Origin: Thermoleptolyngbya sichuanensis A183
GTDB taxonomy: Bacteria; Cyanobacteriota; Cyanobacteriia; Elainellales; Elainellaceae
DNA: 64,000 bases
Direction: 5' to 3'
Assembly (NCBI RefSeq): GCF_013177315.1
Contig: NZ_CP053661.1
Span: 4,836,001 to 4,900,000 of the forward strand
The number at the start of each line of letters is the position of its first letter. Position 1 is the first letter of the stretch. The notes below the pieces were generated by a model, which did no database searches, was not told where the DNA came from, and saw only the letters and a list, made by a program, of their open reading frames with translations. A program made the translations under genes and the position numbers. Of this stretch, positions 1 to 64,000 are shown in pieces.

Positions 1-384
1 GATTAGACCCGCGCAGTGCAGCAGCGCCTCGCTGCATCGATCAAACAATTCCGGCGTAGCCAAACACCGCGCCCCGTCGTGTATCAGCACCCGCTCCGCA
101 ACGGCAGGAAGCTCTTGTAAGCCGTTATAGACTGACTCTTGCCGGGTTTTGCCACCAGGAATCAGGCGCACCGTCCGCCCCATGCCCAGCCCTGCGGCAA
201 TGTCCCGAAAGTCTTGCCACTCTTCGGGCTGGGCGACGATGCCGATCCAGTGAATCGACGGCGCAGCTTTAGCCGCCAGCAGCGTCCAGGCAATGATCGG
301 TTTGCCAAACAGCGGCAGCAGCAGCTTGTTTCGGCTTGCGCCCATGCGTTTGCCAGAGCCAGCGGCAGGAATCAGCAGATACAC
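1..384 (-). CDS. ispD: 2-C-methyl-D-erythritol 4-phosphate cytidylyltransferase (partial, C-terminus off the window)
   Basis: Reading the minus strand from a GTG at 382-384 gives 128 codons that stay open to the window edge. The protein begins MVYLLIPAAGSGKRMG, the nucleotide-binding loop of the MEP-pathway cytidylyltransferases, followed by KLLLPLFGKPIIAWTL and VLIHDGARC, both typical of IspD. The enzyme makes CDP-methylerythritol from MEP and CTP for isoprenoid synthesis. An AGGAGG ribosome-binding site lies 6 nt before the GTG and decides the start. The gene follows the isoaspartyl peptidase gene on the same strand after 13 bp, so co-transcription is likely. The family is about 230 aa, so roughly 100 residues are missing. 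Confidence 0.9.
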   Translation of the reverse strand, partial: MYLLIPAAGSGKRMGASRNKLLLPLFGKPIIAWTLLAAKAAPSIHWIGIVAQPEEWQDFRDIAAGLGMGRTVRLIPGGKTRQESVYNGLQELPAVAERVLIHDGARCLATPELFDRCSEALLHCAGLI

Positions 385-397
385 CAGCCACCTCCTG

Positions 398-1366
398 CTA
401 GGCGTGGGCAGGCGACGCGATGCCACCCGTCACCATCTCTTCGGGCAGATCGAGCGTATCACCCATGCGCGTGCCGTCATGATAGGCCGCCAGCAGGGTA
501 GGGCAGGTCTTGCCCCAGGCGATCGCCCCCGTGCGGTCTAGCCCAATGGCCCCAAAATCGCGCCGATTTTGCTCCGCCTCGATAAACGACCGCTCAAAGG
601 CTTGCAGCAGCGTTTGCCCATCAATCACGCGCACCACGATCCGCGCCGCCAGACACTCGTCGATAATGTCTTCGCCAATGCCCGTACAGCTTACAGCCGC
701 GTGGTGGGTGGCGTAGTTGCCCGCTGGCATCGCGGAATCGCTGACCCGCCCAATCCGCTCAAAGCCTTTGCCGCCCGTAGACGTACCCACCGCAAGCTGA
801 CCTTCGCCATCCAGCGCCACCACACCAATCGTGCCGCGACCCGCCTCCGACACTAGCTCTTTCTCGGCCACCACGCCCGCCATTTCTTTAGAAAAATTAT
901 GGTCGCGCTCCTGAATCCATTCCTTCAGGCGAATTTCCGTCAGCGGGTCGTAGGACGGCACGCCCAGTTCCCGCATCAGTTCCAGGGAACCATAGTCGGA
1001 TAAAACGCGATCGCTCCCATCCTGCAAAAACAGCGCCAAATCAATCGGGTGCTGCACCCGCGAAGTGTTGATCACGCCGCTAAACCGCTGTGCCGAGCCA
1101 TTCATCAGCGATGCGCTCATGCGAATTTGCCCGTCCGATTGCAGCACCGACCCCGTACCCGCGTTGAACCTGGGATCGTCCTCTAGCATCTGGCAGCCAC
1201 GCACCACTGCTGCTTGGGCACTCGCTCCCGCCAGCAGCATTCCATACACTTCTTCGATCACCCGGTAAAGCGACAGCCGCACGGCATCCGCCCCACCCTT
1301 ACTCCGGAGCGAACTGCCCGCCCCGCCATGAATGATTAGCTTGGGTTGAACCTGACCCATCAGCAT
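398..1366 (-). CDS. Isoaspartyl peptidase/L-asparaginase (type 2, Ntn-hydrolase)
   Basis: The 322-aa protein is a plant-type asparaginase/isoaspartyl dipeptidase. It starts with KLIIHGGAGSS, carries FNAGTGSV near residue 70, and has the autoprocessing site GRGTIGVVALD, where Thr179 would become the N-terminal nucleophile of the beta subunit. The STGGKGFERIGRVSDSAMPG-like stretch after it is the substrate-binding region. Family members cleave beta-aspartyl peptides and asparagine in the cytoplasm. A second Met at residue 3 is an equally possible start. It lies directly upstream of ispD. Confidence 0.93.
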   Translation of the reverse strand: MLMGQVQPKLIIHGGAGSSLRSKGGADAVRLSLYRVIEEVYGMLLAGASAQAAVVRGCQMLEDDPRFNAGTGSVLQSDGQIRMSASLMNGSAQRFSGVINTSRVQHPIDLALFLQDGSDRVLSDYGSLELMRELGVPSYDPLTEIRLKEWIQERDHNFSKEMAGVVAEKELVSEAGRGTIGVVALDGEGQLAVGTSTGGKGFERIGRVSDSAMPAGNYATHHAAVSCTGIGEDIIDECLAARIVVRVIDGQTLLQAFERSFIEAEQNRRDFGAIGLDRTGAIAWGKTCPTLLAAYHDGTRMGDTLDLPEEMVTGGIASPAHA

Positions 1367-1413
1367 AGAAAGCCCTTCTCCAGTAGTCCACAGTGAATGA
1401 AGCCCGCAAAACG

Positions 1414-1593
1414 CTACTGCCGACGCTGCGGCGTTTCGTCATCCCCCGATTTCGCCTGAGCGCGACGACGACGGCAGCGTTCGGAGCAATACTTGACCTC
1501 ATCCCAGCAATCTTCCCACTTTTTGCGCCATGTAAATGGCCGCTGGCATACCGGACAGAGTTTGCTGGGCAGGTCGGATTTGGAGCGAGGCAT
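1414..1593 (-). CDS. DUF2256 small zinc-ribbon-like protein
   Basis: A 59-aa reading starting [16 protein letters not shown] has [20 protein letters not shown] followed by [12 protein letters not shown]. Two CxxC-like pairs make a metal-binding core. This pattern matches the DUF2256 family, which often sits beside photolyase/cryptochrome-like genes; none is present here, and the molecular function is unknown. The frame is open 36 codons further upstream, but that part is encoded by a 21-bp tandem repeat and looks accidental, so the inner ATG is preferred. The C-terminal tail is very basic. Confidence 0.8.
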
Positions 1594-1599
1594 TTTGAA

Positions 1600-1641
1600 G
1601 GATGGTTTAAGGTTAAGAAAGGATGGTTTAAGGTTAAGAAA
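1600..1641. repeat. Perfect 21-bp tandem duplication
   Basis: Two identical head-to-tail 21-bp units, GGATGGTTTAAGGTTAAGAA plus one A, lie exactly between the DUF2256 start and the first recognisable codon of the vapC remnant. They look like a scar at a recombination or deletion junction. Confidence 0.9.
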
Positions 1642-1948
1642 TGAATTATGGTTCTCCGTCACCAGTGTTTGGGAAATGGCTGTTAAGGTTTCCATCGGCA
1701 AGCTGCTGCTACCAGAGCCTGTTGGTGATTATGTCTCTACACGCATGACTCAGCTTGGAGCAAGGTCATTAGAAATTACAGCCGCCCATGCGGTGCAGGC
1801 ATCCATGCTGCCGCTTCATCATTGTGATCCGTTTGACCGAATGCTGATTGCCCAAGCACAGCTAGAAGACCTGATGCTGGTTAGTGCAGATTCGATGTTT
1901 CAACAATACGAAGTTGCTTTAGTCTGGGCAGCGGTGGCAAGGGATTAG
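1640..1948 (+). pseudogene. VapC-like PIN-domain toxin, N-terminus deleted
   Basis: The frame gives [20 protein letters not shown], then HHCDPFDRMLIAQAQ, then LVSADSMFQQY. These are the middle and C-terminal thirds of a PIN-domain ribonuclease of the VapC type, including the conserved DPFDRML helix and an acidic residue near the C-terminus. The first 40-45 residues, which hold the first catalytic Asp (usually in LLDTH), are absent; homology starts at the edge of the 21-bp tandem repeat. No VapB antitoxin gene is next to it. Translation could begin at the Met at 1676 but the product would be inactive. The 3' end overlaps the end of the convergent cyclase gene by 4 bp. Confidence 0.75.
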
Positions 1949-2556
1949 GGATTTGGGGTGAGGCGATAGACCTGGAGCGTGAGGTTGGAGATGGTCATTG
2001 CGGTGGGTGGAGAAACGGGCAGGTGTTCTCTGGGGCGCTCGGTGCAGAGTTGGTGAACGGCGGCTTCGGTGAGCAGCACCTCATCGGTTTCTGCCAGGTC
2101 TTCGCCTAGCTTGGAAGCGAGGTTCATCTCTTCGCCGTAGACATCTTGATAGCACGACCCATCGGAGATCATGATCAGGTCGCCGTAGCCAATGCCAATG
2201 CTGACGTGTTTGTTAATCAGGGCAAGCTGGCGCATCATTTCACGAGACGCGGCGATCGCCCTCTCCACACTGGGGAACACCGCATATACATTATCCGCCT
2301 CTAGCTTAAACGGGCTGCCCTGGTGTGCTTCCACAATCGGCGCAACAATGCCACGCATCCGCTCAATTTCAGCCAGCGCGGCAATAATACCCTGCTCCTG
2401 CGACAAGCGCGAAAACCCAGAAGAATCCAGCACCAAAATCGCGTGGGTTTCCATAAACCGGGCGCGAATCTGGGCATCGATGTCAGCCGCGCGATCAGGG
2501 TATTGGTTGCGGGCTTGCAAAAGTCGCTCTAGCTCTACTTCAGTATCGGTGGACAT
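1945..2556 (-). CDS. Class III nucleotidyl cyclase-domain protein
   Basis: The 203-aa protein has an N-terminal helix followed by a cyclase homology domain: LVLDSSGFSRLSQEQG (first metal Asp), FKLEADNVYAVFPS (second metal Asp), and VYGEEMNLASKLGE, the equivalent of the conserved N-x-x-x-R helix. In the last of these Asn is kept but Arg is replaced by Lys. The metal ligands suggest possible catalysis, while the Arg-to-Lys change and absence of any sensor domain leave activity and substrate (ATP or GTP) open. It is a stand-alone gene on the minus strand, convergent with the vapC remnant. Confidence 0.75.
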   Translation of the reverse strand: MSTDTEVELERLLQARNQYPDRAADIDAQIRARFMETHAILVLDSSGFSRLSQEQGIIAALAEIERMRGIVAPIVEAHQGSPFKLEADNVYAVFPSVERAIAASREMMRQLALINKHVSIGIGYGDLIMISDGSCYQDVYGEEMNLASKLGEDLAETDEVLLTEAAVHQLCTERPREHLPVSPPTAMTISNLTLQVYRLTPNP

Positions 2557-2646
2557 AGTATTCAGTGAAGTATTCAGTGAACATTGGGTGAATGAGAAGG
2601 GTGGACGACGAGCAATTCTCTCAGATGGGCGACCGTCTTGCAGCCT

Positions 2647-3306
2647 TTATTCGTCTAGCAACTCGCCAAACCGCTGGCGATAGCGTTCCAGTTGTTCCTC
2701 TGGGGTTAGATACCGTCTTCCCTGTTCGCTATACCAATACAGCGCTTCCCGCACGACCGTTCCATCCTGGTAAGGGCTGCGGCCTATTCCCAACCCCACC
2801 TCCGGCATCCAGTAGGGTTCACCAATTTGCAACTGGTAAGCGCCGTCCTGCAATTTATACACCTCAAACGGCTGGTGCTGGTCGCGTCGCCAGTATTGGG
2901 GGTTATAGATGACGTAATACAACACGCCCAGCCGGGCATAGGTCGCCATTTTCGCATCGTATTCTCCACCTGGAGTCAGCGACACCACCTCCAGCGCCAG
3001 CATCGGGACAACGCCTGCCTCTTCCCACACCACATAGCTTTTGCGAGATTCCCCCGCTTTATGGCGTTCCACGCCGAGGCTGAGAAACCCGTCCGGCACG
3101 ACGGGTACCAGCGGCGAAACCCCCGTCGTGTGGTAGATCCCCATGTCTACCCCAAAGAACCAGTCGTTCCGCTCTGCCCAAATGAACTTGAGCAAAAACA
3201 GCAGGATATTGGGAATGAGATTCTGATCTTCGTTATCCACGGGCGTATCGTCTGAGCAGGGCAGCTCAGCGCTTGAAGGTAGGTGGAGCCAGCGATCAGT
3301 CACCAT
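2647..3306 (-). CDS. Uma2 family (DUF820) restriction-endonuclease-fold protein
   Basis: The 219-aa protein has VVPDGFLSLGV, then VPMLALEVVS and GGEYDAKMATYARLGV, which together form the PD-(D/E)xK active site of Uma2/DUF820 proteins (Asp, Glu and Lys are all present). The C-terminal RYLTPEEQLERYRQRFGELL helix is also typical. These proteins are greatly expanded in cyanobacteria and their role is not settled; mobility-related or repair nuclease functions have been proposed. It reads alone. Confidence 0.87.
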   Translation of the reverse strand: MVTDRWLHLPSSAELPCSDDTPVDNEDQNLIPNILLFLLKFIWAERNDWFFGVDMGIYHTTGVSPLVPVVPDGFLSLGVERHKAGESRKSYVVWEEAGVVPMLALEVVSLTPGGEYDAKMATYARLGVLYYVIYNPQYWRRDQHQPFEVYKLQDGAYQLQIGEPYWMPEVGLGIGRSPYQDGTVVREALYWYSEQGRRYLTPEEQLERYRQRFGELLDE

Positions 3307-3590
3307 TGCGGCAGCTCACGGGAATTCAAAGGATTCGTCTATTTTATTGCAGGGGTTAGAGGTCAGGTTCAGGAGGAAAAGTGAGCCTGGATCTCGACTG
3401 ATCTCATCTCTCTTACATAACAAGGCTACCCATGAAATGATGGAAAGTCTTACATCGCGTTGAGTTGGCTGTCCAAACTCTAAAAAATTGTCAAATTGTC
3501 AAAAATTGTCAAATCGCCAATATTTCCAGAACTGCTGGAAACCTTGCAAACGCTTGACTGTCCAACCAAAATCGCAAATCCAAAATCGCA
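3307..3590. other. Intergenic stretch with short AT-rich repeats
   Basis: No gene seen. It contains three close copies of AAATTGTC (about 3484-3514) and CAAAATCGCAAATCCAAAATCG at its right end, a heptamer-rich motif that recurs near 5590, 11210, 11410 and 25020. It runs into the MITE copy at 3591. Confidence 0.6.
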
Positions 3591-3682
3591 CAGGACTTAC
3601 GCACTTGCGATAAGTTTGCTGGGTTTTGGGCGATTTCTCGCGGGCTGCGCCCGCGAGAAATCGCCCAACTGCGTAAGTCCTA
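3591..3682 (+). repeat. MITE family copy 1 (92 bp)
   Basis: Ends are CAGGACTTACGCA and TGCGTAAGTCCTA, an inverted repeat. Inside is a long hairpin, GGCGATTTCTCGCGGGC pairing with GCCCGCGAGAAATCGCC. It lies 6 bp beyond the comF stop codon, where the hairpin could also end comF transcription. Target duplication is imperfect here. See the other copies at 4447, 20560, 48868, 51711 and 63388. Confidence 0.9.
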
Positions 3683-3688
3683 TCGATA

Positions 3689-4363
3689 TCAGTCGTCGCC
3701 AAATCGCGGAGAAGCCAGCGCCACCAGCCCATACACGCGAATGCCTCGTGCTTCCAGGCAGGCAGCAGCGTTCCGCGCCGTGGCTCCGGTGGTGTAGATA
3801 TCGTCGAGCAGCAGCACCGGGCGGCGGGGCGATCGCCCAAAAGCAGGGCCCACCTGAAACGCACCAGCCACATTTTGCGATCGCTCCTCCACGCTCAGCC
3901 CAAACTGTGGGGTCGTCGCCCGCACGCGCACCAGCCCGCGACGCTCCAGCGGCAGCCGGGTGATCTGACAAAAGGATGCAGCCAGCAGTTCTGCTTGGTT
4001 AAACCCGCGCTGCTTTTGCTTGTCGGCGTGCATTGGAATCGGCACCACGATCAGCGGCGTTTTTCCATGTACGGAATGCAGCCAGGCGCGACCCATTGCG
4101 TGACCGAGCGGCCGCGCCAGTTCGGGATGGTTGTTGTATTTCAGCGTGGCGATCGCCTGCTTGAGCGTGCCCTGATACTTGCCCCAGGAAAACACAGGCA
4201 GCGGCGGCCGCCATTCGGTTGTGGGCTGAGGTATTTGGCAGTGCGTCAGGCGGCGATCGCAGTCAATGCACAACGGAGGCGCGGGCGATCGCCCATCTGT
4301 GCGTCCGCACATCGGACAACAGGGCTGCAAAACCAAATTCAACAAGGGCTGGAGCAAATTCAT
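3689..4363 (-). CDS. comF: ComF family phosphoribosyltransferase-like protein
   Basis: The 224-aa protein has an N-terminal zinc-finger pair (CCPMC at about 15-19 and CIDC at about 32-35), a central FSWGKYQGTLKQAIATLKY segment and the PRPP-binding loop VLLLDDIYTTGAT. This order defines ComF, required for DNA uptake in competent bacteria; many cyanobacteria keep it together with type IV pili. The reaction is unknown. It is a single gene on the minus strand with a MITE immediately downstream. Confidence 0.9.
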   Translation of the reverse strand: MNLLQPLLNLVLQPCCPMCGRTDGRSPAPPLCIDCDRRLTHCQIPQPTTEWRPPLPVFSWGKYQGTLKQAIATLKYNNHPELARPLGHAMGRAWLHSVHGKTPLIVVPIPMHADKQKQRGFNQAELLAASFCQITRLPLERRGLVRVRATTPQFGLSVEERSQNVAGAFQVGPAFGRSPRRPVLLLDDIYTTGATARNAAACLEARGIRVYGLVALASPRFGDD

Positions 4364-4446
4364 TCATCCGTCTCAGCAAAAATCGCGGGAATCAAAAGCA
4401 TTCAGGCTCAACCAAGAGTTCAGACCCAACTCAGACCCAACTATGA

Positions 4447-4538
4447 CAGGACTTACGCACTTGCAATAAGCTCTTTGGATTTTGGACAATTTCTCGCGGG
4501 CGCAGTCTACGAGAAATTGTCCAACTACGTCAGTCCTA
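4447..4538 (+). repeat. MITE family copy 2 (92 bp)
   Basis: Same ends and size as copy 1. The stem is GACAATTTCTCG... with ...CGAGAAATTGTC, so the base pairs at the stem foot differ from copy 1 on both arms together. Flanks TATGA and AATGA agree at 4 of 5 positions. Confidence 0.88.
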
Positions 4539-4857
4539 AATGATTCCTCCATTTAGAATTCCCGCTGGGCGGATCCAGAACCTTGCCCAACCTAAAGACT
4601 TTGCAAACAGAAATTTGTCGAGCCTAGGGGATGCGTTATGCTAGTAATCCCTCCATAGAGAAAACGAGTCGGCAGTGGGCCAGCCGCAATGTAGCAGCAG
4701 ACTTCTTTTTGCAATGAATTGCAAGTTGCAACGAATTGCAACGATTTAGTCAGTGACAATTAATAAATTTCTGGTTCCACCCCAAGCCGCCCGACTTACT
4801 ATGAGGATGTCCACCTTTAGCTGATGAGTCGATAGCATCTTTAAAATTCACTTGCCC
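4539..4857. other. infC upstream region
   Basis: No gene seen in 319 bp. It contains a run of related TTGCAA/GAATTGCAA words (about 4710-4745) and AT-rich DNA (CAATTAATAAATTTC near 4757) that could hold the infC promoter. No autoregulatory leader could be recognised with confidence. Confidence 0.4.
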
Positions 4858-5385
4858 ATGGCGCTGAACAAACCCACTCGCGATTTGCCCACGATTAACG
4901 AACGCATTCGTTTCCCAAAAATTCGAGTCATTGACACCGATGGCGGTCAGTTGGGGATTATGACCCCCCGCGACGCGCTCAAGCTGGCCGAAGAAAAAGA
5001 GCTTGACTTAGTGATGCTGAGCGACAAAGCCGACCCGCCCGTGTGTCGGATTATGGACTATGGCAAGTTCAAGTTTGAGCAGGAAAAAAAGGCACGCGAG
5101 GCCCGCAAAAAGCAGCACACGTCCGACGTGAAAGAGCTGAAGATGCGCTATAAGATTGAAGAACACGACTATCGTGTGTGCGTCAATCGGGCAGAGCGCT
5201 TTTTGCAATCGGGCGACAAGGTAAAGGCAACGATTCGCTTTCAGGGTCGGGAGATTCAGCATAAGGATCTCGCAGAAACGCTGCTCAAGAAGTTGGCAAC
5301 CGATTTACAAACCGTTGCCGAGGTGCAGCAAGAACCCAAGCAGGAAGGCCGCAACATGACCATGCTGCTGTCTCCCAAGAAATAG
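4858..5385 (+). CDS. infC: Translation initiation factor IF-3
   Basis: About 175 aa, full length for the family. [20 protein letters not shown] opens the N-domain, [17 protein letters not shown] is the linker-proximal signature, and [20 protein letters not shown] lies in the C-domain that binds the 30S subunit. IF-3 monitors start-codon selection and keeps subunits apart. I chose the ATG at 4858; an in-frame TTG at 4852 is possible, and unusual infC starts are known in other bacteria. rpmI and rplT do not follow, so infC stands alone here with its own terminator-like hairpin. Confidence 0.95.
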
Positions 5386-5438
5386 CGCCCCGCTGCTTGC
5401 TGCGGCTTTTGAACACCTAGACTGGCTACCGCCTAGCC

Positions 5439-5489
5439 CCCCCCTGTATGGCTAGTGTCTCTATGGCTAGCACCTGTACAGGGGGGTTT
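5439..5489 (+). terminator. Hairpin after infC
   Basis: CCCCCCTGTA (5439-5448) pairs with TACAGGGGGG (5477-5486) around a 28-nt loop, followed by a short TTTA. The T tract is weak, so this is a probable rather than certain rho-independent terminator. Confidence 0.6.
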
Positions 5490-5653
5490 AGCGTTGGAAC
5501 AAGCGCCTTGAAACAGGAGGGATGGGTTAACCCGTTCTCCTCAGGGGCACTATGAATGAGATGGCTGGAAGCCCTGTAACGCTCGACTAGCAATCCAAAA
5601 TCGCCAATCTAAAATCGCTAATCCAGAATCGATCCAGTCCTCCGGCCCCAGCC

Positions 5654-6157
5654 TTATGATCCTGCACAGGTCGGGCTGGCCAAGTCGGGCATTTCACCCG
5701 GCGGCCCTTCACAAATACTGGAGACGGTGTTGGCGTTTCCGTCTAGGTCAGGCATGAGCCACACTTTACCTGCAAATCCCCGCGCCTGGCCAACGGGTAG
5801 GGCCAGGGTGATGGCTTTGGATGCCATGCCGCTACCGTTGGGTGCAGAGCTATATATGTAGTTTTTGGAATTGGAAATACTCAGTTCCAATTGTGAGAGC
5901 GTGGCAAACGCGCTTTTTTCCAGGAAATAGGCTTGCTGCGCCCGATTGATCGAGCCGACGTAGGTGCGGGCCTCAGCATGGCGGGCATTGTTGACCTGGC
6001 TGACAAACGAGGGCAGGGCGATCGCCGACAAGATGCCAGCAATGACCAAAACAACCAGCAGCTCGATCAGCGTGAACCCCGAATCCTGCGGGCGATCGCC
6101 CGTTATGCCAGCGCGAAACAGCAAATAGCAGAGTTTCATATGTCGTTCAGGCTTCAT
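5654..6157 (-). CDS. Type IV pilin-like protein (G/H family)
   Basis: The protein has a short leader, then the prepilin cleavage motif DSG|FTLIELLVVLVIAGILS with Glu at +5, then a hydrophobic helix and a globular domain with ARTYVGSINRAQQAYFLEKS, a signature of cyanobacterial pilin-like G/H proteins. It would be processed by PilD and assembled by the type IV pilus/pseudopilus machinery. A CSSICEG...TCAGS-like C-terminus offers a Cys pair that could form a disulfide loop. The start is uncertain: ATGs at 6184, 6157 and 6139 are all in frame. I chose 6157 because of an upstream CAGGG. Confidence 0.88.
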   Translation of the reverse strand: MKPERHMKLCYLLFRAGITGDRPQDSGFTLIELLVVLVIAGILSAIALPSFVSQVNNARHAEARTYVGSINRAQQAYFLEKSAFATLSQLELSISNSKNYIYSSAPNGSGMASKAITLALPVGQARGFAGKVWLMPDLDGNANTVSSICEGPPGEMPDLASPTCAGS

Positions 6158-6425
6158 AAGCGACCCTGGAGAGTTTGTCACCACGACAGTTCAATCTCCG
6201 GGAAAACTCGGTTTTTAGCCGGACGAAATTTACAGAAACCTGCTTTTCTTTACTAAAGCTTTAAAACTCTCTCTAGAGCGAATCCGGTTCTTGACCGCGG
6301 CTTGCCCCTCTCGCTCTAACGTAAAGCCGCCGCACAGCAGCCTGCACGACGGTTTCCGCAAATATTCGGATGCAGCGAGTTAGCAACCCCAAGCCTCAGA
6401 AAACTTAGCTCAGGGCAAGCTCAGC

Positions 6426-6593
6426 CTAGCAGCCGCAGCCCGCGTGGCCACAGTCGCCATGCCCGTTGGGGTGTCCATCGGCACAGGCTTCGCTGCAATA
6501 ATACTTGCCGTCTTTTTGAATGGCCTCTTCCAGGCTGACGATGCACAGGCAAGATTCACAGGCACATTTCATTTGAGTCACAGTTGTAGTCAT
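6426..6593 (-). CDS. smtA: Bacterial metallothionein SmtA
   Basis: A 55-aa protein, MTTTVTQMKCACESCLC followed by YYCSEACADGHPNGHGDCGH and AGCGC, with nine Cys and three His. It matches cyanobacterial SmtA/BmtA along its length, including the CACxxCLC opening, the YYCSEACADGH zinc-finger-like core and the GHAGCGC end. The protein sequesters zinc and cadmium in the cytoplasm. A strong AAAGGAG lies 11 nt before the ATG. It is a single gene on the minus strand with an SmtB-type operator about 107 bp upstream of the start codon. Confidence 0.95.
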   Translation of the reverse strand: MTTTVTQMKCACESCLCIVSLEEAIQKDGKYYCSEACADGHPNGHGDCGHAGCGC

Positions 6594-6699
6594 GACCGGG
6601 TTTCTCCTTTCGTCAAATAATCAGTCAACTTATCAAACGAGGTTTTGCGATTGAGCGAGGGCAGTGTCCCTGCGCGTCTCTAAAAACAAGAATAACATA

Positions 6700-6713
6700 T
6701 GAACAGGTATTCA
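6700..6713. promoter_or_regulatory. SmtB/ArsR-type metal-responsive operator upstream of smtA
   Basis: TGAACAGGTATTCA fits the 12-2-12 TGAA-N6-TTCA inverted repeat bound by zinc sensors of the SmtB family; the wider stretch ATATGAACAGGTATTCAGATAT closely resembles the smt operator of unicellular cyanobacteria. Its position upstream of smtA implies repression relieved by zinc. No smtB gene is divergent from smtA in this window, so the regulator would act from elsewhere. Confidence 0.75.
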
Positions 6714-6754
6714 GATATTTTCTGAAAAACTTGAGGCGATCGCCCAAGGCGCTT

Positions 6755-8671
6755 TCAGGTTCCCTTCTCAAAGCCCAAATAGCCTCGTGGGGTGATCATC
6801 CAGCCTTCATGGAAGCGGGTGCTTTGGTTGCCGATGACGACGGTAGTGAGCATGTCGATGGGGCAGTCGAGCAGTTGCCCCAGGGTGGTCAGCGTAATCT
6901 GTTCTTCATTGCGATAGGCGGCGCGAACCAGGGCCACAGGCGTATCGACGGCGCGATGGTCTAGAAAAATGCGCTGGGCGATCGCAATTTGCTCTGTCCG
7001 CGTTTGCGATTTGGGATTGTATAGCGCGGTCACAAAATCGGCCGCGGCCGCCGCTGCCAGTCGCCGCTCGATGACGGGCCAGGGCGTAAGCAGGTCGCTG
7101 AGGCTGATGGCGCAAAAGTCGTGCATCAGCGGCGCACCCACCCGCGATGCCGCCGCCTGCAAGGCCGAAATGCCAGGAAACACCTGAACTGCGGGCGTTT
7201 GGCCGTCCCAGCCCTGGGCCTGGAGTTGTTCCAGCACTAGCCCCGCCATGCCATAGATGCCGCAGTCGCCAGAGGAAATGACCGCCACCGTCAGCCCCCA
7301 CTGGGCCAGGGCGATCGCCCGCTCGGCCCGCTGTCGCTCCTGAGTAATGGGCAGCGCCTCAACGATTTGCCCCGGATGCAGCAGCGCCGCCACCAGGTTC
7401 ATATACAGCGAATAGCCAATCACCACATCGGCAGAGGCGATCGCCGCCTGGGCCGCAGGCGTGATTTGCTCCAGTCGTCCCGGCCCCGTGCCCACCAGCC
7501 ACAGCCTTCCAATGCGCCCGGTATATTCCTGCTCTGCCTGGGCCACGGCAATGGTCACTGCGCCGGGATGGTCGGGGAGGCGGAAGATTTGCTTGGAAAC
7601 ACGAAGGGGGGCAAAGGTTTGGGGTTGGCGGTCACGCTGGCACGTCCGGCTGGCCGCCAGAATCGCGGCGGCTTCGGCGACGCTGGGCGTGCCCACTTCC
7701 GACTCGACGACGGCGGAAGGGGTGGGGACGGGGACGGCGCGGAGGGTTTCGGCAGAGAAAGTGAGCAGGGGGAGATGGCGATCGCCACAAAATTCCAGCA
7801 GTCCCGCTTCATCTGCCTTGAGGTCGAGGCTGGCCAGGCCGGCGATCGCCCCCTCTGCCAGGTGATGCCGCCGCAGCGTATCAGCAACGGCAGCTTCGAT
7901 CACCCCTCGCGGCGTACCCCGTTCGCAGCCCATGCCCACCCACAGCACGCGGGGATGCCACTGCACCTTGGGACAGTCAGAGGGAACCTCTGCCCCATCC
8001 GCAAAGCGCCGCTGAATTGGGCTAATCCATACGCGGGCGGCGGGTTTAGGCAGATTTGGCTGCGCCGCTGTCGGGTCGTCCCAGCCAAAGACAAAGGGAT
8101 GATCGGGCGGCAAATGGTCTTGCCACAGCGTTGACCCGGCTTCCTGAATCACCTGCACAGGCTGCTGACGAGCGATCGCCCCACTCACCCCCGTCCAGTC
8201 GCCGCTGCCCTTGCGCCAGCCAAACGGTTCCCCCAGCACATCGATTCCCGGCAGAGCCAGGGCATTGGCCCCGCCCGTCAGAATGGGGGTGGCATTGAGC
8301 CGGAGGGCGATCGCCCGCGCCAGCCAATCGGCCCCGCCCTGATGCCCCCCGCACAGGCTGATCACCCCCTTGCCCGCGCCATCCACCACCAGCACCGCCG
8401 GGTCAGTCATCTTATCTTGCAGCAGCGGGCCAATCAGCCGCACCACCGCCCCCGTCGCCAGCCCAAACACCAAAGCCCGATGCGTTTGCCAGAGCGTGTT
8501 GACCAATTCCCGCAGCGTGGTTTGGTACACCTCACAGGGCAACTCGTCCGTCGCTAGGTCTGCCGGAACCCAGAGCGTCACCTCACCGCCCTCTGCCAGT
8601 GCTCGCAGCGATTTCACAGCAAGGGGAGTGGGGGCGATCGCCGCAATCGGCTGAAAGTCTTGAAATAGCAA
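6755..8671 (-). CDS. cobJ: CbiG-CobJ fusion: cobalt-precorrin-5A hydrolase domain plus precorrin-3B C17-methyltransferase
   Basis: The 638-aa protein has two enzymes. Residues 1 to about 345 are CbiG: LVFGLATGAVVRLIGPLLQD, CGGHQGGADWLARAIA, and the C-terminal WVGMGCERGTPRGVIEAAV motif. Residues about 395-638 are a tetrapyrrole methylase: LWLVGTGPGRLEQITPAAQA at the start, then ISSGDCGIYGMAGL and VFPGISALQAAASRVGAPL, and ALYNPKSQTRT, all typical of CobJ/CbiH. The two domains act in ring contraction of the corrin ring in cobalamin or pseudocobalamin synthesis. CbiG-CobJ fusions are common in cyanobacteria. Other cob genes are not nearby. Confidence 0.93.
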   Translation of the reverse strand: MLFQDFQPIAAIAPTPLAVKSLRALAEGGEVTLWVPADLATDELPCEVYQTTLRELVNTLWQTHRALVFGLATGAVVRLIGPLLQDKMTDPAVLVVDGAGKGVISLCGGHQGGADWLARAIALRLNATPILTGGANALALPGIDVLGEPFGWRKGSGDWTGVSGAIARQQPVQVIQEAGSTLWQDHLPPDHPFVFGWDDPTAAQPNLPKPAARVWISPIQRRFADGAEVPSDCPKVQWHPRVLWVGMGCERGTPRGVIEAAVADTLRRHHLAEGAIAGLASLDLKADEAGLLEFCGDRHLPLLTFSAETLRAVPVPTPSAVVESEVGTPSVAEAAAILAASRTCQRDRQPQTFAPLRVSKQIFRLPDHPGAVTIAVAQAEQEYTGRIGRLWLVGTGPGRLEQITPAAQAAIASADVVIGYSLYMNLVAALLHPGQIVEALPITQERQRAERAIALAQWGLTVAVISSGDCGIYGMAGLVLEQLQAQGWDGQTPAVQVFPGISALQAAASRVGAPLMHDFCAISLSDLLTPWPVIERRLAAAAAADFVTALYNPKSQTRTEQIAIAQRIFLDHRAVDTPVALVRAAYRNEEQITLTTLGQLLDCPIDMLTTVVIGNQSTRFHEGWMITPRGYLGFEKGT

Positions 8672-8686
8672 AATTCTAAAACCCTA

Positions 8687-8793
8687 GAGAAGAGGGAAGA
8701 GGGAAGAACGAAGAGGGAAGAACGAAGAACGAAGAACGAAGACTGGAGTTCTCTCGCTTTTTTTCTTTCTTCTTTTTTCTCTCTTCTTTCTTT
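8687..8793. repeat. Purine-rich GAAGAACGAA repeat tract and pyrimidine tract
   Basis: Several overlapping GAAGAACGAA/GAAGAGGGAA units are followed by a nearly pure pyrimidine tract up to the 3' end of the tRNA gene. Related tracts lie at 24239 and 30028. Transcripts from the tRNA would run through the T-rich side. Confidence 0.7.
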
Positions 8794-8796
8794 AAA

Positions 8797-8880
8797 TGGG
8801 GGTAGTGGGACTTGAACCCACACGACTGTTAAGGTCAACGGATTTTAAGTCCGCAGCGTCTACCATTCCGCCATACCCCC
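8797..8880 (-). tRNA. trnL-UAA: tRNA-Leu (anticodon UAA), intron-less
   Basis: The minus strand reads a complete class II tRNA: acceptor GGGGGTA pairing with TACCCCC, D-arm GCGGAATGGTAGACGC, anticodon arm GCGGACTTAAAATCCGT with anticodon TAA, a long variable arm, and T-arm GTGGGTTCAAGTCCCAC. It is 84 nt without an encoded CCA. In many cyanobacteria this gene carries a group I intron between U34 and A35; here the anticodon is uninterrupted. Confidence 0.96.
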
Positions 8881-9117
8881 GACTGTTAGGCCGCACCCAA
8901 TGAGTAAAGCTTCGCAAGAATCCTGCGAATGCGTTCTATCTATTCTATGACGCGATGCTCCGGCAGGGTCAGAAAATCACTGCCCCGCAATTTCCTGATT
9001 CCTATTCCCTGCCCAAAACTTTCCAGAGATGACATCTCCCATACCTTGAGGTCTGGGCACTTTCCGGCAAACTGAGGGTGAGCGCTGTTGCCTCCTGTCC
9101 TCTCAATGCAAGTGGCT

Positions 9118-10356
9118 ATGAAAATTTTGGTCATGAACGCTGGCTCCAGCAGCCAAAAGTCCTGCCTGTACGAATTGCCGGAGGCGGCGCTGCCAGAGCA
9201 TCCGCCAGAGCCGCTGTGGGAAGCGCAAATCGACCTGACCCATGCCGAAGGCGTGGCAGAAATTAAGGTGAAAACGGCGGCCGGCGTGAAAAAAACGGAG
9301 AGTTATCCCACCTCGTCGCGGGTTGAGGCCACTCATCACCTGCTGGAAACCCTGTGGACAGGGGATACAAGAGTGATCGATCGCCCCGGTGAAATTGACA
9401 TGGTGGGGCATCGCGTCGTGCATGGCGGAGAGGACTATCGGGCTAGCGTGTTTGTAACGGCGGAGGTGAAAGCGGCGATCGCCCGCCTAGCCAAGTTTGC
9501 CCCCGTACACAACCCGGTCAATCTAGAAGGGATTGAAACCCTGGAGCAAATTTTGGGCAGCAGCGTCCCCCAGGTTGCCGTATTCGACACGGCCTTTCAC
9601 AGCACGCTGCCGCCTGCGGCCTACGTCTATCCGGGGCCCTATGCATGGCTAGAACAGGGCATCCGGCGCTACGGCTTTCACGGCACCAGTCACGGCTATT
9701 GCGCTCAGCGGGCAGCCCAACTGCTGGGACGGCCGCTGGCTGATCTGCGGCTGATGATCTGCCATTTGGGAAACGGCGCATCGCTGTCGGCGGTAAGCCA
9801 CGGCCAGTGTGTAGATACCACAATGGGCTTTACGCCGCTGGAGGGGCTGATGATGGGCAGCCGTTCGGGTTCGGTCGATCCGGGCATTTTGCTGTACCTC
9901 ATCCGCGACCTGGGCTATACGCCGGATCAGGTAGACACTATGCTAAACCGGGAGTCGGGGCTGGAGGGCGTGTCGGGCGTGTCGAACGATATGCGGCTTG
10001 TGCTGGAGGCGATCGCCCAGGGCAACGAGCGGGCGAAGCTCGCAATCGATGTCTACGTTCACCGCCTGCGGTCGCTCATGGGCAGTATGCTAGCGAGTCT
10101 GGGCGGGCTGGAGGCGATCGTGTTCACGGCTGGTGTCGGCGAAAACGCGCCCAACATCTGGCAAGCCGCCTGCGAACCGTTCCAATTTCTGGGACTGCGG
10201 CTCGACCCTGCCAAGCTCAGCCGCAACCCCGACGATCAGGACATCGCCGCTGCTGATTCCACAGTGCGCGTGCTGATTATCCACACTCAGGAAGATTGGG
10301 CGATCGCCCAAGACTGTTGGCACCTGTCGAAAACACTCGTCGGCGTAGAAAATTAA
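9118..10356 (+). CDS. ackA: Acetate kinase
   Basis: About 412 aa. The signatures in order are MKILVMNAGSSSQK, GHRVVHGGEDY, FDTAFHSTLPP, YGFHGTSHGY, ICHLGNGAS and VFTAGVGENAP, which cover the substrate and ATP sites of the ASKHA fold. The enzyme interconverts acetyl phosphate and acetate with ADP/ATP in fermentation and acetyl-CoA overflow. The frame is open to a TTG at 9088, but the conserved start is the ATG at 9118. No phosphotransacetylase gene is adjacent. There is a 29-residue extension after the N-terminal motif relative to short homologues (a proline-rich LPEHPPEPL stretch). Confidence 0.95.
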   Translation: MKILVMNAGSSSQKSCLYELPEAALPEHPPEPLWEAQIDLTHAEGVAEIKVKTAAGVKKTESYPTSSRVEATHHLLETLWTGDTRVIDRPGEIDMVGHRVVHGGEDYRASVFVTAEVKAAIARLAKFAPVHNPVNLEGIETLEQILGSSVPQVAVFDTAFHSTLPPAAYVYPGPYAWLEQGIRRYGFHGTSHGYCAQRAAQLLGRPLADLRLMICHLGNGASLSAVSHGQCVDTTMGFTPLEGLMMGSRSGSVDPGILLYLIRDLGYTPDQVDTMLNRESGLEGVSGVSNDMRLVLEAIAQGNERAKLAIDVYVHRLRSLMGSMLASLGGLEAIVFTAGVGENAPNIWQAACEPFQFLGLRLDPAKLSRNPDDQDIAAADSTVRVLIIHTQEDWAIAQDCWHLSKTLVGVEN

Positions 10357-10567
10357 CAACCTGGGCGTATTTGCTAACTTTTATTAAGTCCTTTAAGATT
10401 GGTGCAGTGAGGGAAATTCTCGGGCAAAGCCTGCAAGGAACCGTTCAAAACTTAAAAGCCTTGTTGCAAATGTATCGATCCGGTCTTTGATAGACTTTTC
10501 TTCAGTCCCCGCAACTCGTTACAATACAGACCGATATTCATCTTTGCTCTGACATCACCGCCATATT

Positions 10568-11053
10568 ATGAGTGTAGTTAGCCAGGTCATCCTCAACGCC
10601 GACGACGAACTCCGCTACCCTAGCAGTGGAGAACTCAAGAGCATCAGCGAGTTCTTTCAAACCGGAGAACAGCGCGTGCGTATCGCCAATATCTTGGCGG
10701 AGAATGAAAAGAAAATTGTGCAAGAAGCCAGCAAGCAACTCTGGCAAAAGCGCCCCGACTTTATCTCTCCGGGTGGCAATGCCTACGGCGATCGCCAGCG
10801 GGCCCTCTGCCTGCGCGACTACGGCTGGTATCTGCGCCTGATTACCTATGGCGTGCTGGCGGGCGACAAGCAGCCCATCGAAAGCATCGGCCTGATCGGC
10901 GTGCGCGAAATGTACAACTCTCTGGGCGTTCCCGTTCCCGGCATGGTGGAGTCGATCCGCTGCCTCAAGCGGGCATCCCTGGCGCTGCTCAGCGACGAAG
11001 ACGCTGCCGAAGCCGCCCCCTACTTCGACTACATCATCCAGGCCATGTCCTAG
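10568..11053 (+). CDS. apcD: Allophycocyanin subunit alpha-B
   Basis: 161 aa, the exact phycobiliprotein subunit size. [40 protein letters not shown] with chromophore-binding Cys81, and [15 protein letters not shown] match ApcD rather than ApcA. ApcD is one of the terminal emitters of the phycobilisome core and passes energy mainly to photosystem I. As usual for apcD it stands alone, away from apcAB. A TACAAT-like hexamer near 10520 could be its -10 element. Confidence 0.94.
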
Positions 11054-11454
11054 CTTTGCTTTCCAGTGGCGTGCGATCGAAGGCGTGTAATCGAAAAAGT
11101 TTAATATCAGCCTTTGTTCCCTGTGGCGGGCAGAAGTGTTGCACCAAGTAGCATTCCTGCACCTGCGGGGAACCGTTTTTTGTAGCGAGATTGGGTGATC
11201 GGATAATTTTGGATTTTGGATTGGCGATTTTGGATTGCAAATCCAGGTTATGCAAGACTTTCACCTTTTCTCAGAAAAGCGCTTCTTGAGAGGAATTGAT
11301 GCAGCGCACTCGAACATCCCACCGCTGAAAATCGTACAAGTGTTCACCACTTTCCGCCTTTTGGGGCATCATGATGAAGAGCGATCGCCCTCCCAACACT
11401 CCGCGACTCGCTCCCAAAATCCAAAACCCAAAATCCAAAATCCCCCCATCCCCT
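11054..11454. other. Intergenic, heptamer-rich
   Basis: No gene seen. TTTTGGATTTTGGATTGGCG (about 11208-11227) and its reverse-complement form CCCAAAATCCAAAACCCAAA just before the next start are CAAAATC-type short repeats, facing each other about 200 bp apart. Confidence 0.5.
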
Positions 11455-12060
11455 ATGCGTCTCGGCAAAGTCGTCAAATCCAACTCCCACTGTGACTACG
11501 TGGTTCAAGTCGATGACAGCATGGACGTAGACAACCCGCCACAGGCCGACGACTACGGCTTTGGCAGCTTTGTAAAGCTGGAGGAACCGGGCGATCGCCA
11601 CTGGGCCGTCGGGCTAATCTACAACTCGCTGCTGATGAACCCGATGTTTATGAGCAACGGGCCGCGCCTGTCGAGCGAACCCGACCCGCTGTTTACGCCA
11701 GATTTAATCACCGAAACCCGCACGCTGCTGGGCGTAGTGCTGGTGGGCTGGATGGCGCAGGACAACGGGCAGCCCTACGGCATCCACGGCATCCCCCGCG
11801 TGGTCGTCCCTGTCAACACGCCCGTATCGGTCATGACCCAGGACGAAATTTACCGCTTTCACCTCAACCAAGCAGGCAGCCCCCAGTTTTGCTACTATAG
11901 CCACCTGCTGCGCTGCGGCGGCAACTTTGCGCCCGCCCTGACCCAACAAACGCTGCAAGAACTGGTCGATAGCCGCCTTTTTTCTGGCCCAGACCAGCGG
12001 GCGCTAGAAATTCTCTGCCGAGAGCTTTCCTGGAAAAGCACAATGGGTGCAATGCGTTAA
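11455..12060 (+). CDS. Conserved cyanobacterial protein, HAS-barrel-like
   Basis: The 201-aa protein begins MRLGKVVKSNSHCDYVVQVD and contains YGFGSFVKLE, FTPDLITETRTLLGV, GIPRVVVPVNTPV, HLLRCGGNFAP and the C-terminus LCRELSWKSTMGAMR. I recognise it as a strongly conserved cyanobacterial family annotated with a HAS-barrel at its N-terminus, a small beta-barrel shared with HerA-type ATPases. No ATPase domain is present and function is unknown. The frame is open upstream to 11371, but that part is the CAAAATC repeat tract. The first IS copy lies 375 bp downstream. Confidence 0.75.
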   Translation: MRLGKVVKSNSHCDYVVQVDDSMDVDNPPQADDYGFGSFVKLEEPGDRHWAVGLIYNSLLMNPMFMSNGPRLSSEPDPLFTPDLITETRTLLGVVLVGWMAQDNGQPYGIHGIPRVVVPVNTPVSVMTQDEIYRFHLNQAGSPQFCYYSHLLRCGGNFAPALTQQTLQELVDSRLFSGPDQRALEILCRELSWKSTMGAMR

Positions 12061-12435
12061 AATTCAGCAGAGCAAAATTCAGCATTAACAGCAAAATTCA
12101 GCATTACAAGTCAGCATTACAAGTCAGCGGCAAAATTCGGCAGCAGTCTCCGCTTCATTCTGAACCTCCGGCTGAACGGTCTTAAGCGTCAGCGTTACCC
12201 GGCAAACTCCACACCATGATGTCGGTATTCACGGAAGCACAGAGAATTTTATGACACTCGTAATGTCACACCCACAAAAAAATCCGACAGTCCCGAATTG
12301 AGTCTGCCGGATTATAGTGTGTTCCCTGTTGATGACTCGGCTAGAGTTGAGTCTCCTTAAGTATGCCGATGCAGAGAGAACTAAAGCGCGATCGCGATCA
12401 TCTCCAGTTGTGATTTTTGTCACATGCTTCAGTGA
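12061..12435. other. Intergenic with a hairpin, left flank of the IS
   Basis: No convincing gene. AATCCGACAG (12281-12290) pairs, with one mismatch, with CTGCCGGATT (12303-12312); seven A precede it on the plus strand, so on the minus strand it is followed by seven T and looks like a terminator. Three AAATTCAGC/CAGCATTACAAGT repeats lie at about 12061-12125. The last 7 bases, TCAGTGA, are the IS target duplication. Confidence 0.5.
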
Positions 12436-13952
12436 CTTTAGTTTGGACTAACTGGCATCACAATAATGCTCAACAGGATGCCATAAAGAATCTGCTCAAC
12501 CGTTCATAACAGTTGAACTTAAGGAATTGGATACAATCCTGCTCGCAGTTAAGCTGCTGTTGCAACCGGACTGTTCAGGGATTGTTCGGATGTCTTGCGT
12601 TTCGAGGCTCGTTTTTTGACCATCGGATAGCAGGGACGAGGAGTTGGCTTGTGCCCCTTGCCTCGTCCTGGCGATTTACCACGAGGTTTAGGCGCAGGAG
12701 CAGGGGTGCCAATCGCTGCCAAAATGCCTGCAAACGCTTGTGCGACCCGACCCGGAGTCAACGTTTCTTGCGGTGCCTGCCAGGGCAAGGGGTGGTCAGT
12801 ACAGTCCTTTCGCGCTAACCACAACTGCCAACTGAGCAACGGCATCAGGCTGCTCCACTGTTCGGTTGCCGATACAGAACTGAACTGGGGATGTGTCCAA
12901 TATAGCCTCTGCTTGGCAAAGCGATACCAGTGTTCAATGGCAAAGCGACGGAGGTAGTGCAACCACAGGGTTTCTAACGGAGGCATCTGCTCACCCAGCC
13001 AAACTAACCACAAAGGAGCCAAGCGTCGCGTGCTGCTCTGTGTCTCCAGCACCTCCACGCGCAACACTTCCATTGCCCGTTTGGGGGATTTGCGGAAATG
13101 GTATGCACTCCAACGACTGACCCGCACTCGTCCCCAGTTGGGATCATCGACTTCAACGGTTTCGACCGGGACACTCCAAGTGTCAGGGTCATTGAGTTTC
13201 ATCTTATGTCCATGCTTGGCAGGTGCGCCTCGCCCTCGATACGCTGGGGGCGCGCCATAGACACATCGATTGGATGTAACCCGCAGCAGCAAGTCTGCCT
13301 CAATCCCTGCCGTTTGGTTGACAAAACTGGCATTGCCGTACCCTCGGTCGTAGATCGCCAACGGACGCACCGCTAACTGCCGAGTCACTTGTTTGAGTTG
13401 GAATGCCGCTTTACTGGCGGGTGTTTCAAAGCTGGTGATGCGCTCATGCCGCAATGGTAATGCCCAACTGCCCCTGTCTTCAGCAATCCAGGCTAAGGTA
13501 CTGTAGTTTTGTCCGGCTATCGGGGCATGTCCTGTTCTGCCTGATAAGGTGCGGTCTTTCAAACGCCTGGCAGCAGGACGGTTCCACCGACTCGCATCAC
13601 CTGCCAACAACGGTTGCTGCTGAGTCGGTATCTGCTGCACCAACAGCTTCAGCACCTTTGATCGGGGTAGGCGGCTATCGCGCAACGCTTCATAGGTGCT
13701 CGACCACTGGCGACGAAAGACAGGACTCTGCGATAGCCTCACAAACGACACGATGCACGCACTCACTAACACGGCATCCATCAGATCAAACAGGGCATCT
13801 CTGGCGTTTCCCAAGCTGGCATACAACGTTTGGCGAAATTGCTGAAGTTCGTTGAAAATCATGGGGTCAATGTTGGTTGTACTTCATTGACCTTACGGCA
13901 GTCGGTGCTTCTCATTGACTGCCTTCCTCTTCACCATTAGTCCAAACTAAAG
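12436..13952 (-). mobile_element. Insertion sequence, 1517 bp, copy 1 (DDE transposase, IS4/IS701-like)
   Basis: Terminal inverted repeats CTTTAGTTTGGACTAA and TTAGTCCAAACTAAAG bound the element. It is flanked by a 7-bp direct duplication TCAGTGA (12429-12435 and 13953-13959). A single transposase gene fills it on the minus strand. A second copy of the same length and gene content is at 35517-37033 with a different target duplication, so both insertions are independent and probably recent. Confidence 0.95.
12549..13862 (-). CDS. Transposase of IS copy 1
   Basis: 437 aa. DDE residues are visible as Asp89 in LLAGDASRW, Asp172 in LAIYDRGYGN and Glu310 in RRFAIEHWYRFAKQRL, the RNase H fold of the IS4/IS701 clan with a DDE_5-like core. 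The C-terminal tail (PKPRGKSPGRGKGHKPTPRP) is strongly basic and may bind DNA. Protein sequence is identical to the copy at 35630-36943. The frame is intact, so the element may be active. Confidence 0.9.
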   Translation of the reverse strand: MIFNELQQFRQTLYASLGNARDALFDLMDAVLVSACIVSFVRLSQSPVFRRQWSSTYEALRDSRLPRSKVLKLLVQQIPTQQQPLLAGDASRWNRPAARRLKDRTLSGRTGHAPIAGQNYSTLAWIAEDRGSWALPLRHERITSFETPASKAAFQLKQVTRQLAVRPLAIYDRGYGNASFVNQTAGIEADLLLRVTSNRCVYGAPPAYRGRGAPAKHGHKMKLNDPDTWSVPVETVEVDDPNWGRVRVSRWSAYHFRKSPKRAMEVLRVEVLETQSSTRRLAPLWLVWLGEQMPPLETLWLHYLRRFAIEHWYRFAKQRLYWTHPQFSSVSATEQWSSLMPLLSWQLWLARKDCTDHPLPWQAPQETLTPGRVAQAFAGILAAIGTPAPAPKPRGKSPGRGKGHKPTPRPCYPMVKKRASKRKTSEQSLNSPVATAA

Positions 13953-13983
13953 TCAGTGACGAGTCCGTTCGTTTTTCATCAGT

Positions 13984-14016
13984 AAAAATCGCTGCACAGC
14001 CTAACTGCACAGCGAT
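13984..14016 (-). terminator. Rho-independent terminator of the peptidoglycan-binding protein gene
   Basis: Read on the minus strand, ATCGCTGTGCAG pairs over 12 bp (two G-U) with CTGTGCAGCGAT around the loop TTAGG and is followed by five T. It lies about 105 bp past the stop at 14122. Confidence 0.8.
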
Positions 14017-14121
14017 CTTCCGATGACTTGTACGGTTTCAGCTAGGGCAACCCGCCTGACTGCACCCGCTAGAAAACATCCCGCGCTGGCAGTACGGTCA
14101 CAGGCAACCTAGTCATACAAC

Positions 14122-15015
14122 CTAGTCATAGACCACTCGCGCGTCAAACCCTTCTCTCCGGAGCTGCTGATTCACAGCCGCCGCGGCAGAGTAATCGCGG
14201 AAAGAGCCTGCATTGATGAATGGCCCCCGCAGCGAGTCCGAGTCGCGGTAGGCATCGCGCACAAAGCGACGCACCTGGAATAGTAGCTCATCGCTGCTCC
14301 CCGGTATGGCAACCCGGTAGGGACCGCCGTAATGGCCCGGAAACCCTGGGTCGGTCGGGCCGCCGATGTTGGCAGGTACTAGGTACTCAGAGGCAATCCA
14401 GCCGCCCGTGCCCGCCAGTTCAACCCAGGTCAAACCACCGGAAAATTCCTGCCGTCCAGACAGGCGCACGCGCACCCCATCATCGATGCCTGCAATTACC
14501 TGCCCATCAGGACGATTACGCACGTTTACGCCAATTCCGCTATTGGTGCGGACGATCGCCTCGCGGCCCAACCAGTTCCCCGGCGGAACGGGCTGCGACG
14601 GGCCGCCGATGCCGCCACCCGACACGAGATAGCCCAGCCCTAGGGCCCGCAGCGTTTCTGGGCCGGCCTGCCCATCTACCATCAACCCGTTTCGTCTTTG
14701 AAATGCGATAACTGCGTTTTCTGTTTCAAGACCGTATACACCATCGGCGAAGATGCCCAGCGCCGACTGAATTGCGGCGACATCTGATCCCTGGCTGCCA
14801 AAGCTGTAAACTTGGGCTAGCGCTTCGCCCCCCGTGAGCAAGACAGAGGAGGCAATCGCCATCCCTGCCACCTTCCACAGCATCGAGCGGGTCACTTGAC
14901 GAACTTGGGCTTGGCGAGCTTGAATTTGTCCGGCAATGTTTGAGCATGACCTGAAAGCTTTAAAAGCAGAAAGCGTCTGGAAAAAAAAGTTGGGCTTCAT
15001 AGGAGGATTGCTCAT
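14122..15015 (-). CDS. Secreted peptidoglycan-binding (PGB_1) and SH3-like protein
   Basis: 297 aa. A basic N-terminus and the hydrophobic MAIASSVLLTGGEALA suggest a signal peptide. Residues about 72-127 form a PG_binding_1 domain (GSQGSDVAAIQSALGIFADG, then ENAVIAFQRRNGLMVDGQAG). Residues about 150-215 form an SH3b-like domain (GVNVRNRPDG ... WVELAGTGGWIASEYLVP). The C-terminal 70 residues, ending REGFDARVVYD, resemble a SPOR-like fold. It probably acts at the cell wall; no catalytic domain is present, so it looks like a wall-binding or scaffold protein. Confidence 0.82.
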   Translation of the reverse strand: MSNPPMKPNFFFQTLSAFKAFRSCSNIAGQIQARQAQVRQVTRSMLWKVAGMAIASSVLLTGGEALAQVYSFGSQGSDVAAIQSALGIFADGVYGLETENAVIAFQRRNGLMVDGQAGPETLRALGLGYLVSGGGIGGPSQPVPPGNWLGREAIVRTNSGIGVNVRNRPDGQVIAGIDDGVRVRLSGRQEFSGGLTWVELAGTGGWIASEYLVPANIGGPTDPGFPGHYGGPYRVAIPGSSDELLFQVRRFVRDAYRDSDSLRGPFINAGSFRDYSAAAAVNQQLRREGFDARVVYD

Positions 15016-15350
15016 TCGTGACTACAAAATTTAGCGGCTGCGAATTTTTTCGGGGAGGCCCCTGCTAAAACTGACAACCGTTCAGGACACACCTCAATCT
15101 CGATGCGACCTGAGTGCAAGGTCGAACCTCTGCGGATGCAAAGTTTGCACTGGAGCAGAGATAAAAAATATCAGACAATCTTGAGGGGCTAAATGTGCCG
15201 ATACTTCTGGATTTAGCTACACTGTGAGCCGAATGGATTTCGGAACCCTAAAAATAGGACAGGTGGGCTAAAAGTGAAGATGCCACAAACCAGGCTCCGC
15301 CGCAGTCAGAGGAGCATTATTTCTACTAGCATATCATTCGGGTTTCGAGC
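15016..15350. other. Divergent intergenic region
   Basis: No gene seen in 335 bp between two divergent genes for exported proteins; it must hold promoters for both. No operator recognised. Confidence 0.4.
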
Positions 15351-17381
15351 ATGAAACGGTTTTTCTTCTCTCGTCGTTTAGCATGGATCATTCCCGTTGC
15401 AAGCCTGCTGGCAGGGGCTAGTTCTGCTGTACTAGTCAGCACTATTGAGCAATATACCCAGGCCGAAACGACCGATGGAAAACTATCCGCAGCAGAGCCT
15501 TCTTTTGCCCAAGACTCTGTGCCGGATGCCGAAACAGTCAACCCCAATGACGGAGCAGAAAATGCTCAAACCCTGAATTCTTCTGAGCAATCTGACCCCA
15601 CAAAAAGCGGATCGGACAACTCTTTTTTGCTGCCCAATGGTCGCCCAAGTTTGTCGCCGCTCCCTGCGCCAGCCGAAACCTGGGAATGTGAAGTAGCAGT
15701 GGTGGGCGGGTCGCTGGGTGGGGTGGCGGCCGCCTCTCATGCCATGCGGACGGGCGCGAAGACCTGCCTCATTGAGCTAACGCCGTGGATGGGCGGACAG
15801 ATCAGCTCCCAGGGGGTGTCTGCGGTAGACGAGTCCAGAAACATGCTGGAGCGGAATAACTTTTCGCCAAGCTGGCAGAGCTTCAAGGACTTTATCTTGC
15901 AGCAGCCCGTCACGCTGCCTGCCTGGACGGGTATCACTGCGCCCCTCACGGTCGCCCAGATTAATAGCTGCTGGGTTGGGCGGCTGTGTTTTCCGCCGCA
16001 GGTGGGGGCTGTGGTATCGCAGGAGTGGCTCAAGCGGGCGGCGCAATATTCCACAAGCAGCAAGTGGAGCGCGTTTACTGCCTTCAAGGGCGCAGAGTTT
16101 GACGAAACAGGACGGTTTATCACCGCGATTTATGCCGTGCGGCGATCGCCCCGGGAATCTGGCTATGTGCCCCAGGGCCGCCCGTCGGTGGAGCTAGCCA
16201 CTTGGTATGCCTGGGAAGAAGATGCCACCTTCCGCAAAACCCCGATCAAGCTCCAGCCACCGCCCGGAAAGCGGATGATCGTGATTGACGCAACGGATAC
16301 GGGCGAAGTGGTGGGCTGGGCCAAGGTGCCGCTACGCATTGGTTCCGACTCGCGCAACACCACGGGGGAAACCAACGCCGCCGATTTCGACAATCCAGAA
16401 TGCACCCAGGCGTTTACCTTCCCCTTTGCAATGGGCATCCGCGCCGATGGCGGCCAGAGCATCAAGACCCTGGAATACGTCCAGTCGTTTTATCCTCGCG
16501 CCGAGCATATGCGGGTCTACACGCTAGAAGGCGTGCCGATGTTTCACGGGCGCAGCTTTTTTAACTATCGGCGGATCGTCAGCCTGAATCGCAGCGACCC
16601 CTTCTTTGGCAGCCCCGTCCTCAACGACATTACGCTGGTCAACTGGACGCAGGGCAACGACTGGAACTGGATGAATCCGCCGCTAATCCTGACACCCGAA
16701 AAGCTCATGCAAACCGGGCAGTATCAAAACTGGATGGGCGGCGTGTCGCTGCGGTCTATGCGCCATGCAGAAAATCACGCGCTGATGTTTGCCCATTGGC
16801 TCCTGGAGCAGCCGCCCGATCCAGCGCTGCCGTTGGCCTACCTAGCGGGGGCCGATTCCCCTATGGGGACGGTTTCTGGGCTAAGCATGTTGCCCTACAT
16901 CCGCGAGGGGCGGCGAATCCTGGGGCGATCGGCCTACGGACAGACGGAGTTTATGCTGCGCGAGGCTGACCTGCGGGAAGACATGGAAGGACGAGACTTT
17001 CGGGCAACTGCGGTAGGTGTGACCCATTACGATATTGACATTCACGGCTGTCGCTATCGCAACTGGGAGCCGACGGGCGAGGCAGTTAAAGCTTCGGTGA
17101 AAGAATATTACATTCGCCCCGTGCAGATTCCCCTCGAAAGCCTGATTCCGCAGGGCGTGGAGAATCTGCTGGTGGGCGGAAAGGCGATCGCCGCCACGCA
17201 CATCGCCACGGCCATGACCCGTGTTCACCACGGCGAATGGACCATTGGCTCGGCGGCGGGGGTGACGGCCGGCTGGCTGGTCGATCAACCCGATTTGCAG
17301 CCTGCCCAGATCGTCCCTCAAGGAAAAATGCCGCAACTGCAACAGTACATGATTGAGCAAGGCCTGCGGCTGGATTGGTAG
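15351..17381 (+). CDS. Secreted or lumenal FAD-dependent oxidoreductase
   Basis: 676 aa. MKRFFFSRRLAWIIPVASLL is a signal peptide or anchor with an RR pair near the N-terminus. A Ser/Asp-rich linker follows to residue about 110, then CEVAVVGGSLGGVAAASHA, the dinucleotide-binding loop, CLIELTPWMGGQISSQGVSA, and the C-terminal NLLVGGKAIAATHIATA and GEWTIGSAAGVTAGWL typical of FAD-dependent oxidoreductases of the PF12831 type (often labelled xanthan lyase-like). Substrate is unknown. It is alone on its strand. Confidence 0.8.
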   Translation: MKRFFFSRRLAWIIPVASLLAGASSAVLVSTIEQYTQAETTDGKLSAAEPSFAQDSVPDAETVNPNDGAENAQTLNSSEQSDPTKSGSDNSFLLPNGRPSLSPLPAPAETWECEVAVVGGSLGGVAAASHAMRTGAKTCLIELTPWMGGQISSQGVSAVDESRNMLERNNFSPSWQSFKDFILQQPVTLPAWTGITAPLTVAQINSCWVGRLCFPPQVGAVVSQEWLKRAAQYSTSSKWSAFTAFKGAEFDETGRFITAIYAVRRSPRESGYVPQGRPSVELATWYAWEEDATFRKTPIKLQPPPGKRMIVIDATDTGEVVGWAKVPLRIGSDSRNTTGETNAADFDNPECTQAFTFPFAMGIRADGGQSIKTLEYVQSFYPRAEHMRVYTLEGVPMFHGRSFFNYRRIVSLNRSDPFFGSPVLNDITLVNWTQGNDWNWMNPPLILTPEKLMQTGQYQNWMGGVSLRSMRHAENHALMFAHWLLEQPPDPALPLAYLAGADSPMGTVSGLSMLPYIREGRRILGRSAYGQTEFMLREADLREDMEGRDFRATAVGVTHYDIDIHGCRYRNWEPTGEAVKASVKEYYIRPVQIPLESLIPQGVENLLVGGKAIAATHIATAMTRVHHGEWTIGSAAGVTAGWLVDQPDLQPAQIVPQGKMPQLQQYMIEQGLRLDW

Positions 17382-17436
17382 ACGCAGTGATCTAGGGGAG
17401 CAGCGATCCAGGGAAGCAGCTAGGGATTGGGAGCGG

Positions 17437-18009
17437 CTAGGGGTTGACCGATTCCATCTGCCAGCCGTCGCTGGTTTCAAAATAGCGATCGCGGCTTTGG
17501 GGGTCGCCCCGCAGTTGCAGGTGATCCACTTCGGCAGGAGCCAGCAGCAGCAGGCAAAAGGTCGGCAGCGGCACGGTGGGGTCAGGCGGTGGCGGCGAAA
17601 ACTCGGCCACGGGGCGGCGTGGTTGGGCGGGATGGGGCCAGGCAAATTGCAGGCGGGCTGCATCCGAGAGAGCCTGCCACTGCTGCTGGCGGGCGTGTTG
17701 CAAACCTTCATCAGGATGGATTTCATCGATCAGCGTTAGCCGTCCCAGCAGGCGAAATTGTTCGCGGCTTTTGGGAAAATACCAGCAGACCTCCCCCCAG
17801 GGCTGGTGAGCGATTTGCTCTGGTTTGGCGCTGCGTGTGTCGGTGATGAACTTGAGCTGATTGGTGGGGTCTAGAAATCCGCGAAAGACCACCGTGCGAT
17901 TGGCGGGGCGACCGTCTGGCCGCACCGTGGCAAGCTGCACATAGCGGGCATAGACGAGCGAACGATTGAGATGCAGAGCGCGGGAAAGGGGCGATCGCCA
18001 AGGAGCCAT
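17437..18009 (-). CDS. PPOX-type FMN-dependent flavoprotein (Npun_F5749-like)
   Basis: 190 aa with a PNPOx-like split barrel: YVQLATVRPDGRPANRTVVF, FLDPTNQLKFITDTRSAK and EVCWYFPKSREQFRLLGRL are the FMN-binding strands, and the C-terminus DHLQLRGDPQSRDRYFET is typical of the pyridoxamine 5'-phosphate oxidase-like families of cyanobacteria. True PdxH activity is not implied. It converges on the FAD oxidoreductase gene with a 55-bp gap. Confidence 0.85.
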   Translation of the reverse strand: MAPWRSPLSRALHLNRSLVYARYVQLATVRPDGRPANRTVVFRGFLDPTNQLKFITDTRSAKPEQIAHQPWGEVCWYFPKSREQFRLLGRLTLIDEIHPDEGLQHARQQQWQALSDAARLQFAWPHPAQPRRPVAEFSPPPPDPTVPLPTFCLLLLAPAEVDHLQLRGDPQSRDRYFETSDGWQMESVNP

Positions 18010-18102
18010 TAGGTTTAAGGTTCAAGAACGCGATGGAGGGATAGCGCACCTAGCCTAGCTTAGCCCTCCAACACCCCAACCTTCTCCTACTGCCCTCAAA
18101 CC

Positions 18103-18621
18103 CTACTCCCGAATCGTCAGCGTGTAGTTAAACTGTTCCCCAGAAACATTGGAGCCGACCCACACGCGATAAGTGCCACCAGCCCAATCTGTTCCCGACA
18201 GCGTGGCATTTGGGGCGCGATTGTTGCCGCTGGCGCAGCGGACAACGTTGCCGGGCCCCTGCACAACCAGCGTAGAAACGGCGCGGTTGCTATTGACTTG
18301 CAGCGTCAGAGCAGAAAAGTTGCCTTGGAGCGTAATCAGGTGATCCGGAGTAGATGACCCAAAGCCAAGGCAGAGGTTGCCGTCTTTATCGCGGTTGGCG
18401 ACGATGCCTGGAAGGGAACTGCTGCCGCCTGTCCGTCCGCGCAGAGTCCCTGCATCTGCGCTAAAGCCAGGAGCCAAGGTCGCAGAGCCAAAGTTTGCGG
18501 TCTGGGCAAACGCCCCCACGCCCGTCAGCAGCGCTACACCCAGAACCAACAGCCCAATCCATCGGGGCGATCGCCCGCCAATCGGGAGTTTCAAGCTAGA
18601 AAATCGGAGTTTCGTCACCAT
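18103..18621 (-). CDS. Secreted conserved hypothetical protein
   Basis: 172 aa. A signal peptide (WIGLLVLGVALLTGVGAFAQ) is followed by a beta-rich domain with LCLGFGSSTPDHLITLQGNF, LVVQGPGNVVRCASGNNRAP and WAGGTYRVWVGSNVSGEQFN. Two Cys could form a disulfide. The layout resembles small periplasmic domains of cyanobacteria; I cannot assign a function. Confidence 0.7.
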   Translation of the reverse strand: MVTKLRFSSLKLPIGGRSPRWIGLLVLGVALLTGVGAFAQTANFGSATLAPGFSADAGTLRGRTGGSSSLPGIVANRDKDGNLCLGFGSSTPDHLITLQGNFSALTLQVNSNRAVSTLVVQGPGNVVRCASGNNRAPNATLSGTDWAGGTYRVWVGSNVSGEQFNYTLTIRE

Positions 18622-18708
18622 GGCCGGATCTCAGAAGCTAGGGTCTAGTAGGGTCTAGCAGTATAGACGGACACAAAGCGGATGGGTTCCCGATTCATTC
18701 CCAAATTT

Positions 18709-18790
18709 GATTGACAGCGATTGACAGCTATTGATGATTGACAGCTTGATTGACAGCGATTGACGGCTATTCACAGCTATTCATAGCTAT
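18709..18790. repeat. Degenerate tandem repeat GATTGACAGC/TATTCACAGC
   Basis: About eight imperfect 10-14-bp units (TTGATTGACAGCGATTGACA and relatives) sit directly downstream of the DICT kinase gene and reach its stop codon. They have no coding potential of their own. Confidence 0.75.
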
Positions 18791-20418
18791 CGATAAACCG
18801 GAAGCAACACATTGAAAGTAGACCCTTCACCGGGCTTACTTTTCACAGAGATCGAGCCGCCGCACTTGAGCAAAAGCTGCTGCACAATAGACAGACCCAG
18901 CCCTGCACCGCCAGAGTCCTCGCCGCTGCCCGCCTGCCGCACCCGATAAAAGCGGTCAAAGATTTTGGGAATGTCGGCGGCAGCAATGCCAATGCCCGTA
19001 TCGCGCACTTCAATTTGCACATAGTCGCCTTGCAGCTTTGCCAACACCCACACTCGGCCACCCTTTGGGGTAAATTTGATCCCGTTGTGCAGCAGGTTAA
19101 TCAAAATTTGCCGCAGCCAGGGAACCGTACAGGACACAGCAGGCAGATCCTGCGGAACCGTGTAAGCCAGCAAAATGCCCTTTTCCTGGGCGAGGGGCTG
19201 GTAGGTGCTGACGATGCCCGGAACTACATCCGACAGGCGCAGCGGCTGCGTCACCGCTGTATCGTCCATATTTTCCAGTTGCACCAGCTCTAGCACGCTG
19301 GTAATTAGCGAACTCTGACGATCGCACTCGTGGGTCAGCATGTCCATATAGCGCTGGCGCTGCGGCGGCTTCAGGCTGGGGGAATTGAGCAAGCTCAGCG
19401 CAGTTTTCATCGTGGCCAGCGGCGTTCGCAGTTCTTGCCCGACGGTTTTCAAAAACTCGTCCTTCAGGCGAATCGCGTTTTGCAGTTCCTCATTCTCCAT
19501 TTGCAGCCCGGTGGCGATTTCTGCCTGTCGCCGATAAATCGCGGTGCTGTGCCACATTTCTTCTTGAATTTGCAGTTGCTTGGCCAGCAGTTGCCCAACA
19601 ATTCGGGTATTCGGCGTAATGTTAGCAGCCGTTAGCACCCACTCCTCCCAGTGCTTCACCAGGGACTCCAAATCAGCCCGAACCGCCTCAGGAGCCTCGG
19701 CAGGGGCGATCGCCTGATGAATGCCCTCTAGCACCCGGCAAATCGTGTCCGATTCAAACGTATAAATCGCCAGCAGCGGATGTCGCCGCTCTATGTCTTC
19801 ATCAGAGTTGGGGGATAACTCTTCGAGCCAGAGCGGCCGCTCCGGCGGGCTACTATCTGGCTTGGACGGGCGCACCGAGCGCGGCCGATGGGCCAGAATC
19901 AGTCCGCAAAACTCCTCCGTCATCACTAGCAGCAGATACTCCCGCTTAAACTGGCTCTCGGTTCCCAGCGGCAGAACAACGCGCTGAGACTGGGCCGCCA
20001 CATTCAGCGAGGTCGGTTGCGGCTGATGCGTCAAAACTGGAGAATCCGCAGCGGGGCTGTCTACCAGGCCCGCCAGTTCGGCAGCCGTCAGATCAGACAC
20101 CTGATCCAGGTGCGACAGGTGCCCAGACGATGCTGGCGTTGCGGCCTCTGCCAAATCGCCCTGGCTATTGCCGAGGGTATAGAGCGTATAGGGCGCGGTC
20201 GCCGCCGTGCAATAGCGAGTAATTTCCGACTCCCAGGTGTCGCCCTTGGGAAACTTGAGCCAGAGCGTCGCGGGCAAATGTTCTTCGATCAGCAGATCGA
20301 GAATGGCCGTCAGCATCGACTTGAACGTCGTGGGGCTAACCTGGAGCGGATGCAGAGGACGCTCAGAACTGAGGGCTAGTTCATAGAGCGAGGCTTCGGA
20401 GGAGCGTGGCGATTTCAT
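18787..20418 (-). CDS. DICT-domain sensor histidine kinase lacking the canonical His
   Basis: 543 aa. Residues about 15-180 form a DICT sensory domain (YELALSSERPLHPL ... LLLVMTEEFCGLILAHRPRS). A helical region follows, then a HisKA-like dimerisation domain and HATPase: NLLHNGIKFTPKGG (N box), VRDTGIGIAAADIPKIFDRF (G1/F) and GGAGLGLSIVQQLL (G2). In the H box the sequence is FLKTVGQELRTPLATM: the phospho-acceptor His is Gln328 (codon CAA, 19435-19437). The ATP site looks intact. It could be a phosphatase, a pseudokinase partner or use another residue. It has no linked response regulator. Confidence 0.85.
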   Translation of the reverse strand: MKSPRSSEASLYELALSSERPLHPLQVSPTTFKSMLTAILDLLIEEHLPATLWLKFPKGDTWESEITRYCTAATAPYTLYTLGNSQGDLAEAATPASSGHLSHLDQVSDLTAAELAGLVDSPAADSPVLTHQPQPTSLNVAAQSQRVVLPLGTESQFKREYLLLVMTEEFCGLILAHRPRSVRPSKPDSSPPERPLWLEELSPNSDEDIERRHPLLAIYTFESDTICRVLEGIHQAIAPAEAPEAVRADLESLVKHWEEWVLTAANITPNTRIVGQLLAKQLQIQEEMWHSTAIYRRQAEIATGLQMENEELQNAIRLKDEFLKTVGQELRTPLATMKTALSLLNSPSLKPPQRQRYMDMLTHECDRQSSLITSVLELVQLENMDDTAVTQPLRLSDVVPGIVSTYQPLAQEKGILLAYTVPQDLPAVSCTVPWLRQILINLLHNGIKFTPKGGRVWVLAKLQGDYVQIEVRDTGIGIAAADIPKIFDRFYRVRQAGSGEDSGGAGLGLSIVQQLLLKCGGSISVKSKPGEGSTFNVLLPVYR

Positions 20419-20559
20419 GGGGGTGAAATTCTATGGGGTAAGCACTAGATGCATTGGAGCATCTCCAACCAGATCGGAGTCGTCTCCAAGCAGAGCGGAG
20501 CAGCAGCGCCCCACAGTCTAAATTCCCTGACGTTGAACTAGTCAATCGCGAATAAGTCA

Positions 20560-20652
20560 TAGGACGTACGCACTTGCGATTAAACGTTTTGGGTTTTGGA
20601 TGATTTCTCGCGGGCTGCGCCCGCGAGAAATCATCCAACTGCGTAAGTCCTA
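20560..20652 (+). repeat. MITE family copy 3 (93 bp)
   Basis: Ends TAGGACGTACGCA and TGCGTAAGTCCTA; stem GATGATTTCTCGCGGGC with GCCCGCGAGAAATCATC. Flanked by a perfect 5-bp direct repeat AGTCA. Confidence 0.92.
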
Positions 20653-20812
20653 AGTCAATGGCTCTGGCTAATTTCCAGTTTATTAAAGAAAAGGCTGATG
20701 ATCAGGAGTATGGGGGTTAGAACATGGCTTGGCGACCCTCTTGCGTTAGATTTTTGGGGCTAATTTAGGCTAGATTTTTTGGGCTGAATTTTTCGGGCTG
20801 AATTTTTCAGGG

Positions 20813-22315
20813 CTAGGCAGGATTGAGCGAAAGCCGCTCCATCAGGGCTACACGAGCCTGTTCGCGGTCGTCAAAGTGAACTTTTTCTGTGCCAAGAATC
20901 TGGTAATCCTCATGACCCTTGCCTGCAATTAGCACGCCGTCACCGGGCTGCGCCTCCAGAATGGCTTTGCGGATGGCGGCAGCGCGATCGCCCATCACCG
21001 TTGGACTCACGCTGGCCGGAATGCCCGCCACCACATCTTGCAAGATCCGCTCTGGGTCTTCGGTGCGGGGATTGTCCGAGGTGACCACGACCCAATCCGC
21101 CAGCTCAGCGGCGATCGCCCCCATTTTGGGCCGCTTGGTGCGATCACGATCGCCGCCGCAGCCAAACACGCAGATCATCCGCCCCTGGATAAACGGACGC
21201 GACGCTTTCAGCAAGTTCTCCAAACTGTCCGGAGTGTGGGCATAGTCCACAATCACGCTGATATCCTGCGAGGGGGACACCTGCACCTGCTCGACGCGGC
21301 CGGGCACACCGGGGAAAGTGGAAAGGGACTGGGCGATCGCCTCTAAATCCAGACCCAGATGCAGCCCCGCACCCACCGCCGCCAGCAAATTTGCCAGGTT
21401 AAACTGGCCCACCAGCGGCGAGGCAAACGGCACGTCGCCCAGCGGCGTATGCAGCAAGCCCCGCACGCCCGCAGGCTCATACACCAGATCGCTCGTCCAC
21501 AGATCTGAACTAGAATCTTGCGTGCTATAGGTCCAAACCGACTGACCCGCCAGCCCTGCCGCCAGCCGCTTCCCGTAGGGGTCGTCCAGATTCACCACGG
21601 CCCGCCCTTGCAGATAGCCGGGGCTAAACAGCAGCGCCTTGCTGGAGAAATAGTCCTCCATATCTTTGTGATAGTCGAGGTGATCCTGCGTCAGGTTGGT
21701 AAACACTGCCACCTCAAAGGGACACTCCAGCACGCGCCCCTGGGCCAGCGCGTGGGAACTGACTTCCATCACGGCATATTCCGACCCCGCCGCCCTTGCC
21801 GCCGCCAGTTGTCCCTGAAGTTCCAGCGCAAAGGGCGTGGTGTGCAGCGCCGTCTGCTGATGCCCCCGCCAGCGGGTGTAAAGCGTACCCAACAGCGCTA
21901 CGGGCAACTGCGCCTGCGCCAGAAAATGCTCGATCAGGTGGGTGGTGGTGGTTTTGCCGTTGGTGCCCGTCACGCCGATCAGCTTCATCGCCTGAGCCGG
22001 GTAGCCGTAGAACGCCGCCGCCAGCCGCGCCGATGCCCGCGCCACGTTCGCCACGGGAATGATGCAGTCGTCGGCGGTGGGCGGTTTTTTCTGCACAGCG
22101 TTTTCGGACACCACAGCGGCGATCGCCCCTGCCGCCAGCGCACTCTGCCAAAATTCGCCCCCGTCCACCCGCGTCCCCGGCATCCCAATGAACAGATCAC
22201 CAGGCTTGCAGGCGTGAGAATTCGTCGCCAGCCCTGTTACCTCAGCGTTCAGCGCCCCATGTTCCGGCAGTTGCAGGCTTTCCGGCAGCGCCCGCAGCAG
22301 TTCCACCAACTTCAT
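20813..22315 (-). CDS. murE: UDP-N-acetylmuramoyl-L-alanyl-D-glutamate--2,6-diaminopimelate ligase
   Basis: 500 aa. TGLATNSHACKPGDLFIGMPG opens the uracil-binding domain, LIGVTGTNGKTTTTHLIEHF is the ATP loop, MEVSSHALAQGR and VFTNLTQDHLDYH follow, IVDYAHTPDSLENLL is the Mur-ligase hinge signature, and DNPRTEDP is the meso-diaminopimelate-recognition motif. It adds meso-DAP to the peptidoglycan stem peptide in the cytoplasm. GGAGG 9 nt upstream of the ATG at 22315 supports this start rather than the open frame to 22339. It stands alone. Confidence 0.96.
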   Translation of the reverse strand: MKLVELLRALPESLQLPEHGALNAEVTGLATNSHACKPGDLFIGMPGTRVDGGEFWQSALAAGAIAAVVSENAVQKKPPTADDCIIPVANVARASARLAAAFYGYPAQAMKLIGVTGTNGKTTTTHLIEHFLAQAQLPVALLGTLYTRWRGHQQTALHTTPFALELQGQLAAARAAGSEYAVMEVSSHALAQGRVLECPFEVAVFTNLTQDHLDYHKDMEDYFSSKALLFSPGYLQGRAVVNLDDPYGKRLAAGLAGQSVWTYSTQDSSSDLWTSDLVYEPAGVRGLLHTPLGDVPFASPLVGQFNLANLLAAVGAGLHLGLDLEAIAQSLSTFPGVPGRVEQVQVSPSQDISVIVDYAHTPDSLENLLKASRPFIQGRMICVFGCGGDRDRTKRPKMGAIAAELADWVVVTSDNPRTEDPERILQDVVAGIPASVSPTVMGDRAAAIRKAILEAQPGDGVLIAGKGHEDYQILGTEKVHFDDREQARVALMERLSLNPA

Positions 22316-22639
22316 TCCGCCAAGCCTCCCAAACAGCACATTTGCGATTTCGCATCTCGATTTCTGCTTATTTGAAAGTGTAAAGGGTGATCACACCTGC
22401 GGAACGCTTTTTATCAGGTTAGACCAGGGCAGACCACATGAGCAGGCTAAATTATGAAGTCTTTGCGGGTGTGAACAGACTTTTTCAAAATTGGATGGCA
22501 GATTGATGGAATGCAGGCAGGATTGCAAAGTCGCAAAACCAGCCTGTAAACCGGCCTATAAACAAGCTTGTGGGCCAACATTAGCCAGTTTGTGAATCAG
22601 TTTTGAAAATCACCTAGATAAGTAGACAAGCATTCGCGG
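22316..22639. other. Divergent intergenic region murE/pxcA
   Basis: No gene seen in 324 bp; it should hold promoters for both neighbours. Imperfect CCTGTAAACCGGCCTATAAA-like words occur near 22540. Confidence 0.4.
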
Positions 22640-24229
22640 ATGAGTAATGACAAGCAATGGTGGGCTGCGGGAGCCAATCAGATCAACCGCTGGCTGGTGC
22701 AAAACCAACTGCGATCGCTCGATGAGGCCTATCGCGGCGCGCTGCAAATTCAGGAGCTAGAACGTCAATACTTTGGGGGCGATCGCATCGCTTTTCGCGC
22801 CGACCTCAGCAAGACGGTGTTTGATTACGTCAAAACAAAGCGCGATCGCCAACTGCTGCGCGTGCGGGCAAACCTTACCCGATTTCGCCTGAGCAGCTTT
22901 TTGCAAAATACCGATGTCACCCCCGAATCTGCTGTACCGACTGCTCAGGAACAGCAAATTTTGGAAAAACTGGGCTTTATCGAGCGAGTTATCGGCAAAT
23001 ATCGCGATTTGGACAACATGCTTGATCAAATAGCGGCAGAAGCGGGGGATGAAACAATGGCTGATACGACTATTGCCGCTCCAGAACCCGGCAAGCTGAC
23101 CAAAGATTTGCGAACTAGCCGCGGTAAAGTCTCTGGGTCCAAACCGCTGCCGCCTATGCACTCTGGCGAAACAGACAGTTCTGACTCAATCCTGAATCGG
23201 CTGTCTTCTATCGGTAAGGAATTGAGCAAAGAACTAAGCCCACCCTCGGAGCAGGAAATTGTCACCGAACTGCGCCTGCGCCGCAAGCAAAACCGTATCG
23301 CCCTGCGCTGGCTAGCGGTGTTGTTGCTGCTACCCCTGCTGACGCAGGTACTAACCAAAAATTTGATATTTGAACCACTGCTAGGTAGTTACAGCGATCG
23401 CCATCCCTCTGCCGTCGAACTCAGCACAGAAATCGAAGAAGAATTTCTCGCTAAATTTAGTGAATATCGAGAAGCCCTAGAAATTCGGCACTTGCTGAAA
23501 AACTATCAGCCACCTGTCGCAGAACAATCGCAGGCTCCTTTTTGGCAACGCAACCGCTCCTTTTTCAACCAAGCGATTGAAGATAAAACCCTAATGCGCT
23601 CCTCTGCTGATGTGTTGACCGTTGCCTCTAGACGGCCACCGACCGAGCCTGCCCACCAGCTCGATGGGCGATCGCCCGGCATAGCTCCAGGGATGGCCCA
23701 CGGCAGCCCATCGCGTGGCATCATCGTGACAACTGACCTGCCCAACTTGCCCGAACTCCGCACCGATCTCGAGGAGGAAGCTCGTGAATATCAACAGGCG
23801 CTGCAAGAAAAAGCCGTCGAGCTATGGCGCGAAGCCCGCGAAAAGCAGCTTGACGGCCTCAAAAACGTGCTGGCCGACCTAACCTCGATTTTGGTGCTAA
23901 TGGGGTTGGTCTACTTTGGGCGCGATCGCCTCCGGCTATTGGGCAACTTTACCAACCGCACCTTCCTCACCCTCAGCGACCCCGCGAAAGTGTTCCTGTT
24001 TATCCTGGTAACGGATATTTTCGTCGGGTTCCACTCTGCCGAGGGCTGGGAAGTCATCCTCGAAGGCGTGTTTCATCACTTTGGCCTGCCCGAAAGCAAG
24101 GTCTTTATCAACGGCTTTATCGCCACAGTGCCCGTGTTTATTGATTCCTGCATCAAGTTCTGGATTTTCTCCTACCTGACGCGCTACTCGCCCTCGGCTT
24201 CGGCAATCTACGAGCGGATGAACACGTAG
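22640..24229 (+). CDS. pxcA: Proton extrusion protein PxcA (CemA family)
   Basis: 529 aa. A long soluble N-terminal part (QLRSLDEAYRGALQIQELER) precedes the membrane domain: a first segment at WLAVLLLLPLLTQVLTKNLI, a low-complexity insert, and the conserved C-terminus LADLTSILVLMGLVYFGRDR, VFLFILVTDIFVGFHSAEGW and VFINGFIATVPVFIDSCIKF. This matches PxcA/CotA, the cyanobacterial counterpart of chloroplast CemA, needed for light-induced proton extrusion and thereby CO2/pH homeostasis, at the plasma membrane. The region around residues 330-370 is variable and carries a GCGATCGC site. Confidence 0.92.
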   Translation: MSNDKQWWAAGANQINRWLVQNQLRSLDEAYRGALQIQELERQYFGGDRIAFRADLSKTVFDYVKTKRDRQLLRVRANLTRFRLSSFLQNTDVTPESAVPTAQEQQILEKLGFIERVIGKYRDLDNMLDQIAAEAGDETMADTTIAAPEPGKLTKDLRTSRGKVSGSKPLPPMHSGETDSSDSILNRLSSIGKELSKELSPPSEQEIVTELRLRRKQNRIALRWLAVLLLLPLLTQVLTKNLIFEPLLGSYSDRHPSAVELSTEIEEEFLAKFSEYREALEIRHLLKNYQPPVAEQSQAPFWQRNRSFFNQAIEDKTLMRSSADVLTVASRRPPTEPAHQLDGRSPGIAPGMAHGSPSRGIIVTTDLPNLPELRTDLEEEAREYQQALQEKAVELWREAREKQLDGLKNVLADLTSILVLMGLVYFGRDRLRLLGNFTNRTFLTLSDPAKVFLFILVTDIFVGFHSAEGWEVILEGVFHHFGLPESKVFINGFIATVPVFIDSCIKFWIFSYLTRYSPSASAIYERMNT

Positions 24230-24238
24230 GGAAAAAAG

Positions 24239-24277
24239 GAAGAACGAAGAAGGAAGAGGTTTCGGTTTTCGTTCTTC
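24239..24277. terminator. Bidirectional GAAGAACGAA hairpin between convergent genes
   Basis: GAAGAACGAA (24239-24248) pairs with TTCGTTCTTC (24268-24277), with T-rich DNA on the right and A-rich DNA on the left. It sits between the convergent pxcA and ybaY-like genes and can end both. Confidence 0.7.
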
Positions 24278-24315
24278 GATTTTCGTTTTTCTTTTTTTCC
24301 CTTTTCCCTTTTCCC

Positions 24316-24864
24316 TCACCTTACTGGCTCTACCCGCACCTCGACCCGACTCGGATTGCCCCCGGTGATGACGGGATAGGTCTGGGGACTGGTCAGGGCG
24401 AGCGCCCCATCGATCAGAACGCGGGCGCGAACGGCGTAGCGGTGATTGTCCTGAATCAGCGCTGGATCGTAGAGAATTTCAAAATTCAGCGGCATCTGTC
24501 GCCCGTTGGTGCGAATCGTCTGCTCTGCTAGCACCACAGTAGACGCACTGGCCCGCGTCAGATCCAGCAGTTGCACGCTAAGAATGGCATTGGTTGGGAG
24601 GGCGCTGCGCTGGAGCGAGACGACCGCGCCGCTGACGGAGGCCTGGGCCTGGGGGTCGTCGGGGGGCAGTTCGGGCGGTAGATCGGGTGACGATTCCGAT
24701 GGCAATTCTGGTGTAGCATCCGGCGTAGTCTCTGGGGAAACCTCTGGAGCCGGGGTTTGGGCGATTCGCGAGGCGATCCCTGTGGGAATCGCCACTGTAC
24801 CAACCAGCAGGCCAAGCAGCAGAGAAACTAGAGACAATCCAACTTGCGGTGGCATCACAGGCAT
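24316..24864 (-). CDS. YbaY-like exported protein
   Basis: 182 aa from ATG 24864. A hydrophobic segment VGLSLVSLLLGLLVGTVAIP is followed by a Pro/Glu-rich low-complexity linker (PETTPDATPELPSESSPD) and a beta-sandwich domain: VSGAVVSLQRSALPTNAILS, VVLAEQTIRTNGRQMPLNFE and DNHRYAVRARVLIDGALALT. The latter match the YbaY/META-like lipoprotein domain. No lipobox Cys is evident, so it may be anchored rather than lipidated. The frame extends upstream to 25038 through a dispersed repeat and is not believed there. Confidence 0.75.
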   Translation of the reverse strand: MPVMPPQVGLSLVSLLLGLLVGTVAIPTGIASRIAQTPAPEVSPETTPDATPELPSESSPDLPPELPPDDPQAQASVSGAVVSLQRSALPTNAILSVQLLDLTRASASTVVLAEQTIRTNGRQMPLNFEILYDPALIQDNHRYAVRARVLIDGALALTSPQTYPVITGGNPSRVEVRVEPVR

Positions 24865-25065
24865 ATTGCTCACAGCGCACACTTTAGGGGGCTTTGGGTT
24901 GGCATAGTCTATGAAAGATAGACCCAGCCAGTCAAGCTTAGTCCATGCCCCGATGTTAATTTTCCTGGCCAGAGCTATGAATGAAATTGCTGACAGCCCC
25001 GCAGACGCTTTGCGGGCAATCCAAAATCTCAAATCCACAATCCAGAATCGATCCGATTGCTGTCC

Positions 25066-25314
25066 CTAGCAGGCGGGGCTAACCGCAGACGCGCTGGGCG
25101 CAGCAGGCACAGACGCAGGCATGGGTTGCAGGCTATAGCCCACCAGGGGCACACCTTTACAAAAGATCCCCAGACGAGGGCGCATTTCAAACGCTGCCTC
25201 CGTTCCGGCGTTAAATTCCGTCTCGGTGAGCAGCATTAGCCCATTGGCACCGGGTATGAGTTGGACGGGGGTTTTGCGAGAGCGCGAAACCAGTAGATGG
25301 GTGGGTTGGAACAT
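25066..25314 (-). CDS. Small conserved cyanobacterial protein
   Basis: 82 aa, MFQPTHLLVSRSRKTPVQLI and then LLTETEFNAGTEAAFEMRPR and FCKGVPLVGYSLQP, ending in an Ala/Pro/Ser-rich tail. The first 60 residues have the look of a short conserved cyanobacterial family of unknown function; the tail is low complexity. GAGG lies upstream of the ATG. Two Cys are present. Could be real by composition and start context; I cannot name it. Confidence 0.55.
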   Translation of the reverse strand: MFQPTHLLVSRSRKTPVQLIPGANGLMLLTETEFNAGTEAAFEMRPRLGIFCKGVPLVGYSLQPMPASVPAAPSASAVSPAC

Positions 25315-25684
25315 GATGAGAGCCTCGGAGATAGATAGGAGAAAAGATGTCAGCAAAAGATGTCAGAGAGATCAGAAAAAGTCAGCGGACAGGATTGGAA
25401 TTGTCGAGCATTGGCCCCAGTCTTAGGCGATCGCAACTCGCGAATGAATCGCGAATGAATCACAAGTGAATAGTGAATGAATAACAGTATCTAGCCCTAG
25501 CCCAGGCATGACGAGGGTTTTGCAGGTGTGGAATGTTGCCCAAATTGGATGGGTTTCCCGCAGACCGAACCCAGACCGCACCGCGCCACGGACGGTCTAC
25601 CGCACCCGATTTCTATCCAAAGGGAGGTTTTGTGCCCCCTTTTACTTCAGTACGATTCACAAGGTTGAATAGTTCCGAAAGAGT
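25315..25684. other. Non-coding stretch, left part of a 1-kb gap
   Basis: No gene seen. A run of GAATGAATC/GAATGAATAA words lies at about 25438-25480. The remainder shows no clear signal. Confidence 0.4.
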
Positions 25685-25860
25685 CCTAGGCCTGGTTGCC
25701 TGACACAAGTCCCGAAAGCCCAGAAAATTCGTTGTCTTGGGATCGAAGCCCATAGCTCCTGAGTTGGAGCCGGAGGGCTTGGTCAGAGGAGCTTTTGGGC
25801 CAGCGTCCCCTACGAGAAATCAGGGGTTTCCAGAGATGTGTCAGGCAGTCAGGTCCTAGG
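25685..25860. ncRNA. Candidate structured RNA or palindromic element, 176 nt
   Basis: The ends form a 23-bp stem: 25685-25707 pairs with 25837-25860 with one bulged T, including CCTAGG/CCTAGG and TGCCTGACACA/TGTGTCAGGCA. Inside are separate hairpins: AAGCCC-ATA-GCTCC with GGAGC-CGGA-GGGCTT (25746-25780) and CCCCT with AGGGG (25807-25826), plus a weak CCCA/TGGG pair. The result is a multibranched fold about 480 bp upstream of clpC. I do not recognise it as a known family; a MITE is the main alternative. Either strand could be transcribed. Confidence 0.45.
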
Positions 25861-25900
25861 CAGTGTCTTAAAACTTTCTAAGTCGCTGGTTGCCTTGAGT

Positions 25901-25989
25901 CGATCCCCCTAAATCCCCCTCATTAAGGGGGACTTTCAGAGTGGTTCGGCTCGGTTCCCCCCCTTGTTAAGGGGGGCTAAGGGGGATCG
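25901..25989. repeat. Three-way palindromic repeat, GATCCCCCTAAATCCCCC family
   Basis: CGATCCCCCT (25901-25910) pairs with AGGGGGATCG (25980-25989); between them are two hairpins, CCCCCT/AGGGGG (25915-25931) and CCCCCCTT/AAGGGGGG (25958-25976). The sequence belongs to a dispersed repeat type widely seen in filamentous cyanobacteria. Confidence 0.85.
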
Positions 25990-26063
25990 AAGGGTATTAA
26001 AACACGCCCTTGTCCTGCACCTTGACGACCGAAACAGTATCTAGATCTCCAACTCTCTTCCGA

Positions 26064-26123
26064 CTCGCTGGACATCTCGCTGGGCATCTCGCTGGGCATC
26101 TCGCTGGGCATCTCGCTGGGCAT
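26064..26123. repeat. 12-bp tandem repeat x5 upstream of clpC
   Basis: Five units of CTCGCTGGGCAT (first with one change) in perfect register, 223 bp before the clpC start. A multiple of three without a surrounding reading frame; likely a slippage-prone VNTR. Confidence 0.9.
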
Positions 26124-26346
26124 CGCATTTCAGGGCAAGCAACTCCTTAACCCCCTACTCCTCCGGGTAGATACGGTTATCCTCCCTGCTATCGAGGCGA
26201 GAATGCGGATACATTGGAACTACGGAGTACATAAAAATTCATATGCACCAGTATTGGGACTGCATGAACCGCTGAATACTCGCGGCATGTGCTTCTGACG
26301 GGGAGCCAGTTGGCAAACCGGGCAAACCTCATTCAAGGTTCTGAGG

Positions 26347-28854
26347 ATGTTTGAGTATTTCACTGAAAAAGCGATCGCTGTGGTGATGGCAGCCCAGGAA
26401 GAAGCTCGTCGGCTGGGACATAACTTCGTTGGCACAGAGCAAATCCTGCTGGGGCTACTGCTGGTAAAAGACCACATTGCAGCAGACGTGCTGACCGATT
26501 TGGGCGTGACCGTGGAGGCCGCCCGCCACGAGGTCGAAAATATTATTGGGCGCGGGTCTGGCTTCGTGCCGCCCGAAATTCCCTTTACCCCCAAGTCAAA
26601 ACGAGTCTTTGAGCAAGCGTTTCAGGAGTCTCGCCGCCTCGACCAGCGCCATGTGGGGACTGAGCATCTGCTGCTGAGCCTGGCCCAGGAACAGGAAAGC
26701 GTCGCTGCAAAGGTGCTAGAAAACCTGGGTGTCAATTTGGATCAACTGCGAACCACGGTGATTCGCGCTGTGGGCGAAGTGGCCGAAGTGCCCGTGGGCA
26801 GCACGACCAAGCGCTCCAGCCGCAACAACCGCAAGCCCAAAATGCTGCAAGAGTTTGGCACCAACTTGACAGAGCTAGCCGCCGAGGGCAAGCTCGACCC
26901 GATGGTGGGCCGCCAAAAAGAAGTGGAGCGGGTGGTGCAAATTCTCGGTCGCCGCAGCAAGAATAATCCGGTGCTAATTGGGGAGCCAGGTGTGGGCAAA
27001 ACGGCGATCGCCGAGGGGCTGGCCCAGCGCATCGTGAATCAAGACGTTCCCGACCTGCTGCTAGAGCGCCAGGTGATCAGCCTAGACATGGGCACGCTGC
27101 TGGCAGGAACCCGCTTCCGGGGCGACTTTGAAGAACGCCTCAAGCAAATCATGCAGGAGGTGCGCGAGGCAGGAAACGTCATCCTGGTGATCGATGAAAT
27201 TCATACCCTGGTGGGCGCAGGTTCGCTAGAGGGCGGCATGGACGCGGCCAACCTGCTGAAGCCTGCCTTGGCGCGGGGCGAGTTGCAGTGCATCGGTGCC
27301 ACTACGCTAGACGAATATCGCAAGCATATCGAGCGGGATGCTGCGCTCGAACGCCGCTTTCAGCCTGTGATGGTAGAACCGCCAACGGTGCTGGAAACGG
27401 TGGAGATTTTGCGGGGTCTGCGCCAGCGCTACGAGCAGCATCACAACCTGCTGATTTCGGACGAAGCGCTGGCCGCAGCGGCCACCCTGAGCGATCGCTA
27501 CATTACCGATCGCTTCCTGCCGGACAAGGCCATCGACCTGATCGATGAGGCTGGCTCCCGTGTCCGCTTCCGCTATTCGGCCCAGGCTCCTACGCGGGAG
27601 CTGAAGCAGGAGCTACGCCGCGTCCTCGCTGAGAAAAACGCCGCTGTGCAAGAGCAGGACTTTGACAAAGCCACCCAACTGCGCGATCGCCAGCGCGAGC
27701 TAGAGGCACAGATCAGGGGGCAGGGTGCAGGAGTCCGGGATCAGGCGGTGGGGATGATTGAACCCTCCTCTCTTCCTGGTTCCCCTGCTCTTCCTGCCCC
27801 CTCGCCAACGGTCACTGCCGAGGATATTGCCCAGGTGGTCGAATCCTGGACAGGCGTTCCGGTAAACAAGCTGACGGAATCGGAATCTATCTCGCTGCTG
27901 CATCTGGAGGAACGGCTGCACGAGCGAGTCATTGGGCAAGATGAGGCGGTGAAGGCCGCAGCACGGGCCATCCGGCGATCGCGCGTGGGGCTGAAGGATC
28001 TGGATCGGCCCATTGCCAGCCTGTTCTTCTCTGGGCCGACAGGCGTGGGCAAGACAGAGCTAACCAAGGCGCTGGCGGCGGCCATCTTCGGGTCAGAGGA
28101 GGCGATGATCCGACTGGATATGTCGGAATTTATGGAGCCGCATACGGTGTCGAAGCTGGTCGGTTCGCCCCCAGGCTACGTGGGCTACGACGAAGGCGGT
28201 CAACTGACGGAAGCCGTCCGCCGCAAGCCCTATACGGTGGTGCTGTTCGATGAAATCGAAAAGGCCCATCCCGACGTATTCAACATCCTGCTGCAACTGC
28301 TGGAAGACGGTCGCCTGACGGATTCTAAGGGGCGCACGGTCAGCTTTAAGAACACGCTGATCATCTTCACCTCCAACATCGGTTCTCGCGCCATCCAAAA
28401 AGGCGGCAGCGGGCTGGGCTTTGATCTGGGCGAAGGCGACTCGCAGTATACCCGGATGCGCGATCGCATCAACGACGAGCTAAAGCAGTCCTTCCGCCCT
28501 GAGTTGCTGAACCGATTGGACGAAATCATCGTCTTCCGCCCGCTCACTCGCGACGAGGTGACGCAGGTGGCCGACCTGATGATCCGCGAGGTGAATCAGC
28601 GTCTCAGCGAACAGGGCATGGCGCTCATCGTCACCGATGCCGTCAAAGAACGGCTGCTGGCGGAGGGCTATGACCCTGCCTACGGAGCGCGACCCATGCG
28701 CCGAGCCGTCACCCGCCTGCTGGAGGACGCGCTGGCGGAGGGAATGCTGACGGGCGAAATCCGCGCAGGCGACACAGCTATTGTTGATCTGGACGACGAC
28801 GGACAGATCCGCGTTCGCCGCCAGGATGTGCCAGTGCTGCAATCCGTCAATTAA
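26347..28854 (+). CDS. clpC: ATP-dependent Clp protease ATP-binding subunit ClpC
   Basis: 835 aa. Clp_N repeats are at residues about 1-145 ([36 protein letters not shown]). The first AAA+ module has Walker A GEPGVGKT at 212-219 and Walker [11 protein letters not shown] short middle domain includes a UVR-like helix ([20 protein letters not shown]). The second AAA+ module has GPTGVGKT at 563-570 and [11 protein letters not shown]. It unfolds substrates for ClpP in the stroma-like cytoplasm. Odd: residues about 457-485 ([20 protein letters not shown] and following) are low complexity and encoded by an imperfect palindrome (27716-27801) inserted in frame. Confidence 0.94.
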
Positions 28855-28890
28855 GTCCGTTAATTAAGTTAATTAAGTTAATTAAAAGGC

Positions 28891-28940
28891 ATTGCTCCCG
28901 CAGGGCCGACTCCACTTGTCGCCTCTCATGCGGGAGCAAT
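28891..28940 (+). terminator. Hairpin after clpC
   Basis: A perfect 12-bp stem, ATTGCTCCCGCA with TGCGGGAGCAAT, encloses a 26-nt loop 36 bp past the clpC stop. No T run follows, so its role as a terminator is likely but not certain. Three TTAATTAAG units (28858-28884) precede it. Confidence 0.55.
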
Positions 28941-29124
28941 TGTCCGGACTATTGACTGCAAGGAGCGTATGCACTGAAACTGAGCGCCAAAATATCGAAA
29001 TGATAAGGCGTGATTTCGGCGATTTCTTTTAGTGATTTCTTTTGGCGATCTGTCGAGTCATCGTCTAAGCTATGCTCAGTATTTAACGATAGTGCTGGAA
29101 TTAACCTTGCTGAAGCTGAAATTG

Positions 29125-29991
29125 ATGGTGTTGAAGCGTTTTCCTCTCTTGGCTCTGCCGTTTGTGTTGGGTGCAGGGTTTTGGGCGCGTCCGGCGATCG
29201 CCCAGGCGTTGATTCCCCATGTGCCCCAGTTGGACTATGCCCGCATGGAGCAGCAGGGGCTGAGTCTGGCGCAGGAAGCGGCGCAACTCGCGCAGTTTCA
29301 GCAGTATGAACTGGCGCTGATTCGGGCGCAGTTGGCGACGCAGCTTGTGCCGCAAAATGGGCAGGTGTGGGCGCTGCTGGGCAGTCTGTATCTGCAAGTG
29401 GGCCAGGGCGACAAGGCGATCGCCCCCCTACTCAAGGCTGAGTCCCTTAGCCGAGAAGACCCGGCGATCTTGTTTGCCCTGGGCACGGCCTATTTTCGCG
29501 CCGAGAACTATGCCCGCTCCGCCGAATACCTGCGAAAAGGGCTGGCGCTGAAGGCAGACGAACCCGGTGCCTGGTTTGACCTGGGCAATGCCTACTATAT
29601 GCAAAAGCGCTACGCCGACGCGATCGAGAGCTACGAAAAGTCGGTCGAGCTTCAGGAAGATTTTTGGCCGTCCATCAACAACATCGGGCTGGTGCTGTAT
29701 GAAATGGGCGACATCGACGGGGCGCTGGAAAAATGGCGCGAGGCGATCGCCATCGACGGAACGCAAGCCGAGCCGCAACTCGCGGTCGCTGTGGCGCTGT
29801 TTGTGCAGGGCAAGCAGGAAGAAGCGCTGGCGATGGGCGAAGCCGCCCTCAACCTGGACGATCGCTACGCCGAGATCGACTTTTTGCGGGAAAACCTGTG
29901 GGGCGATCGCCTGATTGAGCAAACCCGACGATTCCTCCAGCTTCCCCGGATGCGCGAGACGCTGGCGCAGATTCGGCAGTCGGGAGGTTAG
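29125..29991 (+). CDS. Exported tetratricopeptide-repeat protein
   Basis: About 288 aa. Signal peptide MVLKRFPLLALPFVLGAGFW followed by ARPAIAQA. Then five or so TPR units: NGQVWALLGSLYLQVGQGDK, DPAILFALGTAYFRAENYAR, EPGAWFDLGNAYYMQKRYAD, FWPSINNIGLVLYEMGDIDG and AEPQLAVAVALFVQGKQEEA. It should be a periplasmic or lumenal scaffold for protein contacts. The frame is open to 29032 but the signal peptide argues for the ATG at 29125. Substrate or partner unknown. Confidence 0.85.
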   Translation: MVLKRFPLLALPFVLGAGFWARPAIAQALIPHVPQLDYARMEQQGLSLAQEAAQLAQFQQYELALIRAQLATQLVPQNGQVWALLGSLYLQVGQGDKAIAPLLKAESLSREDPAILFALGTAYFRAENYARSAEYLRKGLALKADEPGAWFDLGNAYYMQKRYADAIESYEKSVELQEDFWPSINNIGLVLYEMGDIDGALEKWREAIAIDGTQAEPQLAVAVALFVQGKQEEALAMGEAALNLDDRYAEIDFLRENLWGDRLIEQTRRFLQLPRMRETLAQIRQSGG

Positions 29992-30027
29992 GGCGACGGA
30001 GAGGGAAAAGAGGGAAGAACGAAGAGG

Positions 30028-30087
30028 GAAGAACGAAGAACGAAGAGAGTCCGTTTTTCGTTCTTCATTTTTCGTTCTTCGTTCTTC
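30028..30087. terminator. 17-bp GAAGAACGAA hairpin between convergent genes
   Basis: GAAGAACGAAGAACGAA (30028-30044) pairs perfectly with TTCGTTCTTCGTTCTTC (30071-30087), followed by a T run to the right. It lies between the convergent TPR and GHL10 genes and is a longer version of the hairpin at 24239. Confidence 0.75.
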
Positions 30088-30107
30088 ATTTTTTCGCCTC
30101 TCCCCCA

Positions 30108-31349
30108 TCACCCCACCCTCGGCCGCTGAGCGGGTCTGGGAAATAGCGTGCGGAGCGTGCGATCGCGCCCATGTAGCATTTCGTAGAAGAAGAACGACAC
30201 ACCCGCAAAGCCCTGCTGCCGAACGGCAAAGACCTGCTGGCGGATTACCTCTGGGCGGGCAGGACGATCTTTGAGTCCGGCTAGGATGCCAATGGCAACG
30301 GGGATGTGGCTCCGGGCTTCGACGATTTCGGGGCGGCTGAGTTCGGCTGCAAAGCTGGACAGGTTATCCCGATAGATTTGAATGATCAGTTCTTCTACAT
30401 AGCCGCGCCGCTCCCAGGTCTTCCAGTCTTGCAGATAGTGGCGATAGGCGTAGTCCTGGGTGTTGGGCGACAGGGCCACCAGGCAGTCGGGGCGGTAGGA
30501 TTTCACGGTTTCAAACAGGCGCACCATGATGGCAGAGATGCGGCTGGCTCGCCAACGTGTCCACTCAGCATCGTAGGGATTGGCGGGCGGCGACTGGCCC
30601 TGATGCTCCTGCTGGTAGAGCCGGATGGTGTAGGGGTCATAGCCCAGTTCGGCGGGCAGCCCAAAGTGATCGTCCAGTTGCAGCCCATCGATTTCATAGT
30701 TGGCGGCGAGTTCGGCAATTAAGCTCAAGATGAATTCCTGCACCTGCGGATGGAATGGGTTCATCCAGACGCGGGGCCAGATCCCTTCCATGACCACCTG
30801 AGAGCCGTCGCGCCGCTGCGTCAGCCAGTCGGGATGCCGTCGCGCCAGTTCCGAATCTGCCGGGGCCATAAAGCCAAACTCGAACCAGGGAACCACGGCC
30901 ATGCCCAGGCGATGTCCCTGCTGCACGGCTTCAGCGAGCATATCGCGTTGCTGCAACCCGGAGTGGGGGTCTACCCGTCGCCCAATGACGCGCTCGGCCG
31001 TGGCGCTGGGATACAGCGTGTAGCCCCAGTTCCAGACAGTGGGATAGATCGTGTTGAAGTGGAGGCGGGAAAGGCGGCGGAGTCCCTCCGAGAGGCGATC
31101 GCTCGAAAACAGCACATCGCTGTCGATGTTAGTAAGCCAAACGCCCCGCAGTTCCGTGGTGGGCAGCGCAGCCTGGGCCATCCCGCCCAGCGGCAAGTGA
31201 AGCAGCATAGACAGCGCCAGGCCCAGCGCGGTTAGCCTCGTGCGCCAGGAGCGAAACGTCCGCCGTTGAAAAGCTGTGAAAACGCTGGCAGGAAAGACCG
31301 AAAAAGGAGTTGATTGCAGGAAAGCGGAGTAGAACTGTCGAAATTTCAC
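30108..31349 (-). CDS. Glycosyl-hydrolase-like 10 (GHL10/YngK/DigH type) exported protein
   Basis: 413 aa. An N-terminal hydrophobic stretch (ALGLALSMLLHLPLGGMAQA) is a signal peptide. The TIM-barrel domain follows: ELRGVWLTNIDSDVLFSSDR, HFNTIYPTVWNWGYTLYPSA, VVPWFEFGFM, WMNPFHPQVQEFILSLIAEL, and YEIDGLQLDDHFGLPAELGY with the catalytic-type acidic pair, and FAGVSFFFYEML. Members act on peptidoglycan or other glycans; the E. coli relative DigH cuts denuded glycan strands at the septum, but this is inferred from family. Single gene. Confidence 0.88.
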   Translation of the reverse strand: MKFRQFYSAFLQSTPFSVFPASVFTAFQRRTFRSWRTRLTALGLALSMLLHLPLGGMAQAALPTTELRGVWLTNIDSDVLFSSDRLSEGLRRLSRLHFNTIYPTVWNWGYTLYPSATAERVIGRRVDPHSGLQQRDMLAEAVQQGHRLGMAVVPWFEFGFMAPADSELARRHPDWLTQRRDGSQVVMEGIWPRVWMNPFHPQVQEFILSLIAELAANYEIDGLQLDDHFGLPAELGYDPYTIRLYQQEHQGQSPPANPYDAEWTRWRASRISAIMVRLFETVKSYRPDCLVALSPNTQDYAYRHYLQDWKTWERRGYVEELIIQIYRDNLSSFAAELSRPEIVEARSHIPVAIGILAGLKDRPARPEVIRQQVFAVRQQGFAGVSFFFYEMLHGRDRTLRTLFPRPAQRPRVG

Positions 31350-31717
31350 GATTTGTCGTGGGATTGACTTTCTTGATTGGCTTTGCAGATAGATTTTAGG
31401 ATTTCTCTACTCAAACAGAAGTTCCCACGACAAGTTGCCCCTTTCAGCACAAACATCCTCTAGGGGGTAATCAGGGCGGCAATCTGAGCGATCCGCCGAC
31501 CGCACCTGCTGCGCTGTTTCTCAGTTTCACCGCCGATCGCCAAGTCGGAGGGGGTTTGGGGGACGCGCTTCAATCCCCCAAGCGGGGATTTTTGGGAAAA
31601 GCATCCCCCAAGGATTGCTGGCTTGGAAAGCGCTACCTGCCGCAGAACCCCGCCCCACAAAAAGCCGCCTCTGCGAATGCGGGAGCGGCAAGTTCATACA
31701 AATGTACTAGAATCAAA
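31350..31717. other. Intergenic with a repeat and a terminator
   Basis: No gene seen. The stretch GGGTTTGGGGGACGCGCTTC followed by CCCCCAAGCGGGGATTTTTG (about 31551-31593) is a G/C-tract palindromic repeat type frequent in cyanobacterial spacers; CATCCCCCAAGGATTGC follows. The response-regulator terminator lies at 31659-31689. Confidence 0.5.
31659..31689 (-). terminator. Terminator of the response-regulator gene
   Basis: On the minus strand GCCGCTC pairs with GAGGCGGC (one bulge) and is followed by five T, 28 bp past the stop at 31718. Confidence 0.75.
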
Positions 31718-32116
31718 TTACTCTTGGGGCAGCAGCGACATGATTTGCTCAACAAACCGCTGGTGATCCACCACGGGCTTGGAGATATAGTCGTCGGCTC
31801 CGCTCTGCTTCAGGAAATTCTCGCGATCGCCCTCCATCGCATGAGCCGTAACCAGGATAATCGGCAAATCCGCCGTTTTGGGATCAGCCTTCAGCATTTG
31901 GGTAATCTTAATGCCGTCCACGGGCTTGCCTTGATAGACGCTGTGCGACAGCGACACGTCCATCAAAATGATGTCCGCCGCTCGCGCCGTGGCAATCTCC
32001 ATGACCTCATCCACATTCTCGGTATGGCGAACTTCTAGCCCGCCCCGCTTGGTCAAAATCTTGGAAAAGACACGAGCGTTAATTAAATCGTCTTCAACAA
32101 TTAGAACGGTCTTCAT
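31718..32116 (-). CDS. Single-domain response regulator (DivK-like)
   Basis: 132 aa, a lone receiver domain: acidic pair Glu8-Asp9-Asp10 (LIVEDD), phospho-acceptor Asp53 in IILMDVSL, Thr90 in LVTAHAM and Lys113 in YISKPV. The insert HSVYQGKPVDGIKITQMLK is typical of the DivK-like receivers of cyanobacteria. With no output domain it would pass a signal to another protein by phosphorylation-dependent binding. Partner kinase is not adjacent. Confidence 0.92.
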   Translation of the reverse strand: MKTVLIVEDDLINARVFSKILTKRGGLEVRHTENVDEVMEIATARAADIILMDVSLSHSVYQGKPVDGIKITQMLKADPKTADLPIILVTAHAMEGDRENFLKQSGADDYISKPVVDHQRFVEQIMSLLPQE

Positions 32117-32484
32117 ACCAATTGTCTAACTCCCCGTTATTCACCCTTACCCAAAAGCATGAAATATCTCCTACCCCAGCAGTTAAGGAAACATGATGAA
32201 GAACTATAAAAGAGTGATAAAACCTGAACATAGCATCTCACAAAGCATTTCACAAAAGTCTAGCTGGCAATGATGGCGATCGCCCCGTCTTCCCATCCCC
32301 CTCGGTTAATTCGCTCCAGCAGATTCCCCCATCGCCCCCAAGCCTGCGCTCTACTTGCAGATTCTCTGCAATTCAGTAATGCTGCTGATAAATGCGAAAT
32401 TAGCGCTATGGTTGGGTTTCGGGCATCGCTTACGCCCCTGTTCTCTCGCTCGTTTCACCTGCCTTTTAGTCCTTAAACACGCTC
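32117..32484. other. Divergent intergenic region
   Basis: Nothing convincing in 368 bp between the response regulator and the topoisomerase gene. A 68-codon frame at 32270 has no protein-like features. Confidence 0.4.
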
Positions 32485-35007
<2,523 letters not shown>

Positions 35008-35516
35008 TTTTTCTCTTTCTCAAATTCCAGCCGCAGCAACCCACAGCGTGCCCTGATTTGTGCCCTGATTTGATGTTTTTGTGCCGAGAGTGTAATCGTA
35101 AAAACACCCAATTACAGCGGGCGATCGCCCTCGTTTCCAAGAAAGTTCTCTAATTTTGTCGATGGCCTGTAAAGTGCTGCTTCTTACACTAGAAGACTCA
35201 AACCTTTCAACTCACCCAATATATCGGTTCACCCAATCCGTTCCCTGAATGTTTTCTCCCAACCAATCGCAAATAAGGGTCTTATTCCCAGCGCTAGTTT
35301 TTGATAGACGCTGCGTCGAGACCGACAGCCCCAAAATGACGGTCGAAGCGGCTTAAGAGGGACGTTCACCCGACAGCTACTCGGTAACGTTTGCAGATAT
35401 AATTCGATTTTCGAATGGCTCAGGGTGAAGTTCTCCTTCTAGTGTGCCATCAGGCGCTCCGGCATCCCGGCAACTAAGTCTAGCTGCTCCGAGTTTTCTC
35501 TATTTTCAATTACTAA
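35008..35516. other. Intergenic, left flank of IS copy 2
   Basis: No gene seen in about 500 bp. It probably contains the original promoter of the kinase gene at 37116, now separated from it by the IS. GTCGAGACCGACAGCC and TGACGGTCGAAGCGGC (about 35313-35353) form a weak inverted repeat. The last 7 bases, TTACTAA, are the IS target duplication. Confidence 0.4.
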
Positions 35517-37033
35517 CTTTAGTTTGGACTAACTGGCATCACAATAATGCTCAACAGGATGCCATAAAGAATCTGCTCAACCGTTCATAACAGTTGAACT
35601 TAAGGAATTGGATACAATCCTGCTCGCAGTTAAGCTGCTGTTGCAACCGGACTGTTCAGGGATTGTTCGGATGTCTTGCGTTTCGAGGCTCGTTTTTTGA
35701 CCATCGGATAGCAGGGACGAGGAGTTGGCTTGTGCCCCTTGCCTCGTCCTGGCGATTTACCACGAGGTTTAGGCGCAGGAGCAGGGGTGCCAATCGCTGC
35801 CAAAATGCCTGCAAACGCTTGTGCGACCCGACCCGGAGTCAACGTTTCTTGCGGTGCCTGCCAGGGCAAGGGGTGGTCAGTACAGTCCTTTCGCGCTAAC
35901 CACAACTGCCAACTGAGCAACGGCATCAGGCTGCTCCACTGTTCGGTTGCCGATACAGAACTGAACTGGGGATGTGTCCAATATAGCCTCTGCTTGGCAA
36001 AGCGATACCAGTGTTCAATGGCAAAGCGACGGAGGTAGTGCAACCACAGGGTTTCTAACGGAGGCATCTGCTCACCCAGCCAAACTAACCACAAAGGAGC
36101 CAAGCGTCGCGTGCTGCTCTGTGTCTCCAGCACCTCCACGCGCAACACTTCCATTGCCCGTTTGGGGGATTTGCGGAAATGGTATGCACTCCAACGACTG
36201 ACCCGCACTCGTCCCCAGTTGGGATCATCGACTTCAACGGTTTCGACCGGGACACTCCAAGTGTCAGGGTCATTGAGTTTCATCTTATGTCCATGCTTGG
36301 CAGGTGCGCCTCGCCCTCGATACGCTGGGGGCGCGCCATAGACACATCGATTGGATGTAACCCGCAGCAGCAAGTCTGCCTCAATCCCTGCCGTTTGGTT
36401 GACAAAACTGGCATTGCCGTACCCTCGGTCGTAGATCGCCAACGGACGCACCGCTAACTGCCGAGTCACTTGTTTGAGTTGGAATGCCGCTTTACTGGCG
36501 GGTGTTTCAAAGCTGGTGATGCGCTCATGCCGCAATGGTAATGCCCAACTGCCCCTGTCTTCAGCAATCCAGGCTAAGGTACTGTAGTTTTGTCCGGCTA
36601 TCGGGGCATGTCCTGTTCTGCCTGATAAGGTGCGGTCTTTCAAACGCCTGGCAGCAGGACGGTTCCACCGACTCGCATCACCTGCCAACAACGGTTGCTG
36701 CTGAGTCGGTATCTGCTGCACCAACAGCTTCAGCACCTTTGATCGGGGTAGGCGGCTATCGCGCAACGCTTCATAGGTGCTCGACCACTGGCGACGAAAG
36801 ACAGGACTCTGCGATAGCCTCACAAACGACACGATGCACGCACTCACTAACACGGCATCCATCAGATCAAACAGGGCATCTCTGGCGTTTCCCAAGCTGG
36901 CATACAACGTTTGGCGAAATTGCTGAAGTTCGTTGAAAATCATGGGGTCAATGTTGGTTGTACTTCATTGACCTTACGGCAGTCGGTGCTTCTCATTGAC
37001 TGCCTTCCTCTTCACCATTAGTCCAAACTAAAG
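35517..37033 (-). mobile_element. Insertion sequence, 1517 bp, copy 2
   Basis: Same length, ends (CTTTAGTTTGGACTAA/TTAGTCCAAACTAAAG) and gene as the element at 12436. Target duplication is TTACTAA (35510-35516 and 37034-37040). It lies 82 bp in front of the kinase start codon and its transposase reads away from that gene. Confidence 0.95.
35630..36943 (-). CDS. Transposase of IS copy 2
   Basis: 437 aa, identical in sequence to the protein at 12549-13862, with the same Asp89, Asp172 and Glu310 catalytic triad and basic tail. The frame is intact. Confidence 0.9.
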   Translation of the reverse strand: MIFNELQQFRQTLYASLGNARDALFDLMDAVLVSACIVSFVRLSQSPVFRRQWSSTYEALRDSRLPRSKVLKLLVQQIPTQQQPLLAGDASRWNRPAARRLKDRTLSGRTGHAPIAGQNYSTLAWIAEDRGSWALPLRHERITSFETPASKAAFQLKQVTRQLAVRPLAIYDRGYGNASFVNQTAGIEADLLLRVTSNRCVYGAPPAYRGRGAPAKHGHKMKLNDPDTWSVPVETVEVDDPNWGRVRVSRWSAYHFRKSPKRAMEVLRVEVLETQSSTRRLAPLWLVWLGEQMPPLETLWLHYLRRFAIEHWYRFAKQRLYWTHPQFSSVSATEQWSSLMPLLSWQLWLARKDCTDHPLPWQAPQETLTPGRVAQAFAGILAAIGTPAPAPKPRGKSPGRGKGHKPTPRPCYPMVKKRASKRKTSEQSLNSPVATAA

Positions 37034-37115
37034 TTACTAAGCAAGCAACGATTTGCCATCCTTGGTTGGCACCAATCGCTGCATTTATAGCATCAGCCAT
37101 AGTTTGACTAGGGAC

Positions 37116-37523
37116 ATGAACCCTGAACAGTCTCTTCCGCCTCCAGAGTCTGGCGACGCTGTTACGGGTTTTCCCATCCGTCCGTCCATCTACGATGAGC
37201 GCATCGGAAACCCAGCCGCCAGGCCACTCACCGATCTTGAAGCAAACCCCGTCTTGCAAGTCCTCTTTGGGCTGTCTTTTGACGCAGTGCTGGCGTTTGA
37301 CGATGCGGGTTATTGTCGGGCTGCCAACCCAGCGGCCAGCAATCTTCTGGCATTGCCTGTGGACGCGCTGTGTCAGCGGCGACTCCAGGATTTTGTGCCG
37401 CTAGAGTACCAGTCTGAGGCTGCTTGGGCACACTTTTTGCGCGATCGCCAACAGTCTGGACAAACGCTAATTCTAAAAGCCGACGGCCGCTTGCGCTGGG
37501 TCGCCTATCGGGCGATCGCCGCC
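37116..37523 (+). pseudogene. N-terminal part of an interrupted sensor histidine kinase (PAS domain)
   Basis: 136 codons from MNPEQSLPPPESGDAVTG. Residues about 45-130 are a PAS domain: VLFGLSFDAVLAFDDAGYCR, AANPAASNLLALPVDALCQR, ILKADGRLRWVAYRAIAAG. The frame runs into the ISKra4-type element at 37524. Removing the element and one copy of the 8-bp duplication TCGCCGCC joins it in frame, as YRAIAAGLAPDLHLTILRDL, to the fragment starting at 38706. In its present state translation ends a few codons inside the IS. Confidence 0.9.
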
Positions 37524-37547
37524 GGGTGCATCCCAGTCTTACAAGAC

Positions 37548-38300
37548 TCAGGATGAGAATTGACCATTGAGATAAGCGCAGCGATGGCGAAGGACTTGTG
37601 GAACGTTGTCTTCCTTCCACTGAGCGCCTGAAATTTTCACCCGCCTACCAATTTGCTTGATAGTCGACTCCACGGCACCCGAGCCAATTGAAATCCCCTC
37701 AGCTTGGTAGTAGCTGTAGTTAACGATACGGAGCCGATGCTTAGCCAGATAGCCGATAAACTGGTCTACCCGCTCATGGGACCAGTCGTCGAATAGCCTA
37801 ACCGCCCCATCCACATCCCCTTGCCACAAGCAGGCTTCGACGGCATCAAGACGCTGTTGAGACCCACCCACGTTACCCAAATTCTCCATCAGGTGGTACC
37901 AGTCCAAGATCTCAAGGCGCTCGCTGCGATGCCCGATCTGTGAAAACAGGTTCCAGATGCCGTCGTGACCATCCCCAAGACAAACGAGGGGATGCGCTAA
38001 GGGCTGCTGGTTGAGCCAGTTGACCAAGCTGTCGTTGTCTTTGTAGAAGGCGCTAATGCTGCACTGATGCAGGTTTACCCCCTTGTAATCGCGCCACTGG
38101 CAGGGCTGCCCCTGAGGAGTCCGCAGACGGACTTTGCCCCCGTCTAAGCTCATTTCCTTAACCCCGCTGTCCACCGCTGGTGGCTCTAGGTCTTGACGAT
38201 GCACCAGCCGTTGCTGGGTACTCCCTGACACGCACACCCCGGTGAGCACAGCGATATCGTCGGCAGCTCGCGCATAGGCTTCGTTGGCACTCAGCAGCAA
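37548..38300 (-). CDS. ISKra4-type transposase, OrfB part (copy 1)
   Basis: The catalytic part of the transposase: KEMSLDGGKVRLRTP (first Asp), LVCLGDGHDGIWNLF (second Asp) and GSGAVESTIKQIGRRV (Glu). The frame is open upstream without a good start to the end of OrfA; conceptually it is joined by a -1 shift at the U-UUU-UUA heptamer 38444-38450, giving NFFICTSSGTSSGRK at the junction. Confidence 0.88.
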   Translation of the reverse strand: MLLSANEAYARAADDIAVLTGVCVSGSTQQRLVHRQDLEPPAVDSGVKEMSLDGGKVRLRTPQGQPCQWRDYKGVNLHQCSISAFYKDNDSLVNWLNQQPLAHPLVCLGDGHDGIWNLFSQIGHRSERLEILDWYHLMENLGNVGGSQQRLDAVEACLWQGDVDGAVRLFDDWSHERVDQFIGYLAKHRLRIVNYSYYQAEGISIGSGAVESTIKQIGRRVKISGAQWKEDNVPQVLRHRCAYLNGQFSS

Positions 38301-38377
38301 GCAGCACGTCTCAACCTGAGGACTCCACTGGGTGCGGGCCTTGACCTTAAGCCGCTGGCTCTGGCGCTGACTCAGAC

Positions 38378-38668
38378 TTAAGCGTCCGACGATACTCTGG
38401 ATGTGCCGCTTTCGCCCAGAGCTTGTGCCGCTGCTTGTGCAGATAAAAAATTTCCGATCTCAGGCCCCACATACTCCAGTAGGTGGTCACGAACGGCGAC
38501 TTCGATCCCGGCCAATGTTTTGACTTGTTCAGGGTCTGTCTCGTCGTAAAGCAACTCCGCTAACGCCAGTGCATGGGCTTTGATTTGGGCTTCCTTGGTG
38601 GCATCCATCGCTTCAACTATCCTTAGAGCAACTGCTCTGAGCCTACGGCGTCTGCCCTTAATCTGCAC
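38378..38668 (-). CDS. ISKra4-type transposase, OrfA part (copy 1)
   Basis: 96 aa starting at a GTG. ALALAELLYDETDPEQVKTL and LLEYVGPEIGNFL are the helical N-terminal domain of ISKra4 transposases. Near its end the minus strand reads T TTT TTA in frame, a classical -1 slippery heptamer, from which ribosomes could enter the OrfB frame. Confidence 0.85.
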   Translation of the reverse strand: MQIKGRRRRLRAVALRIVEAMDATKEAQIKAHALALAELLYDETDPEQVKTLAGIEVAVRDHLLEYVGPEIGNFLSAQAAAQALGESGTSRVSSDA

Positions 38669-38705
38669 TAAGCACTTCTACTCATTGCATAACTGGGATG
38701 CACCC

Positions 38706-41359
38706 TCGCCGCCGGCCTTGCTCCAGATCTTCACCTGACAATTTTGCGAGATCTGGGCGATGCCCATGATTCTGAAAACGACCCTGAACGAGAGGCTAAC
38801 AAAGAGGCTGACAAAGGGGCTAACAAAGAGGCTGAAAACCTGGAGGGGCGATCGCTGGCTGACATGCAGCAGACCCTCGCAACCGAACAGCAGGCAATTG
38901 AGCGAGAGCGCTTCATCACCCGGCTAGCACAAACCATCCGCCAGTCGCTCGATTTGCAGACCATGCTACACGCCACAGTGGAACAGGTGCGACACTTCCT
39001 CAAGGTGGATCGGGTGCTGATCTACCAGTTTCAGCCCGACTGGAGCGGCAAAGTCGTCGCCGAGTCGGTCGCCCGCGACCCTTTATCACTGCTCGATCGA
39101 GTCATCGAAGATCCCTGCTTCGCGGCATCCTTGTCCCTCCCCGACTCGCATCCCTACGTGAGTGGTCGCATCCATCGCGTCAACGATGTGCAGCGTGATG
39201 ATTTGTCGGACTGCTATCGAGAGATGTTGACCCAGCTTCAGGTGCAGGCGGTGCTGATCATTCCCATCGTCGTACAAGATCGGCTGTGGGGACTGCTGGT
39301 GTCTCACCATTGCACCGCGCCGCACCAGTGGGATGCCCTCAGCGAAGACCTGCTGCAACAGCTCAGCACCCAACTGGCGATTGGCATTTCCCAAGCCGAA
39401 CTGTATCGACAAACCCAACAGCAAGCCCAAAAAGAACAGCTTGTGAACCAGCTTGTCCAAGCTGTTCGCAATTCTCTGGATTTGCAAACGGTTTTCGCCA
39501 ACGCCACGACTGCAATCGGGGAAATGCTGCGGCTCGACCGGGCGGAACTGGTGCGCTATCAGCCTGAACAAGGCTGCTGGATCAACGTATGCAGCTATCG
39601 CAACCGCCCAGAATTGCCTGATGCCAACGGGGTGGTCATTCCCGATGAAGGCAATCCAATCGCAGCCGGGCTAAAGCAACTCCAAGTCATGCACGTAAGC
39701 AGTTTGGCCGATGAACCCGACCCCATTAGTCAATCCTTTGCGGAGCATTTTCCAGGTGCGTGGATGCTGGTTCCGATTCCCCGAATTAGCATAGCCGAAA
39801 CGGAGGCGGCAGAGCGGCGGGTTTGGGGGTCGCTATCGCTGAACTATCAGCAACCGTCGCGGCAGTGGCAAAGCTGGGAGTTGGAAACGGTGCAGGCGGT
39901 GGTTGATCAATTGGCGATCGCCATTCAGCAGTTGAGCCTGTATCAGTCGGTGCAGCGGCTAAATGATGATTTAGAACATCAGGTCGCCCATCGCACTGCC
40001 CAATTGCAGCAGGCGCTAGAGTTCGAGGCACTGCTAAAGCGAATTACTGACAAAGTGCGCGACAGCCTGGACGAAGCCCAGATTTTGCAGGGCGTGGTGG
40101 AGGAGGTTGGGCAAGGATTGCCCGGTATCTTGTGTTGCCGGACTGCAACCTACAGTCCTGACCTGCAAAGCAGCATCATCAGCTATGAGTACACGACCTG
40201 GCTGCCCAGCGCCGAGGGGCAGGCCGTGCTGTTTTCCGACAAGCCAGATCTGTATCGACAATTGCTGGCGGGACTGCCTTTTCAGTTTTGCCAAATGGCT
40301 CCTGATCCCTTGCCCCAAGTGCAAGAATCTCTGGCAGTTCTAGCATTTCCGGTGTTTGACGATCAGGGGATTTTGGGCGATATCTGGCTATTTCGAGAGC
40401 GCCAGCAGTGGTTTAACGATGCGGAGATTCGCCTAGTGCAGCAGGTCGCAACGCAATGTGCGATTGCCATCCGGCAGGCCCGACTTTATTACACATCGCT
40501 GTCTCAGGTCGAAGAGCTAGAGCGGCTCAATCGCCTGAAGGACGACTTTCTCAGCACGGTGTCCCATGAGCTACGCACCCCCATTGCAGGCATCAAGATG
40601 TCGATTCAGCTTTTGGAAATTCACCTGAATCGGCTGGGCATTTTGGGCGATTCGCGAAGCGATCCCTACGGGAATCGCAGCAACCCCATTACGCGCTACT
40701 TCCAAATCTTGCAAGACGAGTGCCAGCGCGAATCAGACCTGATCAACAACCTGCTTGACCTGTCGCATCTTGATGCCGAGGTCGATCCGCTGCTGCCTAG
40801 CGAAATCCGCCTCGATCTCTGGGTGCCGCACATCGCCGAAGCGTTTATCGAGCAGACCCGCGACAATCAGCAGCAGTTGTTCATTAACGTTGCAGCAAAC
40901 CTGCCCCCGCTCATCACCGACTCGTCCTACCTGGAGCGCATCTTGACGGAACTGCTGACCAACGCCTGCAAGTATACCCCCGCTGGAGAGCGCATCACCG
41001 TCGAAGCCAGACCGTGGAACCGATCGCGCAACCACCATCAGAGTGGCCAATCTTTCGCCGACCCAACCGAGCCAGCCTACCCCAACGCGCCTACCCTCTT
41101 CCAAATCTGCGTTACCAACACAGGAGTTGAAATCCCTGAAGCAGAGCGCGATCGCATTTTTGAGCGGTTTTATCGCATTCCCAGCAACGATCCCTGGCGC
41201 TATGGCGGCACAGGACTGGGGCTGGCGCTGGTCAAGCGGCTGGTAGAACGACTGGGCGGGGCGATCGCCGTTGAAAGCAGCCACACCGAAGACAGCCGGG
41301 GAGAAACCTGCTTTACCGTTACGCTGCCCAGCTTGGAGTTGACCTCAGGAGAGCGCTAG
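38706..41359 (+). pseudogene. C-terminal part of the interrupted sensor histidine kinase (GAF domains, HisKA, HATPase)
   Basis: 881 codons after the IS, in the same frame as the PAS part. First GAF: KVDRVLIYQFQPDWSGKVVA, VIEDPCFAASLSLPDSHPYV (DPCF Cys codon 39116-39118) and DDLSDCYREMLTQLQVQAVL (Cys codon 39212-39214), a layout like DXCF cyanobacteriochromes. A second GAF begins near LVNQLVQAVRNSLDLQTVFA and a third near FEALLKRITDKVRDSLDEAQ. The kinase core is DDFLSTVSHELRTPIAGIKM with a normal His, NACKYTPAGE (N box) and GGTGLGLALVKRLVERLGG. No good start exists near the IS end; it may be expressed from internal starts or not at all. With the PAS piece the ancestral protein was about 1017 aa. 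Confidence 0.9.
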
Positions 41360-41438
41360 GGAGCGGGGGCAAGGACGAGGAGCTTTCTGAAGCATTTCTG
41401 AAGCATTTCTCGTCATCGCCTTATCCGCTTGTTTCCCA

Positions 41439-42377
41439 TCAACCAGCCACCCGTATCGGCCCGTCCACGCTGCCTGTAAAAAACTGCCGCATGGCTGGAT
41501 TGTCCGTCGTGTCGATCTCCTCCACTCGCCCTTCCCACTGCACTTTGCCCTCATGCAGAAAAACGATGCGGTCAGCAGTGCGGCGAATGGTGCTGTGCTG
41601 GTGGGTCACAATGGCGTAGGTGGTGCAGCCATCCTCAGTGCATTGCAGCTTGCGGATCAGGTCTTCAATTACGGTGGAGGCGATTGGGTCTAGCCCGGCA
41701 GTTGGTTCGTCATAGAGCAGCAGTTCAGGATTATCCGCCGGATTGTCGGGGTTTTTTAGGATAGCGCGGGCAAAGCTAACCCGCTGGCGCATCCCGCCAG
41801 AGAGTTCCGACGGATAGCGATCGCCCGTTCCTGGCAACCCCACCATTTCCAGCACCCGCTCCACCTGCTGACGAATTTGGTGACGCGGCAACCGAGAGTG
41901 CTGATACAGCAAAAAGCCAACGTTTTCATCCACCGTCAGCGAATCGAACAGGGCCGCCCGCTGAAACACCATACCCACGCCAAAGGGATCTTTACCCTCG
42001 TCTACCAGCCCCGTGCGGCGCTGCCCTTTCAGATAAATCTCGCCTGCATCCGGCGCAATCAGCCCCGCAATCAGGCGAAGGATGGTTGATTTTCCAGTGC
42101 CCGAAGGACCGATGATGCCCACTGCCTCATTGGGGTAAATGGCTAAATCCACTTCGTCTAGCACGATGCGATCGCCAAAGGCCTTGCTCACACCGCGCAA
42201 TTCAATCAACGGTTCGCCCATGCTTTGCGCCTGTGTGCTTGCTTCCAGTGTGCCTTCCCCCAGGGTGCTTGCTTCCAGTGTGTCTGCTTCCAGTGTGCTT
42301 GCTTCCAGCGTGCCTTCCCCCGGTGTAACTGCTTCCAGTGTGCCCTCTTCTTGCATCCGCACGTTCGCTTCGTACAT
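41439..42377 (-). CDS. ABC transporter ATPase of the MlaF/Ttg2A type
   Basis: 312 aa. ATP-binding core: LIELRGVSKAFGDRIVLDEV, Walker A GIIGPSGTGKST, Q-loop GMVFQRAALFDSL, signature ELSGGMRQRVSFARAI, Walker B LLLYDEPTAGLDP, and the switch His in IVTHQHST. It matches the lipid-transport MlaF family, which works with MlaE and MlaD to move phospholipids between membranes; those genes are not adjacent. Residues about 8-48 are imperfect pentapeptide repeats (EGTLEAS) encoded by a 15-bp tandem repeat; translation might really start at Met53 (42221), where family homology begins. Confidence 0.88.
   Translation of the reverse strand: MYEANVRMQEEGTLEAVTPGEGTLEASTLEADTLEASTLGEGTLEASTQAQSMGEPLIELRGVSKAFGDRIVLDEVDLAIYPNEAVGIIGPSGTGKSTILRLIAGLIAPDAGEIYLKGQRRTGLVDEGKDPFGVGMVFQRAALFDSLTVDENVGFLLYQHSRLPRHQIRQQVERVLEMVGLPGTGDRYPSELSGGMRQRVSFARAILKNPDNPADNPELLLYDEPTAGLDPIASTVIEDLIRKLQCTEDGCTTYAIVTHQHSTIRRTADRIVFLHEGKVQWEGRVEEIDTTDNPAMRQFFTGSVDGPIRVAG
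42235..42354. repeat. 15-bp degenerate tandem repeat x8 in the MlaF-like N-terminus
   Basis: Eight 15-bp units of the type GTGCTTGCTTCCAGT and GTGCCTTCCCCCAGG, in register with the reading frame of the ATPase gene, so changes in number keep the frame. Confidence 0.9.
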
Positions 42378-42378
42378 A

Positions 42379-42453
42379 TATCCCGCCGACTAGTATCCCG
42401 CCGACTAGTATCCCGCCGACTAGCATCCTACCAACTGGCATCCCTCCGGCTAC
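42379..42453. repeat. 15-bp tandem repeat upstream of the MlaF-like gene
   Basis: Three identical TATCCCGCCGACTAG units and two degenerate ones directly abut the start codon on its upstream side, putting the repeat in the 5' leader or promoter. Confidence 0.9.
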
Positions 42454-42969
42454 CCAAATGATAAGACCAGTCTCGCAAAGCCGCAGTAGTTGCAGAGTGA
42501 AAGGGGCTATCCGCCCCAGGCACGCGAAGGCTGGCTCTTTCAAACAATCAACCGTGGATTCGATCGAGATAGGCTAATATCCTTGCAGCGGAAGTAGACC
42601 AAATTTGACCCTGAACAACAGTGGCGTAAGCAGTGGCGTAAGCAGGAACATGCAAGTAGGAAAGTGTAAGCAGGAACGTGCAGGTAGGAATATGCAATCA
42701 CGGGGAAGCTTCCGAAACTTCATCACGAATTCATCAAGACTTTACACAAGCGCATCCCACAGTCCTAGTTTATGACTAGTTTGATGGGTAACTAAGATGG
42801 GTGACTAAGATGGGTGACATTGCAGCGTCATCCGGTTACGACTTCACTTGTGAAATGCCACGCGGCTAGAGCATTATCAGAGCGTGATAAGGTTTGCAAA
42901 GCCCAGTCCGATTTCCAGAGTATAAACTGATACGCAGCGTCGCTGCCCTTTTGCCTTAGCCAGGTCACC
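42454..42969. other. Divergent intergenic region
   Basis: No gene seen. Short degenerate repeats GTAAGCAGGAACATGCAAGT/GTAAGCAGGAACGTGCAGGT occur at about 42636-42690, and GATGGGTGACTAA words at about 42784-42815. It should contain the promoter of the YvcK-like gene. Confidence 0.45.
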
Positions 42970-44394
42970 ATGTCAAACGGACTCCTAAAGCACGCCCTCC
43001 AGGCCATCAAGCCTGAGCCGCGCCTCCGCCGGGCCAACCTACCCAAAAAGCCTGCACCCAGAGCCGCAAGCCGCCATCGCACACCCCATCGGGTGAATCA
43101 ATGGTTCAAATGGCTATCGCCAGGGCTATCGGTCAAGCGGTGGCTGTTTATCACCGTTGGGGGCTGTCTGCTGCTGCTGCTGGGGATTGCGATTTGGTCG
43201 CGTCAAACGCCAATTTTTCGCTTGGGGCAGCTAATTGGGGATGTGCTGGAGGTCATCACGCGGATTGTGCCGAACTATATCAGCGGGCCGCTTGTGATGC
43301 TGGCGGGCGTGCTGCTGGTGTTTTGGGGGCAGACGCGCAGTTTGGGGTCGATTACTGAAGTGCTGATGCCGGGAGAAGAAGAAGAACTGGTGGATCGGCT
43401 GATGGCCCATCGCCGTCTGAATCGGGGACCGCGAATTGTAGTGCTAGGCGGCGGCACGGGTCTGTCTACGCTGCTGCGGGGGCTGAAGCACTATAGCGCC
43501 AATATTACGGCGATTGTGACGGTGGCGGATGATGGCGGGTCGTCGGGGCGACTGCGGCGGGAGATTGGCGTGTTGCCGCCAGGAGACATCCGCAACTGTC
43601 TGGCGGCGCTGGCCGATGAGGAAAAGCTGCTGACGGAGCTATTCAAATATCGCTTTCAGGCGGGCGATGGGCTAGTGGGCCATAGCTTTGGCAATTTATT
43701 TTTGACAGCGATGAGCGAGGTGGCGGGCGATTTGGAGCAGGCGATCGCCGCCAGTTCCAAGGTTCTTGCTGTGCGGGGGCAGGTGTTGCCTGCAACCCTG
43801 AGCGACGTGCGCCTCTGGGCCGATTTGGAAGACGGCCGCCACATCGAGGGCGAATCAAACATTACCGAAGCCCAGGGCAAAATTGTGCGAATTGGCTGCA
43901 CGCCCGCAAATCCGCCCGCGTTGCCCCGCGCCCTGGCCGCCATTGAGGAGGCGGACTATATCATCATCGGCCCCGGCAGCTTGTACACCAGCATTATTCC
44001 CAATCTGCTGGTGCCAGAAATCGTAGAGGCGATCGCCCAGCGCCAGGTGCCTCGGATTTATGTGTGCAACGTCATGACCCAGCCCGGCGAAACCGATGGC
44101 TATGCAGTGTCCGACCATATCCGCGCCATCGACCAGGTGACGCAGGGCAAGCGCCTGTTTGACGCAGTTCTGGTGCAAAAGAAAATGCCCTCTGCCCACT
44201 CACTCATCCGCTACGCCCAGGAAGGCTCAAATCCGGTTTACTTTGACCGAGAAGGCGTGATGCAAACGGGTCGCCGCGTAGTCATCGCTAACGTCATCGA
44301 CGAAGAAGTCGAGACGGGCCTGGTGCGCCACGACAGCGATCGCCTCGCCCGCATCCTGCTGCGCTGGTATAGCCGCGTAGCCGGGATTCGGTAG
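42970..44394 (+). CDS. Gluconeogenesis factor YvcK/CofD-like protein with N-terminal membrane segments
   Basis: 474 aa. A basic N-terminus is followed by two membrane segments ([20 protein letters not shown] and [20 protein letters not shown]). The CofD-like domain begins at [20 protein letters not shown], with [32 protein letters not shown] and [16 protein letters not shown]. Bacterial YvcK proteins bind UDP-sugars and govern cell-wall and carbon metabolism on gluconeogenic substrates; CofD transferase residues are not sufficient to claim F420 synthesis. The membrane extension is usual in cyanobacteria. Confidence 0.9.
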
Positions 44395-44406
44395 CGGAGC
44401 CACCCT

Positions 44407-45387
44407 CTAGCCCTGCTGCTGCATATACAAAAACGCCCCCACTTCTGCGGGGCTGGGCTGGGCGGCGATCGCCCCTGGGCGCGTGGTCGTCAGACCCCCC
44501 ACTGCCGAGGCATAGGTCACGATTTGCCGGGCCAACTCAGGATTGGCCAGGGCAGCGATTCCCTGCTGACAAATTTGGTGCAAAAATCCAGCAACGAAGG
44601 CATCGCCTGCGCCCGTCGTGTCTTCCACTTCGACCGGGAAGGCCGGGACGCGCCCGTCGTTACCGCTGAGGCAATAGGCACAGCCCTTGTCGCCATCGGT
44701 AATCAGCACCCCTTCCAAATTATCCAGGCGATGGGCAATGATGGCGGGGTCGCGGGTTTCAAACAGCCAGTCGGCCTCTTCGGCGGAGAGCTTCAGAAAA
44801 TCGACCCGTTTGATCAAAGCATGAATCGGCTGCCGAGCCGCTTCGGGATCGGCCCAAAACACGGGCCGCCAGTTGACATCCACCAAAATTTTGACAAAGT
44901 ATTGCTCTGCCAATTCCAAAGCGCGGGCGATCGCCCCAGCCGACTCTGGATAGGCCAACTCCAGCGTACCCAGCACCAAAAAATCGGCATTGGCAAACAG
45001 ATCTTCGGGCAAAGCCTCGGCTTGCAGGCGCGTATCGGCAAAGGCATCGGAGGGCAGCCCGCCAAATCCGGCAAAATGGCGATCGCCCGCTTCATCCCGC
45101 ACCACATACACCCCCCGCGTCGGCGCAGTGTCGTGCCGCTGAATGCCCGTTCCGTCCACCCCGGAGGCCAGCAGCAGCTTCACCAGCGCATCCCCCGACT
45201 CATCGCTGCCCACACAGCCCACAAAGCCAGACGGCGTACCCAGCTTTGCCAGAGCGCAGGCTACATTTGCTGGCGCACCGCCCGGATACGCAGTCCAAGA
45301 CATCACCTGCTCCATCGGTTTCCCTGGCTGATCGGCTAGATAATCCAGCAACACCTCACCCAAACAAAGCACACGCGGCTGTGTCAT
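44407..45387 (-). CDS. PfkB-family carbohydrate kinase, probable fructokinase
   Basis: 326 aa. LCLGEVLLDYLAD and the first PfkB signature YPGGAPANVACALAKLG lie near the N-terminus; the second signature, DTTGAGDAFVAGFL with the catalytic Asp, lies near residue 260. The Gly-Gly-Ala-Pro-Ala-Asn form is characteristic of fructokinases. It would make fructose 6-phosphate from free fructose. The start is 4 bp after the stop of the DUF4168 gene, so they are one transcription unit. Confidence 0.9.
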   Translation of the reverse strand: MTQPRVLCLGEVLLDYLADQPGKPMEQVMSWTAYPGGAPANVACALAKLGTPSGFVGCVGSDESGDALVKLLLASGVDGTGIQRHDTAPTRGVYVVRDEAGDRHFAGFGGLPSDAFADTRLQAEALPEDLFANADFLVLGTLELAYPESAGAIARALELAEQYFVKILVDVNWRPVFWADPEAARQPIHALIKRVDFLKLSAEEADWLFETRDPAIIAHRLDNLEGVLITDGDKGCAYCLSGNDGRVPAFPVEVEDTTGAGDAFVAGFLHQICQQGIAALANPELARQIVTYASAVGGLTTTRPGAIAAQPSPAEVGAFLYMQQQG

Positions 45388-45391
45388 CTTG

Positions 45392-45859
45392 CTAATCCAT
45401 CATTTCCTGTAGTTGAGCAACCATCCGTTCCCGAAACTCCAAGTCGGTATTTGCCAGCCCCAACAATTGTAGATATTCTCGCTGGGTCAGCCCTGCCGCC
45501 TCGATCAGGCGCAGCGCCTCCAATTCCACCTCTTGCTGCACCCGTTGGGATTCTAGCTGAGTTTCCGCAGCCTGTAGCTCGCCCTCGCGGCTTTCCACGA
45601 GTTTCAACACCTTGAGATAGGCCTGCACAAACTGGTGAACCTTCTCAGTAGAAATATCTTCTGCGCTCAGGCTGGTCGGCGGCAGGGGTTGGTCAATGGG
45701 TGCAGGCGTTCCTGCTTGGGGCGCAAGCTCGGCCGCATTCCCCGCCGCCGCACCCATCAGCAGCAGGCCGACTAGGCAGCCCAGCAGCAGTGCGACGAGC
45801 GATCGCCCCCTCCGTCCAGCCCGCTCTTGCCAACCTGTTCTACGGCGCAATCTCAGCAT
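45392..45859 (-). CDS. DUF4168 exported protein
   Basis: 155 aa. A basic start and the hydrophobic SLVALLLGCLVGLLLMGAAA form a signal peptide. The rest is helical: SAEDISTEKVHQFVQAYLKV and GLTQREYLQLLGLANTDLEF, which match the DUF4168 domain common in cyanobacterial periplasmic proteins. Function unknown. First gene of a two-gene unit with the fructokinase. Confidence 0.85.
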   Translation of the reverse strand: MLRLRRRTGWQERAGRRGRSLVALLLGCLVGLLLMGAAAGNAAELAPQAGTPAPIDQPLPPTSLSAEDISTEKVHQFVQAYLKVLKLVESREGELQAAETQLESQRVQQEVELEALRLIEAAGLTQREYLQLLGLANTDLEFRERMVAQLQEMMD

Positions 45860-46005
45860 CGGTCAAATTTCACTTCTTTCAGAATAGCCCAGCCCTCTTG
45901 CCTAATCTGACCCATTAGGCCATCAGAACTTGATTCACAGATAGATTTAACAACAGTTTTGCAAAACATCCGCCTAAAATTGAAGTATCGAGTAGGTACA
46001 TATAC

Positions 46006-46485
46006 GTGACAGTGCAGACTATGGGGGTTGACGAGTCTCAAAACTCTAGTTCTCTTTCCGATCGGGAACTGCAAATTGTTGAACTAGTGGCAGCAGGCTT
46101 AACCAACCAGGAGATTGCCGAGAAGCTAGAGATTAGCAAGCGCACAGTCGATAACCACATCAGCAATATTCTGACCAAAACCGCAACGGGCAACCGCGTA
46201 GCACTGGTGCGTTGGGCGTTGCAGTGGGGAAAGGTCTGTCTGGATGAGGTGAACTGCTGCGTGCTGCCCACGAATGGGGCAATTCCCAAAGCGTCTAGTC
46301 CCCCGCCTGATACAGCACTCCAATCTGAAGTATCTGAATCTGCGGAAGTGATGACTGAAGCAGGGGATGATGTGGCTGCGGAAATAGGGGCTGAATCGGT
46401 CAATCTCGACTCAGGGAATGCTGACTCAGGGGATACTGACTCAGTGAATGACGTTGTTGATGCTGTAAACGAAGTAGCGCTATGA
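46006..46485 (+). CDS. LuxR-type (GerE) helix-turn-helix regulator
   Basis: 159 aa starting at GTG 46006 (ATG 46021 is an alternative). Residues about 17-75 are a LuxR HTH: LSDRELQIVELVAAGLTNQE, IAEKLEISKRTVDNHISNIL. This resembles the small single-domain LuxR proteins of cyanobacteria such as PedR, but carries an extra Ser/Asp/Val-rich tail (residues 100-159) with no clear fold. Two Cys in DEVNCCVLP could be redox-active, but that is inference. It overlaps the next gene by 4 bp (ATGA). Confidence 0.82.
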   Translation: MTVQTMGVDESQNSSSLSDRELQIVELVAAGLTNQEIAEKLEISKRTVDNHISNILTKTATGNRVALVRWALQWGKVCLDEVNCCVLPTNGAIPKASSPPPDTALQSEVSESAEVMTEAGDDVAAEIGAESVNLDSGNADSGDTDSVNDVVDAVNEVAL

Positions 46486-46742
46486 AGCGGCAAATCTGCT
46501 TGCCTCAACTCCCGCTTGCGGTTTACCGAGAGGTGGCTGCTCACCTGCGCCAGGTTCCTGGCGTGTCAGTTGGCCTACTGCCCCAAACATCCACTGAGTT
46601 TGACTATCGGCAAAGCCAGGTGGGTGGTTTAGAAATTGATGACGAGGAGGCGACCACCGCCGCACAGCAGCAGGTCGAGCGAATTTTGCAATACTATGGC
46701 GATCGCTTTGGGGCTTGGCAGGCGATCGCCCCTGCTCTCTAA
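46482..46742 (+). CDS. Small conserved hypothetical protein coupled to the LuxR regulator
   Basis: 86 aa, MKRQICLPQLPLAVYREVAA then HLRQVPGVSVGLLPQTSTEF, and QQQVERILQYYGDRFGAWQA. It begins at the ATG that overlaps the stop of the regulator, implying translational coupling. I do not recognise a domain, but its composition and operon position make it a real gene. A strong terminator follows. Confidence 0.75.
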   Translation: MKRQICLPQLPLAVYREVAAHLRQVPGVSVGLLPQTSTEFDYRQSQVGGLEIDDEEATTAAQQQVERILQYYGDRFGAWQAIAPAL

Positions 46743-46771
46743 GGCGTTCAATCCAGCTTGAATATCCAGCA

Positions 46772-46807
46772 AAAAGGGCGACCTCCAATCGAGAGAGTCG
46801 CCCTTTT
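46772..46807. terminator. Strong bidirectional terminator
   Basis: AAAAGGGCGAC (46772-46782) pairs perfectly with GTCGCCCTTTT (46797-46807) around a 14-nt loop. The T run on one side and A run on the other suit termination in both directions. Confidence 0.9.
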
Positions 46808-46921
46808 CATTCATGTCATTACAGTTCCACTCACGCAAAAGCCCTAAGTGATAAAACATTACCGACGAAACAACAGAGGAACACAGGCATAAACCAGAGA
46901 GTCAATTAATACACGATGTGT

Positions 46922-47056
46922 CTATCGACACTCTGCGTAGATAGCTTCACAGGGCGGGTTTTTAACCTGCAAATCTTGCAGATAGGACACGTTTTCGCTA
47001 GCAAAAAATGAAGTGAGGGAAGTCAGCAGAACAGCGGTAAGCGTAATGATATCCAT
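46922..47056 (-). CDS. Possible small exported peptide (44 aa)
   Basis: MDIITLTAVLLTSLTSFFAS then ENVSYLQDLQVKNPPCEAIY and AECR. A hydrophobic N-terminus and two C-terminal Cys suggest export and a disulfide. AGGA lies 5 nt before the ATG. No family is recognised; it may be chance. Confidence 0.3.
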   Translation of the reverse strand: MDIITLTAVLLTSLTSFFASENVSYLQDLQVKNPPCEAIYAECR

Positions 47057-47661
47057 AGTTTCCTGGTAGATGCGGCCGTGATTCAGTCGTGACTCAATAG
47101 TGGCTTATGACAAGGGGCTTCTCAATCAGGGCATTTAACTAACGATGGTTTGAGCTAGTTGAAAATACCAGTAGTTTCACTAAGACATGTATAAAATATG
47201 CTTCAGCAAGCAACCGAATATTAAGTTTTTTACAAAGTGTGATAAAAAGCACGCTGCTATTAACAGCTTGAGTCAGTGGCTAACTAAAGTTTGGATAGGG
47301 TCTTAAATGGTAATGTCCCCAAAGCCACGCAAGACTCGTGCAGAGTTTTAGAGGTTTCATCGTTCGTACACTGTTCATGCAATCAGGGTTTACGTCAGGT
47401 TCATACTGAAGTCACTGCGTCGCCCAAAGCATACCGCCAAAGCATGATTTATTTGTGCAAGTTTTATACAAATATCAGAAACGTAACCAGTTGGGGCGAT
47501 CGCCCACGAAATATCTGGATGGTTCGGCAGTCTCTGGTCAGGCGGCACACCTCTGTAAACCAGTCTCTCCCTTCCATTTCACCACTCAGACGACTTTCAG
47601 TATAGGGAGGCCGCCTCTTGTTTCCAGCGAAATCGCCTGAAGCTGCACCTCCTAAACGCCA
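47057..47661. other. Non-coding stretch
   Basis: About 600 bp with lower GC than the surroundings. No gene or strong repeat seen; two overlapping short frames around 47291-47640 lack protein-like features. Confidence 0.4.
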
Positions 47662-48708
47662 CTATGGATGAATTTGTCCGTCGGGCATCGTCGCCCCGCT
47701 CAAGTTCGCCCCATCAAGCTGGGCTTCCCAAAGGTTTGAATGTCGTAAGTTTGCCTGTCGCAAATCTGCCCTACACAAGTTGGCATGGCTTAGATTCGCC
47801 ATGCTCAAGTCGGCCCGAAAAAGACTCGTGTTAGATAAATTTGCTTCATTAAGCGCGGCTTCGCGCAGGTCAGCTTCCGTCATGACGCTCGCCCTCAGGT
47901 CTGCGGTGTAGAGATTTGCGCCAATTAGATTCGTGCCAATCAGAATGGAGTCGCCCAGGCTTGCATGACTCAGGTTCGCCATACACAGGTTCGACATGCT
48001 GAGGTTTGCTCGCGTCAAATTAGCCTGATACAGGGTTGCGCCAACCAGGTTTGCCAGACAAATGATTGACATGCCGAGGTTTGCCTGTCGCAAATCTGCT
48101 TCCCGCAGATTGGCTTGACTCAGCGTAGACTCGCGCAGATCGGCCTGACTCAGGTTCGCCCCGTAGAGATTGCTGTGGGAGAGATTGGCGGTATACAGCC
48201 GTGCGCCCCGCAAATCAGCCCGGCTCAGGTCGGCTTCGCGCAAGTTAGACAGGCATAAATCTGCCTGATTCAGCGAAGCATGGCTTAGATTTGCACCCTG
48301 TAGAAGGGCTTCGCGCAGATTTGCCCGTCGCAGGTCTGCGGTACACAGAGTTGCGGTGCAAAGGCTAGCCAGCGACAGGTTGGCGCTACTCAGATTGGCT
48401 TCTCGCAGGTCGGCACCAATTAAGTTGGCTTCGCTCAGGTTGGCTTCGCGCAGATCGGTTGTGTAGAGAATTGCCTCGCGTAGGTCTGCCCGACTCAGAT
48501 CGGCCTGCTGCAAACTCGCCATGCAGAAATCGGCTCGACTCAAGATGCCTTCTCGCAAATCAGCCTGGTTGAGGGTCACTTCGCGCAAGTTGGCCTGGTT
48601 GAGTGCAGCGTAGCTGAGGTTCGGATGAATTTCAGCATGGGTTTCGCGCCATTGGTTCCAGGCGTTTGCGCCCTGTTTCAGCAGAGCTAGATGTTCATGA
48701 TTTGCCAT
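47662..48708 (-). CDS. Pentapeptide-repeat protein
   Basis: 348 aa. After MANHEHLALLKQGANAWNQW, typical of cyanobacterial pentapeptide proteins, there are about 58 tandem A(D/N)LxX repeats (for example ADLREANLSEANLIGADLRE), long enough for a right-handed quadrilateral beta-helix of roughly 14 coils. Biochemical role unknown. The frame is open 24 codons further upstream, but the conserved ATG at 48708 is preferred. The gene also forms an internally repetitive DNA stretch. Confidence 0.93.
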   Translation of the reverse strand: MANHEHLALLKQGANAWNQWRETHAEIHPNLSYAALNQANLREVTLNQADLREGILSRADFCMASLQQADLSRADLREAILYTTDLREANLSEANLIGADLREANLSSANLSLASLCTATLCTADLRRANLREALLQGANLSHASLNQADLCLSNLREADLSRADLRGARLYTANLSHSNLYGANLSQADLRESTLSQANLREADLRQANLGMSIICLANLVGATLYQANLTRANLSMSNLCMANLSHASLGDSILIGTNLIGANLYTADLRASVMTEADLREAALNEANLSNTSLFRADLSMANLSHANLCRADLRQANLRHSNLWEAQLDGANLSGATMPDGQIHP

Positions 48709-48867
48709 GAGTGGTGCATCTCTTTTGCAAACTGCCAGAACGCGAAACTGGAGACAGGACGGCGCAGATGTCTTTGGCAAAATCTCAGGCTGGTCAGCAG
48801 GAGGATTTTCGGGCGGTTACTGGTTGAAGATGGTTGCGCCAAGGGGGGAATTTCAGGAGATTTCCAT

Positions 48868-48960
48868 TAGAACTTACGCAGTCGGACGATTTCTCGCGGG
48901 CTGCGCCCGCGAGAAATCGTCCAAAACCCAGAAAATTTAATCGCAAGTGCGTAAGTCCTA
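48868..48960 (-). repeat. MITE family copy 4 (93 bp), reverse orientation
   Basis: Ends TAGAACTTACGCA and GTGCGTAAGTCCTA; stem GACGATTTCTCGCGGGC with GCCCGCGAGAAATCGTC. Flanked by perfect 5-bp repeats TCCAT (48863-48867 and 48961-48965). Confidence 0.93.
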
Positions 48961-48965
48961 TCCAT

Positions 48966-49391
48966 ATAATTCCAAGATAAAAGTGGCACTAATTCAGGTG
49001 AAGCCAAACCGAGAAATTACGGAGGAATTATGGCGGAATTGCGGAAGGTCTGAAAAAGGTCTTTAAAGGGCTTGTAAAAAGGGCTTGTAGAAGGTTTGAA
49101 AGGAGCCTGAAAGAGGTTTGCAAGAAGCTTGCGAGAGGCTTGCAGGGGGCTTGCAAAGACTCTGCATGGCAATAACGAGAACTGGTAACTAGCGATCGCC
49201 CTTGTCCCTAGCAGAAGCAAGAATTCTGCTCTGAGGCGCAATCGGCGCAATCAAACCCAAATCACGTAGAACTGTAATGAAAAAGAGAATGTGAAATCCG
49301 TGCTTTGGGGCTTGAGTACTGTCAGTATTCCCAAAACAGGTTAAAAATCTCTCAGCCTCGGCGTAAGCCGTTGCATCGTTAGGTTGCAACT
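48966..49391. other. Non-coding stretch with GCTTG-rich degenerate repeats
   Basis: Between about 49060 and 49160 the words AAGGGCTTGTAAA, AAGAAGCTTGCGAG and AGGGGGCTTGCAAAG recur every 14-20 bp. No gene seen; a frame entering from the pseudo-caspase gene in another phase is considered a shadow. Confidence 0.5.
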
Positions 49392-51368
49392 TTAGAATGC
49401 CAGCGGTTGGTCTTGTGGCACAGCACCAATGCCGGGAGCTAGCTGATTTTGCCAGGTGGCGATCGCCCCTTGAGCCGCATCGTAGGCAGCCGTACCGGGC
49501 GGCACCAGTTGAGCCACCTGCACCGCCTGGGCCAGAGCGCCTGACTGGGCGTGGATATTCGCCAAGTTCAAAATTTGCTGACTCCATCCGGCGATCGCCT
49601 GCTGAGCCGCTTGATAGGTATTGGCGCGATCGCTGGGCACGAGTTGGGCAGCGGCGATCGCCGCCCGATAGTTGTTGGCCGCCAGCCACAGGTCGCCTCC
49701 GTTGCGCTGCATGGCTCGACCCGATGCCATATCCAAAATCACCTGGCTCCAGCGATCAATCGCCTGCTGCGCGTCTTTATACAGCGGCTGATCGGGGCGG
49801 ATTTGCCGCAGCAGTCGAATCGACTCTGAAATTTCCGATACCTGATTGCTCGACGATTCGGCCCGCACCTTGGTCAGGTTTGCCATCGCCGCATTCATGA
49901 TGTCACGATCTGACAGGGGCGGCGCAGGCTCGCTCACAGGGCGGGTATCCGGCACAGACGATGCAGGAGATTGGGCAGGGAGGTTCAGCGAATTGGCTGC
50001 TGGGTTTGCCACCGGAACCGGAGTGGGCAGCGGTGCAGGCGACGGGGCGGTGGAAGTAATCGAGTTGGCGGCGGGGTTTGGCAGCGAGGTTCCAGCAGGC
50101 GAGGCAACTACACCTGGACTGGGCTGCACGGCAATGGTCTGACCGTCGGAGGGCGATCGCAAGACCGTGCCCACATTTCGGACAATCACCGCCGCCATCA
50201 ACAGCGACAAAAGCCCGCCCCCCCAGCGCACCAGTTGCCACCAAGAGCGCTCTTCAGAAGCATCAGAGGCGATCGCCACGGGCGTACGGTGGGGTGGGGG
50301 CGGGGGCGGCGCAGGGAGTGATGAAAACGGCGGGAGCGGCGTGTCTGCTGGCTCACGACGGGGTTCTGCCTCCGACACAACCGGAATCGGAGGCGGAGGT
50401 GGCGTAACTCGCTCGACGGGGCGATCCTGCCGAATTGCAGGGGTTTGCAAGCTGGGATTTTGCGGGCTGGAGTGTCGCCAGTCGGGGTGGGATCCAGGAC
50501 TTTGGGAGGGCTGCCACTCCGACCCTGACCGACGAGGCGGTTCATCCCGATGAGGAACAGGCTGCACCCGATCCGGAGCGTCCACAGGCGCAAAAGATGG
50601 CAGAGAGGGCGACATCGTTTCCTTTCCGGGCACGATTAGCTGATAGCGCAGGCTATCTGGAATGATGGCCAGCGGCTCTTGGCGGGGTCGCCAGTGGTGG
50701 TCGCTTAGCTCTGGCAGGCGCGTTTGCAAAAACTGCACCAGATGCTCCAGCGTGACGCAGCCCGGACGCTTTAGCCCCTCCAGCACCGCAGCCGTAAACA
50801 ATCCGTGGCGCAAGGCAATGGTTTCGTGAGAAAGCTGGTTTTGACGGCATGACAGCAGCGTGGGAATGCCATATTGTTCGGCCAGGGCTGCGGTATGGGT
50901 GCCTGCGCTGACCCCCGACAGCACGCCCTGGCTCCGGTTCATGTCCAGCAGCACGAGCAGGTTTTTCGTCGGCGCTGCCTGCAACAAGGAATAGAGAAAT
51001 TCGACCGAAAGCCCCGTCTGGGCAGGCTGGGTGGGGTCGCTATCTTGAGGCATTAAATAGTCTTTTCCTTGATAGTGCATCCCGTAGCCGCTGAAAAATA
51101 GCCAGAGGCAATCGTTGGGCTTGAGCCGCTGGCACACTTGGGCGATCGCCGTTTGGATGCCAGCGCGGTCGGGGGTGGTGGCTCCCCAGGCTGCCGGGGG
51201 CGAGTTATCGGTCAACCGCACACAAGAGTCGGGCAGAAACCCTGCGTCGTTAATCAAACTTTGAATCAAGGACTGGGCATCCCGCTCGGCATAGACGAGG
51301 GGCTGCAACTGCGGATACTGATTAATGCCGATGGCGATCGCCCAGTAGTTTGTCATCGTTTCAGACAC
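49392..51368 (-). CDS. Pseudo-orthocaspase (peptidase C14 fold) with transmembrane and repeat regions
   Basis: 658 aa. The caspase p20-like domain spans about 1-235: YWAIAIGINQYPQLQPLVYA, CLWLFFSGYGMHYQGKDYLM and LLVLLDMNRSQGVLSGVSAG. The catalytic His of SGHG is Tyr95 and the catalytic Cys of the D-x-C-x-S motif is Asn144, so protease activity is not expected. A Pro-rich linker follows, then one membrane segment (WGGGLLSLLMAAVIVRNVGT, about 385-405), another Pro/Ala-rich stretch, and a C-terminal helical region with three related units (DAQQAIDRWSQVILDMASGR, AAQQAIAGWSQQILNLANIH, AAQGAIATWQNQLA). It may act as a membrane-bound binding or scaffold protein. Confidence 0.88.
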   Translation of the reverse strand: MSETMTNYWAIAIGINQYPQLQPLVYAERDAQSLIQSLINDAGFLPDSCVRLTDNSPPAAWGATTPDRAGIQTAIAQVCQRLKPNDCLWLFFSGYGMHYQGKDYLMPQDSDPTQPAQTGLSVEFLYSLLQAAPTKNLLVLLDMNRSQGVLSGVSAGTHTAALAEQYGIPTLLSCRQNQLSHETIALRHGLFTAAVLEGLKRPGCVTLEHLVQFLQTRLPELSDHHWRPRQEPLAIIPDSLRYQLIVPGKETMSPSLPSFAPVDAPDRVQPVPHRDEPPRRSGSEWQPSQSPGSHPDWRHSSPQNPSLQTPAIRQDRPVERVTPPPPPIPVVSEAEPRREPADTPLPPFSSLPAPPPPPPHRTPVAIASDASEERSWWQLVRWGGGLLSLLMAAVIVRNVGTVLRSPSDGQTIAVQPSPGVVASPAGTSLPNPAANSITSTAPSPAPLPTPVPVANPAANSLNLPAQSPASSVPDTRPVSEPAPPLSDRDIMNAAMANLTKVRAESSSNQVSEISESIRLLRQIRPDQPLYKDAQQAIDRWSQVILDMASGRAMQRNGGDLWLAANNYRAAIAAAQLVPSDRANTYQAAQQAIAGWSQQILNLANIHAQSGALAQAVQVAQLVPPGTAAYDAAQGAIATWQNQLAPGIGAVPQDQPLAF

Positions 51369-51710
51369 CCCAAGCAGTTTCCCAAAAAAGATGTTCAGCT
51401 TTCAACCGCACCTAAGAGACTACTCAAGGGAAGTTGCCAAGCTCAGCATAAACTCCAACCTCTCATCCAACCCCAAAGCCTCAGAAATCTAAAACTTCGA
51501 GGTTCGACCCCGTCTCCAAAGCGCTAATCCATCCCGCCTTTAGACTCAGATCATATCTATCCTTCTTCTAAGATGCCCAAAAAATTGAAAAGTGGTGCAA
51601 AAACCGATGGAATGGCAGCACCGGATTTCGCAGCACCCCCTCATGCAACATCCAATAGCACAGATTTTGCGGAGGTGGGCCGCACAGATTCTCTCGCGGT
51701 TTAATTGCAG
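51369..51710. other. Intergenic region upstream of the pseudo-caspase
   Basis: No gene seen; promoter for the minus-strand gene is expected near 51370-51450. It runs into MITE copy 5. Confidence 0.4.
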
Positions 51711-51803
51711 CAGGATTTCCGCACCTGCGATTCAGTCTTCTGGGTTTTAGGCGATTTCTGGCGGGCGCAGCCCACGAGAAATCGTCCAACTGCGTAAGTG
51801 CCA
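51711..51803 (+). repeat. MITE family copy 5 (93 bp)
   Basis: More diverged than the others (ends CAGGATTTCCGCA and TGCGTAAGTGCCA) but flanked by perfect 5-bp repeats TGCAG (51706-51710 and 51804-51808). TTAGTCAGAAATTACAGA-type repeats follow at about 51810-51850. Confidence 0.9.
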
Positions 51804-51929
51804 TGCAGATTAATTACAGATTAGTCAGAAATTACAGATTAGTCAGATTAGTTGCAGACCGCTGTGCAGCCATCTGCCCCAGCCTGAAAAGCCGTGCTAG
51901 CGTGAGGAAACGAGCATTGGGGCAGGCGA

Positions 51930-53756
51930 TTGAGCAAGTTGGAAGACCTGGAATGGCAGGGCGTGGGGGAATGGGGAGCGCTGGTGCGAGAGGCAGAGCG
52001 CGATCGCTGGCTGGGGTTCCAGAATCCGGTGGCGACCTATGAGGTGTATGACCCAGCGGACGTGCTGCCTGCGCTGGCGGAGATCGAAGCGCGGGTAGAG
52101 CAGGAGCACCTGTGGGCGGTGGGGTTTGTGAGCTACGAGGCTGCGCCCGCGTTTGATCCCACCCTGACGGTACGAGACACAGCCCCATCTGCACCTGACC
52201 GTTTCCCGCTGCTGGCATTTGGGCTGTATCCAGCGCCGCAAATCCTGTCGCAGCAAGACCTGATCCGGCTGACGGCAGCGGCAAGCCTGCCCCCGCTGGA
52301 CTGGCGGCCCAACCTGTCGGTCAGCGAGTTTCAGGCGGCGATCGCCCGCATTAAGCATCACATCCACGCAGGCGACACGTATCAGGTCAACTATACCTTT
52401 CGGCTGCAAGCAGAGAATGTGCGTGATCCGTGGGCCCTCTGGTGTCAGATGATTCGGGCACAGCCGCTAGGCTATGGCGCGTTTATCCATCTGCCGGAAT
52501 GGGCTGTGTGCAGCGCGTCGCCGGAGCTATTTTTTTCACGGAAGGGCAACACACTGACATCCAAGCCGATGAAGGGAACAACGGCGCGGGGATTGTGGGC
52601 AGCGGGCGATCGCCAGCAGGCTGAGGATCTGTACCACTCGGACAAGAACCGTGCCGAGAACGTAATGATCGTGGACATGGTGCGAAACGACCTGGCGCGG
52701 GTAGCGCGGTTGGGCAGCGTTCAGGTGTCCCGCCTGTTTGCCCTGGAGCGCTATCCCACCGTCTGGCAGATGACCAGCACTGTTCAGGCAGAAACCTCAG
52801 CCAGCCTACCAGCCATTTTTCAAGCCCTGTTTCCGCCTGCTTCTATTACCGGAGCGCCCAAAGCCCGCACCATGTCTCTCATTGCCGAGATAGAAACGGC
52901 CCCCCGACGGGTCTACACGGGCACGATTGGGTACATTTGCCCCGACCCGCAGGCATCTGTTCAGGCGCAATTTAACGTGGCAATTCGCACGGTGCTGGTG
53001 CATCGCCCCACAGGGCAGGCGGAATATGGGGTCGGCGGCGGCATCGTTTGGGATTCCACGGCCGACTCCGAGTTTCAGGAATGCCGCACCAAGGCGCAGG
53101 TATTGACCCAAGTGCGTCCTGACTTTTCTCTGCTGGAGTCGATGCTGTGGACTCCAGAGGCAGGAATTGCCTGGGGCGATCGCCACCTCGCCCGACTCCG
53201 CGCCTCCGCAGACTATTTCGGCTTTACGGTAGCCTGGGACGCGGTTGAAAACGCCATTCAGCAGCGCCTCGCCACCCTCCCCCCCCAGCCCCACAAGCTG
53301 CGGCTGATCGTGCCGCCAGCCCAGCCGCCCACGGTCGAAGCCCAGGCGATCGCCCCCTTGCCCAGTGTCTATCGAGTGGCGCTCGCCCAAACGCCCATCG
53401 ACTCCGGCGATCCATTTCTGTATCACAAAACCACCCATCGCCCCGTCTACACGCAGGCACGACAGGCACACCCCGAAGCCAACGACACCCTGCTATGGAA
53501 CGAGCGCGGCGAACTCACCGAAACCTGTATTGCCAACCTCGTGCTAGAACTGGATGGCGAATGGGTGACTCCACCCGTCCGCTGCGGCTTGCTGCCCGGT
53601 ATCTATCGCTCCTTTTTGCTGGAACAGGGCAAAATAAAAGAGCGCATCGTGCAACTCGCAGATCTCTCCCGCTGCACCCGGATTTTGCTGATCAACGCCG
53701 TCCGAACCCCGTGGAACGCCACCCTCGATCCAGACTCCCTCCGCCGATTAAAGTAG
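51930..53756 (+). CDS. pabB: PabB-PabC fusion: aminodeoxychorismate synthase component I and 4-amino-4-deoxychorismate lyase
   Basis: 608 aa. Residues about 120-390 are the chorismate-binding domain: IKHHIHAGDTYQVNYTFRLQ, SPELFFSRKG, KPMKGTTARG, DMVRNDLARVARLGSVQV, PPASITGAPKARTMSLIAEI and YGVGGGIVWDS. Residues about 400-608 are a class IV aminotransferase fold: LLESMLWTPEAGIAW near the start, YHKTTHRPVY, and LTETCIANLVLELDGEWVTP, with the PLP Lys expected in HKTTHR. The fusion makes p-aminobenzoate for folate when paired with a PabA. Start is a TTG at 51930, since the frame is closed by TGA at 51903 and no ATG precedes the conserved part. Confidence 0.92.
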   Translation: MSKLEDLEWQGVGEWGALVREAERDRWLGFQNPVATYEVYDPADVLPALAEIEARVEQEHLWAVGFVSYEAAPAFDPTLTVRDTAPSAPDRFPLLAFGLYPAPQILSQQDLIRLTAAASLPPLDWRPNLSVSEFQAAIARIKHHIHAGDTYQVNYTFRLQAENVRDPWALWCQMIRAQPLGYGAFIHLPEWAVCSASPELFFSRKGNTLTSKPMKGTTARGLWAAGDRQQAEDLYHSDKNRAENVMIVDMVRNDLARVARLGSVQVSRLFALERYPTVWQMTSTVQAETSASLPAIFQALFPPASITGAPKARTMSLIAEIETAPRRVYTGTIGYICPDPQASVQAQFNVAIRTVLVHRPTGQAEYGVGGGIVWDSTADSEFQECRTKAQVLTQVRPDFSLLESMLWTPEAGIAWGDRHLARLRASADYFGFTVAWDAVENAIQQRLATLPPQPHKLRLIVPPAQPPTVEAQAIAPLPSVYRVALAQTPIDSGDPFLYHKTTHRPVYTQARQAHPEANDTLLWNERGELTETCIANLVLELDGEWVTPPVRCGLLPGIYRSFLLEQGKIKERIVQLADLSRCTRILLINAVRTPWNATLDPDSLRRLK

Positions 53757-53891
53757 AAATTAAATTAGAAACGTCAGCTTTGTAGACTCGCCTCTCCAGC
53801 AGCAGTCCTAGTGATTCTACACAGTAGCTTTAACAGCTAGCTTTAACAGCAGCCTCGAACCTCCAACGTTTAGCGTCTAGCTCCCTCCAAA

Positions 53892-54671
53892 ATGTCCAAC
53901 GAAACCATCACCCTCATGTCACAGCGCGAAATCGAGAAGATGCGCCAGGCCGGACAGCTTGCTGCCCAGCTTCTTGCCTACCTAGAGCCGATGGTGAAGC
54001 CAGGGGTCAGCACGCTGGAGCTAAACGATGCCGCAGAGGAATGGACCCAAAAGCACGGAGCCAAAAGCGCCCCCTTGGGCTACCACGACTTTCCCAAATC
54101 GATCTGCACCAGCGTCAATGAAGTAGTGTGCCACGGCATCCCCAATGCCAAACAAATCCTGCGCGACGGCGACATTATCAATATCGACGTAACGCCGATT
54201 CTGGATGGATACCACGGCGACACCTCGCGCATGTTCTTTGTGGGAGAGCCATCGCCTATTGCCCGCAAGCTGGTGGAAGTGACGGAAGAGTGTATGTGGC
54301 GCGGCATTCGCGAGGTAAAGCCAGGGGCCCGCATCGGCGACATTGGTGCAGCGATTCAGGAATATGCCGAGTCCCAGGGCTTCTCGGTGGTGCAAGATTT
54401 TGTGGGGCACGGCGTTGGTCGCATCTTCCACACGGCTCCCCAAATTCCCCACTATGGCAAGCGCGGCAAGGGCAAAAAGCTACGCCCCGGCATGGTCTTC
54501 ACGATTGAGCCGATGATCAATGTCGGCACTTGGGAAGTGGAAGTTTTATCGGATAAATGGACTGCGGTGACGAAAGATCGGCAGCTTTCTGCCCAGTTTG
54601 AGCACACGGTTGCGGTGACGGCGACGGGAGTGGATGTGCTGACGCTGATGCCAGAATTGGCCGTCGCCTAG
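53892..54671 (+). CDS. map: Methionine aminopeptidase, type I
   Basis: 259 aa. ICTSVNEVVCHGIPNAK, then the dinuclear metal ligands: two Asp in INIDVTPILDGYHGDTSRMF, His in FVGHGVGRIFHTAP, Glu in VFTIEPM and Glu in QFEHTVAVT. It removes the initiator Met from nascent proteins. A second Met at residue 9 (MSQREIEKMRQAG) is an alternative start. Single gene. Confidence 0.95.
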   Translation: MSNETITLMSQREIEKMRQAGQLAAQLLAYLEPMVKPGVSTLELNDAAEEWTQKHGAKSAPLGYHDFPKSICTSVNEVVCHGIPNAKQILRDGDIINIDVTPILDGYHGDTSRMFFVGEPSPIARKLVEVTEECMWRGIREVKPGARIGDIGAAIQEYAESQGFSVVQDFVGHGVGRIFHTAPQIPHYGKRGKGKKLRPGMVFTIEPMINVGTWEVEVLSDKWTAVTKDRQLSAQFEHTVAVTATGVDVLTLMPELAVA

Positions 54672-54826
54672 CCATTGTGGGTCTTCTACGGGTTTTATGT
54701 GGGGTCTGTGTAGGGCTTGTAAGGGGCTTGATACATGCTTAGGAAATTGCAGGCTTGCAACTGCAACAGCAGTGGGGGATTTTCTACGATAGCCGCCGTT
54801 TCAGCCCCTCCTCCAGAAAGCCAGAT

Positions 54827-57800
54827 CTAGGAGCTAACCAGAACTTGGGCAGACACCCCAGACTGAACTGGAATTTGCACCACAAACTCTGCGCCCTGAC
54901 CTGGCGAACTGTGGCATTCTAGGGTTCCGCCATGATTTTCTGCCACGATCTGGTAGCTGATGGATAGCCCCAGTCCGGTTCCCTTGCCCTCTGGCTTGGT
55001 GGTGAAAAAGGCATCAAACAGCTTTTGCCGGACGGCTTCGCTCATGCCCGGCCCATTGTCGGCGATGCGGATTGTGACGGCATGGTCGGTGGCGGTTGTG
55101 GAAATCGTAATCGTATTGGGGTGTTGCTCTAGCTCCGAGAGAGATTTCCCGGCGTTGCCCTCTTCCATCGCGTCGATGGCGTTGGCAATCAGGTTCATAA
55201 ACACCTGGTTGATTTGCCCGCTGTAGCACTCGACGGGCGGCAGCGTGCCGTAGTTCTTGATGATGCGGATGGCGGGGCGATCTGGCTTTGCCTTGAGCCG
55301 ATGGGACAGGATGAGCAGCGTGGTGTCTAGACCTGCGTGCAGATCGGCGGGGCGCTTTTCGCTGCCGTCGGCGCGGGAGTAGGTTCGCAGCGATTGCATG
55401 ATATCCCGAATGCGATCCGTGCCTAGCTTCATGGAGTTCACCATTTTGGGCAGATCATCGAGCAAAAATTCCAGGTCTATCTCCTCAGCGTGGTCTTGAA
55501 TCGCCGCGATAGGTGGGGCGTAGTGCTGCTGATACAGGGTTAGATGTTCCACCAGATCTTCGATATAGCGGGTGGCGTGGGCCAGGTTGCCTGCGATAAA
55601 GCTGACGGGATTGTTGACCTCGTGGGCGACCCCGGCCACTAGTTGCCCCAGTTGGGAGATTTTTTCAGTTTGCACGAGTTGCGCCTGGGTTTGCTGGAGC
55701 TTTTGCAGCGAGTCTTGGAGGCACTGGGATTTGTCCTGTTCGCGGGCGTAGAGTTGAGCATTTTCTAGGGCGATCGCCGCTTGGGTCGTCAGCAGTTTCA
55801 GTAGTTCTAGCCGCGACGGTGGAAAGGCGTTGGCCGTCAGCGGGTTTTCCAGATACACCACGCCCGTCCGCTTGCCCTGATAGAGAATCGGGGCACATAG
55901 GACAGACTTGGGCTGGTGCTGCTGGAGATAGCGATCGCCCTCAAATCGCGCATCGTTGGCTGCATCTGACAGCACCAGCGGCTGCTGCGTTCGCCATACC
56001 AAGTGGATCATCGACACGGGCACATCGCGGCTGCCCTCCAGCGGGGTCGATTGCAGCACCACAGCCATCTGGTCTGGGTTTGTGTCGATCGCCTCGATTC
56101 GCAACTGACCCGCCTTTTCCAAAATCAGGCAGCCCTTTTGTGCGCCTGCATTTTCCAGGATGATCGAGAGAATGCGGCTGAGCAGCGCGTCGAGATGCAG
56201 TTCGCTGGCGATCGCCTCGGCGGCTTTCATCACCGTAGACAAATCGAGGGAATCGCGCTGGCTGCTGGTGCTGCGGGTGGAGCAGGTGGTGGTCGCAGTA
56301 GCGGTGATGGTGGCATCGACGGCTGGAGCGCTGCTGGCTTCGTCCTGCTGGAGTAGCAGAGGATGCTCGGCAGTGAGCGCATGAACTTTGGCGATCGCCC
56401 CCCACTGGATATAGCCGTAGTAGGCATCGATGAGATAATTCTGGGAAATGCGGGGCTTGCCCAACGCCGCGTAAAACTGGGCAGCCCGTTCGCAGGCCAC
56501 AGCCGCTTCGTGAATAAAGCCCTCTTCGGTGGCGCGGGCAATGGCGCGATCGTAGCAATCCATCGCCGTCTGGCGATCGCCCCGAATCTGGGCCAACTCC
56601 GCTGCCAGCAGGTCGGCCTTGTGCTGGTGGTTCATCGGCGCAGACGCGGCCCACTGCTGCACGGTCGTCTGGCAGGTGAGCACCTGCGGCATCCACTCCG
56701 CTTGTTGGGCGGGCGTGCCGTGGGGATAGGCAGCCAGCAGCGCCAGCCCGTAGTAGAACCAGTAGACGGGCGTGGCCATCAGCCCCGCGCCGCAGCCCGC
56801 GTATGATTCCCCGCGCTTGGCAAAGGCGATCGCCGCCTCATATTCGCCAAACCAGTAGTGCAGCATCAGCTTGGCCAGGTGAAACACAAAGAGCGCCTGG
56901 AAATTTTGCGACTCTTCCCAGCGGGGCAGCATCTCAATTTCATCAAACGCCTCACCCACCAGCAGCGTGGGATTGTCCGATCGTCCCAGCAGGTTGAGCG
57001 TTACCTGTTGCCACATGCGAGCCGCAGAGAGTTGAAAATGCTGCTTGAGCTGAAGCAGCAGCGCTCCATACTGCACCTGGTTTTCGTAGTGACTTTCCAG
57101 CACCTCGCCGCTAAAAAATCGGTGATCGCAATAGTTCATGATCGAATAGCTGACATAGCCCAGGTCGCCCGTTTCCAGCCCGACGTGGATGCCGTCTACC
57201 AGCGGCACAAAGGTATTTCGGATGTGTTCCTTGTGGTGCCGTACGAAGCACTCAAACAGTTGCACAATGCTGCATTGCCACTCGCGACACTGATAGCGCT
57301 CCAGCAGCTTCATGGCAATTTGCCCCGCCTCGTAGGCGCGGTCTGCGGCAGGAATCGTACTGCAATACCAGGCGTAGGTGGCGTAGCTGGGGGCGGCTAA
57401 GGGCGAATGTCCATAACGGACACAGAGTTCAAGCTGCGTAGTGGCAACCCAGCGAAACACCTCTGGCTGAGTTTGATACGCTGTGCCCGTCACCGCGTTC
57501 AAGATCCTCAAGGCTGCAAGCTTTTCGGGATCGGTCAGTTCGGGTACGGCATCCAGCCCATCCAGCGCAGGCAGGGAAATTTGGAAATGATCGTGGTTCA
57601 GCGGGCTGGCGATGGTAAAGCCCAGCAGCATCAGCCCGTCGAAGGCAGCCGTGAGCGATCGCCACATTTGCAGTTGGGCAATGTAAATCTGGATCTTTAG
57701 CTCGTAGGACTGCACCGCATCAAGAACACTGGCGGCCTGTTGCTCTAGGGTATTGGCGATCGCCTCGGCTTCGTCATACCGCGTCACCAAGTAAGCCGCC

Positions 57801-60340
57801 TGGGCCGCTTCGGCATGGAGGGCCAGCGTCAGGTCATAGTGCGCGGTCCAGGCGTTTTCGGGGAGGAGCGATCGCCCCTGTCGTAAAAAGTTGTCCGCTG
57901 TTTCATAAGCCGCCGCTGCCTTGGCCCGCCGCCCCGCCGCCAGGTTCAGCCGCACCAGTTCTATCCGCTCCTGCGGCTCGTTAATCAGGTCAGTCCCATA
58001 GTTCAGCGCGTTGACGATTTCAAATAGCCCTTCAAACTGGCCCGTGGCGCGATCCGCAGCGGGAATCGTTTGCAGCAGCAGCCGACCGATTTGCAGGTGC
58101 GTGGCCGGGCGATCGCCCTCAGCGATCAGCGAATAGGCCGCCTGCTGCACCCGGTCATGCAAAAAGCGGTAGGTAAAGGGCTGCTGGCCTCCCGTTTGGG
58201 CGGTGTCAGCCAGGAATTGACCCAACTCCTCTTCAGAAAACAGCAGGGGAATTTTGTAATCCTGGCTGAGGGGCAAGATAAACCGCTCCTCTAGCGCAGG
58301 TTGCAAGGCCCGTGCCAGCGCCGACAGGCTGAGTCCGCTGATCGCCACTAGCGTTGGCAGCGTAAAGCGATCGCCCACACAGGCCGCCAGCTTCAGCACG
58401 GTCTGCGTCTCTGGCGGCAGCTTCACCAAATTACCCGCCACCAGATCCACCACCGACAGGTCGGCAATGCCCGTCTCTTGAATCGCCTGCACATCCCACC
58501 GCCAACCCCCCGTGGCAAAATCAAAGGTGAGCAGTTTCTCCTGATACAGCGTCTTCAGCAGTTGCGTCAAAAAGAAGGGATTGCCCTGAGTTTTGGCAAA
58601 CAGCATTTCTGCCAGCGGGTACAAGTATTCTGAGGGCTGTTCTTCGGCTCTCCGGCTCCGAGAGGCCCGCTTGCCCGTTAGCGCGTCTTGCACCAGCCGT
58701 TGCACAGACTCCAGCGGTAGCGGCTTCAGCACGATTGGGGTCACCACGCCGCCCGCCTGCTGAATTTCCTCCACGGTCTTCATCAGCGGGTGAACCGGGC
58801 TGACCTCATTATCCCGATATGCGCCAATCATCAGCAAGTGGCGGCTATCTGGGTTGGACATCAACGCCTGAATCAGCTTTAGCGAGGCCGAATCGGCCCA
58901 CTGCAAATCGTCCAGAAACAGCACCAGCGGATGAGTCGGCTGGGCAAAGACCCCCACCAGCGATTGAAACACCTGGAGAAAGCGGTTCTGTGCTTCCGTT
59001 GCGCCCAGTTCGGGTACGGGCGGCTGGGAACCCAGAATTAACTCCATCTGGGGAATCACGTCAATTAGCACTTGCCCATTGGAGCCTAGCGCATCGAGCA
59101 GCTTTTCGCGCCAGATCTCTAGGCGATCGCCACTTTCCGTCAGCACTTGCTGCGTCAGGGATTGAAACGCCTGAATAATCGAGGCATAGGGCACATTCCG
59201 CTTGTACTGGTCAAACTTGCCGCTAATAAAGTAGCCCCGCTGCCGCACAACGGGCTTGTGGATTTCGTTAACCAGAGAAGATTTGCCAATCCCCGAATAG
59301 CCCGACACTAGCATCAGTTCGCCGCGGCCGCTTGCCTCGCCGCCCAGCGTCAGCAGCGGGCTGGTATTGGCCGCCACCCGATCAAACGCCGCCAGCAGCG
59401 CCGCCACCTCCGACTCGCGGCCGTAGAGGGTTTTGGGAATCAGCAGTTGGGACGAGCGATCGCGCTCTCCGGGCGTAAAGTCAGGAATCGTCTTGCTCTC
59501 CATCAGAGCATCGCGGCATCGCTCCAAGTCAGCTAGCAGCCCCGCCGCGCTCTGGTAGCGATCTTCCGCATTTTTGGCCATGAGCTTGTGAACAATGGCG
59601 GCGATCGCCCCCGGCACGTCCGGGTTCAAACTCCGCAGCGGCGGCGGCGCTTTGGCGATGTGGCAATGCACCAGTTCCAGCGGGTCGTCTCCTCGAAACG
59701 GCAGCCGCCCCGTCAGCAGTTCGTACAGCGTAATGCCCAGGGAATAGAAGTCGCTGCGATAGTCCAGCGTCCGGTTCATCCGCCCCGTCTGCTCCGGCGA
59801 CATATAGACCAGCGTTCCCTCAAGCTGGTTTAGCTCCTGCGGCAGGGTCAGCTCTTCGCCCAAGCGCGAGGCAATGCTAAAGTCCGTGAGCTTTACTTCA
59901 CCTGTTTCCTCGTTGAGGAGGATGTTAGAAGGCTTAATGTCTTTGTGAATAATGCGAGCCTGCTGAAGCGAGGCCAGCGCTTGAGTCAACTGAATCGCGA
60001 TATTCAACACCCGCGCCGGATCGAGGATCTTGCACTTGCGGTTGGCCAAAACCTGCTTGAGCGATCGCCCCCCAAAGTCCTCCAACACCAGCACGGCCCG
60101 ATGCCCATGCGTTTCCAGCCCGTATACCCGCACCACACCGGGCAAATCGAGATTAGCCGCCACCTGATACTCGTGCTTTAGCCGGGTAATCTGCTCCAGG
60201 GTAGGATGCTCCGCCCGCAACACCTTGAGAATGAACGGCTGCTGGGTAATCTGGGAAACCGCCCGATACAGCACCGTATTCACGCCTTCGTGAACCAAGT
60301 CTAGAGACTGATAACCTAAAATCTCAATCGTTCCGTGCAT
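54827..60340 (-). CDS. Ser/Thr kinase-AAA ATPase-GAF-histidine kinase multidomain sensor
   Basis: 1837 aa. N-terminal protein kinase: Lys39 in FILKVLR, IIHKDIKPSNILL (132-134 HKD), DFSIASRL in place of DFG, GTLVYMSPEQTGR. Then an STAND-type ATPase with GYSGIGKSS (347-355) and LFLDDLQWAD, followed by a long helical region of about 800 residues. GAF domain: AQKGCLILEKAGQLRIEAID and SVLCAPILYQGKRTGVVYLE. A coiled coil leads into the histidine kinase: QLGQLVAGVAHEVNNPVSFI, VFMNLIANAIDAME, IADNGPGMSEAVRQKLFDAF and GKGTGLGLSISYQIV. This is the cyanobacterial trifunctional family (HstK-like) that links Ser/Thr and His signalling. Ligand unknown; no partner regulator beside it. Confidence 0.93.
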   Translation of the reverse strand: MHGTIEILGYQSLDLVHEGVNTVLYRAVSQITQQPFILKVLRAEHPTLEQITRLKHEYQVAANLDLPGVVRVYGLETHGHRAVLVLEDFGGRSLKQVLANRKCKILDPARVLNIAIQLTQALASLQQARIIHKDIKPSNILLNEETGEVKLTDFSIASRLGEELTLPQELNQLEGTLVYMSPEQTGRMNRTLDYRSDFYSLGITLYELLTGRLPFRGDDPLELVHCHIAKAPPPLRSLNPDVPGAIAAIVHKLMAKNAEDRYQSAAGLLADLERCRDALMESKTIPDFTPGERDRSSQLLIPKTLYGRESEVAALLAAFDRVAANTSPLLTLGGEASGRGELMLVSGYSGIGKSSLVNEIHKPVVRQRGYFISGKFDQYKRNVPYASIIQAFQSLTQQVLTESGDRLEIWREKLLDALGSNGQVLIDVIPQMELILGSQPPVPELGATEAQNRFLQVFQSLVGVFAQPTHPLVLFLDDLQWADSASLKLIQALMSNPDSRHLLMIGAYRDNEVSPVHPLMKTVEEIQQAGGVVTPIVLKPLPLESVQRLVQDALTGKRASRSRRAEEQPSEYLYPLAEMLFAKTQGNPFFLTQLLKTLYQEKLLTFDFATGGWRWDVQAIQETGIADLSVVDLVAGNLVKLPPETQTVLKLAACVGDRFTLPTLVAISGLSLSALARALQPALEERFILPLSQDYKIPLLFSEEELGQFLADTAQTGGQQPFTYRFLHDRVQQAAYSLIAEGDRPATHLQIGRLLLQTIPAADRATGQFEGLFEIVNALNYGTDLINEPQERIELVRLNLAAGRRAKAAAAYETADNFLRQGRSLLPENAWTAHYDLTLALHAEAAQAAYLVTRYDEAEAIANTLEQQAASVLDAVQSYELKIQIYIAQLQMWRSLTAAFDGLMLLGFTIASPLNHDHFQISLPALDGLDAVPELTDPEKLAALRILNAVTGTAYQTQPEVFRWVATTQLELCVRYGHSPLAAPSYATYAWYCSTIPAADRAYEAGQIAMKLLERYQCREWQCSIVQLFECFVRHHKEHIRNTFVPLVDGIHVGLETGDLGYVSYSIMNYCDHRFFSGEVLESHYENQVQYGALLLQLKQHFQLSAARMWQQVTLNLLGRSDNPTLLVGEAFDEIEMLPRWEESQNFQALFVFHLAKLMLHYWFGEYEAAIAFAKRGESYAGCGAGLMATPVYWFYYGLALLAAYPHGTPAQQAEWMPQVLTCQTTVQQWAASAPMNHQHKADLLAAELAQIRGDRQTAMDCYDRAIARATEEGFIHEAAVACERAAQFYAALGKPRISQNYLIDAYYGYIQWGAIAKVHALTAEHPLLLQQDEASSAPAVDATITATATTTCSTRSTSSQRDSLDLSTVMKAAEAIASELHLDALLSRILSIILENAGAQKGCLILEKAGQLRIEAIDTNPDQMAVVLQSTPLEGSRDVPVSMIHLVWRTQQPLVLSDAANDARFEGDRYLQQHQPKSVLCAPILYQGKRTGVVYLENPLTANAFPPSRLELLKLLTTQAAIALENAQLYAREQDKSQCLQDSLQKLQQTQAQLVQTEKISQLGQLVAGVAHEVNNPVSFIAGNLAHATRYIEDLVEHLTLYQQHYAPPIAAIQDHAEEIDLEFLLDDLPKMVNSMKLGTDRIRDIMQSLRTYSRADGSEKRPADLHAGLDTTLLILSHRLKAKPDRPAIRIIKNYGTLPPVECYSGQINQVFMNLIANAIDAMEEGNAGKSLSELEQHPNTITISTTATDHAVTIRIADNGPGMSEAVRQKLFDAFFTTKPEGKGTGLGLSISYQIVAENHGGTLECHSSPGQGAEFVVQIPVQSGVSAQVLVSS

Positions 60341-60567
60341 GGATACTCTAGTTTTTTATGGCTGAGCGTCAGCGGAAGAAAGACCCCTCGTCATAGTTGA
60401 GGGGAAAGGTAAAGCGATATCAGAAAGTCTGCCCAAAAAGCCTGCAAATCCGAGTCAGATTAATTTCAACCCCATTCGCACCAGCGTTGCGAGCAACCCC
60501 CTACATCCTTTTCCCATTACCCCCTGCAACAATGCTGTGGCTGGGCGCATCCCAGTTCTGCAAGTTT

Positions 60568-60662
60568 GCCCTCATCCCCCAGCCCCTTCTCCCAGAGCAG
60601 GAGAAGGGGAGCCGGATTGGAAGTCCCTCTCCCAAAGCGGGAGAGGGATTTAGGGTGAGGGC
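60568..60662. repeat. Palindromic spacer repeat CCCTCATCCCCCAGCCCC type
   Basis: GCCCTCATCC and GGGTGAGGGC form an outer stem; between them are two perfect hairpins, CCCCTTCTCC/GGAGAAGGGG (60583-60609) and CCCTCTCCC/GGGAGAGGG (60625-60647). The sequence type is widely dispersed in cyanobacteria. Architecture (outer stem plus two hairpins) parallels the repeat at 25901. Confidence 0.85.
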
Positions 60663-60978
60663 TACAAAAGTGGGATACACTCGCTGTGGCTAGAGTGCCC
60701 GTTTCAACCAGGGACTTAACAGATTTTGCTAGATGAATAATCGACAATAAGCATCCGCTATCTCGCCTATTGCATCGCAGGCAGCCACTTCATCAGGAGA
60801 AAAAATAGGACAAAAAAACGAGGGATACAAACTGACTGTGCAGCAGTCCATAACCCTCATCCGTGATAGTGCTTACGCAGCTCAGTAAGTTCTCATCAAT
60901 TCATCACCAACTTCTCACCAAAAAGTCTCCGAGAAGTCATTGAAAGATCTGCAAACCCCATCATTTATACGTAAGTTA
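60663..60978. other. Intergenic region left of the IS630-type element
   Basis: No gene seen. AGGACAAAAAAACGAGGG and CAGTCCATAACCCTCATCCG occur without clear structure. Confidence 0.4.
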
Positions 60979-60989
60979 TATAGCGTTTT

Positions 60990-61253
60990 TCATTCTGGCG
61001 AGGCATAGTAACAGCAATGGGAGAACCAATTCTGTAGGTCATTCAATGACACTTGGGAGAAGGACTCCTCAATGGCTTTGTCTAGATCAAGATAGCTCCG
61101 TGCCCCAAGGGAGCGCAGAATACTCTTAATCTTTGAAAAGCAATTCTCGATGGGTGAAAAGTCCGGCGAGTACGGCGGTAGAAACATCAGTTTAGCACCT
61201 GCATCCTCAATCAACCTCCTAACTTCTTCACCAAGATGAATCGAGCAGTTATC
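60990..61253 (-). pseudogene. IS630-type transposase, C-terminal fragment
   Basis: Reads DNCSIHLGEEVRRLIEDA, then LMFLPPYSPDFSPIENCFSK, containing the last catalytic acid (Glu in SPIENCF), and ends YYASPE. It joins exactly to the fragment at 62436 when the nested element and the 9-bp duplication are removed. Confidence 0.88.
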
Positions 61254-61277
61254 GGGTGCATCCCAGTCTTACAAGAC

Positions 61278-62030
61278 TCAGGATGAGAATTGACCATTGA
61301 GATAAGCGCAGCGATGGCGAAGGACTTGTGGAACGTTGTCTTCCTTCCACTGAGCGCCTGAAATTTTCACCCGCCTACCAATTTGCTTGATAGTCGACTC
61401 CACGGCACCCGAGCCAATTGAAATCCCCTCAGCTTGGTAGTAGCTGTAGTTAACGATACGGAGCCGATGCTTAGCCAGATAGCCGATAAACTGGTCTACC
61501 CGCTCATGGGACCAGTCGTCGAATAGCCTAACCGCCCCATCCACATCCCCTTGCCACAAGCAGGCTTCGACGGCATCAAGACGCTGTTGAGACCCACCCA
61601 CGTTACCCAAATTCTCCATCAGGTGGTACCAGTCCAAGATCTCAAGGCGCTCGCTGCGATGCCCGATCTGTGAAAACAGGTTCCAGATGCCGTCGTGACC
61701 ATCCCCAAGACAAACGAGGGGATGCGCTAAGGGCTGCTGGTTGAGCCAGTTGACCAAGCTGTCGTTGTCTTTGTAGAAGGCGCTAATGCTGCACTGATGC
61801 AGGTTTACCCCCTTGTAATCGCGCCACTGGCAGGGCTGCCCCTGAGGAGTCCGCAGACGGACTTTGCCCCCGTCTAAGCTCATTTCCTTAACCCCGCTGT
61901 CCACCGCTGGTGGCTCTAGGTCTTGACGATGCACCAGCCGTTGCTGGGTACTCCCTGACACGCACACCCCGGTGAGCACAGCGATATCGTCGGCAGCTCG
62001 CGCATAGGCTTCGTTGGCACTCAGCAGCAA
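61278..62030 (-). CDS. ISKra4-type transposase, OrfB part (copy 2)
   Basis: Protein sequence identical to the OrfB part of copy 1 (37548-38300), with the same catalytic Asp, Asp and Glu motifs, so both copies are potentially active. Confidence 0.88.
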   Translation of the reverse strand: MLLSANEAYARAADDIAVLTGVCVSGSTQQRLVHRQDLEPPAVDSGVKEMSLDGGKVRLRTPQGQPCQWRDYKGVNLHQCSISAFYKDNDSLVNWLNQQPLAHPLVCLGDGHDGIWNLFSQIGHRSERLEILDWYHLMENLGNVGGSQQRLDAVEACLWQGDVDGAVRLFDDWSHERVDQFIGYLAKHRLRIVNYSYYQAEGISIGSGAVESTIKQIGRRVKISGAQWKEDNVPQVLRHRCAYLNGQFSS

Positions 62031-62107
62031 GCAGCACGTCTCAACCTGAGGACTCCACTGGGTGCGGGCCTTGACCTTAAGCCGCTGGCTCTGGCGCTGA
62101 CTCAGAC

Positions 62108-62398
62108 TTAAGCGTCCGACGATACTCTGGATGTGCCGCTTTCGCCCAGAGCTTGTGCCGCTGCTTGTGCAGATAAAAAATTTCCGATCTCAGGCCCCAC
62201 ATACTCCAGTAGGTGGTCACGAACGGCGACTTCGATCCCGGCCAATGTTTTGACTTGTTCAGGGTCTGTCTCGTCGTAAAGCAACTCCGCTAACGCCAGT
62301 GCATGGGCTTTGATTTGGGCTTCCTTGGTGGCATCCATCGCTTCAACTATCCTTAGAGCAACTGCTCTGAGCCTACGGCGTCTGCCCTTAATCTGCAC
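62108..62398 (-). CDS. ISKra4-type transposase, OrfA part (copy 2)
   Basis: Identical to OrfA of copy 1, with the same T-TTT-TTA slippery heptamer before the OrfB frame. Confidence 0.85.
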   Translation of the reverse strand: MQIKGRRRRLRAVALRIVEAMDATKEAQIKAHALALAELLYDETDPEQVKTLAGIEVAVRDHLLEYVGPEIGNFLSAQAAAQALGESGTSRVSSDA

Positions 62399-62435
62399 TA
62401 AGCACTTCTACTCATTGCATAACTGGGATGCACCC

Positions 62436-62753
62436 GCAGTTATCCATGATGACACATGCCCCTTTCCACAACTTAGGAACGAGTCTCTGGGAAATGAAGG
62501 CTTCAAAGGTAAGTCCATCGACTGAACCGATGAGATTGGAATAGGTAATTACCTTTTTAAGGCTAATTGCACCAAGAATCGAGACCCGTTTCCCTCGTTT
62601 GCTGGGACGCTTACCATGGGCTCGTTTTCCTTTCGGGGCACGTGCCCGGAGTCGAGCCAAAGCCAGGTTCACTCCTGATTCGTCAATAAAGATTAAGTCT
62701 TGAGCCAGGAATCCTCGAACCAGTTGCCAAAATTTGACTCGTTCGATTTGCAC
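62436..62753 (-). pseudogene. IS630-type transposase, middle fragment
   Basis: QIERVKFWQLVRGFLAQDLI, LIFIDESGVNLALARLRARA (first catalytic Asp) and GACVIMDNC (second Asp), cut at the insertion point of the nested element. The frame is displaced by one base relative to the upstream fragment at an eight-A run (62796-62803 on the plus strand as T). Confidence 0.88.
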
Positions 62754-62757
62754 CCGT

Positions 62758-63135
62758 TCAGTTTCCTTTTTGTCGGGATACAGCGTTTTTTTTAAGGGTT
62801 AAGTTCAGTTTCTCTAACATACGAAACATCGTCGAAACGCCAATCCAAACACCGACCCTTTGTTCCAGCAAGTCACACAACTCTGCCAATGTCGCGTCAT
62901 GATTTGATTCAGCAATCGTTTTTAGGATCTCTAGTTGCTCATTACTTAATTTGGTTGGCGTTTGCTCAGTGCGGCGTTTGGGGGCAATCTCACCTGTTTC
63001 CCGATATTGTTTGATCAGCTTTCGCACGAAACTGTAAGCAACTCGAAATTGTTGAGCGATTTGACGTTGCGACGTATTCCCTTCAATGTAGACATCAATA
63101 ATTTTTTGTCTAAGATCTAGTGAGTAGGGTCGCAT
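62758..63135 (-). pseudogene. IS630-type transposase, N-terminal HTH fragment
   Basis: MRPYSLDLRQKIIDVYIEGN, TSQRQIAQQFRVAYSFVRKL and IAPKRRTEQTPTKLSNEQLE form the paired HTH domain, ending LNLTLKK before the A run. One base fewer in the A run would continue TLYPDKKETERVQ into the middle fragment, so this may be ordinary frameshifting (programmed or slippage) rather than damage. Confidence 0.85.
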
Positions 63136-63246
63136 TTGAGTTAAGGGTAAAGTAAATTCACTGAATAGATTATATCAAAATACGCCTCACTAGGCTAGAA
63201 ATTGCTATACGTCAGTCTAGAGATGAGTTAAACCGATTGCCAACTC

Positions 63247-63357
63247 GTTAGTGTCCCGATTTATTCGCCACCCTCAAAATGACCAATCAAGAACAACCAT
63301 GCTGTAAGGGTTTCAGCAGTTGCCAGATCGAGGTGGCGAAAAACTAAGGACACTAAC
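63247..63357. repeat. MITE, 111 bp, with 7-bp target duplication
   Basis: Inverted ends GTTAGTGTCCCGATTTATTC and, on the other strand, GTTAGTGTCCTTAGTTTTTC continue into GCCACC on both sides. The element is flanked by perfect direct repeats CCAACTC (63240-63246 and 63358-63364). It has no gene and is unrelated in its ends to the other elements in the window. Confidence 0.88.
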
Positions 63358-63387
63358 CCAACTCCATCCAAAAACCTAAGAAAACAG

Positions 63388-63479
63388 CAGAACTTACGCA
63401 CTTACGATCAGTTTTCTGGGTTTTAGACAATTTCTCCCGAGCGTAGCCCGCGAGAAATTGTCCAATTGCGTAAGTCCTA
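63388..63479 (+). repeat. MITE family copy 6 (92 bp)
   Basis: Ends CAGAACTTACGCA and TGCGTAAGTCCTA; stem GACAATTTCTCCCGAGC paired with GCCCGCGAGAAATTGTC, slightly decayed. Flanks AACAG and AACAA agree at 4 of 5. Confidence 0.88.
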
Positions 63480-63538
63480 AACAAGTCAAACGGACTCGTT
63501 CAAGCCATTTATAGTTTCTAGGGAAAGCTAATTTAAGC

Positions 63539-64000
63539 CTAAACAAAGATGCTGCCGACGTTGCTTTGTAGAACGCTAGCCTGCGTCCAACTCACAACCC
63601 CCAGCACGTTAGCCCCCTCTTTAATCTGGGCACCACCTGCAACGTTCTGGAAGCTCAGAGCGCCGATATTACCCACATCAAACTTGGTCTTGCCTAGTTG
63701 GAAGTTGTTGATCGTATCGGGCCCCTGGCCAGCGGTGAGGACGACCGTTGCATCCCCGCTGCCCAGCCAGATCACGTCTGCACCTGCTCCACCATCAATC
63801 AGGTCGCTGCCTCCATTGCCATAGATTGTGTCTTTACCATTGCCGCCGAAGATCTGATCCCTCTGAGAGCCGCCGTAGATCAGGTCATCCCCATCATCTC
63901 CCCACAGCACGTCAAGGCCACCGTTGCCGTAAATTGTGTCATTACCAGTGCCCCCCCGAATAGAGTCGGTTCCGGCACCACCGTAGATTTTGTCATTGCC
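63539..64000 (-). CDS. RTX-type calcium-binding protein, C-terminal part (gene continues off the window)
   Basis: 153 codons plus stop, open to the window edge. Nonapeptide repeats of the GGxGxDx type: GNDKIYGGAGTDSIRGGTGN, GNDTIYGNGGLDVLWGDDGD, GGNGKDTIYGNGGSDLIDGG and GAGADVIWLGSGD, then the repeat-capping sequence INNFQLGKTKFDVGNIGALS and a C-terminus LQSNVGSIFV that could include a type I secretion signal. Such proteins are exported and bind calcium outside the cell. The N-terminus and function are outside the window. Confidence 0.88.
   Translation of the reverse strand, partial: GNDKIYGGAGTDSIRGGTGNDTIYGNGGLDVLWGDDGDDLIYGGSQRDQIFGGNGKDTIYGNGGSDLIDGGAGADVIWLGSGDATVVLTAGQGPDTINNFQLGKTKFDVGNIGALSFQNVAGGAQIKEGANVLGVVSWTQASVLQSNVGSIFV

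Follow-up and report, generated by a model that had tools for sequence, protein, structure and literature searches.

A YN-type pseudo-orthocaspase of Thermoleptolyngbya sichuanensis A183 with a membrane segment and a predicted TPR-like solenoid, and the association of its clade with HetR

In the window analyzed here (the whole 64,000-nucleotide stretch of contig NZ_CP053661.1 of Thermoleptolyngbya sichuanensis A183), an open reading frame on the reverse strand encodes a pseudo-orthocaspase of 658 amino acids when read from a GTG codon (Table 1). The protein is of the YN type, with Tyr and Asn at the positions of the catalytic His and Cys of active (HC) orthocaspases. The Met at residue 5 is an initiator candidate, kept in 91% of the 95 aligned YN rows among the matches listed. 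The real start is therefore probably the ATG at 51354-51356, in which case the residues at the catalytic positions would be Tyr91 and Asn140. Residue numbers given here are counted from the GTG and may run four too high. The neighbors of the gene encode a pentapeptide-repeat protein (372 aa; 47662-48780, reverse strand, downstream) and a chorismate-binding/aminotransferase-IV enzyme. Elsewhere in the window, a 1837-aa hybrid kinase with Ser/Thr kinase, AAA_16, GAF, HisKA and HATPase domains is encoded at 54827-60340 (reverse strand).

Table 1. Features of the pseudo-orthocaspase gene in window coordinates; residues are counted from the GTG.
Feature	Coordinates	Strand	Basis
Whole ORF, YN pseudo-orthocaspase	49392..51368	-	ORF call, dyad codons, Met5 conservation
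Caspase (p20-type) domain, residues 9-220	50709..51344	-	PF00656 match; model; metacaspase/MALT1 fold
Tyr95 codon (TAC), catalytic His position	51084..51086	-	Translation; alignments
Asn144 codon (AAC), catalytic Cys position	50937..50939	-	Translation; N in 92/94 named orthologues (among the matches listed)
Pro-rich fast-changing linker, p20 to membrane segment, residues 253-376	50241..50612	-	25% Pro; linker dN/dS 0.11-0.35
Single predicted TM segment, residues 385-403	50160..50216	-	Best 19-residue Kyte-Doolittle window
C-terminal TPR-like helical solenoid (predicted), residues 484-652	49413..49919	-	AlphaFold pLDDT 91.2; fold comparison
Helical unit 1, residues 506-552	49713..49853	-	Model helices 23-37, 47-69
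Helical unit 2, residues 560-608	49545..49691	-	Model helices 77-91, 99-125
Helical unit 3, residues 612-643	49440..49535	-	Model helices 129-136, 146-160

An earlier note on this DNA had described a well-preserved caspase fold in which Tyr95 and Asn144 replace the catalytic His and Cys, and our analysis agrees on both points. PF00656 matched residues 9-220 with an E-value of 4.6e-17 (62.9 bits; cut-off, 21.4). AlphaFold models were made for each part separately, and that of residues 1-252 (76-row alignment) had a mean pLDDT of 91.8. The top structural match of this model was Arabidopsis metacaspase 4 (Z 25.5, rmsd 2.3, 220 residues aligned), and MALT1 was also matched. Tyr95 lies within SGYG and Asn144 within LDMNRS, and the two dyad columns were H and C in all 20 HC rows of active sisters. 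Thus, the His-Cys dyad of active orthocaspases is absent from the window protein. Further, no displaced catalytic residue was found: the nearby His98 was H in only 4 of the 95 rows among the matches listed, and no Cys occurred near Asn144 in the clade consensus. The loss of the dyad therefore stands, and the protein is presumably non-proteolytic.

Orthologues were collected by scanning genome_contigs for the motif WxFFSGYG...D(Y/F)xxP, which gave at least 117 stretches. An ORF could not be read in seven (among them L092, which bears the title Candidatus Gracilibacteria), and another 16 were truncated or short. The remaining 94 supplied 75 rows to one alignment (A1) and 76 to the other (A2), in each case with the window protein. 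One of 29 relative loci (L006) had no p20 domain. Asn was present at position 144 in 92 of the 94 complete named orthologues among the matches listed; the exceptions were L178 (Arg; titled Hydrococcus rivularis) and L076 (Lys; a Cyanothece MAG), names that we take to be those of non-filamentous kinds. Tyr95 is Y by construction in rows selected with the motif. A profile search of 290 genomes of the class detected the clade in 132, with scores from about 270 bits upward, and 93 of these have the exact motif. In the 39 clade genomes without it, position 95 was Y in 29, C in seven, H in two and L in one, and position 144 was N in 34, S in three, K in one and A in one; none carried H and C together. 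The Tyr substitution noted earlier is thus kept in the 93 motif-bearing genomes and in 29 of the other 39, and is less strict than had been implied.

In a tree of 71 rows, the YN clade (41 rows) formed one side of a branch with support of 98/99. The nearest group consisted of active HC proteins (85/64), and the class with a TAT-type leader formed a separate branch (100/100). The tree rows exclude the published YN accessions themselves. By its C14 p20 domain, its Tyr and Asn dyad and its single clade, the window protein is assigned to the YN clade as described in the available text of PMC6426788 and PMC8283722, where paired His-to-Tyr and Cys-to-Asn substitutions in cyanobacterial pseudo-orthocaspases are indeed known, as the earlier note had stated. 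In PMC8283722, WP_010997820 is given as the YN protein of Anabaena sp. PCC 7120. The gene and its interpretation are therefore largely known already. The available text of PMC8283722 reports a TM segment, generally C-terminal to the C14 domain, in 37 pseudo-orthocaspases, and that of PMC6426788 describes the YN clade as having no identifiable C-terminal domain. Both, in their available text, restrict the YN form to multicellular species that fix nitrogen. Our protein differs from these descriptions in its conserved, predicted TPR-like solenoid, and its clade in that half of the clade genomes have no nifD/nifE.

The window genome encodes four C14 proteins. Besides the YN protein, these are a distant HC protein with WD40/nSTAND (L051), which alone of the other three keeps H and C, a TAT-type protein with the dyad L/G (L052:3046-5328), and a GUN4 fusion with the dyad R/G (L053:5033-8716). 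The TAT-type protein shares a dead C14 domain with the YN protein, as do the YS pseudo-orthocaspases with a TAT-type leader in general. This class differs from the YN clade in its own branch, its mostly Leu residue at the His position and its variable second position. Among L052 and those 18 homologues whose dyad could be read (L192 was cut before the first dyad position, and L191 repeats L052), the His position was Leu in 17 and Tyr in two, and the Cys position varied among G, S and A. The YN pair thus looks maintained, whereas the TAT-class pair looks to be drifting.

Forty-eight columns were at least 90% conserved in the 95 YN rows, and only three of them (95, 144 and 227) differed from the 20 HC rows among the matches listed; at column 227, Lys of the HC sisters is Arg in the YN proteins. 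D30, D142, R145, S173, S180, E182 and Q230 were common to YN and HC rows. W89, F91, F92, S93, G94, Y95, G96, D103, Y/F104 and P107 are fixed by the search motif; the conserved columns outside it are not conserved by construction. R145, which follows Asn144, was present in 93 of 95 YN rows among the matches listed and in 19 of 20 active sisters. At the second acidic pocket position, the window protein has Asn177, whereas 67 of 95 YN rows among the matches listed have Glu/Asp; HC sisters vary there too. The dN/dS ratio (NG86) of p20 was 0.03-0.16 in seven close pairs with an estimable dS (the eighth, L018/L021, gave none), with only 42 p20 codons covered in the window's own pair. The C-terminus gave a ratio of 0.045-0.15. 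The linker gave 0.11-0.35, with two of the eight close pairs yielding no dS. Thus, both ends of the protein are under purifying selection and are joined by a loose linker. The earlier view of a maintained lineage, and not random decay, is borne out by the single clade, the near-constant Asn, the purifying selection and the absence of H plus C from motif-less members.

The membrane segment and the three similar C-terminal helical units of the earlier note were also recovered. The best TM window begins at residue 385 (Kyte-Doolittle, 1.87). Across the YN rows among the matches listed, 90 of 95 reached 1.6 and the other five 1.28-1.56; the N-terminal flank was the more positive in just 29 of 95, giving no clear topology signal. 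The C-terminal model (residues 484-652) consists of seven helices with three hairpins. Its best Foldseek match had an E-value of 0.03, with no close solved relative, and the best fold comparison was with a designed protein (Z 14.0, about chance level for helical repeats). The top structural matches were TPR and designed repeats, both weak. The window C-terminus matched no Pfam TPR family at E ≤ 0.01, and TPR_19 was detected at that threshold in five of 77 members (best, 8.6e-05). As modeled, the C-terminal repeats form a TPR-like solenoid conserved across the YN clade, for which no curated name reached its cut-off among the matches listed. The module profile detected four further proteins in the window genome (L047, L048, L049 and L050), which likewise carry this repeat in several copies behind one TM segment but have no caspase domain, and for which no Pfam or NCBIfam family reached its cut-off among the matches listed. 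The units are therefore real, and the description of them as unexplained gives way to their placement in a module shared with four own-genome TM proteins. The module is broad in cyanobacteria, being present in 215 of 290 genomes at E ≤ 1e-5.

HetR is a mark of filamentous growth and serves here as a proxy only. With either the profile score or the exact motif as criterion for clade membership, 136 of the 290 genomes were members, and HetR_C was found in 148. Clade and HetR occurred together in 132 genomes, the clade without HetR in four, HetR without the clade in 16 and neither in 138 (Fisher p 3.6e-58, from per-genome counts that are not independent); HetR was thus present in 132 of 136 clade genomes versus 16 of 154 others. 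By family, the clade was found in 17 of 20 HetR-bearing and two of 20 HetR-less families (p 3.4e-06). Among HetR-less genomes of at least 4 Mb, the clade was present in only three of 53, so genome size is not the explanation. Two of these three (G238 and G284) are fragmented, and the other members of their families mostly bear HetR. HetR-less clade members also occur in G041 and G056. Divergent members were left out of the HetR table, and counting them would change it slightly. They are found in the HetR-bearing G057 and G194 (Tyr/Arg), G082 (Tyr/His) and G103 and G112 (Tyr/Asn), and in the HetR-less G277 (Tyr/Gln).

By comparison, 66 of the 136 clade genomes carry nifD or nifE and 70 do not; the clade genomes of the window's own family split into 13 with and 12 without nifD/nifE. 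Within HetR-bearing genomes, the clade was found in 65 of 68 nif-bearing genomes versus 67 of 80 others (p 0.03), a weak tie to nif. The window genome itself has HetR and nifD and fits the published description of a multicellular nitrogen fixer. We conclude that the YN clade is associated with HetR, the filament proxy, and not with nitrogenase, contrary to the two papers, and that the nitrogen-fixing half of the published distribution does not hold in this 290-genome sample.

A divergent gene lies directly upstream of the YN gene in 60 of the 110 named loci whose ORF was read, and in 58 of the 84 named loci where at least 1200 nt upstream was available (among the matches listed in both cases). 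Its product is short, begins like a signal peptide and contains a conserved core (e.g., L079:6379-6993); its family (A3) has invariant Arg, Trp and Tyr positions and reached no Pfam or NCBIfam family at cut-off among the matches listed. In the 132 profile genomes, the neighbor was upstream and divergent within 3.5 kb in 95 and on another contig in nine, with no match listed in 28. The last group includes the window genome, in which no match was obtained at E ≤ 0.001; a conserved gene pair was not found at the window's own locus, where the neighbors differ. In the HetR-bearing G053 (L286:2884-5621), a 419-aa TM and solenoid protein with no caspase domain is divergent to the secreted neighbor gene. 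In the HetR-less G071, the secreted gene has in its vicinity a gene of molybdopterin-oxidoreductase type and a short one resembling, by eye, the Mo-nitro_C neighbor, a setting as in pair-bearing loci but with no clade gene there. Other HetR-less genomes without the clade have a homologue of the secreted neighbor in a different setting. In 45 of 110 named loci among the matches listed, the YN gene is followed downstream by a convergent Mo-nitro_C (PF06967) gene (e.g., L187:615-1076).

We consider it reasonably probable that the YN protein is a non-catalytic single-pass membrane adaptor with a role in the filament, its dead caspase domain facing the cytosol and its solenoid lying outside. Because the conserved orthocaspase residues around the lost catalytic ones are kept, the caspase domain would probably bind a peptide or a partner without cleaving it. 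The loose Pro-rich linker and the single TM helix would join p20 to the solenoid across the membrane, and since an N-terminal signal is absent, p20 is placed on the cytosolic side. In most lineages, the solenoid would probably partner the divergently encoded secreted protein, which the window genome may have lost or never had. The clade would then serve the physiology of the filament (multicellularity) rather than nitrogen fixation. The caspase fold with its lost dyad, the near-constant Asn, the selection pattern, the TM segment, the modeled solenoid and the HetR association all speak for this reading, as do the presence of the neighbor in 95 of 132 genomes and its retention beside the p20-less protein. 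The absence of the neighbor from the window genome, one of the 28 with no match listed, and its homologues in HetR-less, clade-less genomes argue against it. The HetR-less members, the unclear charge topology, Asn177 and the lack of a close solved relative of the solenoid likewise count against the adaptor.

HetF of Anabaena, according to the available text of PMC8406250, is built of CHAT, TM and TPR parts and belongs to the divisome and the cell-cell junctions; it is putatively an active protease, and its active site is important. Like the YN protein, it comes from a filamentous cyanobacterium and combines a caspase-like domain at the N-terminus with one TM segment and a C-terminal domain of TPR type, which in the YN protein is predicted. 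This same order of parts, together with the HetR association, would suit a scaffold of the septum or divisome proper, located like HetF at cell-cell junctions, a reading that we regard as possible but doubtful. Against it, the domain of HetF is CHAT and that of the YN protein PF00656, with no match to the CHAT domain (PF12770) in the window protein at E ≤ 1. Further, neither the solenoid (A2) nor the p20 profile matched any of 13 CHAT-bearing ORFs of the window genome (several read only within the fetched stretch), and we discarded HetF as the homologous origin of the solenoid. On the evidence here, HetF would be the closest architectural analogue and not a homologue. The likeness of the active-site surroundings to those of active sisters would also fit a regulator of active orthocaspases that forms a dimer with an HC enzyme or competes with it for substrates, in the style of c-FLIP and caspase-8; the available text of PMC6426788 discusses c-FLIP and TbMC4 as precedents. 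However, in 80 of the 132 clade genomes the YN protein has the only YN-like C14 domain at E ≤ 1e-45, so it need not act through a close HC sister, and the only HC protein of the window genome is distant and carries WD40 repeats, the other dyads being L/G and R/G. We consider such regulation unlikely, although a more distant HC partner may exist.

A component of stress or death signaling is slightly less likely still. Its precedent is SyOC of Synechocystis, a pro-death pseudo-orthocaspase whose deletion raised oxidative-stress tolerance (available text of PMC7889975), but SyOC appears as Tyr-Gly in the available text of PMC6426788, where a TAT-type leader is ascribed to the YS class, and the TAT class branches apart in our tree. 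Altered catalysis, in which Tyr and Asn would run another reaction such as Asn-mediated self-cleavage, seems very improbable: the constancy of Asn144 and R145 among the matches listed exceeds what loss of function needs, but some members keep the rest of the protein while Tyr is replaced by C, H or L and Asn by S, K, R, A, Q or H, and active sisters have the same R145. Nothing was found in favor of a decaying gene with chance substitutions, which clade-wide conservation, purifying selection and full-length ORFs rule out for practical purposes. To return to the membrane adaptor, we tentatively extend it to an envelope system of two genes peculiar to filamentous cyanobacteria, in which the dead-caspase/TM/solenoid protein and the secreted protein might form a trans-envelope complex for filament structure. 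The pseudo-protease might report on or gate the cytosolic side and could be lost while the extracytoplasmic core stays.

New relative to the published accounts are the solenoid module, the corrected correlate, the gene pair and the finding that only three of 48 conserved columns differ from active sisters; no report of the HetR association or of the divergent neighbor was found in openly licensed PMC text. Pseudo-orthocaspases have no settled function. The correlate of the YN clade moves from nitrogen fixation to filamentous growth, and a candidate partner gene, a natural p20-less variant and a predicted C-terminal module are now defined. The function of the clade is thereby testable in standard filamentous laboratory strains.
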